Positions 1 to 64,000 of a DNA stretch of 64,000 bases are shown here, one piece after another. Every line of letters begins with the position of its first letter. The stretch's first letter is position 1. The position numbers and the translations under genes are program-made. A model generated the notes under the pieces. The model was not told the origin of the DNA. It did not search any database and saw only the letters and a list, made by a program, of their open reading frames with translations. The DNA comes from Nocardia sp. SYP-A9097 (GTDB lineage Bacteria; Actinomycetota; Actinomycetes; Mycobacteriales; Mycobacteriaceae): positions 186,001 to 250,000 of the forward strand of contig NZ_WJIC01000005.1 of NCBI RefSeq assembly GCF_009649815.1, read 5' to 3'.

Positions 1-40
1 CCGGCGCCTGGATCAGCCGGCGGAGGTCGCTCATGCCTGA
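1..40 (+). CDS. possible C-terminal tail of HypD (partial)
   Basis: A frame open from the window edge ends at a TGA at 38-40 and reads as a short tail ending in Leu-Asp-Gln-Pro-Ala-Glu-Val-Ala-His-Ala. The next gene starts inside it at 33. In hyp operons hypD usually precedes hypE and often overlaps it, so a HypD end is the natural reading. Too little is present to recognise a domain, so this rests on position only. Confidence 0.35.
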   Translation, partial: RRLDQPAEVAHA

Positions 41-1118
41 CGACATCGCACTGCCGATCACCATCGCGACAGTGGATATGGAGAACTGGGTATGTCCCGC
101 GCCGCTGCGGGATTCACCGAATATCGTCATGGGGCACGGTGGCGGGGGCGCCATGTCGGGCGAATTGATCGAGCATCTGTTCCTGCCCGCCTTCGGGGCG
201 GCGGCCGACGCGGGTATGGGCGATTCCGCGGTGATCACCCTCGGTGGTGCTCGGCTGGCGTTCTCGACGGACTCGTTCGTGGTGAAGCCCCTGGTATTTC
301 CGGGTGGTTCCATCGGGGAGCTCGCGGTGAACGGCACCGTCAATGATCTGGCCATGTCCGGTGCGCGGCCGATGGTGCTGTCCACCGCGTTCATCCTGGA
401 GGAGGGCACCGCGCTCGCCGATATCGCGCATATCGCGAAGGCGCTGGGCACCGCGGCGCTGGCAGCCGGGGTCAAGCTGGTCACCGGTGATACCAAGGTG
501 GTCGATTCCGGCCATGGTGACGGCATTTTCATCAATACCGCCGGGATCGGCCTCGTCGATGACGGGGTGGATATCCGCCCGCAGCGGGCCACGCCGGGCG
601 ATGTGGTGATCGTCAGCGGTGATATCGGCGTACACGGGGTCGCGGTGATGAGCTGCCGGGAGGGGCTCGATTTCGGGACCACGGTGGTCAGTGACACCGC
701 ACCGCTGCACGGGCTGGTCGCGGCCATGCTCGCCACCGGCGCGGATGTGCACGTGCTGCGCGATCCGACCCGCGGCGGGGTGGCGGCGACGCTCAACGAG
801 ATCGCCGGTGTCGCGAAAGTCGGTGTCGCACTGGATGAAAGGAAGCTACCGGTACCCGCCGAGGTGCGGGACGCGTGCGGTCTGCTCGGGCTCGATCCGA
901 TGTATGTCGCCAACGAGGGCAAGCTGATCGCCTTCGTCTCGGCACAGGACGCGGACCGCGTACTGGCCGCGATGCGGCAGCATCCGCTGGGCGCTCGCGC
1001 CGAGATCATCGGAGCCTGCGTGGCGGAGCATCCCGGCATGGTCGTGGCCCGTACCGCACTGGGCGGCACCCGCGTGGTCGCACTGCCCGCGGGTGAGCAG
1101 TTGCCGCGGATCTGTTGA
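33..1118 (+). CDS. hypE: Hydrogenase maturation carbamoyl dehydratase HypE
   Basis: HypE makes the cyanide ligands of the [NiFe]-hydrogenase active site: HypF carbamoylates its C-terminal cysteine, and HypE then dehydrates the thiocarboxamide using ATP. The 361-residue product has family length and the AIR-synthase/PurM fold layout: the Gly-rich GHGGGGAMSG near residue 36, the FSTDSFVV metal/nucleotide segment near residue 77, VNGTVNDLAMSGARP near residue 100, and DPTRGGVAATLNEIA near residue 243. It ends in Pro-Arg-Ile-Cys, the expected modified cysteine. It overlaps a probable hypD end upstream, and the nickel transporter gene follows, so it belongs to a hydrogenase-maturation operon running in from the left. 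Confidence 0.95.
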   Translation: MPDDIALPITIATVDMENWVCPAPLRDSPNIVMGHGGGGAMSGELIEHLFLPAFGAAADAGMGDSAVITLGGARLAFSTDSFVVKPLVFPGGSIGELAVNGTVNDLAMSGARPMVLSTAFILEEGTALADIAHIAKALGTAALAAGVKLVTGDTKVVDSGHGDGIFINTAGIGLVDDGVDIRPQRATPGDVVIVSGDIGVHGVAVMSCREGLDFGTTVVSDTAPLHGLVAAMLATGADVHVLRDPTRGGVAATLNEIAGVAKVGVALDERKLPVPAEVRDACGLLGLDPMYVANEGKLIAFVSAQDADRVLAAMRQHPLGARAEIIGACVAEHPGMVVARTALGGTRVVALPAGEQLPRIC

Positions 1119-1134
1119 GCCGGGCGGTGATTCG

Positions 1135-2223
1135 GTGCGCGAGGCATGGGCGGGACTGGACCGGCCGCAGCGACTCGGCCTCGCCGGGATGGGCTGCGTC
1201 ATCCTCGTACTGCATATCGCGGGCTGGGCCGCGCTACTGCTACTGGTAGTCCCCGGCGATTACGTGGTGCGGGGCACCGTGTTCGGTGTCGGGCTGGGCG
1301 TCACCGCCTACACCCTCGGCATGCGCCACGCATTCGACGCCGACCACATCGCGGCGATCGACAACACCACGCGAAAGTTATTGGCGGAGAACCGGAAACC
1401 GCTGTCGGTCGGATTCTGGTTCGCACTCGGGCATTCGACCATCGTATTCGTACTCGTCGCACTGCTGGCGACGGGTGTGAAAGCGCTGGCGGCGAATATC
1501 GAGAACCAGGACTCCGCCCTGCACCGGTGGACCGGTGTGTTCGGAACCGGTATCTCGGGGACCTTCCTGATCCTTATCGGACTGCTGAACCTGGCCTCGC
1601 TGATCGGGATCTCGCGGGTGTTCCGCGGGATGCGCCGGGGCAATTACGACGAAGCCCAGCTGGAACGACAGCTCGAATCCCGCGGTGCGCTCAACCGGGT
1701 CCTGGGGCCGATGACGCGGACGGTGCGCAAGCCCTGGCAGATGTATCCGGTCGGGCTGCTGTTCGGCCTCGGCTTCGACACCGTGACCGAGGTGAGCTTG
1801 CTGGTGATCGCGGGCGGCGCCGCCGCGACCAACCTGCCCTGGTACTCGATTCTCGTGCTGCCGGTACTGTTTTCGGCCGGGATGGCCCTGTTCGACGCGC
1901 TGGACGGGGTGTTCATGAACTATGCCTACGGCTGGGCTTTCGCCCGTCCGGTCCGCAAGATCTACTACAACATCGTGGTGACCGGACTGTCGGTGGCGGT
2001 GGCTCTGCTGATCGGCGCGCAGGAGATCATTTCGATCCTCACCGACAAACTCGATGTCGCGTCCGGCCCGCTCGCTTGGGTCGGCAACCTCGACCTCGGT
2101 GCGATGGGATTCATTGTCGCCGGTCTCTTCGTGGTCACCTGGGTGGCCGCCTACTGGGTGTGGCGGATCGGCGATGTCGAGGGACGCTGGCAGCGTGATC
2201 TCAATCGGAAGAGACCCGAATGA
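1135..2223 (+). CDS. NicT-family high-affinity nickel/cobalt transporter
   Basis: This is a cytoplasmic-membrane permease of the NiCoT (HoxN/HupN/NixA) family for Ni2+ or Co2+ uptake. The family signature RHAFDADHIAAIDN (HX4DH) lies in predicted helix II; LGHSTIVF and LFGLGFDTVTEV are the other conserved membrane motifs. About eight hydrophobic segments are visible. The frame is open from 1093, but the GTG at 1135 gives a start like those of homologs (Arg-Glu-Ala-Trp before the first helix). It lies downstream of hypE and upstream of the urease genes, both nickel enzymes, so nickel is the likely substrate. The last codon overlaps the next start in ATGA, which indicates translational coupling. 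Confidence 0.92.
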   Translation: MREAWAGLDRPQRLGLAGMGCVILVLHIAGWAALLLLVVPGDYVVRGTVFGVGLGVTAYTLGMRHAFDADHIAAIDNTTRKLLAENRKPLSVGFWFALGHSTIVFVLVALLATGVKALAANIENQDSALHRWTGVFGTGISGTFLILIGLLNLASLIGISRVFRGMRRGNYDEAQLERQLESRGALNRVLGPMTRTVRKPWQMYPVGLLFGLGFDTVTEVSLLVIAGGAAATNLPWYSILVLPVLFSAGMALFDALDGVFMNYAYGWAFARPVRKIYYNIVVTGLSVAVALLIGAQEIISILTDKLDVASGPLAWVGNLDLGAMGFIVAGLFVVTWVAAYWVWRIGDVEGRWQRDLNRKRPE

Positions 2224-3008
2224 CGGATATCCGGGGGACCGAGATATTCGCCCGGTACGCCTATGCGCCCAATCAGCTCGGCTACTGCGGGCCGTCCGAG
2301 TCGACGGCCTTGCGCGAGGGATCGCCGGAGCAGGTGTGGTCGGCGGCCCGGCGCTTTTCGGGGGCCTGGCCCTATTTGCGGGTGATGGCCGAAATGACCG
2401 GGATCGCCGACCCATTGGATCATCGCCTCGTCGAATCCTATTGGCTCGGTGGTGGTCTCGGCGCACAGCTCGATACCGAGGAATTCACCGCCGCGCTGCT
2501 CGCGGTCATCGCCCCGCTGGCCGGACACTACTGGGCGCACCTGACGGCGGATCTCGCGGCGGAGGCCGCGCCCAATCACTGCTTCCATGTCTTCGGCGTC
2601 TACCCGTGGTCGCGGTTGCTCGGCCGCGGCATGGACGAACATCCGATACACGTGCTGGACAGCTGCCGCATCGGTTGGGGAACCGTGCTGCGTCGCGACG
2701 GCGATGACCTGTCCATTCTGGGTCGCGGCCTGGTCTGGGACCAAGAGGCGCTGCGGCTTTCGGAGCCGTCGCCGCGTCATGCCCGCATCGATGGCTTCGA
2801 CGCGGCGCCGCGGGTGCGGACCGGCGATCAGGTCGCCGTCCATTGGGGCAGGCTGTGCGACCGCCTGACATCCGCTCAGGTGTACGACCTGGCAGCGAGT
2901 ACCGAGCGGCAACTACTTCTCACCAATCGCAGGCTTCGCCGGGAAAGCGCGACCGCGCCCGGTGCCGGTGCGGGGAATGTCGAAGAAATGGGCGGTGGGT
3001 TCCACTGA
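2220..3008 (+). CDS. Hydrogenase-cluster hypothetical protein (DUF6390-like)
   Basis: The 262-residue soluble protein has no signal peptide or membrane segment. It begins ARYAYAPNQLGYCGP and contains SYWLGGGLG, HYWAHLTADL and CFHVFGVYPW, then a central segment with DSCRIGWG. From memory this matches an actinobacterial family (DUF6390) that travels with hydrogenase accessory genes; its biochemical role is unknown. The start overlaps the NicT stop (ATGA), so it is the last cistron of the hyp-nickel operon. The C-terminal 30 residues are Gly/Ala-rich, and the stop codon lies in the loop of a strong hairpin. A maturation or chaperone role is only inferred from context. Confidence 0.7.
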   Translation: MTDIRGTEIFARYAYAPNQLGYCGPSESTALREGSPEQVWSAARRFSGAWPYLRVMAEMTGIADPLDHRLVESYWLGGGLGAQLDTEEFTAALLAVIAPLAGHYWAHLTADLAAEAAPNHCFHVFGVYPWSRLLGRGMDEHPIHVLDSCRIGWGTVLRRDGDDLSILGRGLVWDQEALRLSEPSPRHARIDGFDAAPRVRTGDQVAVHWGRLCDRLTSAQVYDLAASTERQLLLTNRRLRRESATAPGAGAGNVEEMGGGFH

Positions 3009-3033
3009 GTCTGCGTCAATGGAACCCACCGCC
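2991..3033 (+). terminator. Hairpin terminator overlapping the stop of the hyp operon
   Basis: Perfect 14-bp arms (GGCGGTGGGTTCCA at 2991-3004 and its complement at 3020-3033) flank a 15-nt loop that contains the TGA stop at 3006-3008. There is no strong U-tract, as is common in actinobacteria. It separates the hyp/nickel operon from the next genes. The remaining bases to 3280 show no gene. Confidence 0.75.
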
Positions 3034-3280
3034 GGCAGTAAATCGGGGGCCGCCGCAGCCCTCGGGGCCTCGCTCGATCCTAACGCCGATTTAAGCATCG
3101 GGCAGCCTTACCTAATGTTCAAGCCTCTCTCGTTCCCGGTGCCCGCAATCCCCGCAAAGAAATTGCCCGGACCTGCCGGCGGCGCTACTGTCCCGGCGAC
3201 GTGTCCTCGGGCACGCGTTTCGATTCGAGGTTCTCACAGGGGGATTCGACCTTGTCGATGCCGCAGCACCAACCATCGCA

Positions 3281-3682
3281 ATGGGGACGGCGAACGGGAT
3301 CTACTGCCGCTACTGCGGTTCGACACCGGCGGCGACGGTCGATATTCGCGGACACCGCAGGTTCCTCATCTTCATGCAGTTCGTGAACTACCCGGGCCCA
3401 TTCTGCCGGGACTGCGGGCTGGCGATCTATCGCAAGATGACTCAGGAGAGCCTGTGGATCGGCTGGTGGGGCGTCCTATCCGTCGTCATCAACCCGCTCA
3501 CCATGCTGACCAACCTCGTCTCGCGTTCGGCCCTGATGGCCCTGCCGCCGTCGATTCCGGGCGGACCGCGACTGCCGATGAATCCCGGGCGGCCGCTGTA
3601 TCAGCGGCCTGCGGTGATCGCGTTCCTGGCGGTGCTGGTGATCTTGATTCTGTTGGTGGTAATCCTCAGCGCGACTTCCTGA
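3281..3682 (+). CDS. Zinc-ribbon membrane protein, actinobacterial hypothetical
   Basis: The 133-residue protein opens with a CRYCGS knuckle (about residues 9-14) and has a second CRDCGLA knuckle near residue 42, a probable four-cysteine zinc ribbon. A hydrophobic hairpin around SLWIGWWGVLSVVINPLTML follows, then a Pro-rich linker and a C-terminal transmembrane helix made largely of Leu, Val and Ile. This layout recurs in actinobacterial proteins of unknown function. The ATG at 3281 is the first plausible start in frame. It stands alone between the hyp terminator and the thioesterase. No function can be assigned. Confidence 0.75.
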   Translation: MGTANGIYCRYCGSTPAATVDIRGHRRFLIFMQFVNYPGPFCRDCGLAIYRKMTQESLWIGWWGVLSVVINPLTMLTNLVSRSALMALPPSIPGGPRLPMNPGRPLYQRPAVIAFLAVLVILILLVVILSATS

Positions 3683-3734
3683 CGGGGCCGGACCCCGCGC
3701 GTCGGCGGCCGCGGGCGCGTGGCACTGTGAGTTC

Positions 3735-4178
3735 ATGACCGACGACTTCTCCTCGATCAAGTCCATGGCGGATGTGACGCCCGAGCTGATGAACAAGTTC
3801 AGCGAGGGGACCTTCGTCGATACCTTCGGGCTCAAGCTCACCGAGATGGGGCCGGATCGGGTTGCGGCGGAATGGGTTGTGACGCCCACCCAGCATCAGC
3901 CCGCGGGGATTGTGAATGGCGGGGTGTACTGCACCGTCATCGAGACCCTGGCCAGCGTGGCGGGGAGTGTGTGGCTCGGCGATCGCGGATCTGTGGTCGG
4001 GGTCAATAACAACACCGATTTTCTGCGGGCGGTGCGTGAGGGTGTGCTGCGCGGGGTTGCCACGCCGGTGCATCGGGGGCGGTCGCAGCAGTTGTGGGTT
4101 GTGGTGATCACCGATGAGCAGGATCGGACTGTGGCGCGCGGGCAGGTGCGGTTGCAGAACCTGAGTCCGCAGGGCTGA
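3735..4178 (+). CDS. PaaI-type hotdog-fold thioesterase
   Basis: The 147-residue protein has the single hotdog fold of the PaaI/YdiI acyl-CoA thioesterases, which release free acid and CoA from cytosolic acyl-CoAs. The active-site segment [20 protein letters not shown] (near residue 55) matches the family HxGxxHGG...E pattern, with Asn in place of the usual second His (VNGG). NNTDFLRAV and GRSQQLWVV form the following strands. The substrate cannot be read from sequence. It is transcribed toward the urease genes but about 100 bp from ureA, so co-transcription is possible rather than shown. Confidence 0.85.
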
Positions 4179-4279
4179 GAATCCGGCGCGACGGGGCTGA
4201 TCTCGAACGAAACATCCGGGTAACGCGGGTCGTGTCAGAATGGCCGACGACCCGCCCCGTCGTTCGCCGAGGAGCCCGA

Positions 4280-4582
4280 ATGCGACTGTCGCCGCATGAG
4301 CAGGAACGCCTGCTGCTGAGTTATGCGGCCGAGCTGGCCCGGCGTCGGCAGGCTCGCGGACTCAAGTTGAATCATCCGGAGGCGGTGGCGCTCATCGTCG
4401 ATCATCTGCTGGAAGGGGCGCGGGACGGGCGTAGCGTCGCCGAGCTGATGAGTACCGGGCGGAGCGTGCTCACCCGCGCGGACGTCATGGACGGCGTGCC
4501 GGAGATGATTCACGACGTGCAGGTCGAGGCGACCTTTCCGGACGGCACCAAGCTCGTCACCGTCCATAACCCGATCGGCTAA
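4280..4582 (+). CDS. ureA: Urease subunit gamma
   Basis: This is the small gamma subunit of the nickel enzyme urease (urea to ammonia plus carbamate). The 100-residue product begins [20 protein letters not shown] and carries [12 protein letters not shown] and [17 protein letters not shown], all hallmarks of UreA. An in-frame upstream ATG at 4232 exists, but the start at 4280 gives the family length and follows a GAGGAG ribosome-binding site. It lies 4 bp before ureB and heads the ureABC structural operon. The accessory genes are about 8.4 kb downstream instead of adjacent. Confidence 0.97.
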
Positions 4583-4586
4583 GCCC

Positions 4587-4898
4587 ATGATTCCTGGCGA
4601 ATACCTTTGTGCCGAAGGCACTATCGAGCTCAATGCCGGAGCCGATCGCATCGAGGTCGATGTGGTGAACACCGGTGACCGGCCGGTTCAGGTCGGCAGT
4701 CATGTGCACTTCCCGCAGGCCAATTCGGCGCTGGAATTCGATCGCGAAGCCGCGCACGGCCGCCGCCTCGATATTCCCGCCGGTACCGCGGTGCGTTTCG
4801 AACCCGGTCTGGGACAGCGGGTTTCGCTGGTCCCGCTGGGCGGCAATCGCGAAGTACACGGAATCAGCCTGACCCCTCCCGGAAAGCTGGACGCCTGA
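4587..4898 (+). CDS. ureB: Urease subunit beta
   Basis: This is the beta subunit of urease, 103 residues, a stand-alone form as in mycobacteria. [56 protein letters not shown] and GGNREVHGI are diagnostic. It starts 4 bp after ureA and its TGA overlaps the ureC start (TGATG), so the three subunits are translationally linked and made in equal amounts for the (alpha-beta-gamma)3 core. Confidence 0.97.
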
Positions 4899-6619
4899 TG
4901 GCCGAACTCTCCCGCGCCCGCTACGCCCAACTGTTCGGGCCCACCACCGGCGATCGAATTCGCCTGGCGGACACCGATTTGCTGATCGAGATCACCGAAG
5001 ACCGCAGTGGCGGACCGGGACTCGCCGGTGACGAGGCCGTCTTCGGTGGCGGCAAGGTGCTGCGCGAATCCATGGGTCAGGCGCGCGCCACCCGCGCCGA
5101 GGGCACCCCCGATACCGTCATCACCGGCGTGGTGATCGTCGATCACTGGGGAATCATCAAGGCCGACATCGGTATTCGCGACGGCCGCATCAGCGCCATC
5201 GGCAAGGCCGGGAATCCCGACACCATGACCGGCGTGCATCCGGACTTGGTGGTCGGCCCGTCGACGGAGATCATCGCGGGCAATGGCCGCATCGTCACCG
5301 CCGGCGCCATCGACTGCCACGTTCACTTCATCTGCCCGCAGATCCTGGACGAGGCCATCGGCAGCGGCATCACCACCCTCGTGGGCGGCGGTACGGGACC
5401 GGCCGAGGGCTCCAAGGCCACGACCGTCACCCCGGGCGCGTGGCATCTGGGCCGTATGCTGGAGGCCACCGACGGCTGGCCGATGAATATCGTGCTGCTC
5501 GGCAAGGGTAATACCGTGCGTCCCGAGGCCATGTGGGAGCAATTGCGCGGCGGCGCAGCGGGTTTCAAACTGCATGAGGACTGGGGCACCACCCCGGCGG
5601 CCATCGACGCCTGCCTCACCGTCGCCGATGCTTCGGGCGTGCAGGTGGCCCTGCACACGGACACCTTGAACGAGGCCGGATTCGTGGAGGACACCCTCGC
5701 GGCGATTCGCGGACGGGCCATCCACTCGTATCACACCGAGGGTGCGGGCGGCGGGCACGCGCCCGACATCATCACTGTCGCTTCGTATTCGAACGTGCTG
5801 CCGAGTTCGACCAATCCGACCCGGCCGCACACCGTCAATACTCTCGACGAGCATCTGGACATGCTCATGGTGTGCCATCACCTGAGCCCGTCGATTCCCG
5901 AGGATCTGGCCTTCGCGGAGAGCCGGATTCGCCCCTCCACCATTGCCGCCGAGGATCTGCTGCACGATCTGGGCGCGATCTCCATGATCGGCAGTGACTC
6001 CCAGGCCATGGGCCGCATCGGCGAGGTGATCATGCGCACCTGGCAGACCGCGCACGTCATGAAGAAGCGGCGCGGCGCGCTCGCGGGAGATGGTGCGGCG
6101 GACAACAATCGGGTACAGCGGTACGTCGCCAAGTACACGATCTGCCCGGCCGTCGCGCACGGCCTCGACCATGAGATCGGCTCCATCGAGGTCGGCAAGC
6201 TCGGCGATCTGGTGCTGTGGGAACCGGCCTTCTTCGGTGTGCGGCCGCACGCCGTGCTCAAGGGCGGCACCATCGCCTGGGCCGCCATGGGCGATGCGAA
6301 TGCCTCCATTCCGGCACCGCAGCCGGTGCTGCCGCGGCCCATGTTCGGCGCGGCTCCGGCGGTGGCGGCGAGCACCTCGCTGCACTTCGTCTCCGAAGCC
6401 GCCATCGAGGACGGGCTCGCCGAGCGCCTGCGGGTGAATCGAAAACTGGTGCCGGTGGCCAATGTTCGCAGGCGCACCAAGGCCGATATGCCGCACAACG
6501 ACGCCATGCCGCGCATCGAGGTGGATCCCGATACCTTCACGGTCCGCATCGACGGTGAGGTGTGGGCGGAGCAGCCCGCCACCGAACTGCCGATGGCGCA
6601 GCGGTACTTCCTGTTCTGA
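4898..6619 (+). CDS. ureC: Urease subunit alpha (catalytic, di-nickel)
   Basis: This is the catalytic subunit, 573 residues. It starts [19 protein letters not shown] and shows the nickel-binding DCHVHFICP segment near residue 136, the carbamylated lysine in [11 protein letters not shown] near residue 220, further ligands in LHTDTLNE and [16 protein letters not shown], and the flap cysteine and histidine in [10 protein letters not shown] near residue 323. All expected metal and catalytic residues are present, so the subunit should be active once nickel is loaded by the UreF/G/D chaperones encoded about 8.4 kb downstream. Nothing is truncated. Confidence 0.98.
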
Positions 6620-6652
6620 TCCGTCGTACCGGTAAGTGGCAGACTTGCCGGT

Positions 6653-7321
6653 ATGACGACATCCGACTGGGCCGAAGTTGATCGTTATCTGGTGGATACC
6701 CTGGTGGGAGAGGGGGATTCGGCGACGCTGACCGCGAATGCGGCCGCGGGCCTGCCCGCCATCGACGTGTCTCCGCCACAGGGCAAGTTCCTGTATCTCA
6801 TCGCCAAGTCCTCGCGGGCGCGGCGCGTGCTGGAGATCGGGACGCTCGGCGGCTACAGCACCACCTGGCTGGCACGGGCCGTCGGAAAACAGGGCCAGGT
6901 CGTGACCCTCGAGTACGAGCCCAAGCATGCCGAGGTGGCGCGCGAGAACCTCGACCGCGCGGGAGTCGGTGACCGCGTGGACATTCGGGTCGGTGCTGCG
7001 CTGGACAGCCTGCCGGTGCTGGCGGGGGAACAGCCCGAGCCGTTCGACCTGGTATTCATCGACGCCGACAAGGTCAATAACGCCAACTATGTGCAGTGGG
7101 CGTTGAAGCTGACCCAGCCGGGGTCGGTGATCATTGTCGACAATGTGGTCCGCAATGGCGGTATCGCGGACGCCGATTCGCGTGATGCCGCGGTGCGCGC
7201 CAGCCGCGAGGTCATCGAATTGATCGCCGCCGAACCGCGACTCGACGGCACGGTATTGCAGACCGTCGGCGGTAAGGGCTGGGACGGGTTCGCCTACGCC
7301 GTGGTAGTCGATCAGGACTGA
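6653..7321 (+). CDS. SAM-dependent O-methyltransferase (family 3)
   Basis: The 222-residue class I methyltransferase resembles bacterial catechol/caffeoyl-CoA O-methyltransferases. LEIGTLGGYSTTWLARA is the SAM-binding motif I near residue 63, LEYEPKHAEVARENL is motif II, and DLVFIDADKVNN (near residue 133) carries the metal/acceptor Asp, with VIIVDNVVRNG following. It probably methylates a small phenolic hydroxyl; the substrate is unknown. It starts 34 bp after ureC on the same strand, but nothing ties it to urease. Confidence 0.88.
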   Translation: MTTSDWAEVDRYLVDTLVGEGDSATLTANAAAGLPAIDVSPPQGKFLYLIAKSSRARRVLEIGTLGGYSTTWLARAVGKQGQVVTLEYEPKHAEVARENLDRAGVGDRVDIRVGAALDSLPVLAGEQPEPFDLVFIDADKVNNANYVQWALKLTQPGSVIIVDNVVRNGGIADADSRDAAVRASREVIELIAAEPRLDGTVLQTVGGKGWDGFAYAVVVDQD

Positions 7322-7452
7322 GTGCATCCGCTACCGATTTGTGATGATGCTCTGTCCGCCGCACCAAAAGGTACATAGAGCGCAAAATGCAGTGCCGACC
7401 TGTGCGAATACCTACTGGCGTGTCTATAACCCAACTAAGTACCGTCTGTGGT

Positions 7453-8542
7453 GTGCAGTTGCGGTATCAGTACCGGCTCTACCCGACACCGGGTCAGCGG
7501 ATGGCGCTGTCCAAGGCGTTCGGGTGCGCTCGTGTCGTATTCAACGACGCTCTGGCCGCGCGACAACATGCGCACGACAACGGGCTGCCCTACCTCACTG
7601 CCGCCGCTGTTTCCAAGGCGCTGACCGAGGCGAAGAAGACCCCTGAACGAGCGTGGCTCGCTGAGGTGTCGTCAGTGGTGTTGCAACAGGCACTTGCCGA
7701 TCTGGACTGTGGCTACCGGAACTTCTTCGACTCGGTGACCGGAAAGCGCAAGGGGGCGAAGGTGGCCCCGCCCCGGTTCCGGTCCCGGTCCCGGGCCCGG
7801 AAAGATAGCCGGCAATCGATAAGGTTCACCCGTAACGCCGGTTTCGCTGTGACCGAGGCCGGGAAACTGCGTCTGCCGAAGATCGGTGCCGTACTGGTGC
7901 GCTGGTCGCGTGAACTGCCGACGGACCCGTCGTCGGTCACCATCATCAAGGATGCGGCGGGACGGTATTTCGCCAGTTTCGTTGTCCGGGTTGATGATCG
8001 GCCGTTGCCCGAGCGGGACGCCGAAGTTGGTGTCGACCTCGGGTTGACGACGTTCGCTGTGCTCAGCGAGGCAAGGTTATCGAGTCACCGAGGTTCTTCC
8101 GTCGCGCCGAACGTCGGCTCCGCAAAGCGCAGCAAGCACTTTCCAGGAAGCAGAAAGGTTCGAGTAATCGCGCTAAGGCCAGGGCGAGGGTGGCTCGTGC
8201 GCACGCGAAAGTTCGTGATACCCGTGCTGATTGGGCGCACAAGCACTCCTCGGCGATTATCCGTGACAACCAAGCGGTGTATGTCGAGGACTTGTGTGTC
8301 AAGGGGTTGGCGCGGTCACGACTGGCGAAGTCCGTGCACGATGCCGGGTGGATGGCCCGAAACCGTTGTCGGTGCGGGAATGGACGTGCCCGTGCGGTAT
8401 GAGGCATGACCGGGATTTGAACGCCGCGAAGAACATCCTCGCCGCCGGACGGGCGGAGAGGCTAAACGCTTGTGGAGACCAGGTAAGACCAGCTCCGCTG
8501 GCTCCGGTCAGCGAAGCAGGAACCCACCCAGATGTAGCGTGA
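7453..8542 (+). pseudogene. tnpB: Decayed IS200/IS605-type tnpB (RNA-guided nuclease), frameshift and internal deletion
   Basis: The frame starting at GTG 7453 reads LRYQYRLYPTPGQRMALSKA, a typical TnpB N-terminus, and runs to the first RuvC motif GVDLGLTTFAVLS. One base appears missing at about 8069; the sequence resumes in another frame with GKVIESPRFFRRAERRLRKA and reaches the second RuvC motif [20 protein letters not shown]. After DAGW the frame changes again directly to [16 protein letters not shown] and [16 protein letters not shown]. The roughly 60-70 residues that should lie between, including the first zinc-finger CxxC, are gone. The protein cannot be functional. No Y1 transposase tnpA accompanies it. 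Confidence 0.88.
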
Positions 8543-8590
8543 GCTGCATGGCAGAGAATCCCCGCCTTTCAAGGACGGGGAGGACGTCAA
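8440..8590 (+). ncRNA. Probable omega RNA / right end of the tnpB element
   Basis: The stretch over and beyond the tnpB 3' end closes with a hairpin (CCCCG 8560-8564 with CGGGG 8576-8580, extended by CCT/AGG around a TTCA loop) followed by GAGGACGTCAA. This is the usual right end of IS605-group TnpB elements, where the omega RNA scaffold ends and the guide begins in flanking DNA. The 5' limit is a guess. The hairpin looks intact although the protein gene is broken. The guide would start near 8591, just before the next gene. Confidence 0.5.
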
Positions 8591-8605
8591 TGACACAATG
8601 TCCGC

Positions 8606-9022
8606 ATGAAGAAGCGTCGCAAAGTCCGCCCGGTCCCGGTCCCGGTGCAGTGTCCGTGCGGGCTGCCAGCGAACTATGTGGACTGCTGCGGGCGACTGCA
8701 TCGGGGCGAGGCCGCGGCGACGACCGCCGAGCAATTGATGCGCTCGCGCTTCAGCGCGTTCGCGGTGGGGGATGAGGGGTATCTATTGCGGAGCTGGGAT
8801 CCGTCGACGCGGCCCGCCGATGTCGACTTCGATCTCGGAATGCGGTGGGAGCGGCTGGAAATTCTCGGCTCGACCGGGGGCGGGCCATTTCATACCGAGG
8901 CGACGGTGGAGTTCAGCGCGCATTATCGATCCGGGGGCGAGGCGGGGAATATGCACGAGAACAGTCGCTTTCGCCGCGATGGCGGGGCTTGGGTCTATCT
9001 CGACGGAGTGGTCGGGGACTGA
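8606..9022 (+). CDS. YchJ-family (UPF0225) SEC-C zinc-binding protein
   Basis: The 138-residue protein starts with a basic KKRRK stretch, then CPCGLPANYVDCC and a nearby His (RLH), the SEC-C/YchJ N-terminal zinc site. A cystatin/NTF2-like domain follows: TAEQLMRSRFSAFAVGD, LRSWDPSTRP, WERLEILG, and HENSRFRRDGGAWVYLDG at the end. This is the full YchJ family layout. Function in the family is not established. The right end of the broken tnpB element lies only about 15 bp upstream of the ATG, so the native promoter and ribosome-binding site may have been displaced. Confidence 0.88.
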   Translation: MKKRRKVRPVPVPVQCPCGLPANYVDCCGRLHRGEAAATTAEQLMRSRFSAFAVGDEGYLLRSWDPSTRPADVDFDLGMRWERLEILGSTGGGPFHTEATVEFSAHYRSGGEAGNMHENSRFRRDGGAWVYLDGVVGD

Positions 9023-9079
9023 CGGGGGAGTGGTGCGCTTCGTGCGGAATTGCAGTCGATGCAAGAGTGCGCGCGGACG

Positions 9080-9748
9080 CTATTTCCGCGCCCTGGCTTC
9101 GAAGCCGTCGCAGAGCGCGGCCAGTCCGGAGTCGAGTAGCTGCTGAGGGTCGAGTAGATCCGATTCGCCGGTGCCGATCAGATCGGCGAGGGCGGGCGGG
9201 GTGGGCCAGCGGGGTGTGCCCTCCAGGAGCGCGGTGAGGCCGGAGCGTTCCTCGCTATCGCTGTCACGGTCGATGAGCAGTCGGGCGCTGACATACTGCA
9301 GCGCCACGCCCGCGATATAGCTCCACACCGACAGTGACATGCGGGTGGCCTCACGGGTGCTGACACCGAGTTCGGTGAATCCCTCTACCAGCCAGCCCAA
9401 TACGACCAGGCTGTTCTCACCGAAGTTGTAGCGCGGAACCGCGAAGGTGAACAGCACCCATGGATGTTCCTGGTAGAGCTGCCAATCCACCTCGGCGGCA
9501 ATGCGTACCCGATCGCGCCAGGTCCAGCCCTCGCCCTCGGGTGTGGGATACGGATTGCGGCGGGAGACCTCATCGGTCATGGCCGCCAGGAGGGTGTCCT
9601 TGTTCGGCACGTGCCGGTACAGCGACATCGCGCCCGCGCCCATGCGCTCGGCTATGCGGCGCATGGAGAGGGCATCGATTCCGGACTCGTCGGCCAGGGT
9701 GATGGCGGCGTCGACAATGCCGGCCCGGGTGAGCTTGGCCTCGGTCAT
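9080..9748 (-). CDS. TetR-family regulator of the adjacent MFS pump
   Basis: The 222-residue regulator has the TetR N-terminal helix-turn-helix (GIVDAAITLADESG, LSMRRIAERMGAGAMSLYRHV) and a TetR_C-type ligand-binding domain with several Trp and aromatic residues. The long upstream reading frame is a shadow; the ATG at 9746-9748 starts MTEAKLTRAGI at the right distance from the DNA-binding domain. It is divergent from a DHA2-type exporter, the classical arrangement of a TetR repressor controlling a drug pump. Several palindromes lie in the 135-bp gap. Confidence 0.9.
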   Translation of the reverse strand: MTEAKLTRAGIVDAAITLADESGIDALSMRRIAERMGAGAMSLYRHVPNKDTLLAAMTDEVSRRNPYPTPEGEGWTWRDRVRIAAEVDWQLYQEHPWVLFTFAVPRYNFGENSLVVLGWLVEGFTELGVSTREATRMSLSVWSYIAGVALQYVSARLLIDRDSDSEERSGLTALLEGTPRWPTPPALADLIGTGESDLLDPQQLLDSGLAALCDGFEARARK

Positions 9749-9782
9749 CGGATGAATTCTTTCCTTTCCGGCGCGGGTCTGC

Positions 9783-9860
9783 GTACACTGTACTCCGGCC
9801 GCGCGTACGCCGTACGCGCCTGTTTTGTGTAGACACCGTGTGTAGACACCGTGTGTAAAC
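9783..9860. promoter_or_regulatory. Palindrome array between tetR and MFS gene
   Basis: Three kinds of symmetric element lie in the divergent gap: GTACA-C-TGTAC at 9783-9793; GCGCGTACG-C-CGTACGCGC (perfect 9-bp arms) at 9801-9819; and a 13-bp-spaced series GTGTAGACAC at 9827-9836, GTGTAGACAC at 9840-9849 and the weaker GTGTAAACCC at 9853-9862. The central palindrome is the best single TetR operator candidate. The direct repeats may set the spacing for a second dimer or overlap the pump promoter. Confidence 0.6.
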
Positions 9861-9886
9861 CCCTGAAACAGCTCGGAGGATAGGTG

Positions 9887-11353
9887 ATGACCAGCATTCT
9901 CGCGCGTCCCGTCGCGCAGACTCCGCGCCGCGCCTGGCTCGGCCTGGCCGTACTGCTGCTGCCGGTACTGCTGGTGTCGATGGACATGTCGGTGCTGTAC
10001 CTGGCCATGCCCACCCTGACCGAGCACCTCGACCCGTCGGCCACCCAGCAGCTCTGGATTCTGGATATCTACGGCTTCATGATCGCCGGTCTGCTCATCA
10101 CCATGGGCAATCTCGGTGATCGCATCGGGCGGCGCAATATCCTGCTCGTCGGCGCGACCGTCTTCGGATTGGCTTCGGTGCTGGCCGCTTTCGCGCCGAG
10201 CGCCTCGGTACTGATCGCCGCGCGGGCGCTCATGGGTGTCGGTGGTGCGACGCTGCTGCCGTCCAGCCTGGCCTTGATCTCCACCATGTTCCCCGAGGCG
10301 CGGGCCCGCGCCACCGCCATCGGCGTCTGGACCGCGTTCTTCGCGGGCGGGTCGGCGGTCGGGCCGATTATCGGTGGCGTACTGCTGCACCACTTCTGGT
10401 GGGGTTCGGTCTTTTTGATCAATACGCCGGTGCTGGTGGTGCTGCTGGTCTTCGGGCCGCTGCTGTTGCCGGAGCATCGTTCGGCGGGGCTCGCACCCCT
10501 GGATCTGCCGAGTGTGGCGCTGTCCATCGGCGGCATTCTGCCGATCGTGTACGCGGTCAAGCATTTCGCGGCCGAGGGCTTCGACCTGCCGGTCATCGGT
10601 ATCGGATTGCTCGGTGTACTGCTGCTGATCGCGTTCGTCCGAAGGCAGCGGCAGCTGACCGAACCGCTATTGGATCTGAGCCTGTTCCGCAATGGATTGT
10701 TCTCGGTGGCAATCGGTTCCAGCACCGTCGGTATGTTGGCACTCGCTGGCATGAGCTACCTGACCAGCGTGTATCTGCAATCGGTGACCGGACGTGACGC
10801 GCTCGGCGCGGCACTGCTTGGCATTCCGATGGCGGTGGTGGTCTTCGTCTGCTCGGTGAGCGGTGCGCGGGTCGGCCGCAAACTCGGCACCCGGACCGCT
10901 TTCGTGCTCGCGCTGAGTATGGCGGCGGCAGGCAATTTCATGCTGCTCGGTGTCGGGGTGAACAGCGGAATCGGCTGGTACATCGCCGGAACCGTGGTTG
11001 CCGGAGCCGGTTTCGGTATGGCGTTCACCCTGGTATCGGAGGTGGCGGTGGCCTCGGTGCCGCCCGAGCGGGCCGGTTCCGCGGTCGGAATCTCCGAGAC
11101 CAGTTTCGAACTCGGCAATGGTTTGGGCCTGGCACTGCTGGGTTCGCTTGCGGCCCTGGTCTTCCGCTCCGGCGGCGACTTCGGGTCGACGCTGGGGGAG
11201 ACCCTCACCCATGCCGGGGGCGATTCCGCGCTGATCGATTCCGCGCGTGACTCATTCGTGCACGGTATGCACGTTGCCACCACGGCGGGTGCGATCCTGC
11301 TGGCGGTCATGGCGGTGATCGCCGTGGTCAGTGGCCGAAAAGCGAAGTCATGA
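9887..11353 (+). CDS. MFS multidrug exporter, DHA2 (14-TM, SmvA/QacA-like)
   Basis: This is a proton-driven exporter in the cytoplasmic membrane, 488 residues from the ATG at 9887, chosen because GGAGGA lies 6 bp upstream (a GTG at 9884 is too close). Motif A GNLGDRIGRRNILL, motif C-like GPIIGGVLL, the helix-1 SMDMSVLYLAMPTL and about 14 hydrophobic helices place it in DHA2 beside SmvA and QacA, which expel cationic biocides and drugs. The actual substrate is unknown. The divergent tetR and the operators between them suggest inducible expression. The 3' end overlaps the next, convergent gene by 26 bp. Confidence 0.92.
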   Translation: MTSILARPVAQTPRRAWLGLAVLLLPVLLVSMDMSVLYLAMPTLTEHLDPSATQQLWILDIYGFMIAGLLITMGNLGDRIGRRNILLVGATVFGLASVLAAFAPSASVLIAARALMGVGGATLLPSSLALISTMFPEARARATAIGVWTAFFAGGSAVGPIIGGVLLHHFWWGSVFLINTPVLVVLLVFGPLLLPEHRSAGLAPLDLPSVALSIGGILPIVYAVKHFAAEGFDLPVIGIGLLGVLLLIAFVRRQRQLTEPLLDLSLFRNGLFSVAIGSSTVGMLALAGMSYLTSVYLQSVTGRDALGAALLGIPMAVVVFVCSVSGARVGRKLGTRTAFVLALSMAAAGNFMLLGVGVNSGIGWYIAGTVVAGAGFGMAFTLVSEVAVASVPPERAGSAVGISETSFELGNGLGLALLGSLAALVFRSGGDFGSTLGETLTHAGGDSALIDSARDSFVHGMHVATTAGAILLAVMAVIAVVSGRKAKS

Positions 11354-12119
11354 GCTCGGCCGCGGCCTTGTTCATGGGCGTGAGTACGCGTAGGTAGACG
11401 AACCGGACCGGGCGGACCACGGTGGCCCGCCAGACGGTCGCGACAATCGCGAAAAGTGGTTGCAGCGCAGTGCGATACAACCAGCGGCAGGGCGTCACCA
11501 CCAGGACCCGAACAATGGTGGTGGCGACCCGCCAGCCGAAGAGCAGCGCCGCGCCCAGTACCGACAGGATCGGCCACAGCGCCCAGCGCCACAGCCGGGT
11601 CAGCGGCCAGGCGATCAGCCATCTGCCGATGAAATACAGCACGTACATGGTGGCCTGGGCGATGGGGACCAGAATCCAGCGGGCGATCCAATTCGCGATC
11701 GGCTCGATGATCTTGCGTCCGAACCAGATCAGACTCGGTTTCAGTACGCGCCGCCACAGCCATTCCTCGACCGCGCGTTTCAGCGGCCGCAGCAGGAAGT
11801 CGAGTAGGAATGCTCCGAGCGGAGTCAGGATCATGCCCCACAGCAGTTGCTGAAGTATCAGCCCCCACAGGAAATCGGTGAAAAACGCCCAAATGGGGCG
11901 AACAACCCAATACCGGAACAGCTTCACCAGCGGTTCGAGCAGCTTCTCGGAGATGAACTCCAGTACCGCCACCACGCCACGCCCGAAGAGCTTGCACCCC
12001 TCCCAGAGCAGGCGCAGCGGAATGAAGATCACGACCGCTATTGCCCGCGCGATCCACCCCGCGATCGAAACCCGCTCCGGCGTGCGCTCTTCCGGCCCCT
12101 GAACCGCCATCGTCCCCAT
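11328..12119 (-). CDS. Membrane protein with repeated Trp/Leu-rich helices, unknown function
   Basis: The 263-residue protein is rich in Trp, Leu, Val and Arg and appears to be a series of hydrophobic or amphipathic helices (AIAVVIFIPLRLLWEG, LILQQLLWGMILTPLGAFLL, LWPILSVLGAALLFGW) separated by short basic segments such as RPLKRAVEEWLWRR. No family is recognised. Similar Trp-rich tandem-helix proteins occur in Nocardia and Rhodococcus. The ATG at 12119 has GGGGAG just upstream. It is convergent with the MFS gene (26-bp overlap) and divergent from the SDR gene. Confidence 0.7.
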   Translation of the reverse strand: MGTMAVQGPEERTPERVSIAGWIARAIAVVIFIPLRLLWEGCKLFGRGVVAVLEFISEKLLEPLVKLFRYWVVRPIWAFFTDFLWGLILQQLLWGMILTPLGAFLLDFLLRPLKRAVEEWLWRRVLKPSLIWFGRKIIEPIANWIARWILVPIAQATMYVLYFIGRWLIAWPLTRLWRWALWPILSVLGAALLFGWRVATTIVRVLVVTPCRWLYRTALQPLFAIVATVWRATVVRPVRFVYLRVLTPMNKAAAELMTSLFGH

Positions 12120-12224
12120 CCTCTCCCCGACACTGCCTTCATCCTGGTACAGGAAAGTGCTTCGCGCCCTGGGTATTTCCACTCAACTACCGTGACGAAC
12201 CGGTCAGACGGTTACAGTCGAGAC

Positions 12225-13115
12225 GTGGGTGAGAACTCGACTCCGGACCCCGAACCCCAACCTGAACCGAATGGCCGTCCGCTCGCCGAACGCGTCGCGA
12301 CCAGGCTGTTCTATCCGACCACCCGACCCCGCGAGAAATCGCTGCGCGAGGCCGTGGCCGGTCAGGTGGTCCTGGTCACCGGCGCATCGCACGGTATCGG
12401 TAAGGCCGCCGCCAAGAAAATCGCGGCTGCCGGCGCGACCGTGCTACTGGTGGCCCGCACGCTGGAGGATCTGGAGCAGGTCGCCACCGAAATCCGCGCG
12501 GACGGCGGCATCGCCCACGTCTATCAGGCCGATCTCACCGAAATGGACGCCACCGCCGAGCTCGGTGCGGCCCTGCTCGCCGCACACGGGCACGTGGATG
12601 TGGTGATCAATAACGCGGGCAAGTCGATTCGCCGTCCGATCGACGAATCCTATGATCGCTTCCACGATTTCACCCGCACCATCGATATCAACTATCTCGG
12701 CCCGGTGCGGCTGTTGCTGGCGCTGCTGCCCGGCATGCGCGAGCGCCGCCACGGTCATATCGTGAATGTCTCCACCTGGGGTCTGCGTATGCCACCGGCT
12801 CCGCGGTGGGCGGCGTACGGTGCGTCGAAGTCGGCGTTCGATGTCTGGTTGCGCACGGTCGCAACGGAGATCGCCGCCGACAATGTCACCACCACCTCCA
12901 TCTATATGCCCCTGGTGCACACCCGGATGAGCGCGCCCACCGACTTCGGTGGCATTCCGGGACTCACCGCCGATGAGGCGGCCGACCTCATCTGCCACGC
13001 CGTGGTCTCGCGTCCCCGGGAGATCTCGCCCTGGTGGACCGGTCCCGTGCAGGCGTGGTCGGACCTGCGCCGCGGTGCCGCCCAGCGATTCATGGAGCGC
13101 AGCTTCCGGCACTGA
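12225..13115 (+). CDS. SDR-family oxidoreductase (acyl-CoA-reductase-like)
   Basis: The 296-residue short-chain dehydrogenase uses NAD(P)H: cofactor motif TGASHGIG near residue 51, INNAG near residue 130, catalytic Ser in NVSTWG and YGASK about 20 residues later. It has a longer N-terminus (Pro/Glu-rich, then RLFYPTTRPREKSL) and a longer C-terminus than minimal SDRs. In that it resembles the mycobacterial Acr-type reductases and the SDR module of fatty-acyl reductases. GTG at 12225 starts it; the upstream extension of the frame is a shadow. The substrate is inferred only. Confidence 0.85.
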   Translation: MGENSTPDPEPQPEPNGRPLAERVATRLFYPTTRPREKSLREAVAGQVVLVTGASHGIGKAAAKKIAAAGATVLLVARTLEDLEQVATEIRADGGIAHVYQADLTEMDATAELGAALLAAHGHVDVVINNAGKSIRRPIDESYDRFHDFTRTIDINYLGPVRLLLALLPGMRERRHGHIVNVSTWGLRMPPAPRWAAYGASKSAFDVWLRTVATEIAADNVTTTSIYMPLVHTRMSAPTDFGGIPGLTADEAADLICHAVVSRPREISPWWTGPVQAWSDLRRGAAQRFMERSFRH

Positions 13116-13153
13116 GTAGCGGCGCGGGCGGATACCCGCACCGCTGGATTCGG

Positions 13154-13820
13154 CTAGTCGGCGGTAGCGCCCATCGTGAGGTTGACCGTGGTGCCGGTAA
13201 TGCCGGCGGCCAGATCAGAGACGAGGAAGGCGGCGGTGTCCGCGACCTCGGCCAGGGTCGGGACGCGCTGGGCGTGGGTGGTGCTCGCGAGGTAGGTCCG
13301 GAATTGGTCCCAGGTCATACCGGTTGCCTTGGCCTCGAACACTTCTCGCATCGACGCCGCCTCCGGCATACCGTGCGGGCGCAGGCCCAGGACGCGCAGG
13401 CCGTGCGGGGCGAGTTCGGCGGACAGGTCGCGGGTCAGGGCTTCCTTGGCGGCGTGCGCGGCACCGTAACCGCCGTTGAGCCGGGTGCCGATACGGGCGG
13501 GCAGGGAGGTGACGGTCATGATCACCCCGGAACCGTTCGGGATCATCTGCCGGGCGGCCAGGCGCGCGGTCAGAAAATAGGACGAGGTGTAAGCGGTGAT
13601 CGGCAGGGCGAATTGGCCGCGTCCAAATCGATCAGCGGGATACCGACAATCGGGGTGTCCGGGATGCCGACGGCATTGAACGAGATGTCCACCCGGCCCG
13701 CCCGCTCGACCACGGATTCCAGATGTGACCGCACCGCCCCCTCGTCCAGGGCATCCACTTCGGCCGAGCCGCCCGCCGCGACAATCTTTGGCGACGGTCT
13801 CGACCGGGGACACGCCGGTA
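13154..13820 (-). pseudogene. SDR oxidoreductase pseudogene, 5'-truncated and frameshifted
   Basis: Reading leftwards from about 13820, VSPVETVAKD is followed after a frame change by IVAAGGSAEVDALDEGAV, GRVDISFNAVGIPDTPIVG and IDLDAA. A one-base loss at about 13614 (AATTGGCC, where AATTCGGCC would restore the frame) then returns to ALPITAYTSSYFLTARLAA, the active-site Ser segment MTVTSLPA, GGYGAAHAAKEALTRDL and an intact C-terminus ending LTMGATAD. The cofactor motif TGxxxGxG is missing: upstream of 13820 no SDR sequence continues. Two frameshifts plus 5' loss mean it is non-functional. Confidence 0.85.
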
Positions 13821-13862
13821 GCACTGCTGGATTGGTAGTCCTTGGGGTAGTCTTGCTGGTGG

Positions 13863-13977
13863 GCGATCGAATGGTACTGGGCGCTCGCGCAGATGATGGC
13901 GCATATACAGCGCCGCGTACCTGAGCGCCGACCAGGCCGCGGAATTCGAGAAGTGGGAGGCGACCCGCAATGACTGA
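13863..13977 (+). pseudogene. Possible remnant of a small gene coupled to the RHH gene
   Basis: A frame reading AIEWYWALAQMMA, and after an apparent shift near 13900 IYSAAYLSADQAAEFEKWEA, ends at TGA 13975-13977, overlapping the next ATG by 8 bases. The amphipathic, charged composition and the overlap look like the end of an upstream partner gene in a two-gene unit. Stop codons and frame breaks prevent a full ORF. No family is recognised; this could be chance. Confidence 0.25.
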
Positions 13978-14305
13978 TCCGTTCATGGACATGAGTCCCG
14001 CCGAAATCGCGGCGATGACCGAGCGTCTCGTATTCACCGATGAGCCATTCGAAGTGCCGATCGAGACCGGCCCGAACGCTGCACCGGTCATGATCCCGCG
14101 TTCGGTGAAAATTACGCGAGAGCTCGACAAGGCGTGCAAGAACCGCGCCGCGAATCTGGGTATGTCGCAGTCGGAATACATCCGCTCGTTGATCGAACGC
14201 GATATCGCCACTGCCGGAACCGGCGAGCCGCGCCCGCCATGGGTGCGTGAGCTCCTGGCCGTGATCGCTCACCATGAGAACGACGATCACCGCAAGGCGT
14301 CCTGA
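13970..14305 (+). CDS. Ribbon-helix-helix (Arc/CopG-like) DNA-binding protein
   Basis: The 111-residue acidic protein has a C-terminal half that fits a ribbon-helix-helix fold: strand MIPRSVKITRELDKACKNRA, then LGMSQSEYIRSLIERDIA, the usual ArcA/CopG/MetJ helix B. The N-terminal 45 residues (MSPAEIAAMTERLVFTDEPF) look disordered or toxin-binding. Such proteins are commonly antitoxins, but no intact toxin lies next to it: the overlapping upstream frame is broken. It may be an orphan antitoxin or a lone regulator. Confidence 0.7.
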   Translation: MTDPFMDMSPAEIAAMTERLVFTDEPFEVPIETGPNAAPVMIPRSVKITRELDKACKNRAANLGMSQSEYIRSLIERDIATAGTGEPRPPWVRELLAVIAHHENDDHRKAS

Positions 14306-14484
14306 CCCAGGCCAGGGCGTCGCTGCGGCAAGGCGATGGTTTCAGCTTTGGTCCCGTTGATGTAATCGCCTCGCTCGCATGGGATCTCGGTGCCCGCGGT
14401 CGCCCGTGCTACGGTCGCGGCATTCGGTTGAGACCATGGGGGGTATCTGTGTGAACCGGGCTGGCGGTATGTGCGCTGGTAGTC

Positions 14485-14991
14485 ATGGCGACGAGCATGC
14501 TGGTGACGGGTTGCGCCGCGGACGTGCCGAAGGCGCTGCCTGTGTGCGAGCGGACGTTCGACTTTCGAGGCGGGGCGGCGCTGCTGGGCGAGGACCGCAG
14601 GCTGTGGGGCGCGGCAAGCAAGGCGGCTGAAGGCATGGAGGCCGTCACCATGGCTGAACTCACCCGCCGGGCCGGATGGGTTGAGGGTGGTTGGGATCGA
14701 GTTGTGCATGTACCCGCGGATACGACTGCGGCACAACTCAATACAGCGTCGGGGATTACCGATTTCTGTTGGGTGCAGCTGCCGGCCAGGTGGGAGATCA
14801 GCGTCGAGGAGACGATTCCAGATGGGTATCTGCTGTTCGTGCTGGGCAGTACCCCGGTGCAGGCGGGCTTCTTGGATGACATCTCGAAGTCGATCGAACT
14901 CGGTAACCGTCCGCTGGAAGTGGTTTACCCGGATTCGATTCTGATACCGAAACCCCACTCCGGTGGCCCGCGTCTGAGCACCGTCAAATAA
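14485..14991 (+). CDS. Putative secreted lipoprotein, unknown function
   Basis: The frame gives 168 residues with a lipobox-like LVTGC at residues 6-10 that should place the protein on the outer face of the membrane. The rest (ADVPKALPVCERTFDF, GWDRVVHVPADTTAAQL, DFCWVQLPARWEI) belongs to no family I recognise. The ATG at 14485 leaves only nine residues before Cys and no positive charge. The missing Val-Asn-Arg n-region is present in another frame from GTG 14451, so the signal peptide seems frameshifted, or the true start is misjudged. It lies 46 bp before ureF. Confidence 0.6.
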   Translation: MATSMLVTGCAADVPKALPVCERTFDFRGGAALLGEDRRLWGAASKAAEGMEAVTMAELTRRAGWVEGGWDRVVHVPADTTAAQLNTASGITDFCWVQLPARWEISVEETIPDGYLLFVLGSTPVQAGFLDDISKSIELGNRPLEVVYPDSILIPKPHSGGPRLSTVK

Positions 14992-15037
14992 AGCGATCGG
15001 CTTAGGATCGAGCGATGCGATCCCCGGAGGTGCGTCG

Positions 15038-15670
15038 ATGAGTCTGGCCATGCTGTTGATCCTGGCCGACTCGCGGCTGCCCATCGGTGGGCATGTGCAT
15101 TCGGGTGGGGTGGAGGAGGCGGTGTCCTCGGGGTTGCTGCGGGATGTGGCTTCGGTGGAGTTGTATCTGCGGCGGCGAATCCGGACTTCCGGGGTGGTGG
15201 CGGCCTCGTTGGCGGCGGCGGTGTGTGCGGGGGCGCTCGACGCGGGGCGGGCCGAAGTTGAGGCTGATGCGCGGACGCCGTCGCCGGCGGCGCGGGCGGC
15301 TTCGCGGGCGCAGGGGCGTGGGTTGTTGCGGCTGGCGAAACAGGTTTGGCCGCAGGGGGATTGGCAGCGGCTTGGGGCGCGTCCGCATCTGTCGACGGTG
15401 TTCGGGGTGGTGGGCACGGTGTCCGGTGCGTCACCGGAGGAGATTGCCGGGGTGGTGGTTTATACGACCATGACCGGTGCGGCTACCGCCGCCCAGCGGT
15501 TGCTGGCCCTGGATCCCGCCGCGGTGGCGGCCTGCACCATCCGGCTCGCGGAGGTGTGCGACCTTACCGCGCAGGAGGCGACCAAGGGGCTGGCCGCGCT
15601 CTCCGATCCGCTGCAGGATGTTCTCGCGGAACGGCATATTGCCCGGGATATGCCACTGTTCGCCTCCTGA
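15038..15670 (+). CDS. ureF: Urease accessory protein UreF
   Basis: UreF is part of the UreD-UreF-UreG chaperone that carbamylates the active-site lysine and inserts nickel into apo-urease; it acts as a checkpoint on the UreG GTPase. The 210-residue product shows LLILADSRLPIGGHVHSGG at the start, ASRAQGRGLLRLA in the middle and the ending HIARDMPLFAS (MRLFAS-like tail). It is typical of the short actinobacterial UreF. It heads the detached accessory operon ureF-ureG-ureD, 8.4 kb from ureC. ureE is absent, as in mycobacteria. Confidence 0.94.
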   Translation: MSLAMLLILADSRLPIGGHVHSGGVEEAVSSGLLRDVASVELYLRRRIRTSGVVAASLAAAVCAGALDAGRAEVEADARTPSPAARAASRAQGRGLLRLAKQVWPQGDWQRLGARPHLSTVFGVVGTVSGASPEEIAGVVVYTTMTGAATAAQRLLALDPAAVAACTIRLAEVCDLTAQEATKGLAALSDPLQDVLAERHIARDMPLFAS

Positions 15671-15742
15671 CCTGGAGGGATGGGCCGGGTAACAAGCGCT
15701 TTACGTGCGTCGGTCAGGATGAGCGGGGAAAGGAGCACGCAT

Positions 15743-16453
15743 ATGCCACCTCACTTCATCGACGGGGAACCGCACGAGCACCTCGATCGACCCAAGCGGG
15801 CGCGCACGCCGGGGGAGCCGGTGCGGATCGGTGTCGGCGGACCGGTCGGTTCGGGTAAGACCGCGCTCGTGGCGGCATTGTGCCGGGAACTGCGCGATGA
15901 GCTGTCCCTCGCGGTGCTGACCAATGACATCTACACCACCGAGGACGCCGACTTCCTGCGCCGCAATGCGGTGCTGGCCGATGAGCGGATTACCGCGGTG
16001 CAGACCGGCGGCTGCCCGCACACCGCGATTCGCGATGACATCACCGCGAATCTGGATGCCATCGACGATCTGATCGAGGCCAATCCGCCACTGGATCTGA
16101 TCCTGGTGGAGTCCGGCGGCGACAATCTCACGGCCACCTTCTCCTCGGGTCTGATCGACGCGCAGATCTTCGTGGTCGATGTCGCCGGCGGCGATAAGGT
16201 GCCGCGCAAGGGTGGACCGGGCGTGACCTGGTCCGATCTGCTGGTCATCAACAAAACCGACCTCGCGCCCATGGTGGGCGCGGATCTGGCTGTGATGGAC
16301 CGGGATTCGACCAGCGTACGCGAGGGTCGCCCCTTCGTCTTCACCTCGCTGACCGAGGATCCGGCCGCCACCCCGGTGCTGAACTGGGTGCGCGAACAGC
16401 TGCGCCTGGCGGCGGAGCAGGATGCGACGGCCGGTGCGGCACACACGCATTGA
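15743..16453 (+). CDS. ureG: Urease accessory GTPase UreG
   Basis: This SIMIBI-class GTPase powers nickel delivery to urease. It is 236 residues from the ATG at 15743, which follows AAAGGAG; the frame is open further upstream but without homology. P-loop [13 protein letters not shown] is near residue 33, then [27 protein letters not shown] (the Cys-Pro-His nickel site), [11 protein letters not shown] and [10 protein letters not shown] short His-bearing N-terminus ([12 protein letters not shown]) and a C-terminal THTH may bind metal in place of UreE. The last codon overlaps the ureD start. Confidence 0.97.
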
Positions 16454-17112
16454 GGTTTACGGTGCGCACTGAGCTGCGCATCGACGCCGTCGCCGGGGCG
16501 CTACCGCGGATCCACGCCGTCGGTGGCCTGGCCGCGCGGCGGACCGGACTCGACACCGTACATGTGATCGGTACGGCCGCAACGCCTTTGGGCGGTGATG
16601 AGCTGGATATCCGGATCGCGGTGGGTGCGGGCGCACGACTGCTGGTGCGCTCGGTGGCGGCCACCATCGCCCTGCCGGGGCGGCAGACGCGGAAGTCGTT
16701 CGCGCACTGGCATTTCGAGGTGGCCGCGGGTGGTGAGCTGGATTTCGATCCGGAACCGACCGTGGTCGCGGGCGGTGCGGAGCATGAGACGCTCACCACC
16801 GTGTGCTTGGAACCCGGTGCGCGCCTGCGACTTCGGGAGCGGGTGCAGGTCGGGCGGACCGGTGAGGATCACGGCTACTGGTCCGGCGAGCTGAATGCCG
16901 ATATCGGTGACTTGCCGCTACTGCGGCACCGCCTGGATCTGGGCGCGGACGCCCTCACCGATGACGCGCTGTCGGGACCCCGTGCGCTGGAAAGTATTTT
17001 GACCTATCCGGATGCGGCCCGGGCCGAAACCACGGGTCTGGATGCGGCGCTGCTACCGCTGGCCGCGGGCGGGACGCTGTTCACCCGCACCGCAAATCTG
17101 TTGCGCGTCTAG
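16450..17112 (+). CDS. ureD: Urease accessory protein UreD
   Basis: UreD/UreH docks on apo-urease and channels nickel from UreG. The 220-residue product has the beta-rich UreD pattern: [35 protein letters not shown] with the conserved PEP segment, [17 protein letters not shown] and the typical ending [18 protein letters not shown] at 16450 overlaps the ureG stop (TTGA); a GTG at 16462 is an alternative start. UreD sequences vary widely, so identification rests on motifs plus position after ureG. A strong hairpin follows. Confidence 0.92.
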
Positions 17113-17137
17113 GGAATTCACCGCGCGGGGTATTGCA

Positions 17138-17172
17138 CGGCGGGAACCGGACCTCACCCCCGGTTCCCGCCG
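17138..17172. terminator. Bidirectional terminator after ureD
   Basis: Perfect 13-bp arms (CGGCGGGAACCGG at 17138-17150 and its complement at 17160-17172) around a 9-nt loop. It lies between the convergent ureFGD operon and the minus-strand secreted-protein genes, so it can end transcription from both sides. Confidence 0.8.
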
Positions 17173-17218
17173 CGTCGCGCGGGTGCTTACCGCGTGCTCG
17201 CTTATCGGCAAATCTGAC

Positions 17219-17995
17219 TCAGTTGCCGACGACGCGCGGTGGAGCAATGAACCCGTTCACCGCGCCGACCATCGCGCCCACCGCGGCACCGGCCGCGGCT
17301 GCGGGGATGGTGATTACCGCGGCGCCGACCGCGGCGCCCACGACGGGACCCGCGACCAAACCGACCGGAAGCATCGGCAGTCCGGCCACGAGGCCCGCGA
17401 CCGCGCCGACGGATGCCGAGGTGATTGCGATCGGCATGGCCGCGCTTGCTCCGATTACCGCTCCCATGGCCGCGGCGCCGACGGTCTGTCCGGCAATGCG
17501 GTCGGAACGGCTGCGTTCCAATCCGATCGAATCGAGGAATGTGGCGAGGTTCGCCTCGACCGTAGCGGAGTTGTCATTGATCTGGATCGCCTGTTCGCTA
17601 TCGATCCAGGTCGGCGCGTCGACCACCACATCGCCGATCCGGAACTTTCCGGCGGGCGGGGCGATCGGCGGTACCGCGGGCACCGGAATCGGCGCGTGCA
17701 GTGTGCCGACGGGTGCCAGATAGCTCTTGTCCTGGGCCTGACGCGACCACTGGAGGGAGCTCTTGGTGTCACCGGGGATTTGCAGGCCCTCATAAGGCAT
17801 GACATTGGGCGCATCGGCGGCGGGCCACTGAGGTGCCGCGCCGTCGAGCTGCGCGACCGAATCAGATTGCACCGGTGTGGCATTGGCCGCTCCGGTTCCG
17901 ACGATCGCCATGACTAGCGGAACCGCACCCGCTGCCACCACGTTGCCGACCTTGCTTCGATGCGGGTTGAGGGCTCTGTGCTTGCCTGCGGCCAT
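17219..17995 (-). CDS. Secreted Ala/Gly-rich protein with glycine-zipper region (paralog A)
   Basis: The 258-residue product starts MAAGKHRALNPHRSK, then a signal peptide (VVAAGAVPLVMAIVGTGAANA). A Pro-rich region leads to the domain FRIGDVVVDAPTWIDSEQA, VEANLATFLDSIGLERSRSD and RIAGQTVGAAAMGAVIGASA, then long Gly/Ala repeats (GAVAGLVAGLPMLPVGLVAG) that look like glycine-zipper membrane helices. It shares this order with the gene immediately upstream. Such proteins are frequent in Nocardia and may sit in or on the mycomembrane. Function is unknown. The start at 17995 has GAAAGG upstream. Confidence 0.75.
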   Translation of the reverse strand: MAAGKHRALNPHRSKVGNVVAAGAVPLVMAIVGTGAANATPVQSDSVAQLDGAAPQWPAADAPNVMPYEGLQIPGDTKSSLQWSRQAQDKSYLAPVGTLHAPIPVPAVPPIAPPAGKFRIGDVVVDAPTWIDSEQAIQINDNSATVEANLATFLDSIGLERSRSDRIAGQTVGAAAMGAVIGASAAMPIAITSASVGAVAGLVAGLPMLPVGLVAGPVVGAAVGAAVITIPAAAAGAAVGAMVGAVNGFIAPPRVVGN

Positions 17996-18176
17996 CACGA
18001 CCTTTCGTCCGGGGAACATCGACGCACAGCATTCGGACCCCTCGGTCAACCGGATTGGTCGAAACCCGGAGTCGGGTGATTTGTTCGGATTGCTGAAAGT
18101 TTCCCAACCGCTCGGGTTCGGACGAGAACGGGGCCGGAATCCCAGTTGATGGATTCCGTCCTCGATACGTCGCCTA

Positions 18177-19178
18177 TCACTCGGCGATAGCTGCCGCGGC
18201 ATCATCGGCCGCGACAACGGGCTCGTCGACAGTGGTGGCCGGACCCGTCGCGGGTGCGAGCACGCCGTTCGCCGCGCCCACCGCCGCACCGAGGCCGGCG
18301 CCGATGGTGGCCGCGGGTACCGCGATCAGGGTGACCGCCGCGGTCGCGCCGAGGGTCGGGCCGACGACCCAACCGGCCGGTGCGAACGGCGTACCCACCA
18401 CCGCCCCGATCACTCCGCCCATGACCCCGCCGACAACCTCGAGGGGTGCGGCTACGCCGACACCCACCACCGCACCCACGGCGGCGTCGCCGACGGTGCT
18501 GGCGGCGATACGATCCGAACGGCTGGGCTCGAACCCGGCCGAGTCGAGGGTGCGCGCGAGATTCGCCTCGACGCCCGCCGCGAACCCATTGACCTGAGCC
18601 GCCTGTTCGGGCGAGAGGAATCCCGGAATACCGATCTGGGTATCACCGAAACGCAGCATGCCCTCCGGCGCCGCGATGGGAGCGACATCGGCGGCGACCG
18701 CCGGATTCGGCATGCGCAGCTGTTGCACATTCACCTCGGCGATGGGACCGCGCGGGATATCGCGCACCCCGATGGAGGAGTTGCGTCCGACCCGCACCAC
18801 CGGAACGGGTTCGGCGGCAACCGGTTCCACGCTCTCGGCGGCGGGTTCGGCGGTGTCGATGACCGGTGCGGCCTCGGCGGAGGAGCCCGATCCGGCTGCG
18901 GTGGGCGCGGTTTCGGATCGCAGCCCCTCGGAGACCAACGGCGGCACCGGAACCGAGAGCTGCCCGAAGGAGGAGTCGAGTACGAGACCGGGTTGTGCGT
19001 CGTGCCCGGGCTGATTCTCCACCACCGTGGACTGGTTGTCCTCGGTGGTCACCGGTTCCGCCACAGCGGTTCCGGTGTGTGCCAGGGCGGCGATCAGCGG
19101 CAGCGCTCCAGCGAGGGCGAGGGAGCCGATGCGGAGGCGGCGTGGCGAAATATGATCAGCTGGTTGGCGTTTGCCCAT
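18177..19178 (-). CDS. Secreted Ala/Gly-rich protein with glycine-zipper region (paralog B)
   Basis: The 333-residue paralog of the following gene has a signal peptide (LRIGSLALAGALPLIAALAH...AVA) and a longer Ala/Pro/Glu-rich linker (about residues 45-150). It repeats the same domain order: LRFGDTQIGIPGFLSPEQA, VEANLARTLDSAGFEPSRSD, RIAASTVGDAAVGAVVGVGV and Gly/Ala zipper helices (GGVMGGVIGAVVGTPFAPAG). The Ser-Arg-Ser-Asp-Arg-Ile-Ala block is shared with its neighbour. It is probably exported and membrane-associated. The spacing of 181 bp to its partner allows either a separate promoter or a processed operon. Confidence 0.75.
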   Translation of the reverse strand: MGKRQPADHISPRRLRIGSLALAGALPLIAALAHTGTAVAEPVTTEDNQSTVVENQPGHDAQPGLVLDSSFGQLSVPVPPLVSEGLRSETAPTAAGSGSSAEAAPVIDTAEPAAESVEPVAAEPVPVVRVGRNSSIGVRDIPRGPIAEVNVQQLRMPNPAVAADVAPIAAPEGMLRFGDTQIGIPGFLSPEQAAQVNGFAAGVEANLARTLDSAGFEPSRSDRIAASTVGDAAVGAVVGVGVAAPLEVVGGVMGGVIGAVVGTPFAPAGWVVGPTLGATAAVTLIAVPAATIGAGLGAAVGAANGVLAPATGPATTVDEPVVAADDAAAAIAE

Positions 19179-19301
19179 GAATGACCTTTCTCAACGAATA
19201 TCGACAGATGTCGAACATTCGGATCCGGCTGGTGTGCCGGATTGGTCCCACTCAGGGCTGATCCGCGTGCCGCGCCGCCATCGCCGCAGTTCTGCGTGTC
19301 G

Positions 19302-20732
19302 TTACGAGGCTTCGGCGGCTTTGGCGTTCGCTACGGATTTGCCGTTCTCCGAAGCGGATTCGCCGCCGATCTGTTTCGCGAGTTCGCGCGCGTCCTCGGG
19401 ATTGTCCAGGGCCTCCAGCGCGAGGCGGGCGAACACCCACTGCTCGGTGGCGGCCATCTGCCCGCGATGGCGGCCCAGGAAGGAGGTGAACCACTGCAGC
19501 ACGGTGACGAACCGGCTGCGGAAACCGACCAGATAGTACAGGTGCAGGGCGAGCCAGGCCAGCCACGCGATGAAACCGCTGAACTCCAGCTTGCCGATCT
19601 GGCACACCGCGCTGAAGCGCGACACGGTGGCCATGGAGCCCTTGTCGAAGTACTTGAAGGGCTTGCGCTCCTGCGGCTGCTGCTTGCCCTCGACCTCGGC
19701 CTTGATGGCCTTGGCCGCGTAGGTGCCGCCCTGGATCGCGCCCTGTGCCTGTCCGGGTACGCCCGGTACCGACATGAGGTCGCCGACCACGAAGACGTTC
19801 GGGTAGCCCTTGATGGTCAGATCGGGTTCGACGATGACGCGCCCGGCCCGGTCCACCTCGGTGCCCTTGGAGTGCTCGGACAGGATCTTGCCGAGTCCGC
19901 TGGCCTGCACGCCGGCCGACCACACCTTGCAGGCGGATTCGATGCGCCGGGTGCCGTCGCCGTCCTTGATGGTGACCCCGCGCGCGTCCACATTGGTGAC
20001 GATGGCATTGAGCTGGATCTCGACGCCCATCTTCTCCAGCCGCTGATGCGCCTTGCCGCCGAGCTTGGGACCCATGGGTGCGAGCACCGCGCCCGCGCCC
20101 TCGACCAGGATGACGCGCGCGTCGCGGGTGTCGATATTGCGGAAGGTGCCGTCCAGGGTCCGGTCCGCGAGTTCGGCGATCTGCCCGGCCAATTCGACGC
20201 CCGTGGGTCCCGCGCCGACGACCACGAAGGTCATGAACCGTTCGCGGGTCTCCTGATCGGTGGCGAGTTCGGCCTCCTCGAAGGAGCCCAGGATGCGCGC
20301 CCGCAGTTCGAGCGCGTCATCGATGGTCTTCATACCCGGGGCATAGGTGGCGAAGTGGTCGTTGCCGAAGTAGGACTGCTGCGCACCGGCGGCGACGATG
20401 AGGCTGTCGAACGGGGTGATGGTGTCCTGGTTCAGCAGTCGTGAGGTGACGGTGCCGCCCTCGACGTCGATATCGTCGACCTCGCCCATGATCACCCGCA
20501 CGTTCTGCTGTTTACGCAGCACGATGCGGGTGGCGGGGGCGATTTCGCCGACGGACAGGATGCCGGTGGCCACCTGGTACAGCAGCGGCTGGAACAGGTG
20601 GGTGGAGGTCTTGGAGATGAGCGTGATGTCGACGTCGGCTTTCCGCAGGTGCTTGCAAGCGAAGAGGCCGCCGAACCCGGACCCGATCACCACCACGCGG
20701 TGGCGCTGTGCGACGGAATTATCGGCGTTCAT
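19302..20732 (-). CDS. ndh: Type II NADH:quinone oxidoreductase (NDH-2)
   Basis: This single-subunit, non-proton-pumping NADH dehydrogenase passes electrons to menaquinone at the inner face of the membrane. Its 476 residues show the FAD-binding VVVIGSGFGGLFACKHL, HLFQPLLYQVATGILS, the NADH-binding VVVGAGPTGVELAGQIAEL near residue 170, and the second FAD motif NVFVVGDLMSVPG near residue 305. The C-terminal amphipathic helix (FIAWLAWLALHLYYLVGFRS) anchors it to the membrane. This form closely resembles mycobacterial Ndh. Nothing suggests co-transcription with neighbours. Confidence 0.96.
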   Translation of the reverse strand: MNADNSVAQRHRVVVIGSGFGGLFACKHLRKADVDITLISKTSTHLFQPLLYQVATGILSVGEIAPATRIVLRKQQNVRVIMGEVDDIDVEGGTVTSRLLNQDTITPFDSLIVAAGAQQSYFGNDHFATYAPGMKTIDDALELRARILGSFEEAELATDQETRERFMTFVVVGAGPTGVELAGQIAELADRTLDGTFRNIDTRDARVILVEGAGAVLAPMGPKLGGKAHQRLEKMGVEIQLNAIVTNVDARGVTIKDGDGTRRIESACKVWSAGVQASGLGKILSEHSKGTEVDRAGRVIVEPDLTIKGYPNVFVVGDLMSVPGVPGQAQGAIQGGTYAAKAIKAEVEGKQQPQERKPFKYFDKGSMATVSRFSAVCQIGKLEFSGFIAWLAWLALHLYYLVGFRSRFVTVLQWFTSFLGRHRGQMAATEQWVFARLALEALDNPEDARELAKQIGGESASENGKSVANAKAAEAS

Positions 20733-20810
20733 CTAGTCCCTGCTCCTAGCCAGACGGTGAAACTACGTCACTTCTCACGTCAAGGGTAGTGGGATGGTCG
20801 ATGGTTCAGC

Positions 20811-21683
20811 TCAGCGACCCGCGAACAGCAGTTGGGCGACCCGTGTGGTGGTCGCCGAGCCGTCGGTGTAGCTACCGTCCGGACCCTGTTCGGTCATGAT
20901 GGCCAGGGTGTACCGCTCGCCGGGGCCGGCGAAGCCGACGGAATTGACCACCCAGCCGCCCTGCTCGTCGGACCAGCCGTTCTTCAGGCCGGGTTGCATG
21001 GCCGCGCCCGCGCCCCAGACGCCCCAGTGCTGATTGGTGTCGACCCGGCGCATGCGGTCCACCAGGTAGGCGCGATCGTCCGGGTGCATGCGGGTGAGCA
21101 CGTTGTCCATCAGTCGATCGAGGTCATTGGGCGTGCACTGCTGGAAGCCCCAGTCGGGGAAGAGCTTGATCTGCTCCAGCGAGGTGGTGGGCTGCAGCGG
21201 GATCAGTCCGGCCATGCCGTTGGCGCGGAAGGCGTTGTTGAACGCCATCCGGTCGATGCCCGCGAATTTGTTCCACAGGATGTCGGCGGCATTGTCGTTG
21301 GAGGTTGCCAGCATGGACTCCATCAGGCCGCGGTCGCCCGGGTCCAGGGTGATGGCGCCGATGCGCGCGCGGTTCAGCAGATCCTCGGCGATCGCCAGTT
21401 TGATGGTGGAGGCGGTCCAGAACATGTTGTCCGAGTTGGCATTTCGGTAGATGCCGCCGGAGACGCGGTCGCGGACCACATATCCGGTGACGCCCGGACG
21501 GGACGCCAGGTAGCTGTCGACCGCGGCGATCCGATTGCTCAGATCGCAGTCGAAGCCGGGCAGGCAGCCCTGCATGAGTACCGGGCGAGCCCCGGCGGTT
21601 GGGATGAATACCGTCGCGGTGGGAATCACGGCAGCGGCGGCAATAACGCAAGCGGAGGCGGCCACGCGGGAGCGCCGGGCCAT
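20811..21683 (-). CDS. Secreted serine beta-lactamase/PBP-fold protein
   Basis: The protein starts with a signal peptide (MARRSRVAASACVIAAAAVI) and has a class A beta-lactamase-like domain. The nucleophile motif is TASTIKLA (S-x-x-K), followed by TSNDNAADI (an SxN-type motif), and LKNGW sits in place of the third KTG motif. A Cys pair (GCLPGFDC) lies in the mature N-terminus. The divergent third motif and Nocardia context suggest a penicillin-interacting or house-keeping hydrolase more than an effective beta-lactamase. The frame can begin earlier at a TTG (21707) or GTG (21695); the ATG at 21683 gives the cleanest signal peptide. Confidence 0.8.
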   Translation of the reverse strand: MARRSRVAASACVIAAAAVIPTATVFIPTAGARPVLMQGCLPGFDCDLSNRIAAVDSYLASRPGVTGYVVRDRVSGGIYRNANSDNMFWTASTIKLAIAEDLLNRARIGAITLDPGDRGLMESMLATSNDNAADILWNKFAGIDRMAFNNAFRANGMAGLIPLQPTTSLEQIKLFPDWGFQQCTPNDLDRLMDNVLTRMHPDDRAYLVDRMRRVDTNQHWGVWGAGAAMQPGLKNGWSDEQGGWVVNSVGFAGPGERYTLAIMTEQGPDGSYTDGSATTTRVAQLLFAGR

Positions 21684-21758
21684 GGGAGAACGCACGGTGG
21701 AACACAATAGACATCACAATGCCCGATGCGCACGTCTTGCGCGGATTTGCCTGGTGGG

Positions 21759-21986
21759 TTATGGAAACGCCGCTGTCGCAGCGTGTTTCGAATTTCGCCC
21801 GGGCGCGGCAGATCGGCCGTTGAGGCGGTAGCAGTGCTCGAAGGCTTCGGTGTGCTGATCCCGGGGCCAGGACGCCAGTACTACGCCGCGTCCGTAGGAA
21901 CGGGAATTCACCAGCTCCCAGCGCTCGCCGACGCGCCGGACAGTGAACCCGCGCCTGGGGATCATGGGAATCACCGACGCAGACAT
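21759..21986 (-). CDS. Small conserved hypothetical protein
   Basis: A 75-residue basic protein reads SASVIPMIPRRGFTVRRVGE, RWELVNSRSYGRGVVLASWP and DQHTEAFEHCYRLNGRS. The pattern (strand-strand-helix, aromatic and Arg-rich) looks like a genuine compact domain and the base composition by codon position fits coding. The ATG at 21986 has AAGG upstream; the frame extends further without similarity. No family is recognised. It is divergent from recC. Confidence 0.5.
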   Translation of the reverse strand: MSASVIPMIPRRGFTVRRVGERWELVNSRSYGRGVVLASWPRDQHTEAFEHCYRLNGRSAAPGRNSKHAATAAFP

Positions 21987-22163
21987 GACGCAACCAGCCT
22001 TTCCTTGCCGAACTGCCGACCTCACCCGAAATGCACTGTCGCATACCACACTCGAAATTCGAGGTGACGCGCCCTAGCTAATCTTCGGCATGTGGCGGGT
22101 GTCACCGGCGCGCTGGAGTGCCGGGTGATTGCATGTCGTTCGCTGACTGTATAAACACAGGTC

Positions 22164-25100
22164 GTGCACATTCATCGTGCCGAGCGTGCGGACACGCTCG
22201 TGGACGCGCTTGCCGAGCTGCTCGCGGATCCGCTCGGCGATCCGTTCACCCCGGAAGTGATCGCGGTCCCCGCCAAGGGCATCGAGCGCTGGCTGCAGCA
22301 GCGGCTGGGCACGGTGCTCGGCAGTGCCGCGCACGCGGACGGGGTCGCCGCGAATATCGACTTCGCCGATCCGGCCGGACTGGTCGCCCGGATTTTGGCG
22401 GAGGCTACCGGCTGGGTGCCCGAGGAAGATCCGTGGGCGGGCGAGCGCGTGGTGTGGACGCTGCTGCCCGTACTCGATGCGGCCCTGACCGAGCCCTGGA
22501 GTGCGGTACTGGCACGGCACCTCGGCAATGGTGATGCGGGCGGGCACAAGGTGGGCCGGAGGTATGCGACCGCGGCGCGGATCGCCGAGCTGTTCGCCGG
22601 ATACGCCATGCAGCGCCCCGGCATGATCACGGACTGGGCGGCCGGTACCGATACCGATGGGGCCGGGCACGCGCTCCCGGAGGATCTGGTGTGGCAGCCG
22701 CGGCTGTGGCGGCAGTTGCGGGCCGCGGTGGGGGAACCCAGTCCGGCCGAACGGCTTTCGGACGCGTGCGCGCGCTTGCGGGCCGAACCCGGTGTGGTGT
22801 CGCTGCCGGAACGGATTTCGCTCTTCGGGGTGACGCGGCTGACCACCGATCAGTTGGAGGTGCTGTCGGCGCTCTCGGCAGGGCGGCAGGTGCACCTGTG
22901 GCTGGTGCATCCCAGCCCGGCGCTGTGGACCAAGCTGGCCGATGCCGAGGTGATACCGAATTCCGGTGTGCGCGTAAGGCATCCGCTGCTCGCCGCGCTC
23001 GGCCGGGATGTGCGTGAGTTGCAGGAGCGGTTGTCGGGCTACGACCATATCGACACCTATCACCTGCGGCCCGAGTCGGGCGGGGCGCGCACCCTGCTCA
23101 CCGAATTGCAGGCCGCCATCCGGCAGGACCGATGGTCGCTCCTGCCCGATCCCGCACTCGCCGACAGCAGCGTCATGGTGCACTCCTGCCACGGTCCGGC
23201 CCGGCAGGTCGAGGTGCTGCGGGACGCGCTGCTCGGATTGTTCGTCGCGGACCCGACTCTGGAGCCGCGCGAGGTGATCGTGCTCTGCCCGGATGTGGAG
23301 AGCTACGCGCCGCTGGTGCGGGCCGCGTTCGGGCAGTGGTCCCTGGACGGGGCCGCACCGGGGCATCCGGCCCATGGGTTGCGGGTGCGGTTGGCGGACC
23401 GGGCGCAGCGCGCGGTGAACCCGCTGCTGGATGTGATCGCCATCCTGCTCGAGCTCGCCGACGGCCGCGTCACGGTTACCGAGGTGCTGGATCTGGCCGC
23501 GGCGGAACCGGTTCGGCTGCGCTGCGGCTTCGACGAGGACGATATCGAGCGGCTGCGCGACTGGGCCGCCGAGACCGGGGCGCGCTGGGGAATCGGGCAG
23601 CGGCAGCGACAGGCGTTCGGACTGGGCGATTTCGCGCAGAACACATTGAACGCCGCCGTGGATCGCGTACTGCTCGGGGTGGCGGCGGGCGAATCCACCG
23701 AGGACTGGCTGGATCTGGTACTGCCGCTGGACGATGTGGACAGCAATGACATCGATCTGGCCGGGCGGTTCGCGGAGTATGTGGACCGGCTGGCGGTCTG
23801 CCTGCGGGATCTGCGCGGGCCGACCCTGGCGGAACCGGCGGGCTCGGCGCGGCCCGCCTCCGAATGGGCTGCGGTGCTCGGTCGGGCGCTGGATCTGCTC
23901 ACCGATGTGCCGATCACCCAGGGCTGGCAGGGGGTGCAGGCGCGGCGCGAACTCGCGGCCGCCACCGAGCACGCCGGGCAGATTCCCTTGCGGCTCACCG
24001 ATATTGCCGCGCTGTTGGCCGCGCGGCTGGCGGGACGGCCCTCGCGCGCCAACTTCCGCACCGGCGAGCTGACCGTCTGCACCATGGTGCCGATGCGGTC
24101 GGTGCCGCATCGGGTGGTCGTGTTGCTCGGACTCGATGACGAGGTCTTCCCGCGCACCGGCGGCGTCGACGGTGACGATGTGCTGGCCCGGCACCGCTGC
24201 CCGGGCGATCGCGATCCGCGCAGTGAGGACCGGCAGCTGCTCCTGGACGCGATCATGGCGGCCGGGGAGCGACTTGTGCTGCTGCACACCGGATCCGATC
24301 CGGTGACCGGTGCGCATCGGCCACCCGCGATTCCGCTGGCCGAACTCCTGGATACGGTGCGGGCGCATGTCGGCGGTGCGGCCATGGACCAGGTTGTGAA
24401 GCGACATCCGTTGCAGCCCTTCGATCGTCGCAATTTCAATGCCGAGAAGCCGTTCAGCTTCGACAGTGTCGCCCTGGAGGGCGCGCTGGCGGCTCAGCGT
24501 GCGCCCGCGCCGCGCCCGCCGTTCCTGGCCGCCGCACTGCCCGGTACCGAACGCGGGGATGTGGAGCTGGCCGATCTGGTGGCCTTCGCTGAACATCCGA
24601 TTCGCGCATTCCTGTGGCAGCGCTTGGGGATTCGCGTTCCCGAGAGCGAGGAGGAGATCGCCGACCGGCTGCCGATCGAGCTGGACGGACTCACCAAATG
24701 GGGTATGGGCGAGCGCATGCTGAACGCGCGTCTCACCGGCGTCGACCCCAATGCCTTGCGCGCGGCCGAATGGCGACGGGGTTCGCTGCCGCCGTTCGCA
24801 CTCGGCGCGGCGGTCCTCGACGAGGTGGAGACCACCGTCGACAGGCTGGTCCGGGTGGCACAGCCGCTGCATGAGATCCCGTCCCGCACAGTTGATATCG
24901 CGGTCGATCTGGGTGATGGGCGCCGTCTCACCGGGACCGTTCCCGATGTGCACGACGATGCGCTGCTGCGCACCACATTCTCCCGGCTGGCGCCGAAACA
25001 CCGGATCGCCGCGTGGGTTCGGCTGCTGGCGCTCGCGGCCACCGGTAATCATCAGAGCTGGCGGGCGATCACCATCGGGCGCGGCAAAATGTCCAGGCCC

Positions 25101-25502
25101 GCATGGCAATCCACCCTGACCGCCCCGAATGCGCACGCGGCGACACTGCTGCTGCGCGATCTGGCGAATCTGCGCGATGAGGGCCTGGCCGAGGCGCTTC
25201 CCATTACCCCCGCCGCGTCCGCGGCCTATGCCGAGCGCCGCTGTCAGGGATCCTCCGCCGAGGACGCGCTGCTGGCCGCGGAGCACGAATTCGACGGCGG
25301 TAAGGACGGTCCCGGCCGGTACGGCGAACACACCGACCGCTACCTGCGCTATGTGCTCGGCCCCGCCCCGCGCTTCCATCAGCTCACCGAAACTCGCACC
25401 ACCACACCGACCGTCATGGAAGCCGAACCCACCCGCTTCGGTGAACTGGCGCGCCGCCTGTGGAATCCCTTGCTCAGCAACGAGAATCAAGGCCAGCCAT
25501 GA
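22164..25502 (+). CDS. recC: Exodeoxyribonuclease V subunit gamma (RecC)
   Basis: RecC is the inactive-helicase subunit of RecBCD that holds the split DNA and scans for recombination hotspots. The 1112-residue product begins MHIHRAERADTLVDALAELL and contains VPAKGIERWLQQRLG, ERISLFGVTRLTTDQLEVL, VHSCHGPARQVEVLRDAL and VVVLLGLDDEVFPRT, characteristic of RecC. GTG at 22164 is the start. It is followed by recB after 49 bp and then recD, the classical order in actinobacteria that keep RecBCD along with AdnAB. Confidence 0.95.
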   Translation: MHIHRAERADTLVDALAELLADPLGDPFTPEVIAVPAKGIERWLQQRLGTVLGSAAHADGVAANIDFADPAGLVARILAEATGWVPEEDPWAGERVVWTLLPVLDAALTEPWSAVLARHLGNGDAGGHKVGRRYATAARIAELFAGYAMQRPGMITDWAAGTDTDGAGHALPEDLVWQPRLWRQLRAAVGEPSPAERLSDACARLRAEPGVVSLPERISLFGVTRLTTDQLEVLSALSAGRQVHLWLVHPSPALWTKLADAEVIPNSGVRVRHPLLAALGRDVRELQERLSGYDHIDTYHLRPESGGARTLLTELQAAIRQDRWSLLPDPALADSSVMVHSCHGPARQVEVLRDALLGLFVADPTLEPREVIVLCPDVESYAPLVRAAFGQWSLDGAAPGHPAHGLRVRLADRAQRAVNPLLDVIAILLELADGRVTVTEVLDLAAAEPVRLRCGFDEDDIERLRDWAAETGARWGIGQRQRQAFGLGDFAQNTLNAAVDRVLLGVAAGESTEDWLDLVLPLDDVDSNDIDLAGRFAEYVDRLAVCLRDLRGPTLAEPAGSARPASEWAAVLGRALDLLTDVPITQGWQGVQARRELAAATEHAGQIPLRLTDIAALLAARLAGRPSRANFRTGELTVCTMVPMRSVPHRVVVLLGLDDEVFPRTGGVDGDDVLARHRCPGDRDPRSEDRQLLLDAIMAAGERLVLLHTGSDPVTGAHRPPAIPLAELLDTVRAHVGGAAMDQVVKRHPLQPFDRRNFNAEKPFSFDSVALEGALAAQRAPAPRPPFLAAALPGTERGDVELADLVAFAEHPIRAFLWQRLGIRVPESEEEIADRLPIELDGLTKWGMGERMLNARLTGVDPNALRAAEWRRGSLPPFALGAAVLDEVETTVDRLVRVAQPLHEIPSRTVDIAVDLGDGRRLTGTVPDVHDDALLRTTFSRLAPKHRIAAWVRLLALAATGNHQSWRAITIGRGKMSRPAWQSTLTAPNAHAATLLLRDLANLRDEGLAEALPITPAASAAYAERRCQGSSAEDALLAAEHEFDGGKDGPGRYGEHTDRYLRYVLGPAPRFHQLTETRTTTPTVMEAEPTRFGELARRLWNPLLSNENQGQP

Positions 25503-25551
25503 TCACCCCGCACCCGACCCACCGGTCCGGCCCCGAATGCGAAAGGCGCGG

Positions 25552-28500
25552 ATGACCGACGACCTGTTCTCGCTCACCGACCCGGACCTCACCCTCCGCC
25601 CGGCCGGCCGCGCCCACCGCCGCAGCGACGGCGCGGGCGGCGAATCGCATCCTGGTCCGGTGGGCGACGACGGTGGCGACCTGTTCGGCCTGGGCCAGGA
25701 GAACTCCGGAAGTCGCCCCGGCGAGGCCGATTCGGCGGCCGTCGCCGGTACCGGGCCGGACGCGCGAGAAAAGGGGCCGACCGGGTCCGCACTGCCGGAT
25801 ACCGAGGGACTGTGGGCTGCCGAGGAACGGCCGGGCGGAACCGCTGCCCCGGAGCCGAATATCGCTGGCGGCCAAGGCGACTCGGGAAGCGGTTTCGCGC
25901 TGACCGGGCCGTTGCCGGTGGGGACGACGGTGCTGGAGGCCAGTGCCGGGACCGGCAAGACCTATGCCATTGTCGGGTTGGCGGTGCGGTTCGTGGCCGA
26001 GGCCGGGGTGGATATCTCCGAGCTGCTGCTGGTGACGTTCAGCCGGGCGGCGACGCAGGAGTTGCGGGAGCGGACGCGGGATCGGTTCGTCTCGGTGGCG
26101 GCGGCGCTGGCGGATCCCGAGCGGGCGCAGACCACCGGGGATGAGCTGATTCGGCATCTGGCACAGGCGAATCCGGGGGAGGTGGCGGCGCGGCGGGAGC
26201 GGCTGCTGGCCGCGCTGTCGGACTTCGACGCGGGCACCATCGCCACCACGCACAGCTTCTGTCAGCGCATGCTGGACGAGCTGGGGCTGGCGGGGGAGCA
26301 GGACCCGGCTGTGCGGTTGGTGGAGAACGTCGATGATGTGGTCTCCACGGTCGCCGACGATCTGTATCTGAGCCGGTACGCGCGCGAGATCCCACCGTTC
26401 AGCCCGGCCGATGCGCAGCGCCTGGCCGCGGCCGCGGTGGGGGACAGTGCGGCGATGCTGGTGCCCGAGGCCGAATCCGAGGATGATCCGGCGGGGGAAC
26501 GGGTCGCCTTCGCCGCGGCAGCGCGCGCGGAAACCGCTCGGCGCAAACAGCTTTCGGGACTGCGGGACTTCGACGATCTGCTGGTGCTGCTGCACGATGT
26601 GCTGGCCGATGCCGAGCACGGGCCGCGCGCCTGCCAGCGGATTCGGTCCCGGTTCCGGGTGGCGCTGGTGGATGAGTTCCAGGACACCGATCCACTGCAG
26701 TGGGACATTCTTCGGCGGGCGTTCCACGGGCACACCACACTCGTGCTGGTCGGGGACCCGAAACAGGCGATCTACGCTTTCCGCGGCGCGGAGGTGCTCA
26801 GCTATCTGGATGCGGTCGCGCACGCGGATTCCCGTCGTGAGCTCACCACCAACCGGCGCAGTGATGCCGGGCTGCTGGCCGCGCTGGAGCATATTCATGG
26901 CGGAGCGGCCTTGGGGCACAAGGAGATCACCGTGCACACGGTGGCGGCCACCCGGCCGTTCTCCCGGCTCTCGGGTGCGCCCGAGGCGGTGATTCCGTTC
27001 CGGCTCAGGTGTTTACCGCGCACCGGCGCCGGACCGCTGAACCGCTCCGGCTATCCGACGGTCGGACGGCAGCGCGAGCGCGTCGCCACCGATGTGGCGG
27101 CCGATATCGTGCGACTGCTGGAATCGGGTACGACCATCGACGCGGGTGGTGAAAGACCGCTCAGCCCAGGCGATATCGCGGTGCTGGTGCGCAATCGCGC
27201 GCAACTCGACATGGTGCGCAAGGAACTGGAACTCGCGGGCGTGGCCTCGGTGCTCGCGGGTGGTGCGAGTGTTTTCGGCACGCCCTCGGCCACCCAGTGG
27301 CTGTGGGTGCTGCACGCTCTGGAGCAGCCGCACCGCGCCGATCGGGTGCGCTTGGCGGCCGGGACGGCACTGCTCGGCCTCGCCGCCGCGGAAATCGATT
27401 CCGGCGGTGCGGATCTGGTGGGGCGGCTGAGCGCGGAACTGCGCGACTCGGCCCGGCTTTTCGCGCGCGCCGGATTCGCCGCCGTCTTCGAGAAGATGAG
27501 CGCCGAAACGAAACTCGCGCCGCGCCTGCTCGCGCTCGAGGGCGGTGAACGCCAGCTCACCGATCTGCGTCAGATCGCCCAGCTCCTCGATGATGCCGCG
27601 CTGCGTGAGGGTTTGGGCCTGAGCGCCCTCACCCGCTGGCTCGCCGATCGCGTCCGTGACCCGGCCTCGGGGAGTGTGGCCGATCGCAGCCGTCGCCTGG
27701 ACCGCGATGCCGCGGCCGTGCAGATCGCCACCGTGCACGCCAGTAAGGGTCTCGAATTCCCGGTCGTCTACCTGCCTTTCGCGTGGGATGCCGCCAAGAT
27801 GCGCAATCCGCCGACCCTGCTCTTCCATGATGAACAGGGCCGTCGCGTCCTGGATGTGGGTGGTCCCGAAGCCTCCGGCTACAACACCCGCAAGCCGCGC
27901 GCGGAGGCCGAGGAGGCGGCGGAGGAACTGCGCCTGCTGTATGTGGCGCTGACCCGTGCGGGCGCGCAGGTGGTGGCCTGGTGGGCGCCGGCCTTCGATA
28001 CCCAGACCGCACCCCTGCACCGCATGATCCTGGGTCGCGAACCCGGCAGTCCGGCGGTGGCCGACAAGGTCCCGGTGCCGGCCGATTCGGTTGTGCTGAA
28101 CCGTATTTCGGAGTGGGCCTCGACGGCAGAGCCCGGTGTCATCGCGGTCGAGCCGGTGCATGAGATCCGGCGTGCCCGGTTGCCGCGTGACCACACCGCC
28201 ATGGCCGCCGAGGTGCTCGCGGTGGCACGCTTCGATCGGCACCTGGATCAGGATTGGCGGCGCACCTCGTACTCGGCGCTCACCGCCGGGGCGCACGACG
28301 CCATGCCTGCCGGTGATCAGCCTGACGGGGGTGGCGTGGTCGATGAGCCCGCGACGCCCAGTGCGCTGGTCGACGAGGTGGATGTATTCGCCACGGCCGC
28401 ACCGTCACTCATGAATACGCTGCCCTACGGCGCGGAGTTCGGCACCCTGGTGCACGAGATCCTGGAGTACGTCGATACCGACGCCCCGGATCTGGCCGCC

Positions 28501-29202
28501 GAGATGCGCGCACGCTGTACGCATGCTGTCGCCGAGCAGATGTTCGACGCCGATCCGGAGGTGCTCGCCATCGCGCTCATGGCGGTGATGCGCACGCCGA
28601 TCGGATTCGGTGCTCTCGCGGATATTTCCGCCCGCGACCGGCTCAGCGAACTCGACTTCGATATGCCCCTGGCAGGTGGTGACACCCCCACCGCCACCCG
28701 GGTGACGGTGCCACGGATCGCCGGACTGCTGCGCCGTCACCTGCCGGCCGATGATGTCTTCCTGCCATACGCCGACCAGCTCGCACACCTGGACGACACT
28801 CCGCTGCGCGGCTATCTCACCGGCAGTATCGACGCCGTATTACGTACCGGCGGACCACGATTCGTGGTGGTCGACTACAAGACCAACCGCCTCGGCACCG
28901 GCGATCTCACCGTCGCGCACTACACGCACGAACGCATGGCCGCCGAGATGATGCGCTCGCACTATCCGTTGCAGGCAATCCTGTATTCGGTTGCCCTGCA
29001 CCGCTATCTGCGCTGGCGGCTGCCGAATTACGATCCCGCCCAGCACCTCGGCGGTATCCGCTACCTGTTCGTCCGCGGCATGATCGGGCCCGAAACACCG
29101 GACGGCTGCGGCGTATTCGACTGGATGCCACCGCCCGCCCTGGTGACGGACCTGTCCCTGCTGCTCGCGGGAGAACCGATCGACGTGGAGGCCGCCCGAT
29201 GA
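25552..29202 (+). CDS. recB: Exodeoxyribonuclease V subunit beta (RecB) with long N-terminal extension
   Basis: RecB is a 3'-5' SF1A helicase with a C-terminal nuclease domain; 1216 residues. Walker A LEASAGTGKTYAIV is near residue 130, SRAATQELRERTRDRF follows, then VALVDEFQDTDPLQW (Walker B) and LVGDPKQAIYAFRGAEVLSY. VHASKGLEFPVVYLPF and ELRLLYVALTRA are late helicase motifs; FVVVDYKTNRLG near residue 1104 is the nuclease motif. The start at 25552 has GAAAGG upstream. About 115 residues of Gly/Pro/Glu-rich, probably disordered sequence precede the helicase core, far more than in E. coli. It ends in an ATGA overlap with recD. Confidence 0.96.
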   Translation: MTDDLFSLTDPDLTLRPAGRAHRRSDGAGGESHPGPVGDDGGDLFGLGQENSGSRPGEADSAAVAGTGPDAREKGPTGSALPDTEGLWAAEERPGGTAAPEPNIAGGQGDSGSGFALTGPLPVGTTVLEASAGTGKTYAIVGLAVRFVAEAGVDISELLLVTFSRAATQELRERTRDRFVSVAAALADPERAQTTGDELIRHLAQANPGEVAARRERLLAALSDFDAGTIATTHSFCQRMLDELGLAGEQDPAVRLVENVDDVVSTVADDLYLSRYAREIPPFSPADAQRLAAAAVGDSAAMLVPEAESEDDPAGERVAFAAAARAETARRKQLSGLRDFDDLLVLLHDVLADAEHGPRACQRIRSRFRVALVDEFQDTDPLQWDILRRAFHGHTTLVLVGDPKQAIYAFRGAEVLSYLDAVAHADSRRELTTNRRSDAGLLAALEHIHGGAALGHKEITVHTVAATRPFSRLSGAPEAVIPFRLRCLPRTGAGPLNRSGYPTVGRQRERVATDVAADIVRLLESGTTIDAGGERPLSPGDIAVLVRNRAQLDMVRKELELAGVASVLAGGASVFGTPSATQWLWVLHALEQPHRADRVRLAAGTALLGLAAAEIDSGGADLVGRLSAELRDSARLFARAGFAAVFEKMSAETKLAPRLLALEGGERQLTDLRQIAQLLDDAALREGLGLSALTRWLADRVRDPASGSVADRSRRLDRDAAAVQIATVHASKGLEFPVVYLPFAWDAAKMRNPPTLLFHDEQGRRVLDVGGPEASGYNTRKPRAEAEEAAEELRLLYVALTRAGAQVVAWWAPAFDTQTAPLHRMILGREPGSPAVADKVPVPADSVVLNRISEWASTAEPGVIAVEPVHEIRRARLPRDHTAMAAEVLAVARFDRHLDQDWRRTSYSALTAGAHDAMPAGDQPDGGGVVDEPATPSALVDEVDVFATAAPSLMNTLPYGAEFGTLVHEILEYVDTDAPDLAAEMRARCTHAVAEQMFDADPEVLAIALMAVMRTPIGFGALADISARDRLSELDFDMPLAGGDTPTATRVTVPRIAGLLRRHLPADDVFLPYADQLAHLDDTPLRGYLTGSIDAVLRTGGPRFVVVDYKTNRLGTGDLTVAHYTHERMAAEMMRSHYPLQAILYSVALHRYLRWRLPNYDPAQHLGGIRYLFVRGMIGPETPDGCGVFDWMPPPALVTDLSLLLAGEPIDVEAAR

Positions 29203-31082
29203 CCTCGATCCAATTGGCGCAGCGCGGTACCGGGCCGCTGCAGATCTTCAATGTGGCGGGCGTGCTCTCGGCAGCGGATGTGCATGTGGCGCTGCGGCTC
29301 GGGCGGCTGGGGCAGGAGAACTCGCCCCTGGTGCTCTTCGCCACGGCCCTCGCGGTGCGCGCGGTGCGGTCCGGTTCGGTGTGCCTGGAGGTGCGGCGCA
29401 TGGATGAGATCGGCGTGGATGCCGAAGGGACGGAAGAGTCTTCGATCGATCCCTCGACCCTGCCGTGGCCGGAGGTGGACGAGGTGATCGCCGCGCTGCG
29501 CAAGAGCCCGCTGGTGTGCGGGAGCCCGGCCGGGCCGCTGCGCCCACTGCGGTTGATCGATCCGCCGGGGTCCGCAGCCGGCCCGCTGCTCTACCTGGAC
29601 CGGTACTACCGGCAGGAGGAGACCATCCGGCAGGCGCTCACCGAGCGATCCACCACCCAGCCCATGGTGGACGCGGAACTTGTTCGGCGAGAACTGGATC
29701 GGCTTTTTCCCGGCGAGGGCGGGCCGGGGGAGCCACCGGATCGGCAGCGCCTCGCGGTGGCGCTGGCCGCCACCCAGTGGACCACCGTCGTCGCTGGTGG
29801 ACCAGGTACCGGTAAGACGCACACCATCGCCCGCGTACTGGCGCTGCTGGTAGCGCATCAGCAAGCCATTCCGGGTGCGCCCGCCCTGCGCATTGCGCTC
29901 GCCGCGCCCACCGGCAAAGCCGCTGCGCGCCTGCAGGAATCGGTGCGTGAACAGGCCGGGGACATCGGCCTGCCCGAGCTCACCGCCGCCACACTGCACC
30001 GGCTGCTCGGCTGGCAGCGCGGTGGCGCGAGCCGGTTCAAGCATCACGAATTCAACCGGCTGCCCTATGACGTCATCGTGGTGGACGAGACCTCCATGGT
30101 GTCGCTGACCATGATGAGCCGTCTGCTCCCGGCCGTACGTCCGGACGCGCGCCTGGTGCTGGTCGGTGACCCGGATCAGCTGGCCTCGGTCGACGCGGGC
30201 GCGGTACTCGCCGATCTGGTGGCGGGACCGATTGCCGGACAGGCGAATCCGGCCCTGGACAAGATACTCGGCGGTGAATTGCGCGATAGCGCGGCACATC
30301 CCGACGCACTCTCCGCCCGCGAGCGAGAACGCCTGCGCGGCGGCATTGTTCGCCTCACCCGGGGCCGCCGCTTCGGTGGGCGCATTGCCGAACTCGCGGT
30401 CGCGGTACGCGCGGGTGACGCCGATACCGCCCTGGAACTGCTGCGCGCGGGCGGAACGGAACTGTCCCTGCACGGCCCCGACGATATCGGCGAGGTGCGC
30501 GCGGACGTTCTGCGCGCGGCGCACTCCGCTACCGACGCCGCCGTGGCCGGTAATGCCATCGCCGCGCTCACCGCGCTCGAATCGCATCGCCTGCTCTGCG
30601 CGCACCGCCAAGGTCCGTACGGTGTCGAACGCTGGGATCGGATGGCGGCGGGCTGGGTCGCCGCGGCGGGCATCAGCACCGATCCCGGTCCGGGACACTG
30701 GTATCCGGGTCAGCCGCTGCTGGTCACCGCCAATGATCACGAGGCGCGCATCTACAACGGCGATACCGGTGTGATCGTCCGCATGCCTGACGGCACCCTG
30801 CGCGCGGCTCTGCAGCGCGGTACCGAACCGTATCTGGTGCACCCAACCCAATTCCCGGGTGTCACCACTGTGTACGCTATGACGATTCACCGCAGTCAGG
30901 GCAGCCAGTACGACACCGTGACCACGGTGCTGCCCGGCCCCGAATCCACCCTGCTCACCCGAGAGTTGCTGTACACGGCCATTACTCGCGCCCGCAAACA
31001 TGTCCGCGTGCTGGGCACCGAGGATTCGATTCGCGCGGCGATCGGCCGTCGAGTACTACGAGCGAGCGGTTTGCGCGCGTAG
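29199..31082 (+). CDS. recD: Exodeoxyribonuclease V subunit alpha (RecD)
   Basis: RecD is the 5'-3' SF1B helicase of RecBCD; 627 residues. Walker A VAGGPGTGKTHTIARVL is near residue 200, APTGKAAARLQESVRE follows, VIVVDETSMVSLTMMSRLLP holds Walker B, LVLVGDPDQLASVDAG is motif III, and AMTIHRSQGSQYDTV plus LLYTAITRARKHVRVLG are the last motifs. The N-terminal domain is complete. It overlaps recB by 4 bp. An IS607-type element begins directly after the stop codon, without touching the coding region. Confidence 0.96.
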   Translation: MTSIQLAQRGTGPLQIFNVAGVLSAADVHVALRLGRLGQENSPLVLFATALAVRAVRSGSVCLEVRRMDEIGVDAEGTEESSIDPSTLPWPEVDEVIAALRKSPLVCGSPAGPLRPLRLIDPPGSAAGPLLYLDRYYRQEETIRQALTERSTTQPMVDAELVRRELDRLFPGEGGPGEPPDRQRLAVALAATQWTTVVAGGPGTGKTHTIARVLALLVAHQQAIPGAPALRIALAAPTGKAAARLQESVREQAGDIGLPELTAATLHRLLGWQRGGASRFKHHEFNRLPYDVIVVDETSMVSLTMMSRLLPAVRPDARLVLVGDPDQLASVDAGAVLADLVAGPIAGQANPALDKILGGELRDSAAHPDALSARERERLRGGIVRLTRGRRFGGRIAELAVAVRAGDADTALELLRAGGTELSLHGPDDIGEVRADVLRAAHSATDAAVAGNAIAALTALESHRLLCAHRQGPYGVERWDRMAAGWVAAAGISTDPGPGHWYPGQPLLVTANDHEARIYNGDTGVIVRMPDGTLRAALQRGTEPYLVHPTQFPGVTTVYAMTIHRSQGSQYDTVTTVLPGPESTLLTRELLYTAITRARKHVRVLGTEDSIRAAIGRRVLRASGLRA

Positions 31083-31091
31083 CGTCTCTGA

Positions 31092-33059
31092 TCAGTTGAG
31101 TGATCCTGTGTGATCCCGTGGGTGTGGGATTGGTGGGATCGGTTCCCATCGTGGCGGGGTCGCATGGGTGTGCAGGTGGAATCCCGCGCCCAGTGCGGCT
31201 CCGCGTGGCGTGTGCCGGTCGGTGGGGGTGCTGATCGTGCTCACGTCCTGGTTCCGGTGTGCTGCACGGGGCAGCGTCCGGCCCGTGGGGGCGTGTCCCT
31301 CCGGACGCTGGCCCGTCCGACCGTGGGGTCGGGCGGGAGAGGGTGCCCCGCGTCGCCTGGGCGCGGGGCATGAGGATCGGGACACGGTGGGTCCGGTTTT
31401 GGAACGGTCCACCGCTGTGGTTGGGGTGGTGAGGATCGCGGTGGCTTCCATGGCGGCGTCGATGGCGCGGATGGTCATGGCACCGGTGGCGCGGTCGGTG
31501 ACGGTTTTGCTCTGATGTGCCAGACCGCGGGCGGCGATCCGCCGCCAGGCTCCTTGGTCACGGTCACCCTGCCATCGGCAGTCGGGGTTGGGACACAGCG
31601 CCCACTTCCACCCTGCCACGGTGGGCCGGTCCGGGGCTTTGCTGTGCCGCAGCGGGGTCAGGCAAAGGGGGCAGTGTTTGGAGGTGCCGCGGGCCGGGAC
31701 GGTGACGACCGCGATCCCGACCTCGGCGGCGAGGTGCCGGATATGGTTACCGATCGCGCCCCGAACCTGTTGCGACAGAAGGGTGTTGAGGGTTCGCCCC
31801 ATCCCGGTGGCTTCGAGCGACCGGAGATCCTCGAGATAGATGACGGTTGCGCTGGTGGCGATGGCCTGATCCACCGTCCATCGAGCGGCCGAGGCCGCCA
31901 GGGCGCCGTTGAGGTTCGATCGCCGGTTGGCGACATGGCCGATCTCAGCGGCCAGCGTCGCTTGTTTGACGGCGAGGGGATGGTCGGCGCGCCCCGCGAT
32001 CAACCGGGTGTAGTGGTCGTGTTTGGTGTGCAAGGTCTCCCCCAGACGGCGGAGGCGGTGTTGTTTGGCCAGGATTCCGGCGGCCCGGTACTGCCCACCA
32101 GCCCCGAGCGCTGTGATCACACCTTTGTCGTCGAGCCGGACCGCTCCGGCGGACAGCAGCGTGTTCAGCCCCCAGTCCACACCCAATGCCACGGTGTGGC
32201 CGCTGCGATGCGCGATCGGCACGGTCTGGGTAAACGACAGGTCCGCCCGGACCGTCCCGTTCACCAGCCGGAGAGTGGGCAGGTGCAGGATCGCGTGCGC
32301 CGGGACCGTGGCGGGCAGGATGATCGGTAACGCCACCCACGCCCAGTCTTTATAGGTGCGGGGGTCTGGGCGCAACGGCAGTTGCAGCCGTAGCCCGGCC
32401 TTGTCCGGCTCGATCGCCGATCGTTCGATGCTGGCCTGTTGCTGGTCCACCGCCGACAGCAACAGCATCCGCGCCGTCCGGGGTGCGGGTTCGAGCTCGA
32501 ACACATCTACTGGCCGCCGCCCGTGCCCTGCTGCGAACCGGGCGATCTGCCGGGTCCGGCCCTTGACCACGTTGGACGGCAGATACTTCCCGCCCGGTGC
32601 GGCAGCGCGGACCGCGTCCCACTCCGCACCGGTGCGATGGTGGGGATCGTCCGGCCAGCTGGACAGGATCGCCGAGGTGAGCGCGGCTCGCCAGCACGCC
32701 GACCGAAGCGTGCGTCCGGCCTGTTCCTGTGCCATCCGCACGATCCGGTCGTTGACCTTCACCGCCGGATTCACCGTCCACCCGAGCCGCCGCAATGCCA
32801 TCCAAGCGTTTGACGGCAGCTTGTCGCCCGCCGAGTCCTGCCCAGACCCCAGTAGACCAAGGTCGTCTGCATTCCAATGCTCGACCACAAGTCGTATGGC
32901 CATGTCGGACACCAGATCCACGCACCAGCCGATCCGGTCGGTCAACACCGCGCGGTCGATGATCTCGCCGGTCGTATCGTCCACACCGAGGCGGATCGGT
33001 ACCCGCGCAGTGGCCGTGCGGGTGGTTTCCCCTTCGGCGAGAACAGGTTTGCTGCTCAC
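31092..33059 (-). CDS. tnpB: IS607-associated TnpB, RNA-guided RuvC nuclease (large form)
   Basis: TnpB cuts DNA under guidance of an omega RNA from its own element end. The 655-residue protein keeps all catalytic parts: RuvC-I Asp in ALGVDWGLNTLLS, RuvC-II Glu in VIYLEDLRSLEATGMG, zinc finger KHCPLCLTP with WALCPNPDCRWQ, and RuvC-III Asp in GDRDQGAW. GTG at 33059 overlaps the tnpA stop (GTGA). It is longer than the usual 350-450 residues: an N-terminal extension and about 125 low-complexity residues after the zinc finger. The latter overlap the probable omega RNA and may be a by-product of RNA constraint. Confidence 0.88.
   Translation of the reverse strand: MSSKPVLAEGETTRTATARVPIRLGVDDTTGEIIDRAVLTDRIGWCVDLVSDMAIRLVVEHWNADDLGLLGSGQDSAGDKLPSNAWMALRRLGWTVNPAVKVNDRIVRMAQEQAGRTLRSACWRAALTSAILSSWPDDPHHRTGAEWDAVRAAAPGGKYLPSNVVKGRTRQIARFAAGHGRRPVDVFELEPAPRTARMLLLSAVDQQQASIERSAIEPDKAGLRLQLPLRPDPRTYKDWAWVALPIILPATVPAHAILHLPTLRLVNGTVRADLSFTQTVPIAHRSGHTVALGVDWGLNTLLSAGAVRLDDKGVITALGAGGQYRAAGILAKQHRLRRLGETLHTKHDHYTRLIAGRADHPLAVKQATLAAEIGHVANRRSNLNGALAASAARWTVDQAIATSATVIYLEDLRSLEATGMGRTLNTLLSQQVRGAIGNHIRHLAAEVGIAVVTVPARGTSKHCPLCLTPLRHSKAPDRPTVAGWKWALCPNPDCRWQGDRDQGAWRRIAARGLAHQSKTVTDRATGAMTIRAIDAAMEATAILTTPTTAVDRSKTGPTVSRSSCPAPRRRGAPSPARPHGRTGQRPEGHAPTGRTLPRAAHRNQDVSTISTPTDRHTPRGAALGAGFHLHTHATPPRWEPIPPIPHPRDHTGSLN
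31260..31380 (-). ncRNA. Probable omega RNA scaffold of the IS607 element
   Basis: Three consecutive stem-loops lie inside the TnpB 3' coding region: AGCGTCCGG 31273-31281 with its complement at 31301-31309; CCCGTCCGACC 31312-31322 with 31327-31337 (one G-T pair); TGCCCCGCG 31344-31352 with 31362-31370. On the minus strand this is upstream of the element end, where IS607 omega RNAs are found. The RNA would run on to about 31083, and its guide would then be the complement of the recD 3' end. Limits are not determined. Confidence 0.5.
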
Positions 33060-33679
33060 GCATCGCCCCCGACCGACGGGCACTGTCCGGACTCCATCAG
33101 AAGACGGCGGCGGGCCTCCTGCGACCTCATCCCATACAACCGGCCCGCGAATGTCGTCACCAAGGAGATGAAGTCCTCCAGCAGTTCCTGTCGTCCCCCG
33201 GACCGTTTCGGATGCAGCACCTCCAACCCCACCCCGTGCACCGCGAACAGCCGCTCGAGCCAGCCCACACCGAACCGCGCCAACCGATCCTCATGGGTCA
33301 CCCGAATCACCGTCACCGATCCCTCCGTCACGGCCTGCAACAACCGGTTCAAACCGGGCCGGTCCTCCCGCAACCCCGAGCCTCGATCCCGGAACACTTT
33401 CACGGCCTCACCGGTGGCGGTGGCACGTAGCTCGGCCTCCTGCGCCTGCAATGACGACTCCTGGCCGGTCGAGCCGGACACGCGAACGTACAAGCCCTCC
33501 AACCGAATCCGATCCCCACCCACGCTGGATACCTTCATCGCCTCCACATCGACCGAGGAGAATCGACGCTCCCGCCCGACCCATGTCACCGGAATCTTCC
33601 CCGAATCCGCCCACAACCGCAGCGTCACCGGGTGAACGCCCAAGCGCTGAGCAGCCTTCGACAGGCGAAGAAATTCCAC
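33056..33679 (-). CDS. tnpA: IS607-family serine recombinase/transposase TnpA
   Basis: TnpA is a small serine recombinase that excises and integrates IS607 elements through a circular intermediate. The 207-residue protein has a MerR-like helix-turn-helix (EFLRLSKAAQRLGVHPVTL, SGKIPVTWVGRERRF) and then the resolvase domain YVRVSGSTGQESSLQAQEAE with the nucleophile Ser in VRVSG, later FRDRGSGLREDRPGLNRLL and VTHEDRLARFG. GTG at 33679 starts it. All core residues seem present, so the element may still be mobile. Confidence 0.9.
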   Translation of the reverse strand: MEFLRLSKAAQRLGVHPVTLRLWADSGKIPVTWVGRERRFSSVDVEAMKVSSVGGDRIRLEGLYVRVSGSTGQESSLQAQEAELRATATGEAVKVFRDRGSGLREDRPGLNRLLQAVTEGSVTVIRVTHEDRLARFGVGWLERLFAVHGVGLEVLHPKRSGGRQELLEDFISLVTTFAGRLYGMRSQEARRRLLMESGQCPSVGGDA

Positions 33680-33744
33680 CCAGAAACTATAACATCGCTT
33701 AGGATAATTAAGGGAATCAGTTAACATGATGACCCGGAGGGGTT

Positions 33745-34593
33745 ATGGCTACAGCTGATGCCGAGTTCGAACACTCCGCGGATTCCGTCCTGTCCGCGGA
33801 TGGCACGCGGATCGCGTATCTGACTGTGGGACAGGGCCCGCCGGTGCTCGTCGTACCCGGAGCGCTGTCGGTGGCGAGCGGCTTCGCGCGCTTCGCCGCG
33901 GCGCTGGGCAAGGACTTCACCGTGCACACCATGGAGCGGCGCGGGCGCGGTGCGAGCGGTCCACAGGGGTCGGAGTATCGGATCACCGAGGACTGCGCGG
34001 ATATTCGCGCGCTCCAGCGCAAAACCGGGGCCGCGTTGATCGTGGGGCACAGCTACGGCGGTCTGATCGCGCTGGAGGCGGCACGCACCAACCCGGATAT
34101 CCGCAAGCTGGCGCTGTATGAACCGGGTGTGTCGATTGCCGGTTCGGTGCCCTCGGACTGGATGCGACCCTATGAGAAATACCTCGACCAGGGAAAACCC
34201 TTCGACGCCTTCATCGAATTCGTTCGCGCCATGGGGCCGGAGGGCATGCAGAAGGTGCCGCGCTGGATGTTCCGCCGCATGATGCCCATGTTCATGGACG
34301 CTCCCGAACGCGACATGGTCGTCAGTCAGCTCGCCGAGAACCTGCGCGAACACCGCGAGATCATCCGCCTCGACGACACCTACCCCAATTACGCCGGCAT
34401 CACCGCGCAGGTGCTGCTCATGGACGGCGACAAGGACCGTCAGCACCGCACCGACCCCGACCACACCCAATTGGCGAAAACCCTGCCGCACTGCGAACGC
34501 CACACCGTCCCGGGTCTCGATCACTTCGGTATAGACAAGCAGGCGCCCGAACTCGTCGCCGGAATCATCGGCGAATTCTTCTCGCGTTCGTAG
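33745..34593 (+). CDS. Alpha/beta hydrolase
   Basis: The 282-residue alpha/beta-hydrolase-fold enzyme has oxyanion segment VPGALSVASG, nucleophile elbow VGHSYGGLIALEA (Ser near residue 104), Asp in VLLMDGDKDR and His in GLDHFGID. The substrate is unknown; esterase or lactonase activity would fit the downstream Baeyer-Villiger monooxygenase, which makes esters. GGAGGGG lies 2-8 bp upstream of the ATG. The IS607 element ends about 20 bp upstream and probably replaced its promoter. Confidence 0.88.
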   Translation: MATADAEFEHSADSVLSADGTRIAYLTVGQGPPVLVVPGALSVASGFARFAAALGKDFTVHTMERRGRGASGPQGSEYRITEDCADIRALQRKTGAALIVGHSYGGLIALEAARTNPDIRKLALYEPGVSIAGSVPSDWMRPYEKYLDQGKPFDAFIEFVRAMGPEGMQKVPRWMFRRMMPMFMDAPERDMVVSQLAENLREHREIIRLDDTYPNYAGITAQVLLMDGDKDRQHRTDPDHTQLAKTLPHCERHTVPGLDHFGIDKQAPELVAGIIGEFFSRS

Positions 34594-34665
34594 CCCGCTT
34601 CGGCCCTGCGCGGGTGCCGCGCTGGATACGCTGGGGCATATATCTCGTGAATGGGAGGAGTGTCG

Positions 34666-36150
34666 ATGAGCAGCACGCCCGAGCACGTCGATGTGCTCAT
34701 TGTCGGCGCGGGTCTGTCCGGTATCGGGGCCGCCCATCATCTGCAGACCGCGTTCCCATGGCGCACGTACGCGATCCTGGAGATGCGCGATGGTATCGGC
34801 GGCACCTGGGATCTGTTCCGCTACCCGGGGATTCGCTCCGACTCCGATATGTTCACCCTCGGCTACCGCTTCCGGCCGTGGCTGGGGGACAAGGCCCTTG
34901 CCGACGGGGGTTCGATTCTGGAATATGTCCGCGATACCGCCGCGGAGGCGGGGATCGACAAGCACATTCGGTATCGGCATCGGGTGCTACGTGCGGAGTG
35001 GTCGACCGCGGACGAGCGCTGGACGGTGACCGCCGAACACGACGGTGAGACGGTGAGCATTACCGCCAACTTCCTGTTCAGCTGCTCGGGCTACTACCGG
35101 TACGACGAGGGATACACGCCGGAATTCGCTGGGACGGATCGCTTCTCGGGGCCGATCGTGCATCCGCAGCAATGGCCCGAACAACTGGATGTGGCGGGCA
35201 AGCGGGTCGTCATCATCGGTTCGGGCGCGACCGCGGTAACTCTCGGTCCGGCGCTGGCGGATCAGGGCGCGCACGTGGTCATGTTGCAGCGCTCACCCTC
35301 CTACATTATTTCCATGCCCGCCCGCGATGCCTTCGCGGACCGGGCGCGGCGCATTCTGCCCACCAAGGCCGCCTATGCGCTGGCCCGCGCCAAGAATGTC
35401 GGGCTGAGCACCGCCATGTATCAGATCTCGCAGCGCTACCCCAAGCGGATGCGCGCATGGATATTCGAGCTCCAGAAGCGTTGGCTGCCTGCGGGTTACG
35501 ATATTCAGACGCATTTCAATCCCAGCTACAAGCCCTGGGATCAGCGGCTGTGCCTGGTGCCCAACGGTGATCTGTTCCGCGCCATCCGCCAGGACAAACT
35601 GGAGATGGTCACGGATCGGATCGAGACCTTCACCGAATCCGGTCTGAAATTGGAGTCCGGGGGCGAGCTCGACGCCGACATCATCATCACCGCAACGGGA
35701 TTGAACCTGATTGCCTTCGGTGGACTGGAACTGACCGTGGACGGTGAGAAGGTCGAACTCCCGAATGCCATGGCGTACAAGGCCATGATGCTCTCGGAGG
35801 TGCCGAACTTCGCGTTCATCATCGGCTATACCAATGCCTCTTGGACGCTCAAGGCAGACCTGGTGTGCGAGTACGTGGTTCGCCTACTGCGGCATATGGA
35901 TTCGAACGGCTACGCCAAGGCCACACCCGTCCGCGATCCCTCCGTGGGCACCGCGCCCTTCCTGGACTTCCAGCCCGGCTATGTGCTGCGCGCCCTGGAC
36001 CGGCTCCCCAAACAGGGCGATCGCGCACCGTGGCGACTGCGTCAGAACTATCTGCGCGACCTGCCCATGCTGCGCTACGGCAAGATCGTCGACCCGGCCA
36101 TGCGCTTCGAACGCGCCGGTGAATCGGCACGAATCACCAGCGGGCAGTAG
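34666..36150 (+). CDS. ethA: EthA/EtaA-like flavin-containing Baeyer-Villiger monooxygenase
   Basis: This FAD- and NADPH-dependent monooxygenase oxidises ketones to esters and S-oxygenates thioamides; the M. tuberculosis homolog activates ethionamide. The 494-residue product shows FAD motif VLIVGAGLSGIGAAHHLQ, GGTWDLFRYPGIRSDSDM, CSGYYRYDEGYTPEFAGTD, NADPH motif VVIIGSGATAVTLGPALA, WDQRLCLVPNGDLF and ITATGLNL, all strongly EthA-like. The start at 34666 has GGGAGG 7 bp upstream (the earlier ATG at 34651 lacks one). It follows a hydrolase on the same strand. No EthR-like regulator is adjacent. Confidence 0.93.
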   Translation: MSSTPEHVDVLIVGAGLSGIGAAHHLQTAFPWRTYAILEMRDGIGGTWDLFRYPGIRSDSDMFTLGYRFRPWLGDKALADGGSILEYVRDTAAEAGIDKHIRYRHRVLRAEWSTADERWTVTAEHDGETVSITANFLFSCSGYYRYDEGYTPEFAGTDRFSGPIVHPQQWPEQLDVAGKRVVIIGSGATAVTLGPALADQGAHVVMLQRSPSYIISMPARDAFADRARRILPTKAAYALARAKNVGLSTAMYQISQRYPKRMRAWIFELQKRWLPAGYDIQTHFNPSYKPWDQRLCLVPNGDLFRAIRQDKLEMVTDRIETFTESGLKLESGGELDADIIITATGLNLIAFGGLELTVDGEKVELPNAMAYKAMMLSEVPNFAFIIGYTNASWTLKADLVCEYVVRLLRHMDSNGYAKATPVRDPSVGTAPFLDFQPGYVLRALDRLPKQGDRAPWRLRQNYLRDLPMLRYGKIVDPAMRFERAGESARITSGQ

Positions 36151-36155
36151 GGCTT

Positions 36156-36926
36156 TCAGCGCCCGAAGACACCTTCGAGGCGATTGCGTGAGCCCGGATG
36201 CACCAGCCGGGCCACGCTGACCAGGCCGTGCTCGGACCAGGTGCGGCGGCGAATGAGCAGGCACGGTTCCCCGCGGTCGATCCCGAGCAGGCGGCACTCG
36301 TCGGTGCTGCCGAGCACCGCCTCCACCATGTGCTCGCCCCGCACCAGCGGCGCGACCCGGCTCAAATAGTCATTGGGCGTGGTGGTTACGAAGTCCTGCT
36401 CCAAATAGCCCGGGGCCTCGGCGGGATTCACATACCGGTCCTCGACCTGGATCGGGGTGTCGTCCTCGAAATGCACCAGCACCGAATGAAAAGCCTTGGT
36501 GCCGATGGAATCGCGTAGGAACGGCTGGGTGCCGTCGATCTTCTCGTCGCGCACCAGAATCACCTCGGTGCGATGCCGGTGCCCGCGCTGCTGGATCTCA
36601 TCGGCGATATTGCGCACCTCGAACAGCGGCGACGAGCCCTTGGTGGCGGCCACGAAGGTGCCCACGCCCATCATGCGCACGATCAGACCCTCGGCGGTGA
36701 GCTCGCGCAACGCCCGATTGATGGTCATGCGGGAGAGTCCGAGCGCGGCCACGAACTGATGCTCGGACGGCAGTTGATCGCCTTCGGTCCAGCGCCCTGA
36801 ACGCACCTGCGCGATGACCAACTGCTTGACCCGTTCGTACGCGGGTACCGAATCGCCCCCCGCCTCGGCGAACAGTGCCGCGAGAGAGGTCTCGCCCGAG
36901 CTGTTCGATCCCGCGACCGTTGCCAT
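36156..36926 (-). CDS. hutC: HutC-like GntR-family regulator of histidine utilisation
   Basis: This GntR/HutC repressor is expected to respond to urocanate. Its 256 residues have a winged helix-turn-helix (YERVKQLVIAQVRSGRWTEG, LPSEHQFVAALGLSRMTINR, LTAEGLIVRMMGVGTFV) followed by a UTRA ligand domain (VEDRYVNPAEAPGYLEQDF, LLIRRRTWSEHGLVSVARL). An in-frame ATG at 36953 is possible, but 36926 has GGGAG upstream. It is divergent from hutU, and a perfect inverted repeat lies between them. The 3' end is convergent with ethA, 6 bp apart. Confidence 0.9.
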   Translation of the reverse strand: MATVAGSNSSGETSLAALFAEAGGDSVPAYERVKQLVIAQVRSGRWTEGDQLPSEHQFVAALGLSRMTINRALRELTAEGLIVRMMGVGTFVAATKGSSPLFEVRNIADEIQQRGHRHRTEVILVRDEKIDGTQPFLRDSIGTKAFHSVLVHFEDDTPIQVEDRYVNPAEAPGYLEQDFVTTTPNDYLSRVAPLVRGEHMVEAVLGSTDECRLLGIDRGEPCLLIRRRTWSEHGLVSVARLVHPGSRNRLEGVFGR

Positions 36927-36996
36927 CCCCGCCGTACTCCCTACCGAGTCCATCGTTCCGAGCCTGCAGCCTACCGGCCCGGATGGGCTCATTTTG

Positions 36997-37026
36997 ACAG
37001 TTGTATAGACAGGACTATACAACTGT
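36997..37026. promoter_or_regulatory. HutC operator candidate
   Basis: Perfect 12-bp arms ACAGTTGTATAG (36997-37008) and CTATACAACTGT (37015-37026) are separated by ACAGGA. The core TTGTATAGACA resembles known HutC sites in other bacteria. It lies midway between hutC and hutU, so one dimer can control both directions. Confidence 0.8.
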
Positions 37027-37086
37027 TGCAGAATGCGATCCAGCACACATTCACTGCTGAGCGCGAACGGAGTCACGGAGGTACCC

Positions 37087-38763
37087 ATGGACATCACTTC
37101 ACCCGGGCACGAGGCCCGACCGGTGCGCGCCCCGCGCGGCCCCGAGCTGACCACGCTCGGCTGGCAGCAGGAGGGCGCGCTGCGCATGCTCATGAACAAT
37201 CTCGATCCCGAGGTCGCCGAGCATCCGGACGCCTTGGTCGTCTACGGCGGCACCGGTCGGGCCGCGCGCTCCTGGGCCGCCTTCGACGCCATGGTCGCGA
37301 CCCTGAAGACATTGAAGAACGACGAGACCATGCTGGTGCAGTCCGGTAAGCCGGTCGGCGTCTTCCGCACCAACGAGTGGGCTCCCCGCGTCCTCATCGC
37401 CAACTCCAATCTCGTTGGCGACTGGGCGAACTGGGAGGAATTCCGCCGCCTGGAGGAGCTCGGGCTCACCATGTACGGGCAGATGACCGCCGGATCGTGG
37501 ATCTACATCGGTACCCAGGGCATTCTGCAGGGCACCTATGAGACCTTCGGTGCGGTGGCGCGCAAGCGATTCGGCGGGACTCTTGCCGGAACCATCACTC
37601 TCACAGCGGGTCTCGGCGGAATGGGTGGTGCGCAGCCACTGGCGGTCACCATGAACGAGGGTGTGGCCATCTGCGTCGACTGCGATGTCACGCGTATCGA
37701 TCGGCGGATCAAGCACAAGTACCTGGATGTGAAGGCCGACAACCTCGATCACGCTCTGGAGTTGGCGATCGCGGCCCGCGATGCGAAGCGTCCGCTGTCC
37801 ATCGGCGTGGAAGGCAATGCGGCCGAGGTGTTTCCGGCGCTGCTCGAGCGCGAAGTGCCCATCGATATCGTCACCGACCAGACCTCCGCGCACGATCCCC
37901 TCGCCTACCTGCCCCTCGGCGTCGACTTCGGCGATATGAAGACCATGTCCGAGAAGGACCCGGTGTGGTTCACCGAGCAGGCCCAGCTGTCCATGGCCGC
38001 GCATGTGAAGGCCATGGTCGGGTTCCTGGATCGCGGCGTCGAGGTCTTCGACTACGGCAACTCCATTCGCGATGAGGCCCGCAAGGGCGGCTACGACCGC
38101 GCCTTCGACTTCCCCGGCTTCGTACCGGCGTACATTCGCCCGCTCTTCGAGGAGGGCCTGGGCCCGTTCCGCTGGGCCGCGCTGTCCGGTGATCCGGCCG
38201 ATATCGCCGCCACCGACAAGGCGATCCTCGAATTGTTCCCGGACAACGAGCATTTGAAGCGCTGGATCACCTTGGCGGGGGAGAAGGTCGCCTTCGAGGG
38301 TCTGCCCGCACGCATCTGCTGGCTCGGCTACGGCGAACGGCACCTGGCCGGACTCAAATTCAATGAAATGGTCGCCAGCGGTGAACTTTCCGCGCCCGTC
38401 GCCATCGGCCGCGATCACCTGGACTCCGGTTCGGTGGCCTCGCCGTACCGCGAGACCGAATCCATGCGCGACGGCTCCGACGCGATTGCCGACTGGCCGC
38501 TGCTGAACGCCCTGCTCAATACCGCCTCCGGTGCGTCCTGGGTATCGCTGCACCACGGCGGCGGTGTCGGTATGGGCCGGTCCATCCATGCCGGCCAGGT
38601 CGTCATCGCCGACGGCACCGAACTCGCGGCCCGCAAGATCGAGGCGGTGCTGACCAACGATCCGGGCATGGGTGTCATTCGGCACGCCGATGCCGGATAC
38701 GAGCACGCCATCGAGACGGCTTCCACCCGCGGAGTCCGTATTCCCATGTCCGAGAATCAGTAA
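37087..38763 (+). CDS. hutU: Urocanate hydratase
   Basis: Urocanate hydratase is the second step of histidine degradation: urocanate plus water to 4-imidazolone-5-propionate with tightly bound NAD+. The 558-residue product has [20 protein letters not shown], the NAD-binding [50 protein letters not shown] and [12 protein letters not shown] with the active-site Cys, and [15 protein letters not shown] near the end. The ATG at 37087 follows GGAGG; the earlier frame start at 37033 overlaps the operator region. Confidence 0.97.
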
Positions 38764-38801
38764 CCGATCCACCGCGGTCTACAAGCAGGAAGGCCGAGAC
38801 C

Positions 38802-40232
38802 ATGACGCACGACGGTCCCGCCGAGGTAGTACTCACCCCCGAACGCCACACCATCGATGTCATTCCGGATTCGGAACGGCACGGTAGCCCGCGCAGCCAG
38901 TTCACGCTGTGGTTCGGTGCGAATATGCAGATCACCGCGATTGTCGACGGCGCGCTGGCGGTTATTTTCGGAGCCGACGCGCTGTGGGCCATTATCGGCC
39001 TGCTCATCGGCAATGTGGCCGGTGGCGCGGTCATGGCGCTGCACTCCGCGCAGGGCCCGAAACTGGGTCTGCCGCAGATGATTTCCAGTCGTGCGCAATT
39101 CGGTGTGCGCGGTGCGGTACTGCCGCTGTTGCTCGCGATTCTCATGTATCTGGGATTCGCGGCGACCGGTACGGTGCTGGCCGGACAAGCTGTGGCCAAG
39201 GTGCTGCATATAGACAATCCCGAATTGGGCATGGTCATTTTCGGGGCGCTCACCGCATTGATCGCGGTCACCGGGTACAAGCTCATTCATATTGTGGGCC
39301 GGATCGCGACCGTGGTCGGCATTATCGGATTCAGTTATCTGGCAATCCGTTTGTTCGCCGAATACGATGTGACCGCGCAACTCGGGGTCAAGGGTTTCGA
39401 GACCGCTACCTTCCTGCTGGCGGTCGCGCTCGGTGCGAGCTGGCAGCTGACCTTCGGACCGTATGTGGCCGATTACTCGCGCTACCTGCCGCGTTCCACC
39501 AGTGACCGGGCGACCTTCTGGTCCACCTTCGCCGGCACCGTGATCGGCTCGCAGTGGTCCATGACCTTCGGTGCGCTCATCGCGGCGGTGGCGAGCAAAT
39601 CGTTCATGAAGGATCAGGTCGGATTCATCGGTGATCTCGCCGGTCCGGCGGCGGTCGCGGTGCTCATCTATCTGGTGATCGTCACCGGAAAGCTGACTGT
39701 GAATGTGCTCAATGCGTACGGTGGTTTCATGTCGATCCTCACCACGGTGACGGCTTTCGAAGGGCGCTCGCGCATTTCGACCTTGGCGCGCAGCCTCTAC
39801 ATTATCGGCTTCACCACCGTCGCCACGCTGATCGCCATTGCCGCCAGCGCGGACTTCCTGGCCAATTTCAAGAATTTCGTGCTCGCGTTGCTCATGGTTT
39901 TCACGCCGTGGAGTGCGATCAATCTGATCGACTACTACCTGATCTCCAAGGAGCGCATCGACATTCCCGCGCTCTACGACGCCAATGGACGGTATGGCGC
40001 GTGGAATGTGCCCGCCCTGGCGTGCTACTTCACCGGTGTACTGGTGCAGATTCCCTTCCTGGCGACCAAGCTCTACACCGGACCGATTACCGACATGCTC
40101 GGCGGCGCGGATATCTCGTGGATCGTCGGCATTGTGGTGACGGCCGGGCTGTACTACCCGATCGCCAAGCGCACCGCGAATCCGCCGGAACACATGATCT
40201 ACCCGCCGGACACCGAAATGGCCCGAGCCTGA
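38802..40232 (+). CDS. NCS1-family (purine-cytosine permease-like) transporter
   Basis: This 476-residue secondary transporter has about 12 transmembrane helices and belongs to the nucleobase:cation symporter-1 group: the N-terminal [36 protein letters not shown] and [20 protein letters not shown] are characteristic. In hut clusters of actinobacteria and pseudomonads, such permeases probably import histidine, urocanate or related imidazoles instead of cytosine. It lies 38 bp after hutU and 13 bp before hutI, so it is an internal cistron of the operon. Confidence 0.88.
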
Positions 40233-40245
40233 AAGGAATTCGATC

Positions 40246-41430
40246 GTGACCAGCCTGGTCATCACGAATATCGGAACCCTCGTCACCAATGATCCGCAGC
40301 TCGGCGAGGGACAGCTCGGAGTGCGCCGGAACGCCGGCATCGCCTTCGCCGACGGGCGGGTGGCGTGGGTCGGCGACAGCGCGGATGCGCCCGCCGCCGA
40401 CCGCGGAGCCGACCTCGGCGGCCGGGCACTACTGCCCGGATTCGTGGAGAGCCACTCGCACCTGGTGTTCGCCGGAGAGCGGGCCGAGGAATTCGCGGCA
40501 CGTATGACCGGAACCCCTTACACCGCAGGCGGAATCCGCACGACTATCGAGGCCACCCGAGCCGCCGATGAGGGGCAGCTCGAAGCCAATGTGCGGCGAC
40601 TGCTCGCCGAGGCACTGCGCTCCGGCAGCACTACGGTGGAGTGCAAGACCGGGTATGGGCAGAGCACCCGCGATGAGCTGCGCAGTGCGCAGGTCGCGGG
40701 ACGGTTCACCGATGAGGTCACGCTCTTGGCGGCGCATGTGCCGCCGCCCGAGTACGCCGGGCGCGCGGACGACTATGTGGCCATGGTGTGTGACGAGATG
40801 ATCGCAGCCTGTGCGCCGCACGCCAAATGGATCGACGTGTTCTGTGAACGCGGGGCATTCGACGAGGAGCAGTCGCGAGCGGTGCTGAAAGCCGGTGTGG
40901 CGCATGGGCTCATCCCGCGCGTGCACGGCAATCAGCTCGGGCAGGGGCCGGGCGTGCGGCTGGCCGTGGAGATGGGCGCGGCATCGGTGGATCACGTCAC
41001 GTATGTGAACTCCGGCGATATCGACGCGCTGGCAAGCGGTTCCACGGTGGCGACACTGCTGCCGGGTGCGGATTTCTGCACGCGGAACGCCTATCCGGAT
41101 GCGCGGGCGCTGTTGGATGCCGGGGTCACGGTGGCATTGGGCGCGGATTGCAATCCCGGTACCTGCTACACCACCAGCCTGCCGTTCTGTATCGCACTCG
41201 CTGTCCGCGAAATGCATATGACGCCGGCGGAAGCCGTGTGGTCGGCGACCCTGGGTGGTGCGAAGGCATTGCGGCGCAATGACATCGGCTGGCTGGGTGT
41301 GGGGGCGCGGGCCGATGCCATTGCCCTGGACGCACCTTCGTACCTGCACCTGGCCTACCGGCCGGGTGTCGCCCTGGTGCGTGAAGTGTTCAAGGACGGC
41401 GTGCTGGTCACCCCGGGAGTCGCCGTATGA
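40246..41430 (+). CDS. hutI: Imidazolonepropionase
   Basis: Imidazolonepropionase hydrolyses imidazolonepropionate to N-formimino-glutamate. The 394-residue metal-dependent amidohydrolase has the His-x-His pair in [30 protein letters not shown], the third ligand in [27 protein letters not shown], and [20 protein letters not shown] with the last metal Asp. GTG at 40246 follows GAAAGG. Its stop overlaps the hutG start (ATGA). Confidence 0.96.
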
Positions 41431-42410
41431 GCGCCGAGATTCGGGTCGATATCCCGCCCGCACCTTGGACCGGGCGCAACGACGGCGATGCGCCCGAACA
41501 TCTGCGGTGGCATCAGGCTGTTCGGCCGTATGACCCCGAAGCCTCCGAGAGTCGTGGTGTGCTCATAGGTTTCGCCAGTGACGAGGGCGTGCGACGCAAC
41601 AAGGGCCGGCAGGGTGCGGCGGCGGGTCCGGCTGCCCTGCGGGCCGCCTTGGCATCGATGGCGCTGTCGGAGCCCGTCCTGCTGGAGGACGCCGGAACCG
41701 TCGCGGTGACCGATTCGAATTTGGAGGGCGGACAGGAGCGGCTGGGGAATGCCGTTGCCGTGGCCATTGATTCGGGACGACTGCCCGTGGTTCTCGGTGG
41801 CGGGCATGAGGTCGCGTACGGCACCTACCTCGGTGTGGCGGCCGCACAGGCGCGACAGGCTCGCCCGCGTCTCGGAATCCTCAATCTGGACGCACATTTC
41901 GATCTGCGGGATGAGGCGGTGCCGAGTTCCGGTACGCCCTTCCGGCAGATCCTCGAAGCCGAGCGGGCGGCGGGCACCTCGGTTCGGTATGACGTGCTCG
42001 GTATCAGTCAGCCGAGCAATACCCGCGCGTTGTTCGATACCGCGGATCGTCTGGACGTGCACTATCTACTCGACGATCGCTGCGGCCCAACCGATTACGC
42101 GATGGTCGACGCGTTCGTCGCGGACCTCCTGGATGCGGTCGACATGCTCTATCTGACCATCGACCTCGATGTGCTCCCGGCAGCGGTCGCGCCGGGGGTG
42201 AGTGCGCCTGCCGCGTATGGCGTTCCGCTGGAGACCATTCAGCGGGTGTGTGATCGGGTGGCGGCCGGCGGGAAGCTGGTGGCGGTGGATGTCGCCGAGC
42301 TCAATCCCGGGTTGGACGTGGACAATCGGACGGCGCGGACTGCCGCCCGGCTCATACACCGACTCGTTTGCGCTCGCGCGGTGCCAGGACGCACAGCAGT
42401 GCGACGATAA
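41427..42410 (+). CDS. hutG: Formimidoylglutamase (arginase/agmatinase family)
   Basis: This binuclear manganese hydrolase splits formiminoglutamate to glutamate and formamide, independently of folate. The 327-residue product has [36 protein letters not shown] and [20 protein letters not shown], the three arginase-family metal motifs, plus [15 protein letters not shown]. It closes the operon. The tail overlaps the convergent membrane-protein gene by 59 bp. Because HutG frees formamide directly, the folate-type cyclodeaminase at 52.6 kb is not needed for this pathway. Confidence 0.93.
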
Positions 42411-42804
42411 GGCCGCCGCCCACCAGGTATAGGCCCCAGCTGCCGTTGAGCAGGTCGCTGTAGTCGTGGCGGAGTTGGTCGTCGAAGTTCTGGTCGAGTC
42501 GCCAGGTGAGTACGCCGAGACCGGCGAGACCTACCAGGACGCCGAGCGTGCCCAGCGTGCGTGAGCCGACCAGGGCGGCAAGCAGAATGGCGGCGGCTAC
42601 GGCCAGGAAGCCGATGGCCAGCGACACCCACAGGGTGACGGATTGATGGCCCAATTGGTCGAGGGATTGGCCGTCCGGGAAGCCGTTCCTGAGGTTGTCG
42701 AAGCTGATGTGCTGGGGTTTCAGGTGGTCCAGGAGGGGGCCGAAGGTGCCGACTGCTATCGCTATGGCGCTGGCGAAGAGCAGTAGGTGTACCGAGGTTC
42801 GCAT
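42352..42804 (-). CDS. Small integral membrane protein, unknown function
   Basis: The 150-residue protein has four predicted helices: LLLFASAIAIAVGTFGPLL, TLWVSLAIGFLAVAAAILLA, LGTLGVLVGLAGLGVLTWRL and [16 protein letters not shown], joined by polar loops (FPDGQSLDQLG). It resembles uncharacterised actinobacterial membrane proteins. GTGGAG lies upstream of the ATG. The C-terminal RERKRVGV overlaps the hutG 3' end in the opposite direction, an arrangement likely to limit read-through expression. Confidence 0.7.
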   Translation of the reverse strand: MRTSVHLLLFASAIAIAVGTFGPLLDHLKPQHISFDNLRNGFPDGQSLDQLGHQSVTLWVSLAIGFLAVAAAILLAALVGSRTLGTLGVLVGLAGLGVLTWRLDQNFDDQLRHDYSDLLNGSWGLYLVGGGLIVALLCVLAPRERKRVGV

Positions 42805-42835
42805 GTCTCCACGGTAGGGGTTTTCGGGCGGGAGT

Positions 42836-42945
42836 GGGGGAAAAGGTCAAGAGAATAAAAGAACAAAAAGATAAAGACGCCCGGACAAGAAGAAAAGAAG
42901 ACAAGAAAAAGACGAAGATGAAAAGAACAAGAGTCTGAATAGCTT
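42836..42945. other. Purine-rich, A-rich tract of low GC
   Basis: About 110 bases upstream of the HNH gene are almost all purine on the plus strand, made of GAA/AAGA-type blocks (for example AAGAAGAAAAGAAGACAAG). This contrasts sharply with the GC-rich surroundings. No ORF uses it with confidence. It may be the promoter or 5' leader of the HNH gene, or a nucleoid-protein binding site. Confidence 0.7.
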
Positions 42946-43001
42946 TGTGTCACAAGGGAATTCATCTGGCGGGGATAGGATTATCTCGGTAGAATAAAGC
43001 T

Positions 43002-44486
43002 ATGGAATCCGGGGGAGAAGCCGCAATCGTAGTCGCCGTTCAGGCGCTGCGGGCTGCGGCGGATGCCCTGCTCGGGGCGTCGCCCATTCCGCTGTCGGAT
43101 GATGAGTTCGCGGATGTGATGCGGGAAACCGAAAAGGTTGTGCGGCAATTGGATGCCGCGAAAATCGGATTCGTCGACGAAACTCGGCGTCGCGATTTGC
43201 ATGGCAAGGCGGATATGAAGTCCCCGGCGCTCTACCTGGAACAGTCGTTGCGGTTGTCCCGCGCTGATGCGTGCAGGAGGGTCAGGGTCGCCGAGAAGCT
43301 CGCGGTCCGTCGCATGCCGGGGCAGGTGTTGGAGCCGGAGCTGCCCATCGTCGCCGAAGCGCAACGTACGGGTGCGATTTCGGCCGACCATGTCACTCGG
43401 ATCATGCAGGCCATGGAACGCCTGCTGGGCAGCCTCGATATCGAGCTGCGAGAGGCCGCGGAGGAGCACCTCACCGAATACGCGTGCAAGGGCTGGCCGG
43501 ATGACGTGCGCAAACTGGGGGAGGACATCCTGCGCCGCGTCGATCCGGACGGCAAGCTCACCGGCGACGCCGACCGGCAGCGCATGCGCGGTATCACCGT
43601 CGGCACCCAGCGGGTGGACGGCATGTCGGCACTGATCGGCGAGATCACCCCCGACCTGCGTGCCGTTCTCGATCCGGTGCTCGCCAAGCTCGCACGCCCC
43701 GGCATGTGTAATCCCGAAGATCCCGAAAGCCCCCGCACCGCAGCGGAATCCACCGATCGCGAACGGCTGGAGGCAGCCGCCAAGCGTGACACCCGCACCG
43801 CCGCCCAGCGCAATCACGATGCGCTGCTTGCCTTCCTGCGCTACGAGGCCGATACCACCGCACTCGGCACGCATCGCGGCCTGCCCGTCTCGACGATCCT
43901 CACCATGAGCCTCACCGACCTGGAGAACCGCTCCGGAGTGGCAACCACCGCCTCCGGCGTCACCCTCTCCATCGGTGAGGCAATACAACTGGCCGCCAAC
44001 TCCACCAAGTACCTCGCCGTCTTCGACGCCGCCGGAATGCCCCTGCATCTCGGCCGCGGCGACAACCGATTGGCAAGCAAGGCACAACGTTTGGCCCTCA
44101 TCGCCGCCGAAAAGGGCTGCACCCGCCCCAATTGCACCGCCCCCGCCACCATGTCCGCCGTCCACCACGTAACCGAATGGTCCAAGGGCGGCAATACCGA
44201 CATCGAAAACCTCACCCTGGCCTGCGACAGCTGCCACGCCCTGGTCCACGACGGCCCCGGCGGCTGGAAAACGATCAAACTCGGTGCGGACAGCAAGTTT
44301 CCGGGCCGCACCGCCTGGATCGCCCCGCCCCACATCGATCCAACCGGAACACCCCAGGTGAATCACCGCCACCACCCGGGTGAGTTGATGGCCGCCACCT
44401 TATCGCGAATCCAAACCCGCAATGAGGCTGAGCGACAACGCCTGAAGGAGTGGCTCAACCGCCGCCGCTCCACCCCAACCGAATAG
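43002..44486 (+). CDS. DUF222 / 13E12-type HNH endonuclease protein
   Basis: The 494-residue protein has the DUF222 (13E12 repeat) domain typical of mycolic-acid actinobacteria (helical, from ALRAAADALLGASPIPLSDD to about residue 330), then an HNH nuclease: GCTRPNCTAPATMSAVHHVT, EWSKGGNTDIENLTLACDSC and HALVHDG. Catalytic His and the Cys pairs for structural zinc are kept. These genes are scattered in many copies and linked to mobile introns or phage-like spread; their role is unknown. A strong hairpin ends the gene. Confidence 0.88.
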   Translation: MESGGEAAIVVAVQALRAAADALLGASPIPLSDDEFADVMRETEKVVRQLDAAKIGFVDETRRRDLHGKADMKSPALYLEQSLRLSRADACRRVRVAEKLAVRRMPGQVLEPELPIVAEAQRTGAISADHVTRIMQAMERLLGSLDIELREAAEEHLTEYACKGWPDDVRKLGEDILRRVDPDGKLTGDADRQRMRGITVGTQRVDGMSALIGEITPDLRAVLDPVLAKLARPGMCNPEDPESPRTAAESTDRERLEAAAKRDTRTAAQRNHDALLAFLRYEADTTALGTHRGLPVSTILTMSLTDLENRSGVATTASGVTLSIGEAIQLAANSTKYLAVFDAAGMPLHLGRGDNRLASKAQRLALIAAEKGCTRPNCTAPATMSAVHHVTEWSKGGNTDIENLTLACDSCHALVHDGPGGWKTIKLGADSKFPGRTAWIAPPHIDPTGTPQVNHRHHPGELMAATLSRIQTRNEAERQRLKEWLNRRRSTPTE

Positions 44487-44498
44487 CCCGACACCCCC

Positions 44499-44531
44499 GT
44501 GACACCGCAGGTCCCGACCTGCCGGTGTCAC
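44499..44531 (+). terminator. Terminator of the HNH gene
   Basis: GTGACACCGCAGGTC (44499-44513) pairs with GACCTGCCGGTGTCAC (44516-44531) apart from one bulged C, a very stable hairpin just after the stop. A smaller hairpin GTCCCG-AAA-CGGGAC follows at 44585-44599. The remaining bases to 44759 show no gene. Confidence 0.75.
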
Positions 44532-44759
44532 GAGGCTTTGGGTTATCCCGCTTGAGTATTTCGGGTTCGGTCTCTTTGGGTTTTGTCCCGAAACGGGACC
44601 ACGGCCAGTCTCCCCGTCAGGTACTGCCACCTATGCACCTGATGGGGGAGCGAAAGCCGGGTACGGCACACGAGGTTCCCACACCTCTTCTTTCCGCATG
44701 CACTTCCACAACAGATCCCGGCCCGGGGAGCATCACGCCGCACGCCCCACAGGGCATCG

Positions 44760-45422
44760 CTATGCGAACAAGCCAGGGATGGTCAGGGCATATTCGACGT
44801 CTTCACGGCTGCCAAGCGTCACCAAACAGCTGCGGATCATGGTGAGACGCGCCGCCGCAATGGTTTCCGGGGTGGGCTCACCCCCCGCGGAGATGCGGTA
44901 GACCACGAATTCGCAGGTTTGCAGGCAGGTGTCGAGATCGAGGTCGGCGGGAACAGTGCGCCCGAGTTTGGTGAATTTGGCTCGGATGAGGGCTCGGATC
45001 TCATCCATGGCGCGTTCCCGATAAGGAGAGACCGGGGATCCGGGGTCGTGCAATTCCGCGAAGAGCGGGGAGAGCATCGGGCCATGTCCGCCAGCCCAGT
45101 AGAGGTAGGCCTCAATCATGTTGATGCCCAGCTCAACCGGTTCCTCGGTGCGTTCGAGCGCCGAGCGGATACCGCCGACCAGATCGTCATTGGAGACCGT
45201 CAAGACCGCGTGCAGCGGTTCGATGGCATTGGCGAAGTAGCGGTAGAAGGTGGGGCGTGCCAGACCCGCCGTTTCGATGATGCGGGCGACGCTGAGTCCG
45301 CGCGAGCCATGCTCGGCGAAGACTTCGGCGGTGGCCAGGATGATGCGGGCGCGCACCTGGTCGGCCTGCTTGGCCGTCTGTGGTGGGCGGCCGCGCCGGG
45401 CGGTAGGGGTGGCCGCGGTCAT
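44760..45422 (-). CDS. TetR-family regulator, divergent from gabD2
   Basis: The 220-residue TetR regulator has RARIILATAEVFAEHGSRGL and SVARIIETAGLARPTFYRYF as helix-turn-helix, followed by an alpha-helical ligand domain (ELGINMIEAYLYWAGGHGPM). The N-terminal tail RRGRPPQTAK is AT-hook-like. It faces the aldehyde dehydrogenase gene across 125 bp holding two copies of an AACA-N4-TGTT palindrome, so local repression of gabD2-SDR and of itself is likely. Confidence 0.9.
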   Translation of the reverse strand: MTAATPTARRGRPPQTAKQADQVRARIILATAEVFAEHGSRGLSVARIIETAGLARPTFYRYFANAIEPLHAVLTVSNDDLVGGIRSALERTEEPVELGINMIEAYLYWAGGHGPMLSPLFAELHDPGSPVSPYRERAMDEIRALIRAKFTKLGRTVPADLDLDTCLQTCEFVVYRISAGGEPTPETIAAARLTMIRSCLVTLGSREDVEYALTIPGLFA

Positions 45423-45438
45423 CGATTGCTCCGGCTGC

Positions 45439-45498
45439 TTGACATGGGGAGTGGCACGGCTATTAATCTAACACTAGTGTTCATCTAACAACGGTGTT
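45439..45498 (+). promoter_or_regulatory. SigA-type promoter with twin TetR operator
   Basis: TTGACA (45439-45444), a 16-bp spacer and TATTAA (45461-45466) form a near-consensus promoter toward gabD2. Immediately after it lie AACACTAGTGTT (perfect palindrome, 45470-45481) and AACAACGGTGTT (45487-45498), 17 bp apart and each preceded by ATCT. Binding there would block the start site. Confidence 0.7.
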
Positions 45499-45547
45499 CA
45501 AATAATTCGCGGGACGGGCCCGCGCATACCTATCGAAAGGGCGACCA

Positions 45548-47119
45548 ATGTCGACTGCCCCGCAGCTCGCTGCCGCTGATGCACTGCCGTTCGACCTGGT
45601 GCAGCGGCTGCTCGCGCACGCTGTCGCCGGTGGCGCGCCCTCGGTCGAGGTGTTCGCCCCCGCCACCGGACGCAAGATCGCGGACCTGCCGCAGTCCTCC
45701 ACCGCCGATGTGGAGACCGCCTTCGCCACCGCCCGCGCCGCCCAGGCGAAGTGGGCCGAGGTTCCCGTCGGCGAGCGGGTCACAATCCTGCGCCGCATTC
45801 ACGATCTGGTGCTCGCCGAGCAGGACACCATTCTCGATATCGTGCAGACCGAGACCGGTAAGTCCCGCGTGCACGCCTTCGACGAGGTCTCCGATGTCGC
45901 GGTCAACGCTCGCTTCTACGCAGCCGAGGGCAAACGCCTGCTCGCACACCGCAAGCCGCGCGGCGTCATGCCGGTGCTCACCCAGGTGGAGGTGCGTAAC
46001 CGTCCCAAGGGCGTGGTCGCGGTCATCTCGCCGTGGAATTACCCGCTGGCGCTCGGTGCTTCGGACGCACTGCCCGCACTGCTCGCCGGTAATGCCGTCA
46101 TCGGCCGCCCGGACAATCAGACCGCGCTGACCCTGCTGTGGGCCATCGATATCGCCGAGCGCGCGGGCCTGCCGAAGGGCCTGTGGCAGGCCGTACTCGG
46201 TCGCGGCACCAAGCTCGGCCCCGAGGTGATCGCCCGCGCCGACTATGTCGACTACACCGGTTCCAGCGCCACCGGCCGCACCATTGCCCAGCAGGCGGGG
46301 GAGCGGCTCATCGGCTACTCGCTCGAATTGGGCGGTAAGAACCCGCTTTTGGTGCTCGCGGACGCCGATGTGTCCAAGGCTGCCAAGACCGCGGTGCGCG
46401 CCTGCTTCGCCTCGGCCGGACAGCTCTGCGAATCGATCGAGCGAATCTATGTGCACGACAAGGTGTATGACCGGTTCGTCACCGAATTCGTCGCCAACAC
46501 CAAGGAATTGACCCTCGGCAAGACCCTCGATTTCGATTACGAGATCGGTTCGCTCACCTTCCCGCGCCAAATCGACACTGTCAGTGCGCATGTCGAGGAT
46601 GCGGTGAGCAAGGGCGCGAAGGTCCTGGCCGGTGGTAAGGCTCGCCCGGACCTCGGCCCGTACTTCTACGAGCCCACCATCCTCGCCGATGTCCGCGAGG
46701 GTATGACCGCCTACCGCGAGGAGACCTTCGGCCCGGTCGTCTCGGTCTACCGCGTGAGCAGTGACGACGAGGCCGTGGCGCAGGCCAATGACACCGTCTA
46801 CGGCCTCAATGCCAGTGTGTGGAGCAAGGATACGGCCCGCGGGCGCGAGGTCGCCGCACGCGTCAATGCCGGATCGGTGAACGTCAACGAGGGCTTCATC
46901 GCCGCCTGGGGTTCGGTTGCCGCACCCTCCGGCGGGCTCGGTATCTCCGGCACCGGCCGCCGTCACGGTCCCGAGGGCCTGCTCAAGTATGTCGACACCC
47001 AGACCATCGCGGTGCAGCGCGGCCTGCCCATCGCGCCCCTGCCCGGCATGTCCGAGCAGATGTGGGCCAAGACCATGACGCTCTTCCTCGGCGTGATGAA
47101 GACGTTGCGGCAGCAGTGA
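45548..47119 (+). CDS. gabD2: GabD2-type succinate-semialdehyde dehydrogenase
   Basis: This NAD(P)-dependent aldehyde dehydrogenase, 523 residues, is of the GabD2 type known from M. tuberculosis. VVAVISPWNYPLALGASDAL binds cofactor, SLELGGKNPLLVLADADV holds the catalytic Glu, CFASAGQLCESIERIYV holds the catalytic Cys, and EETFGPVVSVY follows. It oxidises succinic semialdehyde or a related aldehyde to the acid. It is controlled by the divergent TetR and followed after 33 bp by an SDR gene, suggesting an alcohol-aldehyde-acid route. Confidence 0.9.
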   Translation: MSTAPQLAAADALPFDLVQRLLAHAVAGGAPSVEVFAPATGRKIADLPQSSTADVETAFATARAAQAKWAEVPVGERVTILRRIHDLVLAEQDTILDIVQTETGKSRVHAFDEVSDVAVNARFYAAEGKRLLAHRKPRGVMPVLTQVEVRNRPKGVVAVISPWNYPLALGASDALPALLAGNAVIGRPDNQTALTLLWAIDIAERAGLPKGLWQAVLGRGTKLGPEVIARADYVDYTGSSATGRTIAQQAGERLIGYSLELGGKNPLLVLADADVSKAAKTAVRACFASAGQLCESIERIYVHDKVYDRFVTEFVANTKELTLGKTLDFDYEIGSLTFPRQIDTVSAHVEDAVSKGAKVLAGGKARPDLGPYFYEPTILADVREGMTAYREETFGPVVSVYRVSSDDEAVAQANDTVYGLNASVWSKDTARGREVAARVNAGSVNVNEGFIAAWGSVAAPSGGLGISGTGRRHGPEGLLKYVDTQTIAVQRGLPIAPLPGMSEQMWAKTMTLFLGVMKTLRQQ

Positions 47120-47152
47120 TCCGCTGAAATCGAGACAGGGGTACACCGGGAT

Positions 47153-47980
47153 ATGAAGAATGTCGCGGGCAAGGAGGTCCTCGTCACCGGCGCCGCCATG
47201 GGGCTGGGCAAATCGTTCGCCGAGCGGGCGGTGAGCGAGCGGGCCGCCGATGTGGTGCTGTGGGATGTCAATGAAGAGGCGCTGAAACGGACCGCGGCGG
47301 AGCTCGCGGCCTTGGGCGGCAGTCGAATTCACCACTATGTGGTCGATGTCTCCGACCGGGACGCCATTGCCGAGGCGGGTGCGGCGGTGCGCGGTGAGGT
47401 CGGCGATATCGATGTGCTCATCAATAACGCGGGCATCGTGCGCGGCAACGGGTACTTCTGGGAGACCGCGAACCGGGCCGATATCGAGAAGACCATGGCG
47501 ATCAATTCGCTTGCGCCCATGTACATTACGCTCGAATTCCTGCCCGCCATGGTGCGGAACACCGGCGAGGCGCGGGTCATGACCATCGCCTCCTCGGCGG
47601 GCCTGGTCGCCAACCCGCGCATGAGCGTGTACGCCGGTTCCAAGTGGGCGGCGCTGGGCTGGTCGGATTCGGTGCGACTGGAGCTGGAGCAGTCCGGTAA
47701 CCCGCACGTCAGGGTGACCACGGTCTGCCCGACGTACATCAATACCGGAATGTTCGACGGCGCAAAGGGTTTCCTGTTCACCCCCATCCTGGAGCAGGAC
47801 GAGGTCGTCAACACCTCCTGGGAGGAGATGAAGAAGGGCTCCGCCCTGGTCGTACTGCCGTGGACCTCACGCCTGAACCGCGCCATCTCCGGCCTGCTGC
47901 CCCTCAAGGTGCGCGACTTCTACCTCAACACCGTCGGCGTCTACCACTCCATGGACGAATTCACCGGCCGGAAGAAGTGA
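47153..47980 (+). CDS. SDR-family oxidoreductase
   Basis: The 275-residue classical SDR shows cofactor motif VTGAAMGLGKSFAERAV, Asp in VLWDVNEEAL (NAD preference), VLINNAGIVRGNGYFWET, catalytic Ser in IASSAGLVANPRMSVYAGSK with Tyr and Lys, and a 60-residue hydrophobic, Pro-containing C-terminus (SGLLPLKVRDFYLNTVGVYH) as in retinol-dehydrogenase-like, membrane-associated SDRs. It is co-transcribed with gabD2, so it may supply the aldehyde substrate from an alcohol. Confidence 0.87.
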   Translation: MKNVAGKEVLVTGAAMGLGKSFAERAVSERAADVVLWDVNEEALKRTAAELAALGGSRIHHYVVDVSDRDAIAEAGAAVRGEVGDIDVLINNAGIVRGNGYFWETANRADIEKTMAINSLAPMYITLEFLPAMVRNTGEARVMTIASSAGLVANPRMSVYAGSKWAALGWSDSVRLELEQSGNPHVRVTTVCPTYINTGMFDGAKGFLFTPILEQDEVVNTSWEEMKKGSALVVLPWTSRLNRAISGLLPLKVRDFYLNTVGVYHSMDEFTGRKK

Positions 47981-48025
47981 TGTCCGCACGGCCGCCGAAT
48001 CGAACTGAGCCGCAATGGGTTCAGC

Positions 48026-48736
48026 TCACAGGTCGAAGTTGCCGAATGTGGTGGCGCTGAGCACCGCGAGTGAGGGGATCACCGTGATGCCGTCGCGATG
48101 GTCGACGCCGCGGGCCGTGCGATCGAGCCAATACGCGCGCAGGCCCGCATCTCGCGCGCCGATGCCATCGGTATCGAAGCGGTCGCCGACGTAGGCGACC
48201 TGTTCCGGTGGCAGACCGATCATGTCGCAGCCTGCCAGGAAGATACTCGGGTCCGGTTTCGCCGTACCGAATTCGTCTGAGCACAAGACTGTTTCGCTGA
48301 AATGCTGGAGCAGGCCGACCACCTCCAACTTGCCGCGCTGATGCGCCAGTGAGGAGTTGGAGACCACGCCCAGCGCCACCTGTCCGGCCAGCCCGCGCAG
48401 CGTCGGCGGCACATCCGGGAACGCGGCCCAGGCGGTGTCGCGGCGCGCGGCATAGCGGGCGAACCACGCCACGGGATCCTTGACCTTCACCCCGATATGC
48501 GACAGGAACCGTTTGGTACGCACCTGCTGCTGACCCGTGAAGGTGAGCTCACCGCTCAGGAAGCGCGGATACTCCTGCTCTTCGAAGGCGCGCCAGAGAT
48601 CCACCGCCTCGTCGGGGGACTGGAAGTAATCCAGAAGGTTCTCCGCGGTCAGATGCCGCAGCAGACCCACCCGGGCCGTGGCCGAGTAGTCGATGAGGGT
48701 GTCGTCGATATCGAAGAGAATCCCGCGAATCGTCAT
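48026..48736 (-). CDS. HAD-superfamily hydrolase
   Basis: The 236-residue HAD phosphatase has nucleophile motif GILFDIDDTLIDYS, motif II VSNSSLAHQ (Ser), motif III Lys in GTAKPDPSIFLAG and motif IV VGDRFDTDGIGARDAGLRA. The helical cap lies between motifs I and II, as in phosphoglycolate phosphatase-like enzymes. Substrate unknown. The start overlaps the stop of the upstream methyltransferase gene by 4 bp, so the two are coupled. Confidence 0.88.
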   Translation of the reverse strand: MTIRGILFDIDDTLIDYSATARVGLLRHLTAENLLDYFQSPDEAVDLWRAFEEQEYPRFLSGELTFTGQQQVRTKRFLSHIGVKVKDPVAWFARYAARRDTAWAAFPDVPPTLRGLAGQVALGVVSNSSLAHQRGKLEVVGLLQHFSETVLCSDEFGTAKPDPSIFLAGCDMIGLPPEQVAYVGDRFDTDGIGARDAGLRAYWLDRTARGVDHRDGITVIPSLAVLSATTFGNFDL

Positions 48737-49581
48737 GCGATCTCGCCCCCGATCGGCGGCCGGGTGCCGATGACAACGGTCGCACCCAGTTCGTCATCCT
48801 CGGCAACGCGTGCGCTCAGCCCGTGATCCCGCATCACCCGCACCGCGAGAGCCGCCTGCTCCGCGCTCTCCTCCACCAGCAAATGCCCTCCGGGTGCCAG
48901 CCACTCGGTGGCCACCGCCGCGATCCGCCGCAGCACATCGAGCCCATCCGCCCCGCCATCGAGCGCGACCCGCGGCTCATGATCCCGCGCCTCGGGCGGC
49001 ATGGAAGCGATTGCGGCAGAAGGCACATAGGGCGTATTCGCCAATAGAATCCGGACCCGCCCCGCAAGTTCGGCAGGCACCGGCGCGAACAGATCCCCCT
49101 CGAAAACGTGCGCATCGAGCCCCGCCAGATTGCGCCGAGCACATGCGACGGCCGCCGGCTCGATATCCGCGGCGGTGAGCTCCACCGGAACCCCTTCGGT
49201 CGCGGCCTCGATGGCGAATGCCATCCCCAACGCCCCACTCCCACAGCACATATCGAGCACAATCAGCGGCTCGGTGGGCGAGCCCGCGGTTGGTTCGACG
49301 CGAATCAGCTGCCGCCCCAAGGCAATTGCCTGCTCTACCAGGAACCCGGTGCGCTGCCGGGGAACGAACACATCCGGTGCGACCGCCACCCGCAGCCCGC
49401 GAAATTCCGCCCATCCCAGCAGGTGCTCCAGTGGAAATCCGGCAATCCGCCGAACCACGAGCGATTCCAGCTGTTCGGCGTCATCTGCGGCCTCGATCAA
49501 CAACGCCGCCTCGTCCTCCGCGAATACGCACCCAGCCGTCCGAAGTCGCGCGACGAGGGTATCGGTTCCGGAAGTGCTCAC
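48733..49581 (-). CDS. PrmC/HemK-like protein N5-glutamine methyltransferase homolog
   Basis: The 282-residue protein resembles the methyltransferases that modify the GGQ glutamine of release factors. FPLEHLLGWAEFRGLRVAVA and VFVPRQRTGFLVEQAI are the PrmC N-terminal motifs; VLDMCCGSGALGMAFAIEA binds SAM. The catalytic NPPY motif is changed to NTPYVPSAAI. This variant occurs in an actinobacterial side family annotated as putative protein methyltransferases. GTG at 49581 is the likely start. It forms an operon with the HAD gene. Confidence 0.85.
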   Translation of the reverse strand: MSTSGTDTLVARLRTAGCVFAEDEAALLIEAADDAEQLESLVVRRIAGFPLEHLLGWAEFRGLRVAVAPDVFVPRQRTGFLVEQAIALGRQLIRVEPTAGSPTEPLIVLDMCCGSGALGMAFAIEAATEGVPVELTAADIEPAAVACARRNLAGLDAHVFEGDLFAPVPAELAGRVRILLANTPYVPSAAIASMPPEARDHEPRVALDGGADGLDVLRRIAAVATEWLAPGGHLLVEESAEQAALAVRVMRDHGLSARVAEDDELGATVVIGTRPPIGGEIA

Positions 49582-49697
49582 CGAGCCATTGTGCCCGCCC
49601 CGACCTGCGCACTTGCCATGCGGGTCGAGACGGGCACAAATATCGGATCTCTTCGTCATCCCGGCGTGCTTGTGGCCGGGATCTGCCCGGGTGGTGG

Positions 49698-50555
49698 CTA
49701 GCGTCCCACCGGCAACAGCATGGTCCGGGTCGCGTCCAAGTAGATGCCGCGCTGGTTGCTCTTGGCGGGCGGCGGCAACTGCGAAACCAGCTGCTCCAGC
49801 GACGTCGTCGCCCCGACCACCGGAATGCCCGCGACAATGAAATCGGCCACCGCGCGGCGCACATGATTGGGCGAGGTCACCACGATCGCGCTGGTCGCGC
49901 CCGCCCGGCGCAGCATATCCGCGCCGAACAGCGCGTTCTGCACGGTCGACCCCGCCCGATGATCGGCGATGATCCGGTTGGCCGGAATGCCGTGCCCGAT
50001 CAACCAGCCCTGCATGGCCGCCGCCTCGGTGATCCCGTTCTGCGGATTGCCGCCGGTCACCAGAATCGGCGACATCGGTGAGGCGATGGCCTGCAACCAG
50101 GCCGCCTGCAACCGATTCACCAGTTCCGGTCGCATACTGCCGTCGGGCAGCAGACCGTATCCGAGCACCGCGATACCGGTGGCGGGTCCGGCGATCGCCG
50201 GAATCGGATTGGGCAGTGTGCCCACGGCCGCACCGATGGCCCGGAAAGTGTTGCGGGTGTCGTCCGCGAGTTCCCGGTCGACGCCGTTGAGCCGGTTCAG
50301 TGCCACCTCGCGGGTGATCAGATCACCGGTGTAATCCGACCAAATTGCTTGCAGCGCAAGTGCTTGCGCGTCATCGGGGGATTCGCTGAGCAGCTGTCGC
50401 AGGTCGGCGAGTCCCGCCGGGGCATCACCGTCGGTGAAATTGTCCTGCGCGGAGTTGTAGAGCGGGCCGGGGTCGGCATGGGCGATGCCCGGGCCGAACA
50501 GGGTCAAGGCGGCTGCCGCCGCGAGGACTGTAGGCAAACGCCTGGCGATCTGCAC
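49698..50555 (-). CDS. Secreted or membrane-anchored YdcF-like (DUF218) protein
   Basis: The 285-residue product from GTG 50555 (AAAGG upstream) starts with a signal peptide (ARRLPTVLAAAAALTLFGPG...AHA). A helical region (YNSAQDNFTDGDAPAGLADL) precedes a DUF218/YdcF domain: IAVLGYGLLPDGSMRPELV, ILVTGGNPQNGITEAAAMQG, GIPANRIIADHRAGSTVQNA and SAIVVTSPNHVRRAVADFIV. YdcF proteins bind SAM or handle lipid-linked sugars; the role here is unknown. The frame is open to 50636, but upstream sequence does not fit a signal peptide. Confidence 0.82.
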   Translation of the reverse strand: MQIARRLPTVLAAAAALTLFGPGIAHADPGPLYNSAQDNFTDGDAPAGLADLRQLLSESPDDAQALALQAIWSDYTGDLITREVALNRLNGVDRELADDTRNTFRAIGAAVGTLPNPIPAIAGPATGIAVLGYGLLPDGSMRPELVNRLQAAWLQAIASPMSPILVTGGNPQNGITEAAAMQGWLIGHGIPANRIIADHRAGSTVQNALFGADMLRRAGATSAIVVTSPNHVRRAVADFIVAGIPVVGATTSLEQLVSQLPPPAKSNQRGIYLDATRTMLLPVGR

Positions 50556-50752
50556 TGCTGTCGACCTTTCCGAGAGAGGGTCACGCATGCTTGCTTGGCT
50601 TGCAATGGACTTTGCTGACTGATGGCTCGCCAGCAACTGGGGACACGATACGACTGACCAGAGCCGTTGTCGGGTATTTGCCGACGTGATTCTCGCGGTT
50701 CGGCGTAAGCGGTGGCCGGGAACCCGCGCGCGTCGCGATAGGGTGTGATCCC

Positions 50753-51595
50753 GTGGATACGACTTCGCTCATCGGCAAGGAACTCGCCGCCGCCATCAAT
50801 GCCGACACCAAGGCCCGCGCCGCCGCGCTCACCGAATCCGGTGCCGCACCGCGCCTGGCGCTGGTGATCGCCAATGACGATCCGGCCAGCGCCTGGTACG
50901 TGAAGTCGCTCAATCGCGCCGCCGAGCGCAATGGAATCACTTGCGAGAACGTCGATCTCGGCGTCGACGCCACCGCGGATCAGATTCGCGCCAAGCTCAC
51001 CGAGCTGTCCGCCGATCCGGCCGTGGACGCCATCATGCTGCAGACCCCGCTGCCCCAGGGTGTCGGCCTCGATGACGTGAGCCTGGCCATCGCCTCGGCC
51101 AAGGACGTGGACGGCGTCAGCCCGCTCTCGCTCGGCCTACTCGCCTCGGGTCTCCCGGGCTTCCCGCCCGCCACCTCCGAGGCCGTGGTGGAGCTCGCCA
51201 AGTTCCACGGTATTCCGCTGGAAGGCCGTCTGGTCGCCGTGGTCGGCCGCTCCAATGTGGTCGGCAAGCCCCTGGCTCAGCTGCTACTGGCCGAGAATGC
51301 CACCGTCACGGTCGCGCACTCCCGCACCACCGATCTCCCCGCCGTGACCTCGGCCGCCGATGTGGTCGTCGCCGCCGTCGGCCGCGCGGGCTTGATCACC
51401 GCCGACCATGTCCGCGAGGGCGCGGTGGTCATCGACGTCGGCACCAATGAGGACGAGAACGGAAATATCACCGGCGATGTGAATGCCGAATCCGTCACCG
51501 GCAAGGCCGGCGCCCTGAGCCCGGTCCCCGGTGGCGTCGGCCCGGTCACCACCGCCCTGCTCATGCGCCACGTAGTTCAGGCCGCCGAGGCTTAG
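50753..51595 (+). CDS. folD: Divergent FolD: methylene-THF dehydrogenase lacking the catalytic lysine
   Basis: FolD normally has both NADP-dependent 5,10-methylene-THF dehydrogenase and methenyl-THF cyclohydrolase activity. This 280-residue homolog keeps the substrate Tyr49 (PASAWYVKSLNRAAE), Gln in MLQTPLPQG, Asp in KDVDGVSPLSLG, the cofactor loop VAVVGRSNVVGKPLAQLLL and PVPGGVGPVTTALLMRH. Yet where the family has Tyr-x3-Lys (Tyr50/Lys54 in E. coli) it has Leu53, and the usual PCTPxG reads PPATSEA. Lys is needed for cyclohydrolase action, so it may be dehydrogenase-only. A separate cyclohydrolase-type gene lies at 52626. Confidence 0.88.
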   Translation: MDTTSLIGKELAAAINADTKARAAALTESGAAPRLALVIANDDPASAWYVKSLNRAAERNGITCENVDLGVDATADQIRAKLTELSADPAVDAIMLQTPLPQGVGLDDVSLAIASAKDVDGVSPLSLGLLASGLPGFPPATSEAVVELAKFHGIPLEGRLVAVVGRSNVVGKPLAQLLLAENATVTVAHSRTTDLPAVTSAADVVVAAVGRAGLITADHVREGAVVIDVGTNEDENGNITGDVNAESVTGKAGALSPVPGGVGPVTTALLMRHVVQAAEA

Positions 51596-51597
51596 GG

Positions 51598-51622
51598 GGT
51601 TGGGGGGGCTCGGCCCCCAACC
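51598..51622. terminator. Bidirectional terminator between folD and the L,D-transpeptidase gene
   Basis: GGTTGGGGG (51598-51606) pairs with CCCCCAACC (51614-51622) around a 7-nt loop, 3 bp after the folD stop and just before the convergent gene's stop. Confidence 0.75.
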
Positions 51623-51629
51623 GATCTCC

Positions 51630-52379
51630 CTACCAGTGAACGGTAACCGGATCGCCCAGCGAGACATTGTCGTAGTACCACTCGGCGTCGCCCGGTGCGA
51701 GATTGATGCATCCGTGGCTGACATTGGAATTGCCCTGTGAATCCACCGACCACGGTGCGGAGTGCACGTAAACCCCTCCCCACGTGAGCCTTTCGGCGAA
51801 CTCGCCCTGAATCAGATACCCCTGCGGGTCGCTGAGCGGAATCCCGATCGTCCGCGAATCGAAGGTCACCGAGCGATCGTGCGACAGCACCGGGAACGTA
51901 CCGGTCGGTGTCTCCCACCCGGATTTACCCATGGACGCCGGCATGGTCCGCACCGGTACCCCACCGATGAATACGGTGAAGGTGTGCGCCGACATATCGG
52001 CGTCGGCGGTTGTCCCGCCATTGGTTTCGAACTGGGTGTGCAGGCGACCCACCGACACCGTGATGGGTGCAGAGGTGGGGAGGTAAGCGGCCGGCGTCCA
52101 TGTCAACTGACGGTCGTCTACCCAGGAGAAGTGCCCGGCGAGAGCGGTTTCGGCGCGTACGCTCATGGCCTGTTCGGCGCGAGCGCGATCGGCGACCGGT
52201 TCGGTGAAGCGCACCCTGACCGGTGCCGCTATCCCGACCTTCTCCCCGGGCCCCGGCGTAATCGCTTGCACCGCCGGGAGATTGGGTGCGGTGAGCACCG
52301 CCCCCGCCGCTCCGGAGCCGAATGCGGCTGCCGCCGCGAGTGTTGATGCGACGAACAGAAGGCGAATCGCGTTCCGCAT
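51630..52379 (-). CDS. L,D-transpeptidase (YkuD domain)
   Basis: This exported cell-wall enzyme forms 3-3 peptidoglycan cross-links. The 249-residue product has a signal peptide (MRNAIRLLFVASTLAAAAAF), an Ig-like domain (ITPGPGEKVGIAAPVRVRFT, TWTPAAYLPTSAPITVSVGR) and a YkuD domain with MGKSGWETPTGTFPVL, the catalytic His in GVYVHSAPW and SNVSHGCINLAPGDAEW with the nucleophile Cys. It resembles mycobacterial LdtMt-type enzymes but lacks an evident lipobox. The ATG at 52379 has GAAGGG upstream; 52388 is an alternative. Confidence 0.92.
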   Translation of the reverse strand: MRNAIRLLFVASTLAAAAAFGSGAAGAVLTAPNLPAVQAITPGPGEKVGIAAPVRVRFTEPVADRARAEQAMSVRAETALAGHFSWVDDRQLTWTPAAYLPTSAPITVSVGRLHTQFETNGGTTADADMSAHTFTVFIGGVPVRTMPASMGKSGWETPTGTFPVLSHDRSVTFDSRTIGIPLSDPQGYLIQGEFAERLTWGGVYVHSAPWSVDSQGNSNVSHGCINLAPGDAEWYYDNVSLGDPVTVHW

Positions 52380-52573
52380 GTGTCCCATCCCTTCGAAAGG
52401 GTGTGGTCTGGAGGCTCAGCCTATGACCAGATCATCCCATTCATTCGGAAATGTGCCCGCTTCGTGACCTATCTCTCGGCGTGGGAAGTTGGAATAACCA
52501 GTGCCGCCGGGTAGTGCGCGACCGGGTAACAGTGCAGGTCCGGGCCGTAACCGAGGAAGCTCTACAACGCGCC

Positions 52574-52601
52574 GCGCCCCACTCCGCGAGGAATGGGGCG
52601 C
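52574..52601 (-). terminator. Terminator of the cyclohydrolase gene
   Basis: GCGCCCCA (52574-52581) and TGGGGCGC (52594-52601) form a hairpin with outer AACGCG/CGCGTT pairs possible, starting 25 bp past the stop of the minus-strand FTCD_C gene. The rest of the gap to the transpeptidase start shows no gene. Confidence 0.6.
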
Positions 52602-52625
52602 GTTGCCGGGCTGTTATCGGGTCGC

Positions 52626-53273
52626 CTACTTCGTGATCGCGAGCACCACATCGTTGTGCAGCGCGTCGGCGCGCGCGATGACCTCGTCGATCTGAGCGAG
52701 CACCGGCGCGAATTCCGCGCCCGCGCCCGCATCGAGCGAGGCGACATTGATGGCGATATTGAGCTGCGAGCTGGCCGCGGCCGCACGGGCGGCATCGGCG
52801 GCGGCACCGATATCGGTGACCACGTTCGGATTGCCGATCGGCAGGAGTTCGGTTGCGAGCGAGACGACTTCGTCGGCCGCGGCCACCACGGCGGCGGGCA
52901 CCCGGGCCGCGCCGAGCAATGCGGCGGTAATCGCCTCGCCACGGGCGGCCTGCTGTGCGTCGGTCTCCTTGGCCAGCTTGTAGGCATTGCCGACGGCGGT
53001 GAACGCGGCGGCATCGGCATCGGCGAGGGCGAGCGCGCGATCACGCGCGGTATCGGCGGCCACGATGATGCGGTCCACGACCGGACGATTCTCGGCATCC
53101 TTGGCGCGCGTGGTGTAGCGCGCCACCATGGCGACGAGGGCCGCGCCCTGGGCCGCGTGTAGGGCGGCGACCGCGCCACCGCCGGGCGCGGGCACCTTGG
53201 CGGCCAGTTGATCCAGGTACCCCTGCAGTGTCGAGTCACCGAAGGTGGTGCCCTGCGCGGTTTCCTGAGTCAT
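52626..53273 (-). CDS. FTCD_C-family cyclodeaminase/cyclohydrolase (FchA-like)
   Basis: The 215-residue, all-helical protein belongs to the formiminotransferase-cyclodeaminase C-domain family, which includes stand-alone methenyl-THF cyclohydrolases (FchA). STLQGYLDQLAAKVPAPGGG, AVAALHAAQGAALVAMVARY, ADADAAAFTAVGNAYKLAKE and GNPNVVTDIGAAADAARAAA are typical, with the Gly-rich folate loop near residue 30. No formiminotransferase domain is present. Beside a FolD that lacks its cyclohydrolase lysine, the methenyl-THF cyclohydrolase role is the most economical reading; cyclodeaminase of formimino-THF is the alternative. Confidence 0.87.
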   Translation of the reverse strand: MTQETAQGTTFGDSTLQGYLDQLAAKVPAPGGGAVAALHAAQGAALVAMVARYTTRAKDAENRPVVDRIIVAADTARDRALALADADAAAFTAVGNAYKLAKETDAQQAARGEAITAALLGAARVPAAVVAAADEVVSLATELLPIGNPNVVTDIGAAADAARAAAASSQLNIAINVASLDAGAGAEFAPVLAQIDEVIARADALHNDVVLAITK

Positions 53274-53404
53274 GACGGATGGCCTCCCATGGGATGTCGA
53301 ATGCGACGAAAAGCGTTCGGGCCCACCGTACCCGCTGATGACATGGCTCCGAGAACCCGGCCGCTGCGCGAACGCCGGTTCACTTTGTGTATGGTCCGGG
53401 TCAT

Positions 53405-53426
53405 GCGTATCGGATTGTCGATACGC
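53405..53426. repeat. Inverted repeat between FTCD_C gene and integrase remnant
   Basis: GCGTATCG (53405-53412) and CGATACGC (53419-53426) flank GATTGT. It lies in a gene-free gap at the point where the accessory region begins. It may be an operator, a weak terminator or part of an attachment site; nothing decides between these. Confidence 0.4.
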
Positions 53427-53441
53427 TAGAACAGCAGGGAT

Positions 53442-54205
53442 TCATGCAGGTCGAGACCCGAAACCGCCTTCCGGAACCGGACTGATCGACACCCGATTCC
53501 CAATTTGATCCCGAACCCGCGGATTCAACGCTTCCAGCGCATCGGCGTTGTCCACCACCATCATTCGCTTCACGCCACCATCGATATAGTGCTTCTGCGC
53601 CATCGACTGTTGGCCCTCGGTATGCCCCAGCCGAGCACTCACCCGCTCATCGTGGTGACGACCGCCAGATGGGTCGCCACCGTGTCCCGCAGATCTGACA
53701 ACCGGAACCCTGGCACCGGACTGTCACGGCGAACCCGGAACACCAGCTGCCGTGCCGTCTGGACACTCACCCACGACTTCGATCGCGCACCGAGAACGAT
53801 CGGCGTGTTCTCCGAAGCGGGCTTCGCACGCTGCCTCTGCGCATCCAGTTCCGCCACCAGCCACACAGGCACCGCCACCCGATAAGGGTTGCCGGACTTA
53901 CGATTCCCATGCCGATGGACCTCAACGCCAGGACGCCACCGCACAGTCCCATCGATACGCAGAACCGTCCTTCTCGACCCGTCATCAAGCGTGTGGACAG
54001 ACAGATCACTCCACCGGGCCGCCCAAACGCTCACCGGCGGCAACGCGGCTCCCATACGCGAGCGGACCCGCATGGCCGGCAGTGACGCAAACGGGTCCGG
54101 TACCTGGCCACGGCCCTGACCAGTGCCGCTCACCCTGGGCCTGGCTCGCGGTGCGGCCGAACACCGCGCACGCGGCCCTGCAGGTGGTTGTCGAGGACCC
54201 GCCAC
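53442..54205 (-). pseudogene. Tyrosine recombinase (phage/ICE integrase) remnant, frameshifted
   Basis: On the minus strand, VSVWAARWSDLSVHTLDDGS, GNRKSGNPYRVAVPVWLVAE and FRLSDLRDTVATHLAV resemble the catalytic half of actinobacterial integrases. After a frame break near 53640 the sequence continues with SARLGHTEGQQSMAQKHYID, which holds the final His and nucleophile Tyr. The N-terminal half is missing and the HxLR region is degenerate (LSDLRDT), so it is inactive. It marks an old integration event at the border of the accessory region. Confidence 0.72.
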
Positions 54206-54250
54206 CCCCGCCCCCGCGTATCTGAGCCGGCAATGGCACCCCCGCCCGCC

Positions 54251-55078
54251 TCAGCCCTGGACGCCGTGCTGCTCCGCAGCCCGTCCGATCTCGACGGTGG
54301 GGAGGTCGACGATGTGCGCGCCGCCGTCCGCGACGATGGACGCACCGGTGATGAACGACGACTCCGGTGATGCGAGGAAGCGGATGACCGACGCGATCTC
54401 GTCGGGCTCGGCCGCCCGTCGCAGCGGCACATCCGTGCTCACCAGGCGGTAGCCGTCATCCGCGGATGCTGTGGAAATCCCTCGTGCACAGGCAAATTCG
54501 GCCATCTCCGCGTCTGCCATCGGTGTCCTTACCCAGCCGGGGCAGACGGCGTTGACGCGCACTCCGGATGGTCCGTAGTCGCGGGCGAGGGATCGGGTCA
54601 GCCCGATCAGCGCGTGCTTGGCGACGGTGTAGCCCGCAACGCCTGGGCCGGCGAACAATGCAGCGAGCGATGCGACCATCACGATGGAACCGCGGCTGTC
54701 CACCAGCGCAGGCAGCGCGGCTCTGGCCATGACGAAGGCGGTGTCGAGGTTGCCCCGGAGGCTGTCCGCCCACTCCTCGTCGGTCGTCTCGCCGACCATG
54801 TTGTACCCGTGCCCACCGGCGTTCGCGACGAGCACGTCGAGCCGACCGTGTGCAGCGAGGGTTTCTGACACCACCCGTTCGGCATCGGCGGGGTCGGCCG
54901 CGTCGCCGACAAATCTGGTGGCACCGGTCGCCTCGACGACGCCGCGCAGTCGATCTGCGTTGCGGCCCATCACGATCACTCGGGCGCCGTCGTCGGCCAG
55001 TCGGCGGGTGACGGCGGCGCCGATGCCGGAACCGCCGCCGGTGACGATCGCCACCTTGCCTTCGAAACTCTCACTCAT
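54251..55078 (-). CDS. SDR-family oxidoreductase
   Basis: The 275-residue short-chain dehydrogenase has VAIVTGGGSGIGAAVTRRLA, Asn in LVANAGGHGYNMVGE, catalytic Ser in IVMVASLAALFAG, YTVAKHALIGLTRSLA (Tyr-x3-Lys) and PGWVRTPMADAEMAEF. The start at 55078 has GAGGG 8 bp upstream; an earlier ATG at 55093 overlaps the stop of a broken SDR fragment. Nearby MoaF and permease genes suggest a catabolic role similar to the SDR of monoamine regulons. That is inference. Confidence 0.87.
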   Translation of the reverse strand: MSESFEGKVAIVTGGGSGIGAAVTRRLADDGARVIVMGRNADRLRGVVEATGATRFVGDAADPADAERVVSETLAAHGRLDVLVANAGGHGYNMVGETTDEEWADSLRGNLDTAFVMARAALPALVDSRGSIVMVASLAALFAGPGVAGYTVAKHALIGLTRSLARDYGPSGVRVNAVCPGWVRTPMADAEMAEFACARGISTASADDGYRLVSTDVPLRRAAEPDEIASVIRFLASPESSFITGASIVADGGAHIVDLPTVEIGRAAEQHGVQG

Positions 55079-55089
55079 TCCGGGAACCC

Positions 55090-55225
55090 TCATCTCGCTA
55101 TGTATTCGAAGTCCGAGACCACGCTGGCCCCGTTGATCCCCCGGCTCAGCGGGGACATCAGGAAAAGCACCTTGTTCGCCACGTCCCGGGCGGTGTGCAC
55201 CGGGAAGCTGGGATCACCGCACCTC
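55090..55225 (-). pseudogene. C-terminal fragment of a second SDR gene
   Basis: About 40 codons read DPSFPVHTARDVANKVLFLM, then SPLSRGINGASVVSDFEYIA and Arg-stop, the standard end of a 3-oxoacyl-ACP-reductase-like SDR. Nothing upstream continues it, because its first codons overlap the end of the permease gene. Its TGA overlaps the ATG at 55093, as in an operon that lost most of its first gene. Confidence 0.65.
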
Positions 55226-56713
55226 CTCCGGCACCGCGTCGGCCTCGAGCTCCCGGACCTCGACCGCGCCCGCGGAGGTCAGCGCCGCGTAGGTAGCCGG
55301 GCGGTTCCTACGTAGGAACGCCGCGGTGCAGAGCCCGGCAACGACCAGCACTGGCAGCAGCCAGGGGAGCAGCCCGATCCACGCGGCATCCGAGCCTGCC
55401 ATCGTCGGGAAATTCATGATCGCCAGGATGATTACGACGATCAACCCAAGGCCACCCAGGGCCGGGGCGACGAAGGTGCTCCACCACCTGCGGTCGTGAC
55501 GCCTGCGGAAGAACACCACCACTGCGACCGACGCCATCGCCTGGAGGCAGAGGATCGCGAGGGTCCCGAACCCGGTCATGGACGACGTTAGGAAGGAGAT
55601 CGGGTCCAGACCGAGGACGGCGAAGATTGCGGTGACAAGTGATGCGAAGGCGAGTTGGGCCGCACTGGCGTTGCGCGGCGTGCCATTCGTGGTCCGTGCC
55701 AGCGCCCGCGGAAGCACACCCGAGCGGGAGAGAGCGAAGATGTAGCGACTCGCCGAGTTGTGCAGGGCCAATAGGGCAGCGAAGAGGCTGACGACCAGCA
55801 GAACCTCCATTATTTGGGTGAGGAACGTCCCCATCGTGTCCTGCGAGGTGGCCAACAGCAGATCGCCTGCGGACAGATGATCGAGGGCAATCGACTGCGC
55901 GTCGTGCACGCCGATCGCGCTGACCAGCGCCAGGGAGGTGAGCGCGGCGAATACTCCGATCGCGACGACGGCGATGTAGGTCGACCGGGGGATCGATCGG
56001 TGCGGATCTCGGGCCTCCTCGCTGAATAGTGCGGTCGCCTCGAATCCGATGAAGCAGGTCGCAGCGAACAGCAGCCCTAGTCCGATCGAGCCCGAGAACA
56101 CGACACTGGGCGAGAAGGCGTCCAGGGAGTAGCCCGACTGGACGAGCACCGCGCCGTCGAAGATCACCAGGATCCCCACCTCGAGCACCAGCGAGGTCGC
56201 GAGAACCTTGGCCGAGACGTCGAGACCACGGCGGCTGAGTAGTAGGACCGCGAAGACCGAGACGGCCGACCAAAACTCCCACGGCAGGTCGAGGTGGAAG
56301 ACGTTATTCAGCACCCCGGACGTCAACGCGCCGGAGGTGCCGACTGCACCGGCGACGAAACAGTTGTATCCGGCCAGCGCGATGAACGCACCCGAGAGGC
56401 CCAGTGGTCGACCGAGCGCCTGGGTGATGTAAACGTAGAAGCCGCCGACATTGGACACGTACTTGCTCATCTGGGCGTAGCCGATGCCGAAGAGCAGCAG
56501 CACCACCGCGGCGATGAGGAACGATGCGGGCATTCCACCGCCGTTTCCGAGCGCGATGCCGAGTCCCGCGATCACCACCATCCCTGTGAGCGGGGCGACC
56601 GCGGCCAACACCAGGAATACGATTCCGCCGGTGCCGAGCGTGTTGCTGCGCAGCTGACCAGGGCGTTCGGTCCTGGATGCCGGCGAATCTGCCGACGGCC
56701 TATCAATCGACAT
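55214..56713 (-). CDS. APC-superfamily amino acid/amine permease
   Basis: The 499-residue transporter has 12 predicted helices and the APC features LGTGGIVFLVLAAVAPLTGM near residue 26, GGFYVYITQALGRPLGLSGA, FIGFEATALFSEEARDPHRS, RYIFALSRSGVLPRALA and PRNASAAQLAFASLVTAIFA. This group imports amino acids, GABA, ethanolamine or aromatic amines by proton symport. Divergent from it lies a broken homoprotocatechuate dioxygenase gene, and near it are MoaF and SDR genes, so an aromatic amine or amino acid is a reasonable guess. Confidence 0.9.
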   Translation of the reverse strand: MSIDRPSADSPASRTERPGQLRSNTLGTGGIVFLVLAAVAPLTGMVVIAGLGIALGNGGGMPASFLIAAVVLLLFGIGYAQMSKYVSNVGGFYVYITQALGRPLGLSGAFIALAGYNCFVAGAVGTSGALTSGVLNNVFHLDLPWEFWSAVSVFAVLLLSRRGLDVSAKVLATSLVLEVGILVIFDGAVLVQSGYSLDAFSPSVVFSGSIGLGLLFAATCFIGFEATALFSEEARDPHRSIPRSTYIAVVAIGVFAALTSLALVSAIGVHDAQSIALDHLSAGDLLLATSQDTMGTFLTQIMEVLLVVSLFAALLALHNSASRYIFALSRSGVLPRALARTTNGTPRNASAAQLAFASLVTAIFAVLGLDPISFLTSSMTGFGTLAILCLQAMASVAVVVFFRRRHDRRWWSTFVAPALGGLGLIVVIILAIMNFPTMAGSDAAWIGLLPWLLPVLVVAGLCTAAFLRRNRPATYAALTSAGAVEVRELEADAVPEEVR

Positions 56714-56766
56714 GTGCTACCTCCAATGATGACCGCATATCAAGGCGGTGAGAGCTGGGTCACGCT

Positions 56767-56809
56767 TGAGTCAAGTCTGAGCCGACACCTGGCCGATCCA
56801 CTTGACTCA
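56767..56809. promoter_or_regulatory. Inverted repeat upstream of the permease gene
   Basis: TGAGTCAAGT (56767-56776) and ACTTGACTCA (56800-56809) are perfect 10-bp arms 23 bp apart in the divergent gap between the permease and the hpaD remnant. They also contain the short palindrome CTTGAGTCAAG. It is probably a regulator site for both directions. Confidence 0.5.
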
Positions 56810-56854
56810 GCGGGCAGACCTCTTGGCTCTCAGTGCACCGGTGTGAACTGAGCG

Positions 56855-57727
56855 ATGGCCGCTCCAGCATGTGACGTGCACTATATCGAAATCGTATATG
56901 TGCGGTTGGCGCGCGATGCACGCGCGGAAGTGTTCACCAAGTTGCGGCGCAGGACGACTGGCGGCGCCTGATCAGCACCTCGTTTGTCCCGCTCGGGTCG
57001 ACGCACCAGCGCGCGATTCACTGGCGAATTGAAGCGGTGCGCCGTCAACGGTGTCGGCTGGTCGACCATCCGTGCGACGGCCCATGGGGTTCGGCGATCG
57101 GGGGAACAGGCCACGGGGCCGGCGGATCCGTTCTACAAGGTCTCGGTACAACTGAGTGGGCGCGGTCTGCTCATCCAGGACGGCAGGGAGCCCGTTCTCG
57201 AGACCAGGACTTCGCGATCTACGACTCGGGACGGGCCGTACACCCTGACCTGCTTGGCCTCGTGGTTGCCTACGAGGACGAGAACGCCATCTAGCTCTGG
57301 GTCTTCGAGGAGTACCTGCACCACTCCCTGGTGCTGTGCAACGGACCCGTGGTGGCTCTGGGCGGGCTGGTCTACCTTCGTTCGCCGCATGAGGTGGACG
57401 CGGCCGAGATGTTCTACCGCGAGCGGGTATCCGCATGGTGCCGTCGGTATCCGAGGCCCCGGGACTACTACGAGAAGCTCGACTTCAAGATGTCCGAGGA
57501 CGTCCAGGACTCGGACAACACCGTTTACGCGGCGTGGATGTGCCGGAATCCGACCGTGCACGACGTGGCCCTGACCGGTGGCGACGAGCCCCGCCTGCAC
57601 CACATCGTCTTCGCCACTCAGGAGGCACACCAGCTGATCCACATCTGCGATCACCTCGGCGCGTCAGGCAGTCGGACCGAATCGAGCGCGGGCCAGGCCG
57701 TCACGGGGTGTCCAACGCCTTCTACCG
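56855..57727 (+). pseudogene. hpaD: Homoprotocatechuate (3,4-dihydroxyphenylacetate) 2,3-dioxygenase pseudogene
   Basis: Pieces match, in order, the actinobacterial extradiol dioxygenase HPCD. N-terminal DVHYIEIVYVRLARD follows the ATG at 56855. A scrambled or frameshifted part ends in DLLGLVVAYEDENAI, then an in-frame TAG at 57292 where homologs have Tyr, then LWVFEEYLHHSLVLCNGPVV and SPHEVDAAEMFYRER. An internal deletion of about 60 residues removes the central metal-His region. After it come DYYEKLDFKMSEDVQDSDNT, TVHDVALTGG and LHHIVFAT, and past a frameshift SDRIERGPGRHGVSNAFY. The C-terminus is replaced by unrelated sequence. Clearly inactive. Confidence 0.82.
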
Positions 57728-57824
57728 CAACGCGGCCGGGTTGCTCGGCGGGATCGGAGGCGTCGTCGCAGGTATCGGCGCGGCCATCGGACTGCTTGCT
57801 CTCGTCGGAACCGCATCGGCCTGA
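57728..57824 (+). pseudogene. Glycine-rich C-terminal scrap of a secreted protein, fused to hpaD remnant
   Basis: Directly after the hpaD motif GVSNAFY the frame changes character to RNAAGLLGGIGGVVAGIGAA and IGLLALVGTASA before a stop. This Gly/Ala-rich hydrophobic tail resembles the ends of small exported Nocardia proteins, not a dioxygenase. It marks a recombination join at about 57727. Confidence 0.5.
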
Positions 57825-57877
57825 TCCGCCGACCACGCCCCGGCTGCTGCCGGGAAGCGTGGGAATCGATCCACCAC

Positions 57878-57928
57878 CTCAGCCAGCGTCGGCACCGCGG
57901 AAATTCACCGCCGCCGACGCTAGCTGAG
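57878..57928. terminator. Large imperfect hairpin
   Basis: CTCAGCCAGCGTCGGC (57878-57893) and GCCGACGCTAGCTGAG (57913-57928) are 16-bp arms with one mismatch around a 19-nt loop that itself contains a small repeat. It is a likely terminator for the lost gene to its left; an insertion-sequence end is the alternative. The rest of 57825-58101 holds no gene. Confidence 0.55.
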
Positions 57929-57972
57929 GCATTTGTTCGGACAGCGCCAGACCCAGTGACGGGGGACACATT

Positions 57973-57999
57973 GTGCACGGGTGTGCAACCGCCGTGCAC
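57973..57999. promoter_or_regulatory. Inverted repeat upstream of moaF
   Basis: GTGCACGG (57973-57980) and CCGTGCAC (57992-57999) are perfect 8-bp arms around an 11-nt spacer, about 100 bp before the moaF start. It is a possible operator for a local regulator that is not in the window. Confidence 0.45.
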
Positions 58000-58101
58000 G
58001 CGATGGAAACGCCACACCGCACCGCCGGTCGCATACTGAATGTATTGCGCTCGTCGGCGCTCACCGCGTCGACCCTCCGCTTCACCAGACAAGGATCCTT
58101 G

Positions 58102-58923
58102 ATGCCCAATCCTCAGATCACCTCTCCCGCATTCATCTCCGTCGGCGATCTCGGTGACGGGTTCGCCGCCGACAACAACACCTTGACGTGGTCCCGCGAG
58201 CTACCCGGCAGGCGGATGCGGCTCGAGTTCGACAACGACGTGCTGGAAGTAGCGATCATGGGTGACGGAATCCTGGAATGGGCAGGTCCGAACTCGCGTG
58301 GGACTGCGGCCTTCCGTGAGACATCCATCCGGCCGGGGATCTTCCTCGTTGACTACACGATCGAGGGCGCGGCGAAGGAATCGGTAACCCTCGTCCTGGA
58401 CATCGGGCAGAACCTGGTCACTCGCGTGGTCGGTACCCTGCCCACGAGCGAGGATGCGGAGACGAGCGCGTACACGAGGGCCCGGGAGGGATTGCCCCTC
58501 ACCGCGGTCGAGACCGAGATCACGCATGGGCGCATTGCGTCGGACGGTTCGGCGGTATCAGCTTTGCACGCGGCAACCGACGAGCTGATCGGCAAGCGGG
58601 TGCTCTACACTTACAGCCCCACCGAACTGTACGAACACATCTACCTCAACCCGCACTTCTACACGTGGCACTGCATCGACGGCGTCGAGAAGGGACTCGC
58701 GGACACCGATCGATGCCACTACTTCAAGATCGCGGAGAACCTGTTCCTGTTCGTGTGGCGGGAGAAAATCGTCCCGACGCTGGGGGTCGTCCTGGTTGAC
58801 CTCGATCGAATGAAGACCGACGGAAAGATCTTCGGCTACAAGGGTTTCACATTCGACGAGATCTCCAACTTCCCCATCGGGGCATACGCCGAGATTCGCG
58901 GCGTCACCCCAGCTTTGGCCTGA
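58102..58923 (+). CDS. moaF: MoaF-family protein
   Basis: The 273-residue soluble protein has two related halves of the MoaF family. The N-terminal half has FAADNNTLTWSRELPGRRMR, LEFDNDVLEVAIMGDGILEW and YTIEGAAKESVTLVLD. The C-terminal half has IGKRVLYTYSPTELYEHIYL, FYTWHCIDGVEKGLADTDRC and REKIVPTLGVVLVDLDRMK. Despite the name, the founding member is from the Klebsiella monoamine (tyramine oxidase) regulon, where it sits with an SDR gene. Here an SDR, an amine/amino acid permease and an aromatic-ring dioxygenase remnant are nearby. It probably binds a small aromatic ligand. Confidence 0.85.
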   Translation: MPNPQITSPAFISVGDLGDGFAADNNTLTWSRELPGRRMRLEFDNDVLEVAIMGDGILEWAGPNSRGTAAFRETSIRPGIFLVDYTIEGAAKESVTLVLDIGQNLVTRVVGTLPTSEDAETSAYTRAREGLPLTAVETEITHGRIASDGSAVSALHAATDELIGKRVLYTYSPTELYEHIYLNPHFYTWHCIDGVEKGLADTDRCHYFKIAENLFLFVWREKIVPTLGVVLVDLDRMKTDGKIFGYKGFTFDEISNFPIGAYAEIRGVTPALA

Positions 58924-58950
58924 CCGGATCCCCACTCAGCCGCTCATCGA

Positions 58951-59135
58951 GAGGGTTTCTCTGTAATCGTCAAGACCCCACGGCGTTCGAACATCGCCTC
59001 ATTCTTGGTGCGGGCTGGCGAGGGTTCCTGTGTGTGTGCTGTCAAGCCCAGGATTGTTCGAACACCGGTCTAAAGATCTCGGTGCGGGTCGACGAGGGTT
59101 CCTCTGTGTTCGTCAAGTAGGAATCTCGTTCGAAC
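58951..59135. repeat. Three degenerate tandem repeats (~70 bp) with GTTCGAAC palindromes
   Basis: Three units share a block GAGGGTTyCT (58951, 59020, 59094), a GTCAAG about 20 bp later, and the palindrome GTTCGAAC (58985-58992, 59056-59063, 59128-59135). Units 2 and 3 also share GGTGCGGG before the first block. The period is 69-74 bp. The array ends exactly where the group II intron reverse-transcriptase fragment begins. It fits neither a CRISPR (spacing, degeneracy) nor a tRNA. Confidence 0.75.
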
Positions 59136-59142
59136 GCCGGGG

Positions 59143-59748
59143 CCGCCGAACGCCGACGACTTCCTCGTCCTGGTCCATGGGAGCAAGGACGATACCGAGG
59201 CGATACGAGAACAGGTCGAGCAGATGCTTTCGCCTCTGGGACTTCGGCTTTCGCCGGAGAAAACACAGGTGCGGCATCTGTCGAACGGGATCGACTTCTT
59301 GGGATTCCACATCCAGTGGCGTCGCAAGCGTGGCTCGGACAAACGATTCGTTTACACCTTCATCGGTGACCGGCCCATCCGGTCGCTGAAGGCGAAAGTC
59401 CGTGCCCTGACCCATCGGCAGTCACAGCAGAGTCTGGAATACGTGATCATGCGGCTCAACCAGATTATGCGCGGCTGGTCCAACTACTTCAAACATGCCG
59501 TGGCCAAACGGCGGTTCGCCGTGCTCCAGAAGTTCGTATGGAGACGGCTCATCGCGATGTTGCAGACCCGGCACCGCTGGAGCTGGACGGATATCCGCCG
59601 CCGGTTCGTCACACCTGTTGGGCGGTGGCGACCAATCGCGGCGGCGGACGGGACCGAGTTGTTCGACCTGAACAGCGTGACCGTCAGTCGTTATCGCTGG
59701 CGCGGCAACAAGATCCCGAACCGATGGGCGACCCTTCAATCAGCCTGA
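59143..59748 (+). pseudogene. Group II intron reverse transcriptase/maturase, 5'-truncated
   Basis: The frame begins inside the catalytic ADDFLVLVHGSKDDTEAI (the YADD box, with Asn before ADD), continues through LRLSPEKTQVRHLSNGIDFL, GFHIQWRRK, the maturase domain X (LNQIMRGWSNYFKHAVAKRR, FAVLQKFVWRRLIAML) and ends at the normal stop. All of the fingers and half of the palm are missing, so it cannot splice or reverse-transcribe. The downstream RNA domains are still present. Confidence 0.88.
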
Positions 59749-59765
59749 CGGGGAGAAACCGTGGA

Positions 59766-59858
59766 GAGCCCGTTGCGTCGAGAGGCGCACGGCGGGTTCG
59801 GCGAGAGGTCCGGGGAAACGGAGCAGGAGCAATCCCGCCACCGCGCCCCGGGCCTACT
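59766..59858 (+). ncRNA. Group II intron domains V and VI (3' end of intron)
   Basis: 59766-59799 is a canonical 34-nt domain V: it opens GAGCCCG and closes CGGGTTC (one G-T pair), has the inner stem TGCGTC/GGCGCA capped by a GAGA tetraloop, and a CG bulge on the 3' strand. The AGC catalytic triad is intact. Domain VI and the 3' splice site should lie in the following 60 bases, ending near GCCTACTC (59852-59859); that limit is approximate. Confidence 0.8.
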
Positions 59859-59882
59859 CAGCGATGCGGTTGGCCGAGCTGC

Positions 59883-60335
59883 TCAGTCACTCAACAGGAT
59901 TCGCTTTCGGAGAAGGTCCGGTTTCGCGCGCCCGAACATCTGGCGTTTGATCGTCTTGATGCGGTTGACGTGACCTTCGACCGGTCCGCTGCTCCAGGGC
60001 AGCGTCAGGCCGGCGGTGACCGCATCGAGGTCGCGGCGCAAGCCCCGGACGAACGAGTGCAGAGCCGGGAAGTTGTGGGCGTCAACGGCTTTCATCCAAT
60101 GCTCGAGTTCGCGCCCGCGGAGGTGACGCATGATCGTGGCAAAGGCGCGGACGTGACCGGTCAAGTCGGTGAGCTCAGGGCTCGAGGCCAGGATCACGTC
60201 GAGCCGTTGCCGATTGTCGGGAGCGAGGTTGGCGGGGTCGGTCATGATCCAGGTGACGACCCGGCGAACCGAGGGCGGCTTGTGGACCGGGCGGGGAATC
60301 TGGCCGGTCGCGCGGAAGGGCTGCAGGTAGTTCAT
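59883..60335 (-). pseudogene. ISL3-family transposase, C-terminal part
   Basis: This is the 3' half of a longer open frame. NYLQPFRATGQIPRPVHKPP, VRAFATIMRHLRGRELEHW, FPALHSFVRGLRRDLDAVTA and WSSGPVEGHVNRIKTIKRQM, FGRAKPDLLRKRILLSD are the C-terminal half of ISL3 DDE transposases, with the catalytic Glu in GPVEGHVN. The zinc finger, helix-turn-helix and first catalytic Asp are absent. It joins in frame to an unrelated transposase piece at about 60336. Confidence 0.85.
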
Positions 60336-60900
60336 GACGATCCGAGGGCTGACGCGGGTCCGGCGGGCCGGTAGGAGTTGGGTCAGGACGCGGCCGATCG
60401 CGCCGATCAGGTCGATTCGGGTGGCGGTGGCATCGGCCATGGCGGTGCGCAGGGCTTGGTAGGTGACCAGCAAGGCGTAGACCTGCTGCTCGACCCCGGC
60501 CGGGGTGCGGGCGCGCAGCACCCGCCCGCCCAGGATGCTGGATTTCAGTTCCAGGTAGCAGGTTTCGATTTCCCGGCGCTGGTGGTAGAGCTCGACGATC
60601 TCGGTGGCCGGGAACCGTCGGTGATCAGTGAGGGTGGTCGGCAGGCGGTAACGGCCGACGTGGTGTTTGCGGTGGTGTTTCCCGGTGCCGGTGACGGTGA
60701 TCTCAGCGGCGATGACACGCAGCCTCACCCCGTCGAGAACGGTCAGGTAAGAGCCGTCCGGGCAACGCCCGATCCGGGCGAGCGTGCGGTTGTCCTTGCA
60801 GCGGATGTATGACGCTCCGGCTGTCGCGGCACGCGCCGACATCAGATACTGATTGATCGACTCGATGGTTCGGCGCGGCGGCTTGAACAGGGCCGAACCC
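60336..60900 (-). pseudogene. IS4-family transposase, C-terminal part, fused in frame to ISL3 piece
   Basis: The 5' half of the same frame reads GASYIRCKDNRTLARIGRCP, GKHHRKHHVGRYRLPTTLTD, then ELYHQRREIETCYLELKSSI, which carries the exact IS4 signature Tyr-x2-Arg-x3-Glu-x6-Lys, and ILGGRVLRARTPAGVEQQVY. It ends at LLPARRTRVSPRIV, where IS4 proteins normally continue with a different tail. The N-terminal catalytic Asp residues are lost. The composite frame is 411 codons long and would be miscalled as one transposase. Confidence 0.85.
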
Positions 60901-60903
60901 GCG

Positions 60904-60970
60904 CGTGCGGGTTCACCCTTCCAGTCCGTGCCGTTCCAATACCTCAGAAAACCTTCGTCTTCAGGGCCTT
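60904..60970 (-). other. DUF2510-like scrap upstream of the IS4 fragment
   Basis: In the same minus-strand frame, EDEGFLRYWNGTDWKGEPA resembles the DUF2510 motif (RYWDGxxWT) seen at the N-terminus of many actinobacterial membrane proteins. It continues directly into the IS4 fragment. It appears to be debris from an interrupted gene, making this a join of three unrelated pieces. Confidence 0.45.
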
Positions 60971-61086
60971 GCACCAGTCCGCCGCCGGCTCCACATGGTC
61001 CTGATCGACCTTGAGAAGAGGCGGCGGGTCTGGCTACTCGGTCGGTCCGCACTCGCAACTGCCCATCGAGCACAAGGATCTTGGTC

Positions 61087-61800
61087 CTACACCTCGAGTC
61101 GGTCGCCCGTACTGCCAAGGGCAGAGGTGCTGTGCGGCGGCGAACAGGCTACCAACTCGGTGCGAAGCGGGCAATCGGTGAGTGCGCGGACGGTGTCCAC
61201 GCTCACTCCGGGGGCCAGTTCGACCAATTCGAGTCCATCGGTCGTCACGTCGATGACGGCGAGATCGGTGATGATGCGGTTCACTACCGCCAGCCCGGTT
61301 ATCGGAAGCGAACACTTCGAGACGATCTTCGGCGAGCCGTCCTTCGCGACGTGCTCCATCAGCACGATCACCTTCCGGACGCCGTGGACCAGATCCATCG
61401 CACCGCCCATGCCCTTGACCATCGCTCCGGGCACCATCCAGTTGGCCAGATCGCCGGTGGCGGAGACCTGCATGCCGCCGAGGACGGCAACGTCGATATG
61501 GCCACCGCGGATCATCGCGAAACTTTGCGCGGAGTCGAACAAGGCTGCGCCGGCAAGCAGGGTTATGGTCTCCTTGCCCGCGTTGATGAGGTCCGGATCG
61601 ACCTCCTCCTCCGACGGGTACGGTCCCATGCCGAGGATGCCGTTCTCGCTGTGCAGAATGACGTGCACGTCATCGGGTACATAGTTCGGGACAAGGGTCG
61701 GCAAGCCGATGCCCAGGTTGACGTATTGACCATCGTCGAGCTCGGCCGCCGCGCGAGCTGCCATCTGTTGCCTGTTCCATCCGATGTGCGCTGTCGTCAC
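61087..61800 (-). CDS. scoB: 3-oxoacid CoA-transferase subunit B
   Basis: Subunit B of a succinyl-CoA:3-ketoacid (acetoacetate) CoA transferase, 237 residues. [35 protein letters not shown], and [20 protein letters not shown], where the Glu of SENG is the catalytic thioester residue, are followed by [20 protein letters not shown] and [20 protein letters not shown]. The last 18 residues (after TELVAC) do not look like the family and may come from the adjacent transposon debris. GTG at 61800 overlaps the subunit A stop. Confidence 0.92.
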
Positions 61801-62552
61801 GCGGTCACCACCTTTGTGGTTCGTTTCTCGATTCGTTTCTCGGGCACTGGGACGTGCACGACTCGTTGGACGTACACACCTGGCACATGTACTTTCCCGG
61901 GGTCGAGTTGACCAGGTTCGACCAGTTCCTCGACCTCGGCGATGGTGATTCGCCCGGCTGCGGCGCACAACCCGTTGAAGTTGCCTGCAGCCTGGTTGAA
62001 CACCAGGTTGCCGTGCCTGTCGCCGACTGCGGCGTGCACCAGTGCGTAGTCGGCCGTAATGGCTTGCTCGAGCACGTAATCGCGGCCACCGAACTCGCGG
62101 ACCTCCTTGGCAGGTGAGGCAACCGCGACGCTGCCATCAGCGTTGTAGCGCCAAGGCAGTCCGCCGTCGGCGATCAGGGTGCCCACACCTGCGGGGGTGT
62201 AGAACGCCGGAATTCCGGCACCGCCGGCGCGCAACCGTTCGGACAGGGTGCCCTGCGGGCACAGCTCGACCTCGATCTCACCGGCCAGATACTGGCGGGC
62301 GAATTCCTTGTTCTCCCCGACATACGAGGCCGTGATACGGCTGATTCGCCTGGCAGACAACAAGATTCCGAGTCCATAGTCATCGACACCGCAATTGTTG
62401 GAGACGATCCTCAGATCTTCGGTGCCCGCGTCGTAGAGAGCCTCGACCAGTGCCTGGGGGATGCCGCACAACCCGAACCCGCCTACCGCGAGGGTAGCGC
62501 CGGAAGGAATCTCGGCGACCGCTGTCGAGGCGGTCCATACTGTTTTGTCCAT
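61797..62552 (-). CDS. scoA: 3-oxoacid CoA-transferase subunit A
   Basis: Subunit A, 251 residues. [20 protein letters not shown] holds the GxGGF-type CoA-binding loop, then [59 protein letters not shown] and [26 protein letters not shown] lies late in the domain. The ATG at 62552 follows the fah stop by 4 bp. Together with subunit B it can turn acetoacetate plus succinyl-CoA into acetoacetyl-CoA. The upstream gene makes acetoacetate, which supports that substrate over 3-oxoadipate. Confidence 0.93.
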
Positions 62553-62556
62553 GTCG

Positions 62557-63762
62557 TCACGCCTCTCGCTGCAGTGCGGGCAGGATTCGGCCGGTGACTT
62601 CGCCGAGGTTGATCCTCGCGCCGTTGGCGCCGGGCGCGGTGCCGCTGATCGTGACGACATCGCCGTCTTCGAGGAAAGTCCGGGTGTAGCCGGCGTCGAA
62701 GGTCAGTGGTTCGGTGCCGTTCCAGGTGAGTTCGATCAACGAGCCGCGTTGGTCCGACTTTTCCCCGGACACGGTTCCGGACGCGTAGAAGTCACCGGTG
62801 CGAAGGCTCGCACCGGCGGCCGTCATATGCGCCAGCATCTGCGCGGGCGACCAATACATCTGCGCGTACGGGGGGCGCGATACGGTCTGCCCATTGAGCT
62901 CGACCTCGAGGGCAAGGTCTAGACCCCACGGCTCGAACTCCTGCAGGTAGGGCAACGGAAGCGGTTCCTGAGCGGGCCCTTCGACGCGCGCGGCTGCAAG
63001 CGCTTCGAGTGGCACGACCCATGGTGAAATAGATGTGGCGAAAGACTTTCCGAGGTAGGGACCGAGCGGCACGTACTCCCAGGATTGGATGTCGCGGGCC
63101 GACCAGTCGTTGACCAGGCACACGCCGAAGACGTGATCAGCGAATTCCGCAGTGCCTACCGGGATGCCCAGGGTGCTGGGCATCCCGACGACGAAGCCGA
63201 CCTCCACCTCGATGTCGAGCCTTATCGACGGACCGAACACGGGCGTGGTGTCGGTGGGTGCCTTACGTTGCCCGCATGGGCGGACGACGTCGGTGCCCGA
63301 CGGCACGATCGTGCCGGCGCGACCGTGGTAGCCGACCGGCAGGTGTTTCCAATTCGGCAGTAGCGCAGCCGAATCGGGCCGGAACAACTTGCCCAGGTTG
63401 GTCGCATGCTGCTCGCTGGCGTAGTAGTCGACATAGTCGGCGACTTCGATCGGGAGGTGCAGTTGCACCTGGTGGAGCTGGTACAGGGCGGGCTCCACCG
63501 CTTCGCGCTGCGTCTGGTCGGTGAGCTTGTCGATAATCCCCGCGCGCGTCGCGGTCCAGAACTCACGACCGAGCGACATGAATTCGTTGAGCGACCCGCG
63601 CGTGAATACGTCGAGCCCGGTGACGGCGGCGAGATCGAGTACCGAGTCTCCGATCCGTACGCCCACGCGTGGGCTCTCGCCCGCGAGCGAGAAGATGCCG
63701 TAAGGCAGATTGTCTATCCCGAAGCCCGAGCTGTGTGCTCCGGGTACCCAGGTGTCGGTCAT
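62557..63762 (-). CDS. fahA: Fumarylacetoacetase
   Basis: Fumarylacetoacetase is the last enzyme of the tyrosine/homogentisate pathway: fumarylacetoacetate to fumarate and acetoacetate. The 401-residue product has the N-terminal SH3-like domain (FGIDNLPYGIFSLAGESPRV) and the metal-dependent FAH domain: DYVDYYASEQHATNLGKLFR with the catalytic His, PVGYHGRAGTIVPSGTDV, IRLDIEVEVGFVVGMPS (metal Glu residues), LVNDWSARDIQSWEYVPLGP and LGKSFATSISPWVVPL. The ATG at 63762 overlaps the stop of the preceding gene (TAATG), with GGAGG inside that gene. Confidence 0.96.
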   Translation of the reverse strand: MTDTWVPGAHSSGFGIDNLPYGIFSLAGESPRVGVRIGDSVLDLAAVTGLDVFTRGSLNEFMSLGREFWTATRAGIIDKLTDQTQREAVEPALYQLHQVQLHLPIEVADYVDYYASEQHATNLGKLFRPDSAALLPNWKHLPVGYHGRAGTIVPSGTDVVRPCGQRKAPTDTTPVFGPSIRLDIEVEVGFVVGMPSTLGIPVGTAEFADHVFGVCLVNDWSARDIQSWEYVPLGPYLGKSFATSISPWVVPLEALAAARVEGPAQEPLPLPYLQEFEPWGLDLALEVELNGQTVSRPPYAQMYWSPAQMLAHMTAAGASLRTGDFYASGTVSGEKSDQRGSLIELTWNGTEPLTFDAGYTRTFLEDGDVVTISGTAPGANGARINLGEVTGRILPALQREA

Positions 63763-64000
63763 TACAGGAGAACCTCCTTCGAGTTCCCGATGAGCCCGAA
63801 GTCGCGGGCCTCGATGAGTGGAGTGCTGGTGCTGCACGAGCCGTAGCTGGTGAACAACCGGCGCGACGCGACCAATTGCGACGCCTTCATATCGAGCGCC
63901 GCGCGGGTCAATGCGGCACGGTCGGTGCTCAGCAGCCTGGCGGTCACGGCGGCGGGGTCGGCCCCCGCAACGGCATCAGCTATGGCCACCAGCAGATTGA
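63762..64000 (-). CDS. Partial upstream gene of the fah operon, unrecognised
   Basis: The frame is open to the window edge and ends at a TAA overlapping the fah start. The visible C-terminal part, about 78 residues, reads NLLVAIADAVAGADPAAVTA, RLLSTDRAALTRAALDMKAS and QLVASRRLFTSYGSCSTSTP, then LIEARDFGLIGNSKEVLL. I do not recognise the family. Its coupling to fahA suggests another step of homogentisate or phenylacetate breakdown, but the residues seen do not resemble the usual ends of homogentisate dioxygenase. Confidence 0.65.
   Translation of the reverse strand, partial: NLLVAIADAVAGADPAAVTARLLSTDRAALTRAALDMKASQLVASRRLFTSYGSCSTSTPLIEARDFGLIGNSKEVLL

What the first reader, a model, noticed from the sequence alone, without database searches (positions are those of the whole stretch)
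58951..59142. Three ~70-bp tandem repeats with GTTCGAAC leading into a truncated group II intron
Each unit has GAGGGTT..., GTCAAG and the 8-bp palindrome GTTCGAAC at conserved distances (35-37 bp). The array stops where the reverse-transcriptase fragment begins, so the break point may lie in one of the repeats. They could be recombination sites, a decayed attC-like or repeat array, or an RNA element duplicated three times. I know of no named family that fits.
Basis: seen in the sequence. Interest (0 to 1): 0.55.

Follow-up and report, generated by a model that had tools for sequence, protein, structure and literature searches.

The report
Stacked ends of RNA-guided transposons
The three repeats are the broken-off right ends of three jumping genes of the IS110 family, which choose their landing site with a guide RNA; each probably landed inside a hairpin carried by the one before, so the elements piled up at one spot.

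Summary
The repeats are real: units start at 58951, 59020 and 59094, and nothing else in the 9.05 Mb genome fits the three-part motif. They are not an RNA gene or a simple tandem duplication. Relatives on Rhodococcus plasmids and in Rhodococcus, Prescottella, Nocardia and Williamsia genomes show that each unit is the right end (RE) of an IS110-family transposon. In 13 of 25 related loci an IS110 recombinase gene or fragment lies downstream on the opposite strand, with different passenger genes between. The left end encodes a predicted bridge RNA: its donor guides tend to follow the unit's own tips, and its target guides spell GAGGG^AAGC. Empty sites confirm the boundaries at two loci. The unusual part: most REs (17 of 25) carry a terminator-like hairpin with GGGAAGC in its loop, the unit's own target. 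In the window the half-hairpins of units 1 and 2 run straight into the next RE at this point, as in one plasmid array. The array therefore probably records serial insertion; a group II intron fragment, starting by 59150, cuts unit 3. Known family, new variant; nothing was tested at the bench.

The parts
58951..59019 (+). RE unit 1: GAGGG^TTTCTCTGTAATCGTCAAG..GTTCGAAC.. ending in hairpin 5' arm 59007-59019
59020..59093 (+). RE unit 2 (donor tip TTCCTGTGTG), ending in hairpin 5' arm 59081-59093; inferred to be inserted in the hairpin loop of unit 1
   Evidence: (model R1, 28.3 bits)
59094..59149 (+). RE unit 3 (donor tip TTCCTCTGTG, a different donor type), cut before its hairpin; inferred to be inserted in the hairpin loop of unit 2
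   Evidence: (34.5 bits)
58969..58974 (-). GTCAAG, read backwards CTTGAC: possible -35 box of a circle-junction promoter (also 59041-59046 and 59112-59117)
   Evidence: sequence; role inferred by analogy with IS621
58985..58992 (.). GTTCGAAC palindrome (also 59056-59063 and 59128-59135); the LE of relatives also has one; role unknown
59150..59748 (+). 5'-truncated group II intron reverse transcriptase/maturase (GIIM domain), neighbour, not part of the system
59764..59862 (+). 3' end of the same intron (Rfam Intron_gpII)

Best explanation
Each repeat is the right end (RE) of an IS110-family, bridge-RNA-guided transposon. A complete unit in relatives reads: RE (GAGGG^TTCCTGTG..TGTCAAG..GTTCGAAC..terminator-like hairpin), passenger gene(s), IS110 recombinase gene on the opposite strand, and a left end (LE) with a predicted bridge RNA. 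The target guides of that RNA spell GAGGG^AAGC, and this sequence, or one close to it, also forms the loop of the unit's own RE hairpin. In the window unit 2 landed in the hairpin loop of unit 1, and unit 3 in that of unit 2. The right-hand parts of all three were later lost, and a group II intron fragment now cuts unit 3. Shown by sequence: RE identity, link to the recombinase, boundaries at two empty sites, guide agreement, and joins at the loop point. Inferred: order of insertion, loss of the right halves, activity of the RNA, terminator function of the hairpin, promoter across the circle junction.
For: (1) An IS110 recombinase gene or fragment (DEDD_Tnp_IS110 plus Transposase_20) lies downstream, opposite strand, in 13 of 25 loci, nearest piece at +0.66 to +3.5 kb. 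(2) Empty sites: the joined flanks of L060 match G292 over 343 of 345 bases at 97%; those of L058 match G342 over all 345 at 92% and, with small gaps, G261 at 80%; the G292 site lies inside one open frame that crosses the insertion point. (3) LE RNA, 10 sequences: hand-picked helices 92.9% paired, 8 double-change cells, 0 of 500 shuffles reach either; slid versions reach at most 55.8%. (4) Left donor guide against RE tip: 78 matches over 8 units, reached by 48 of 40320 permutations. The right donor guide changes with the LE tip in L002 and L058 (AAGCCGG/CCGGCTT against AAGTCGG/CCGACTT). (5) GCTTCC and AGAGGGT are present in 10 of 10 LEs. Insertion points read GAGGG^AAGC exactly in 3 of 8 units and differ at one or two bases in 5. 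(6) Arrays: window, and L002/L003; in L055 an LE is followed by AAGCGTCGACCTGCACC, a hairpin 3' arm. (7) Unit 3 is closest to the second L002 unit (86%), unit 2 to L061 and L060 (82%), unit 1 to L061 and L053 (75%).
Against: No recombinase, LE or hairpin 3' arm that would complete the window units was found in this genome: best recombinase relative 57% identical on another contig; LE search empty, which the tool says shows little without a positive control; the 3'-arm pattern gave 12 places, each with 3 mismatches, against 5 for the control. So nesting in the window is read from left halves alone. 12 of 25 loci show no recombinase in the stretch held, and some of the 13 hold only scraps (L054: 26 residues). 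Guide agreement is not clean: in 2 of 8 units (L002, L055) another unit's guide fits better than its own; for L002 and L061 I took the RE that fits better; L005, L011 and L032 are near copies; so the permutation counts flatter the result. In one search a third measure, pair types, is reached by 91 of 500 shuffles. In L055 the left flank does not form a clean hairpin with the flank of the inner LE. The terminator scan did not pass the L005 hairpin. No empty site for the window was found.
Confidence: 0.83

Rival explanations
1. RE remnants as above, but multiplied by ordinary tandem duplication or unequal crossing-over between GAGGG of the tip and GAGGG of the hairpin loop, not by nested insertion.
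For: The same GAGGG lies at the tip and in the loop, so a slip would give the same joins. L055 shows that such arrays can recombine.
Against: No window unit is among the 12 closest relatives of another; units 2 and 3 have different donor tips (CTGTGTG, CTCTGTG), each found elsewhere. The L055 left end followed by a hairpin 3' arm is expected from insertion, not from duplication.
Confidence: 0.12
2. A small regulatory RNA gene with its own terminator, repeated in tandem; the IS110 genes are chance neighbours.
For: Homology starts sharply at GAGGG, ends in a terminator-like hairpin, and an SOS-box-like motif lies about 50 bases upstream in 8 stored loci: L005, L011, L013, L019 and L014-L017.
Against: The empty sites show that the repeat enters and leaves with the recombinase. 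Recombinase always downstream and opposite where present. No Rfam match on the repeats.
Confidence: 0.04
3. The repeat encodes a short peptide (GAGGG as ribosome site, GTG start, ..VRT..).
For: Several units keep a frame from GTG to GTT-CGA-ACA (reading by eye).
Against: One-base indels between near-identical copies (L005, L011, L012) break the frame; unit 1 of the window has TAA at that place.
Confidence: 0.01

Closest known systems
IS110-family insertion sequences with bridge RNA, e.g. IS621 (Durrant et al. 2024, PMC11208160; passages seen)
   Same: Recombinase domains, long LE with structured RNA, left/right target and donor guides that include the core, scarless insertion
   Different: Core read here as GG (CC on the recombinase strand), not CT; passenger genes between recombinase and RE; a terminator-like hairpin near the RE tip that usually holds the unit's own target
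IS110/IS1111 seekRNA elements (Siddiquee et al. 2024, PMC11187229; start of abstract and passages seen)
   Same: Guide RNA with matches to both target strands; that paper shows that a cargo gene can be carried
   Different: The cargo there was engineered; here natural genes lie in the unit. In the main text 'passenger' occurs 0 times and 'terminator' 3 times; the terminator passages I saw concern plasmid design
IS elements that target REP palindromes (PMC1525189, listing and start of abstract) and IS4321/IS5075, which target Tn21 ends (title in a reference list)
   Same: Target inside a palindrome, or in the end of another mobile element
   Different: Here the palindrome with the target is carried by the element itself, so copies can land in each other
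IS110 cousin in the same genome (L062, 57% identical recombinase)
   Same: RE with CCTCTGTATCTGTCAAG and LE with ATAAGTCGAC, read by eye
   Different: RE ends right after the recombinase gene; no passenger, hairpin or GTTCGAAC seen there by eye

Membership tests
IS110 family | DEDD_Tnp_IS110 plus Transposase_20 recombinase in the same mobile unit | tested here: met
   Met in relatives: domains in L002, gene or fragment in 13 of 25 loci. Not met by the window copy itself, which has none near by
IS110 family | Structured non-coding RNA in the LE with guides that match target and donor | tested here: met
   10 LE sequences of relatives; agreement with exceptions
IS110 family | Scarless insertion at a fixed site without target duplication | tested here: met
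   Two insertion sites
IS110 family | Promoter rebuilt across RE-LE in the circle | tested here: inconclusive
   CTTGAC(A/G) in the RE read backwards; no clear -10 at standard spacing (by eye)
IS110 family | Recombinase binds the RNA and joins donor and target | not testable with these tools
   needs the bench
Integron attC array | attC sites with an integron integrase | not tested
   no integrase or attC search was made
Known RNA family | Rfam 15 match on the repeats | tested here: not met
   2 matches in the window (5060-5351 and 59764-59862), none on the repeats
Simple tandem duplication | Units closer to each other than to outside units | tested here: not met

The most novel reading that the evidence does not exclude
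These IS110 transposons carry their own landing pad. A copy of the bridge-RNA target sits in the loop of a terminator hairpin near the RE tip, so an insertion into a host terminator hands the host a new terminator and the next element a new target. Elements with different passenger genes then stack at one harmless site, a guide-RNA counterpart of cassette accretion, and two IS110 types even share the site.
Probability: 0.4. Interest if true: 0.75.

Novelty: new variant of a known kind. Interest (0 to 1): 0.56.

Why it matters
Bridge-RNA recombinases are studied as programmable DNA writers. A natural lineage that carries passenger genes, and offers its own target in its end, would show how such elements can move and accumulate genes, and gives ready-made pairs of guide, donor and target to test. 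It also explains a class of orphan repeats in Rhodococcus and Nocardia that carry no annotated feature in the plasmid records seen.

Tried and rejected
Small RNA gene: suggested by the hairpin and the SOS-box-like motifs; dropped when copies proved to enter and leave with a recombinase gene. Short peptide: dropped because one-base indels shift the frame. Tandem duplication: see rivals. My first reading of L002, that the LE belongs to unit 2 there, was changed: guide and flank fit unit 1 somewhat better. Likewise the LE of L061 was paired with its second RE. Both choices were made after seeing the data.

Rows dropped before counts. One search gave 10 of 150 genomes; I kept own, L020, L021 and L022 and judged the other six (L024-L029) chance from their alignments. 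One search gave 8 stretches; L030 and L031 (Bradyrhizobium, Nitrospirae) judged chance. One search gave 13 places in 11 of 401 genomes; L048 judged chance. The 25 loci leave out L003 and L019 (copies of L002 and L013), L018 (cut at a record end) and shorter versions of the same loci. They are not independent: L014-L017 share a context, as do L021, L022 and L059, and L005 and L011 share the left flank. Several loci were found with a pattern that contains the hairpin loop, so 17 of 25 loops with GGGAAGC is biased upward. The other 8 have variants or diverged loops.

Searches without use: phages (no match), viral contigs, terminator scan, MoaF flank in 148 genus genomes (own only). L010 was a chance match. 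Structure prediction was not used.

Full report
What is there. Units start at 58951, 59020 and 59094, 27 bases after the stop codon of a MoaF gene (58102-58923, domains). The three-part motif is found nowhere else in the genome, nor with the reversed control, nor in the other 117 genus genomes of that call. The window genome shares its genus with G137, whose copy L021 is identical over the element to L033, Nocardia flavorosea, so the window is most likely Nocardia.

Relatives. DNA searches found copies only on Rhodococcus plasmids (4 records, 12). A covariance model added three Nocardia copies at one site. A pattern scan of 84,980 genomes added Rhodococcus (3 stretches, one with two copies), Prescottella (1), Nocardia (1) and Williamsia (1), besides two judged chance. 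A hairpin pattern gave 13 places in 11 of 401 family genomes. No copy was found in viral contigs or phages with the queries used.

From repeat to transposon end. Similarity between copies starts abruptly at GAGGG, and 7 loci shared a second, distant block, an IS110 recombinase gene. With longer flanks, 13 of 25 loci have the gene or a fragment downstream on the opposite strand. L011 also has a 24-residue scrap on the same strand as the repeat. Different genes lie between. Domain searches gave an acyltransferase in L002, beside an annotated TetR gene. They gave DUF389 in L060, a maltose-type acetyltransferase in L061, a GNAT acetyltransferase in L057, DUF1254 in L054 and a bile-acid-symporter-type transporter in L055. 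I read the neighbouring L055 genes as an arsenic cluster by eye only.

Boundaries. The far end of the unit is ..CATACAAGTCGG. Joining the flanks of L060 gives a sequence that G292 holds uninterrupted (343 of 345 bases, 97%). Of 6 genomes searched, 3 matched: the carrier, G292, and one 58-base match. In G292 the site lies within one open frame, so this insertion is inside a gene. The joined flanks of L058 are uninterrupted in G342 (345 of 345, 92%) and in G261 (80%, small gaps). G289 and G301 cross the join by 15-20 bases, and the others that matched stop before it (14 of 14 matched somewhere). In G342 this site is CGGCCCGGAGGGAATTCCCTCCGGGCCG, a hairpin 29 bases after a stop codon (sequence). 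No target duplication is seen.

Target in hairpins. Flanks of L005, L011 and L058 rebuild perfect stems of 11, 8 and 14 pairs around the insertion point; the other five units of the set give 5-9. Over 8 units, own flanks pair better than swapped ones (duplex energy: 86 of 40320 permutations as low; strict stem length: 282 of 40320). Some swapped sets do better still, and the partners for L002, L055 and L061 were chosen after the fact. Because L060 sits in a gene with a weak stem, I do not claim that the hairpin is needed.

Bridge RNA. Ten LE sequences align over 270 columns. RNAalifold gives 73 pairs, 11 with a double change. Hand-picked helices hold 92.9% of cells paired, with 8 double-change cells (0 of 500 shuffles for both) and 5 pairs with a double change (3 of 500). 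Pair types are no more than shuffles often give (91 of 500), and one of the 27 pairs never forms. The helices came from this alignment, which favours them. Target guides GCTTCC and AGAGGGT are in 10 of 10. Following the scheme of Durrant et al. (passages), they predict GAGGG^AAGC: exact in L005, L011 and L061, one or two differences in L002, L032, L055, L058 and L060. Donor guides: own RE scores best or tied best in 6 of 8 units; in L002 and L055 another unit's guide scores one more.

The array. In relatives the RE hairpin reads GGTGCGGGTCGAT-GAGGGAAGC-GTCGACCCGCACC or similar. GGGAAGC is exact in 17 of 25. In the window the 5' arm is followed by GAGGGTTCC.., that is, by the next RE. The same join occurs in L002 and, identically, in L003. 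In L055 an LE is followed by AAGCGTCGACCTGCACC, the other half of such a hairpin, and a second LE with recombinase scraps follows, as expected if one unit sat in another. Only one RE remains there, which I read as recombination between two REs. A second IS110 type in L053, L055 and L056 (domains) has its ends at GAGGGTTC-CT in the RE tip, so this end is itself a target for another element; that core is my reading.

What the window lacks. The recombinase search of the genome gave 4 places, best 57% identical, on another contig. LE and 3'-arm searches gave nothing convincing. The array is a relic. Intron similarity begins at about 59150 in most rows listed.

Not explained. GTTCGAAC lies near both tips of the unit, so two copies would flank the junction in a circle; I could not assign it. 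The TGTCAAG motif read backwards is a good -35 box, but no clear -10 follows.

In print. Seven paper searches (open-licence PMC papers only) listed no paper whose title or abstract start describes natural IS110 units with passengers and their own target hairpin. I saw passages of PMC11208160, PMC11187229 and PMC7371123 (its passengers are in Tn3 elements). IS databases were not searched.

Noticed in passing
L005 3953, L011 2951, L013 and L019 2951, L014-L017 2954: An SOS-box-like motif (TCGAACN4(A/G)TTCGA type) lies about 50 bases upstream of the RE in 8 stored loci (about three independent contexts) and nowhere else on the stored strand of the loci held then or of the window. Unexplained.
   Followed up: partly
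L053, L055, L056, upstream of the RE: A second IS110 type (DEDD_Tnp_IS110) with its own ends GAGGGTTCCTAATTGATT and CTTAGCRAACTGAGATGT appears to be inserted in the RE tip of the first type.
   Followed up: partly
L055 +100 to +3530 from the RE: What looks by eye like an arsenic-resistance gene cluster lies as passenger between RE and recombinase fragment (transporter domain).
   Followed up: partly
window 59883-61118, minus strand: DDE transposase gene (DDE_Tnp_ISL3 and DDE_Tnp_1) directly after the intron fragment.
   Followed up: no
window 5060-5351, minus strand: Rfam match to 5_ureB_sRNA (RF02514, 67.3 bits).
   Followed up: no
L035, two REs 475 bases apart: Two right ends of different donor type next to each other; the LE guide fits the inner one better (10 against 9 of 13).
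   Followed up: partly
L034 7394: A Williamsia copy begins inside what looks by eye like a 13E12-type HNH endonuclease gene.
   Followed up: no
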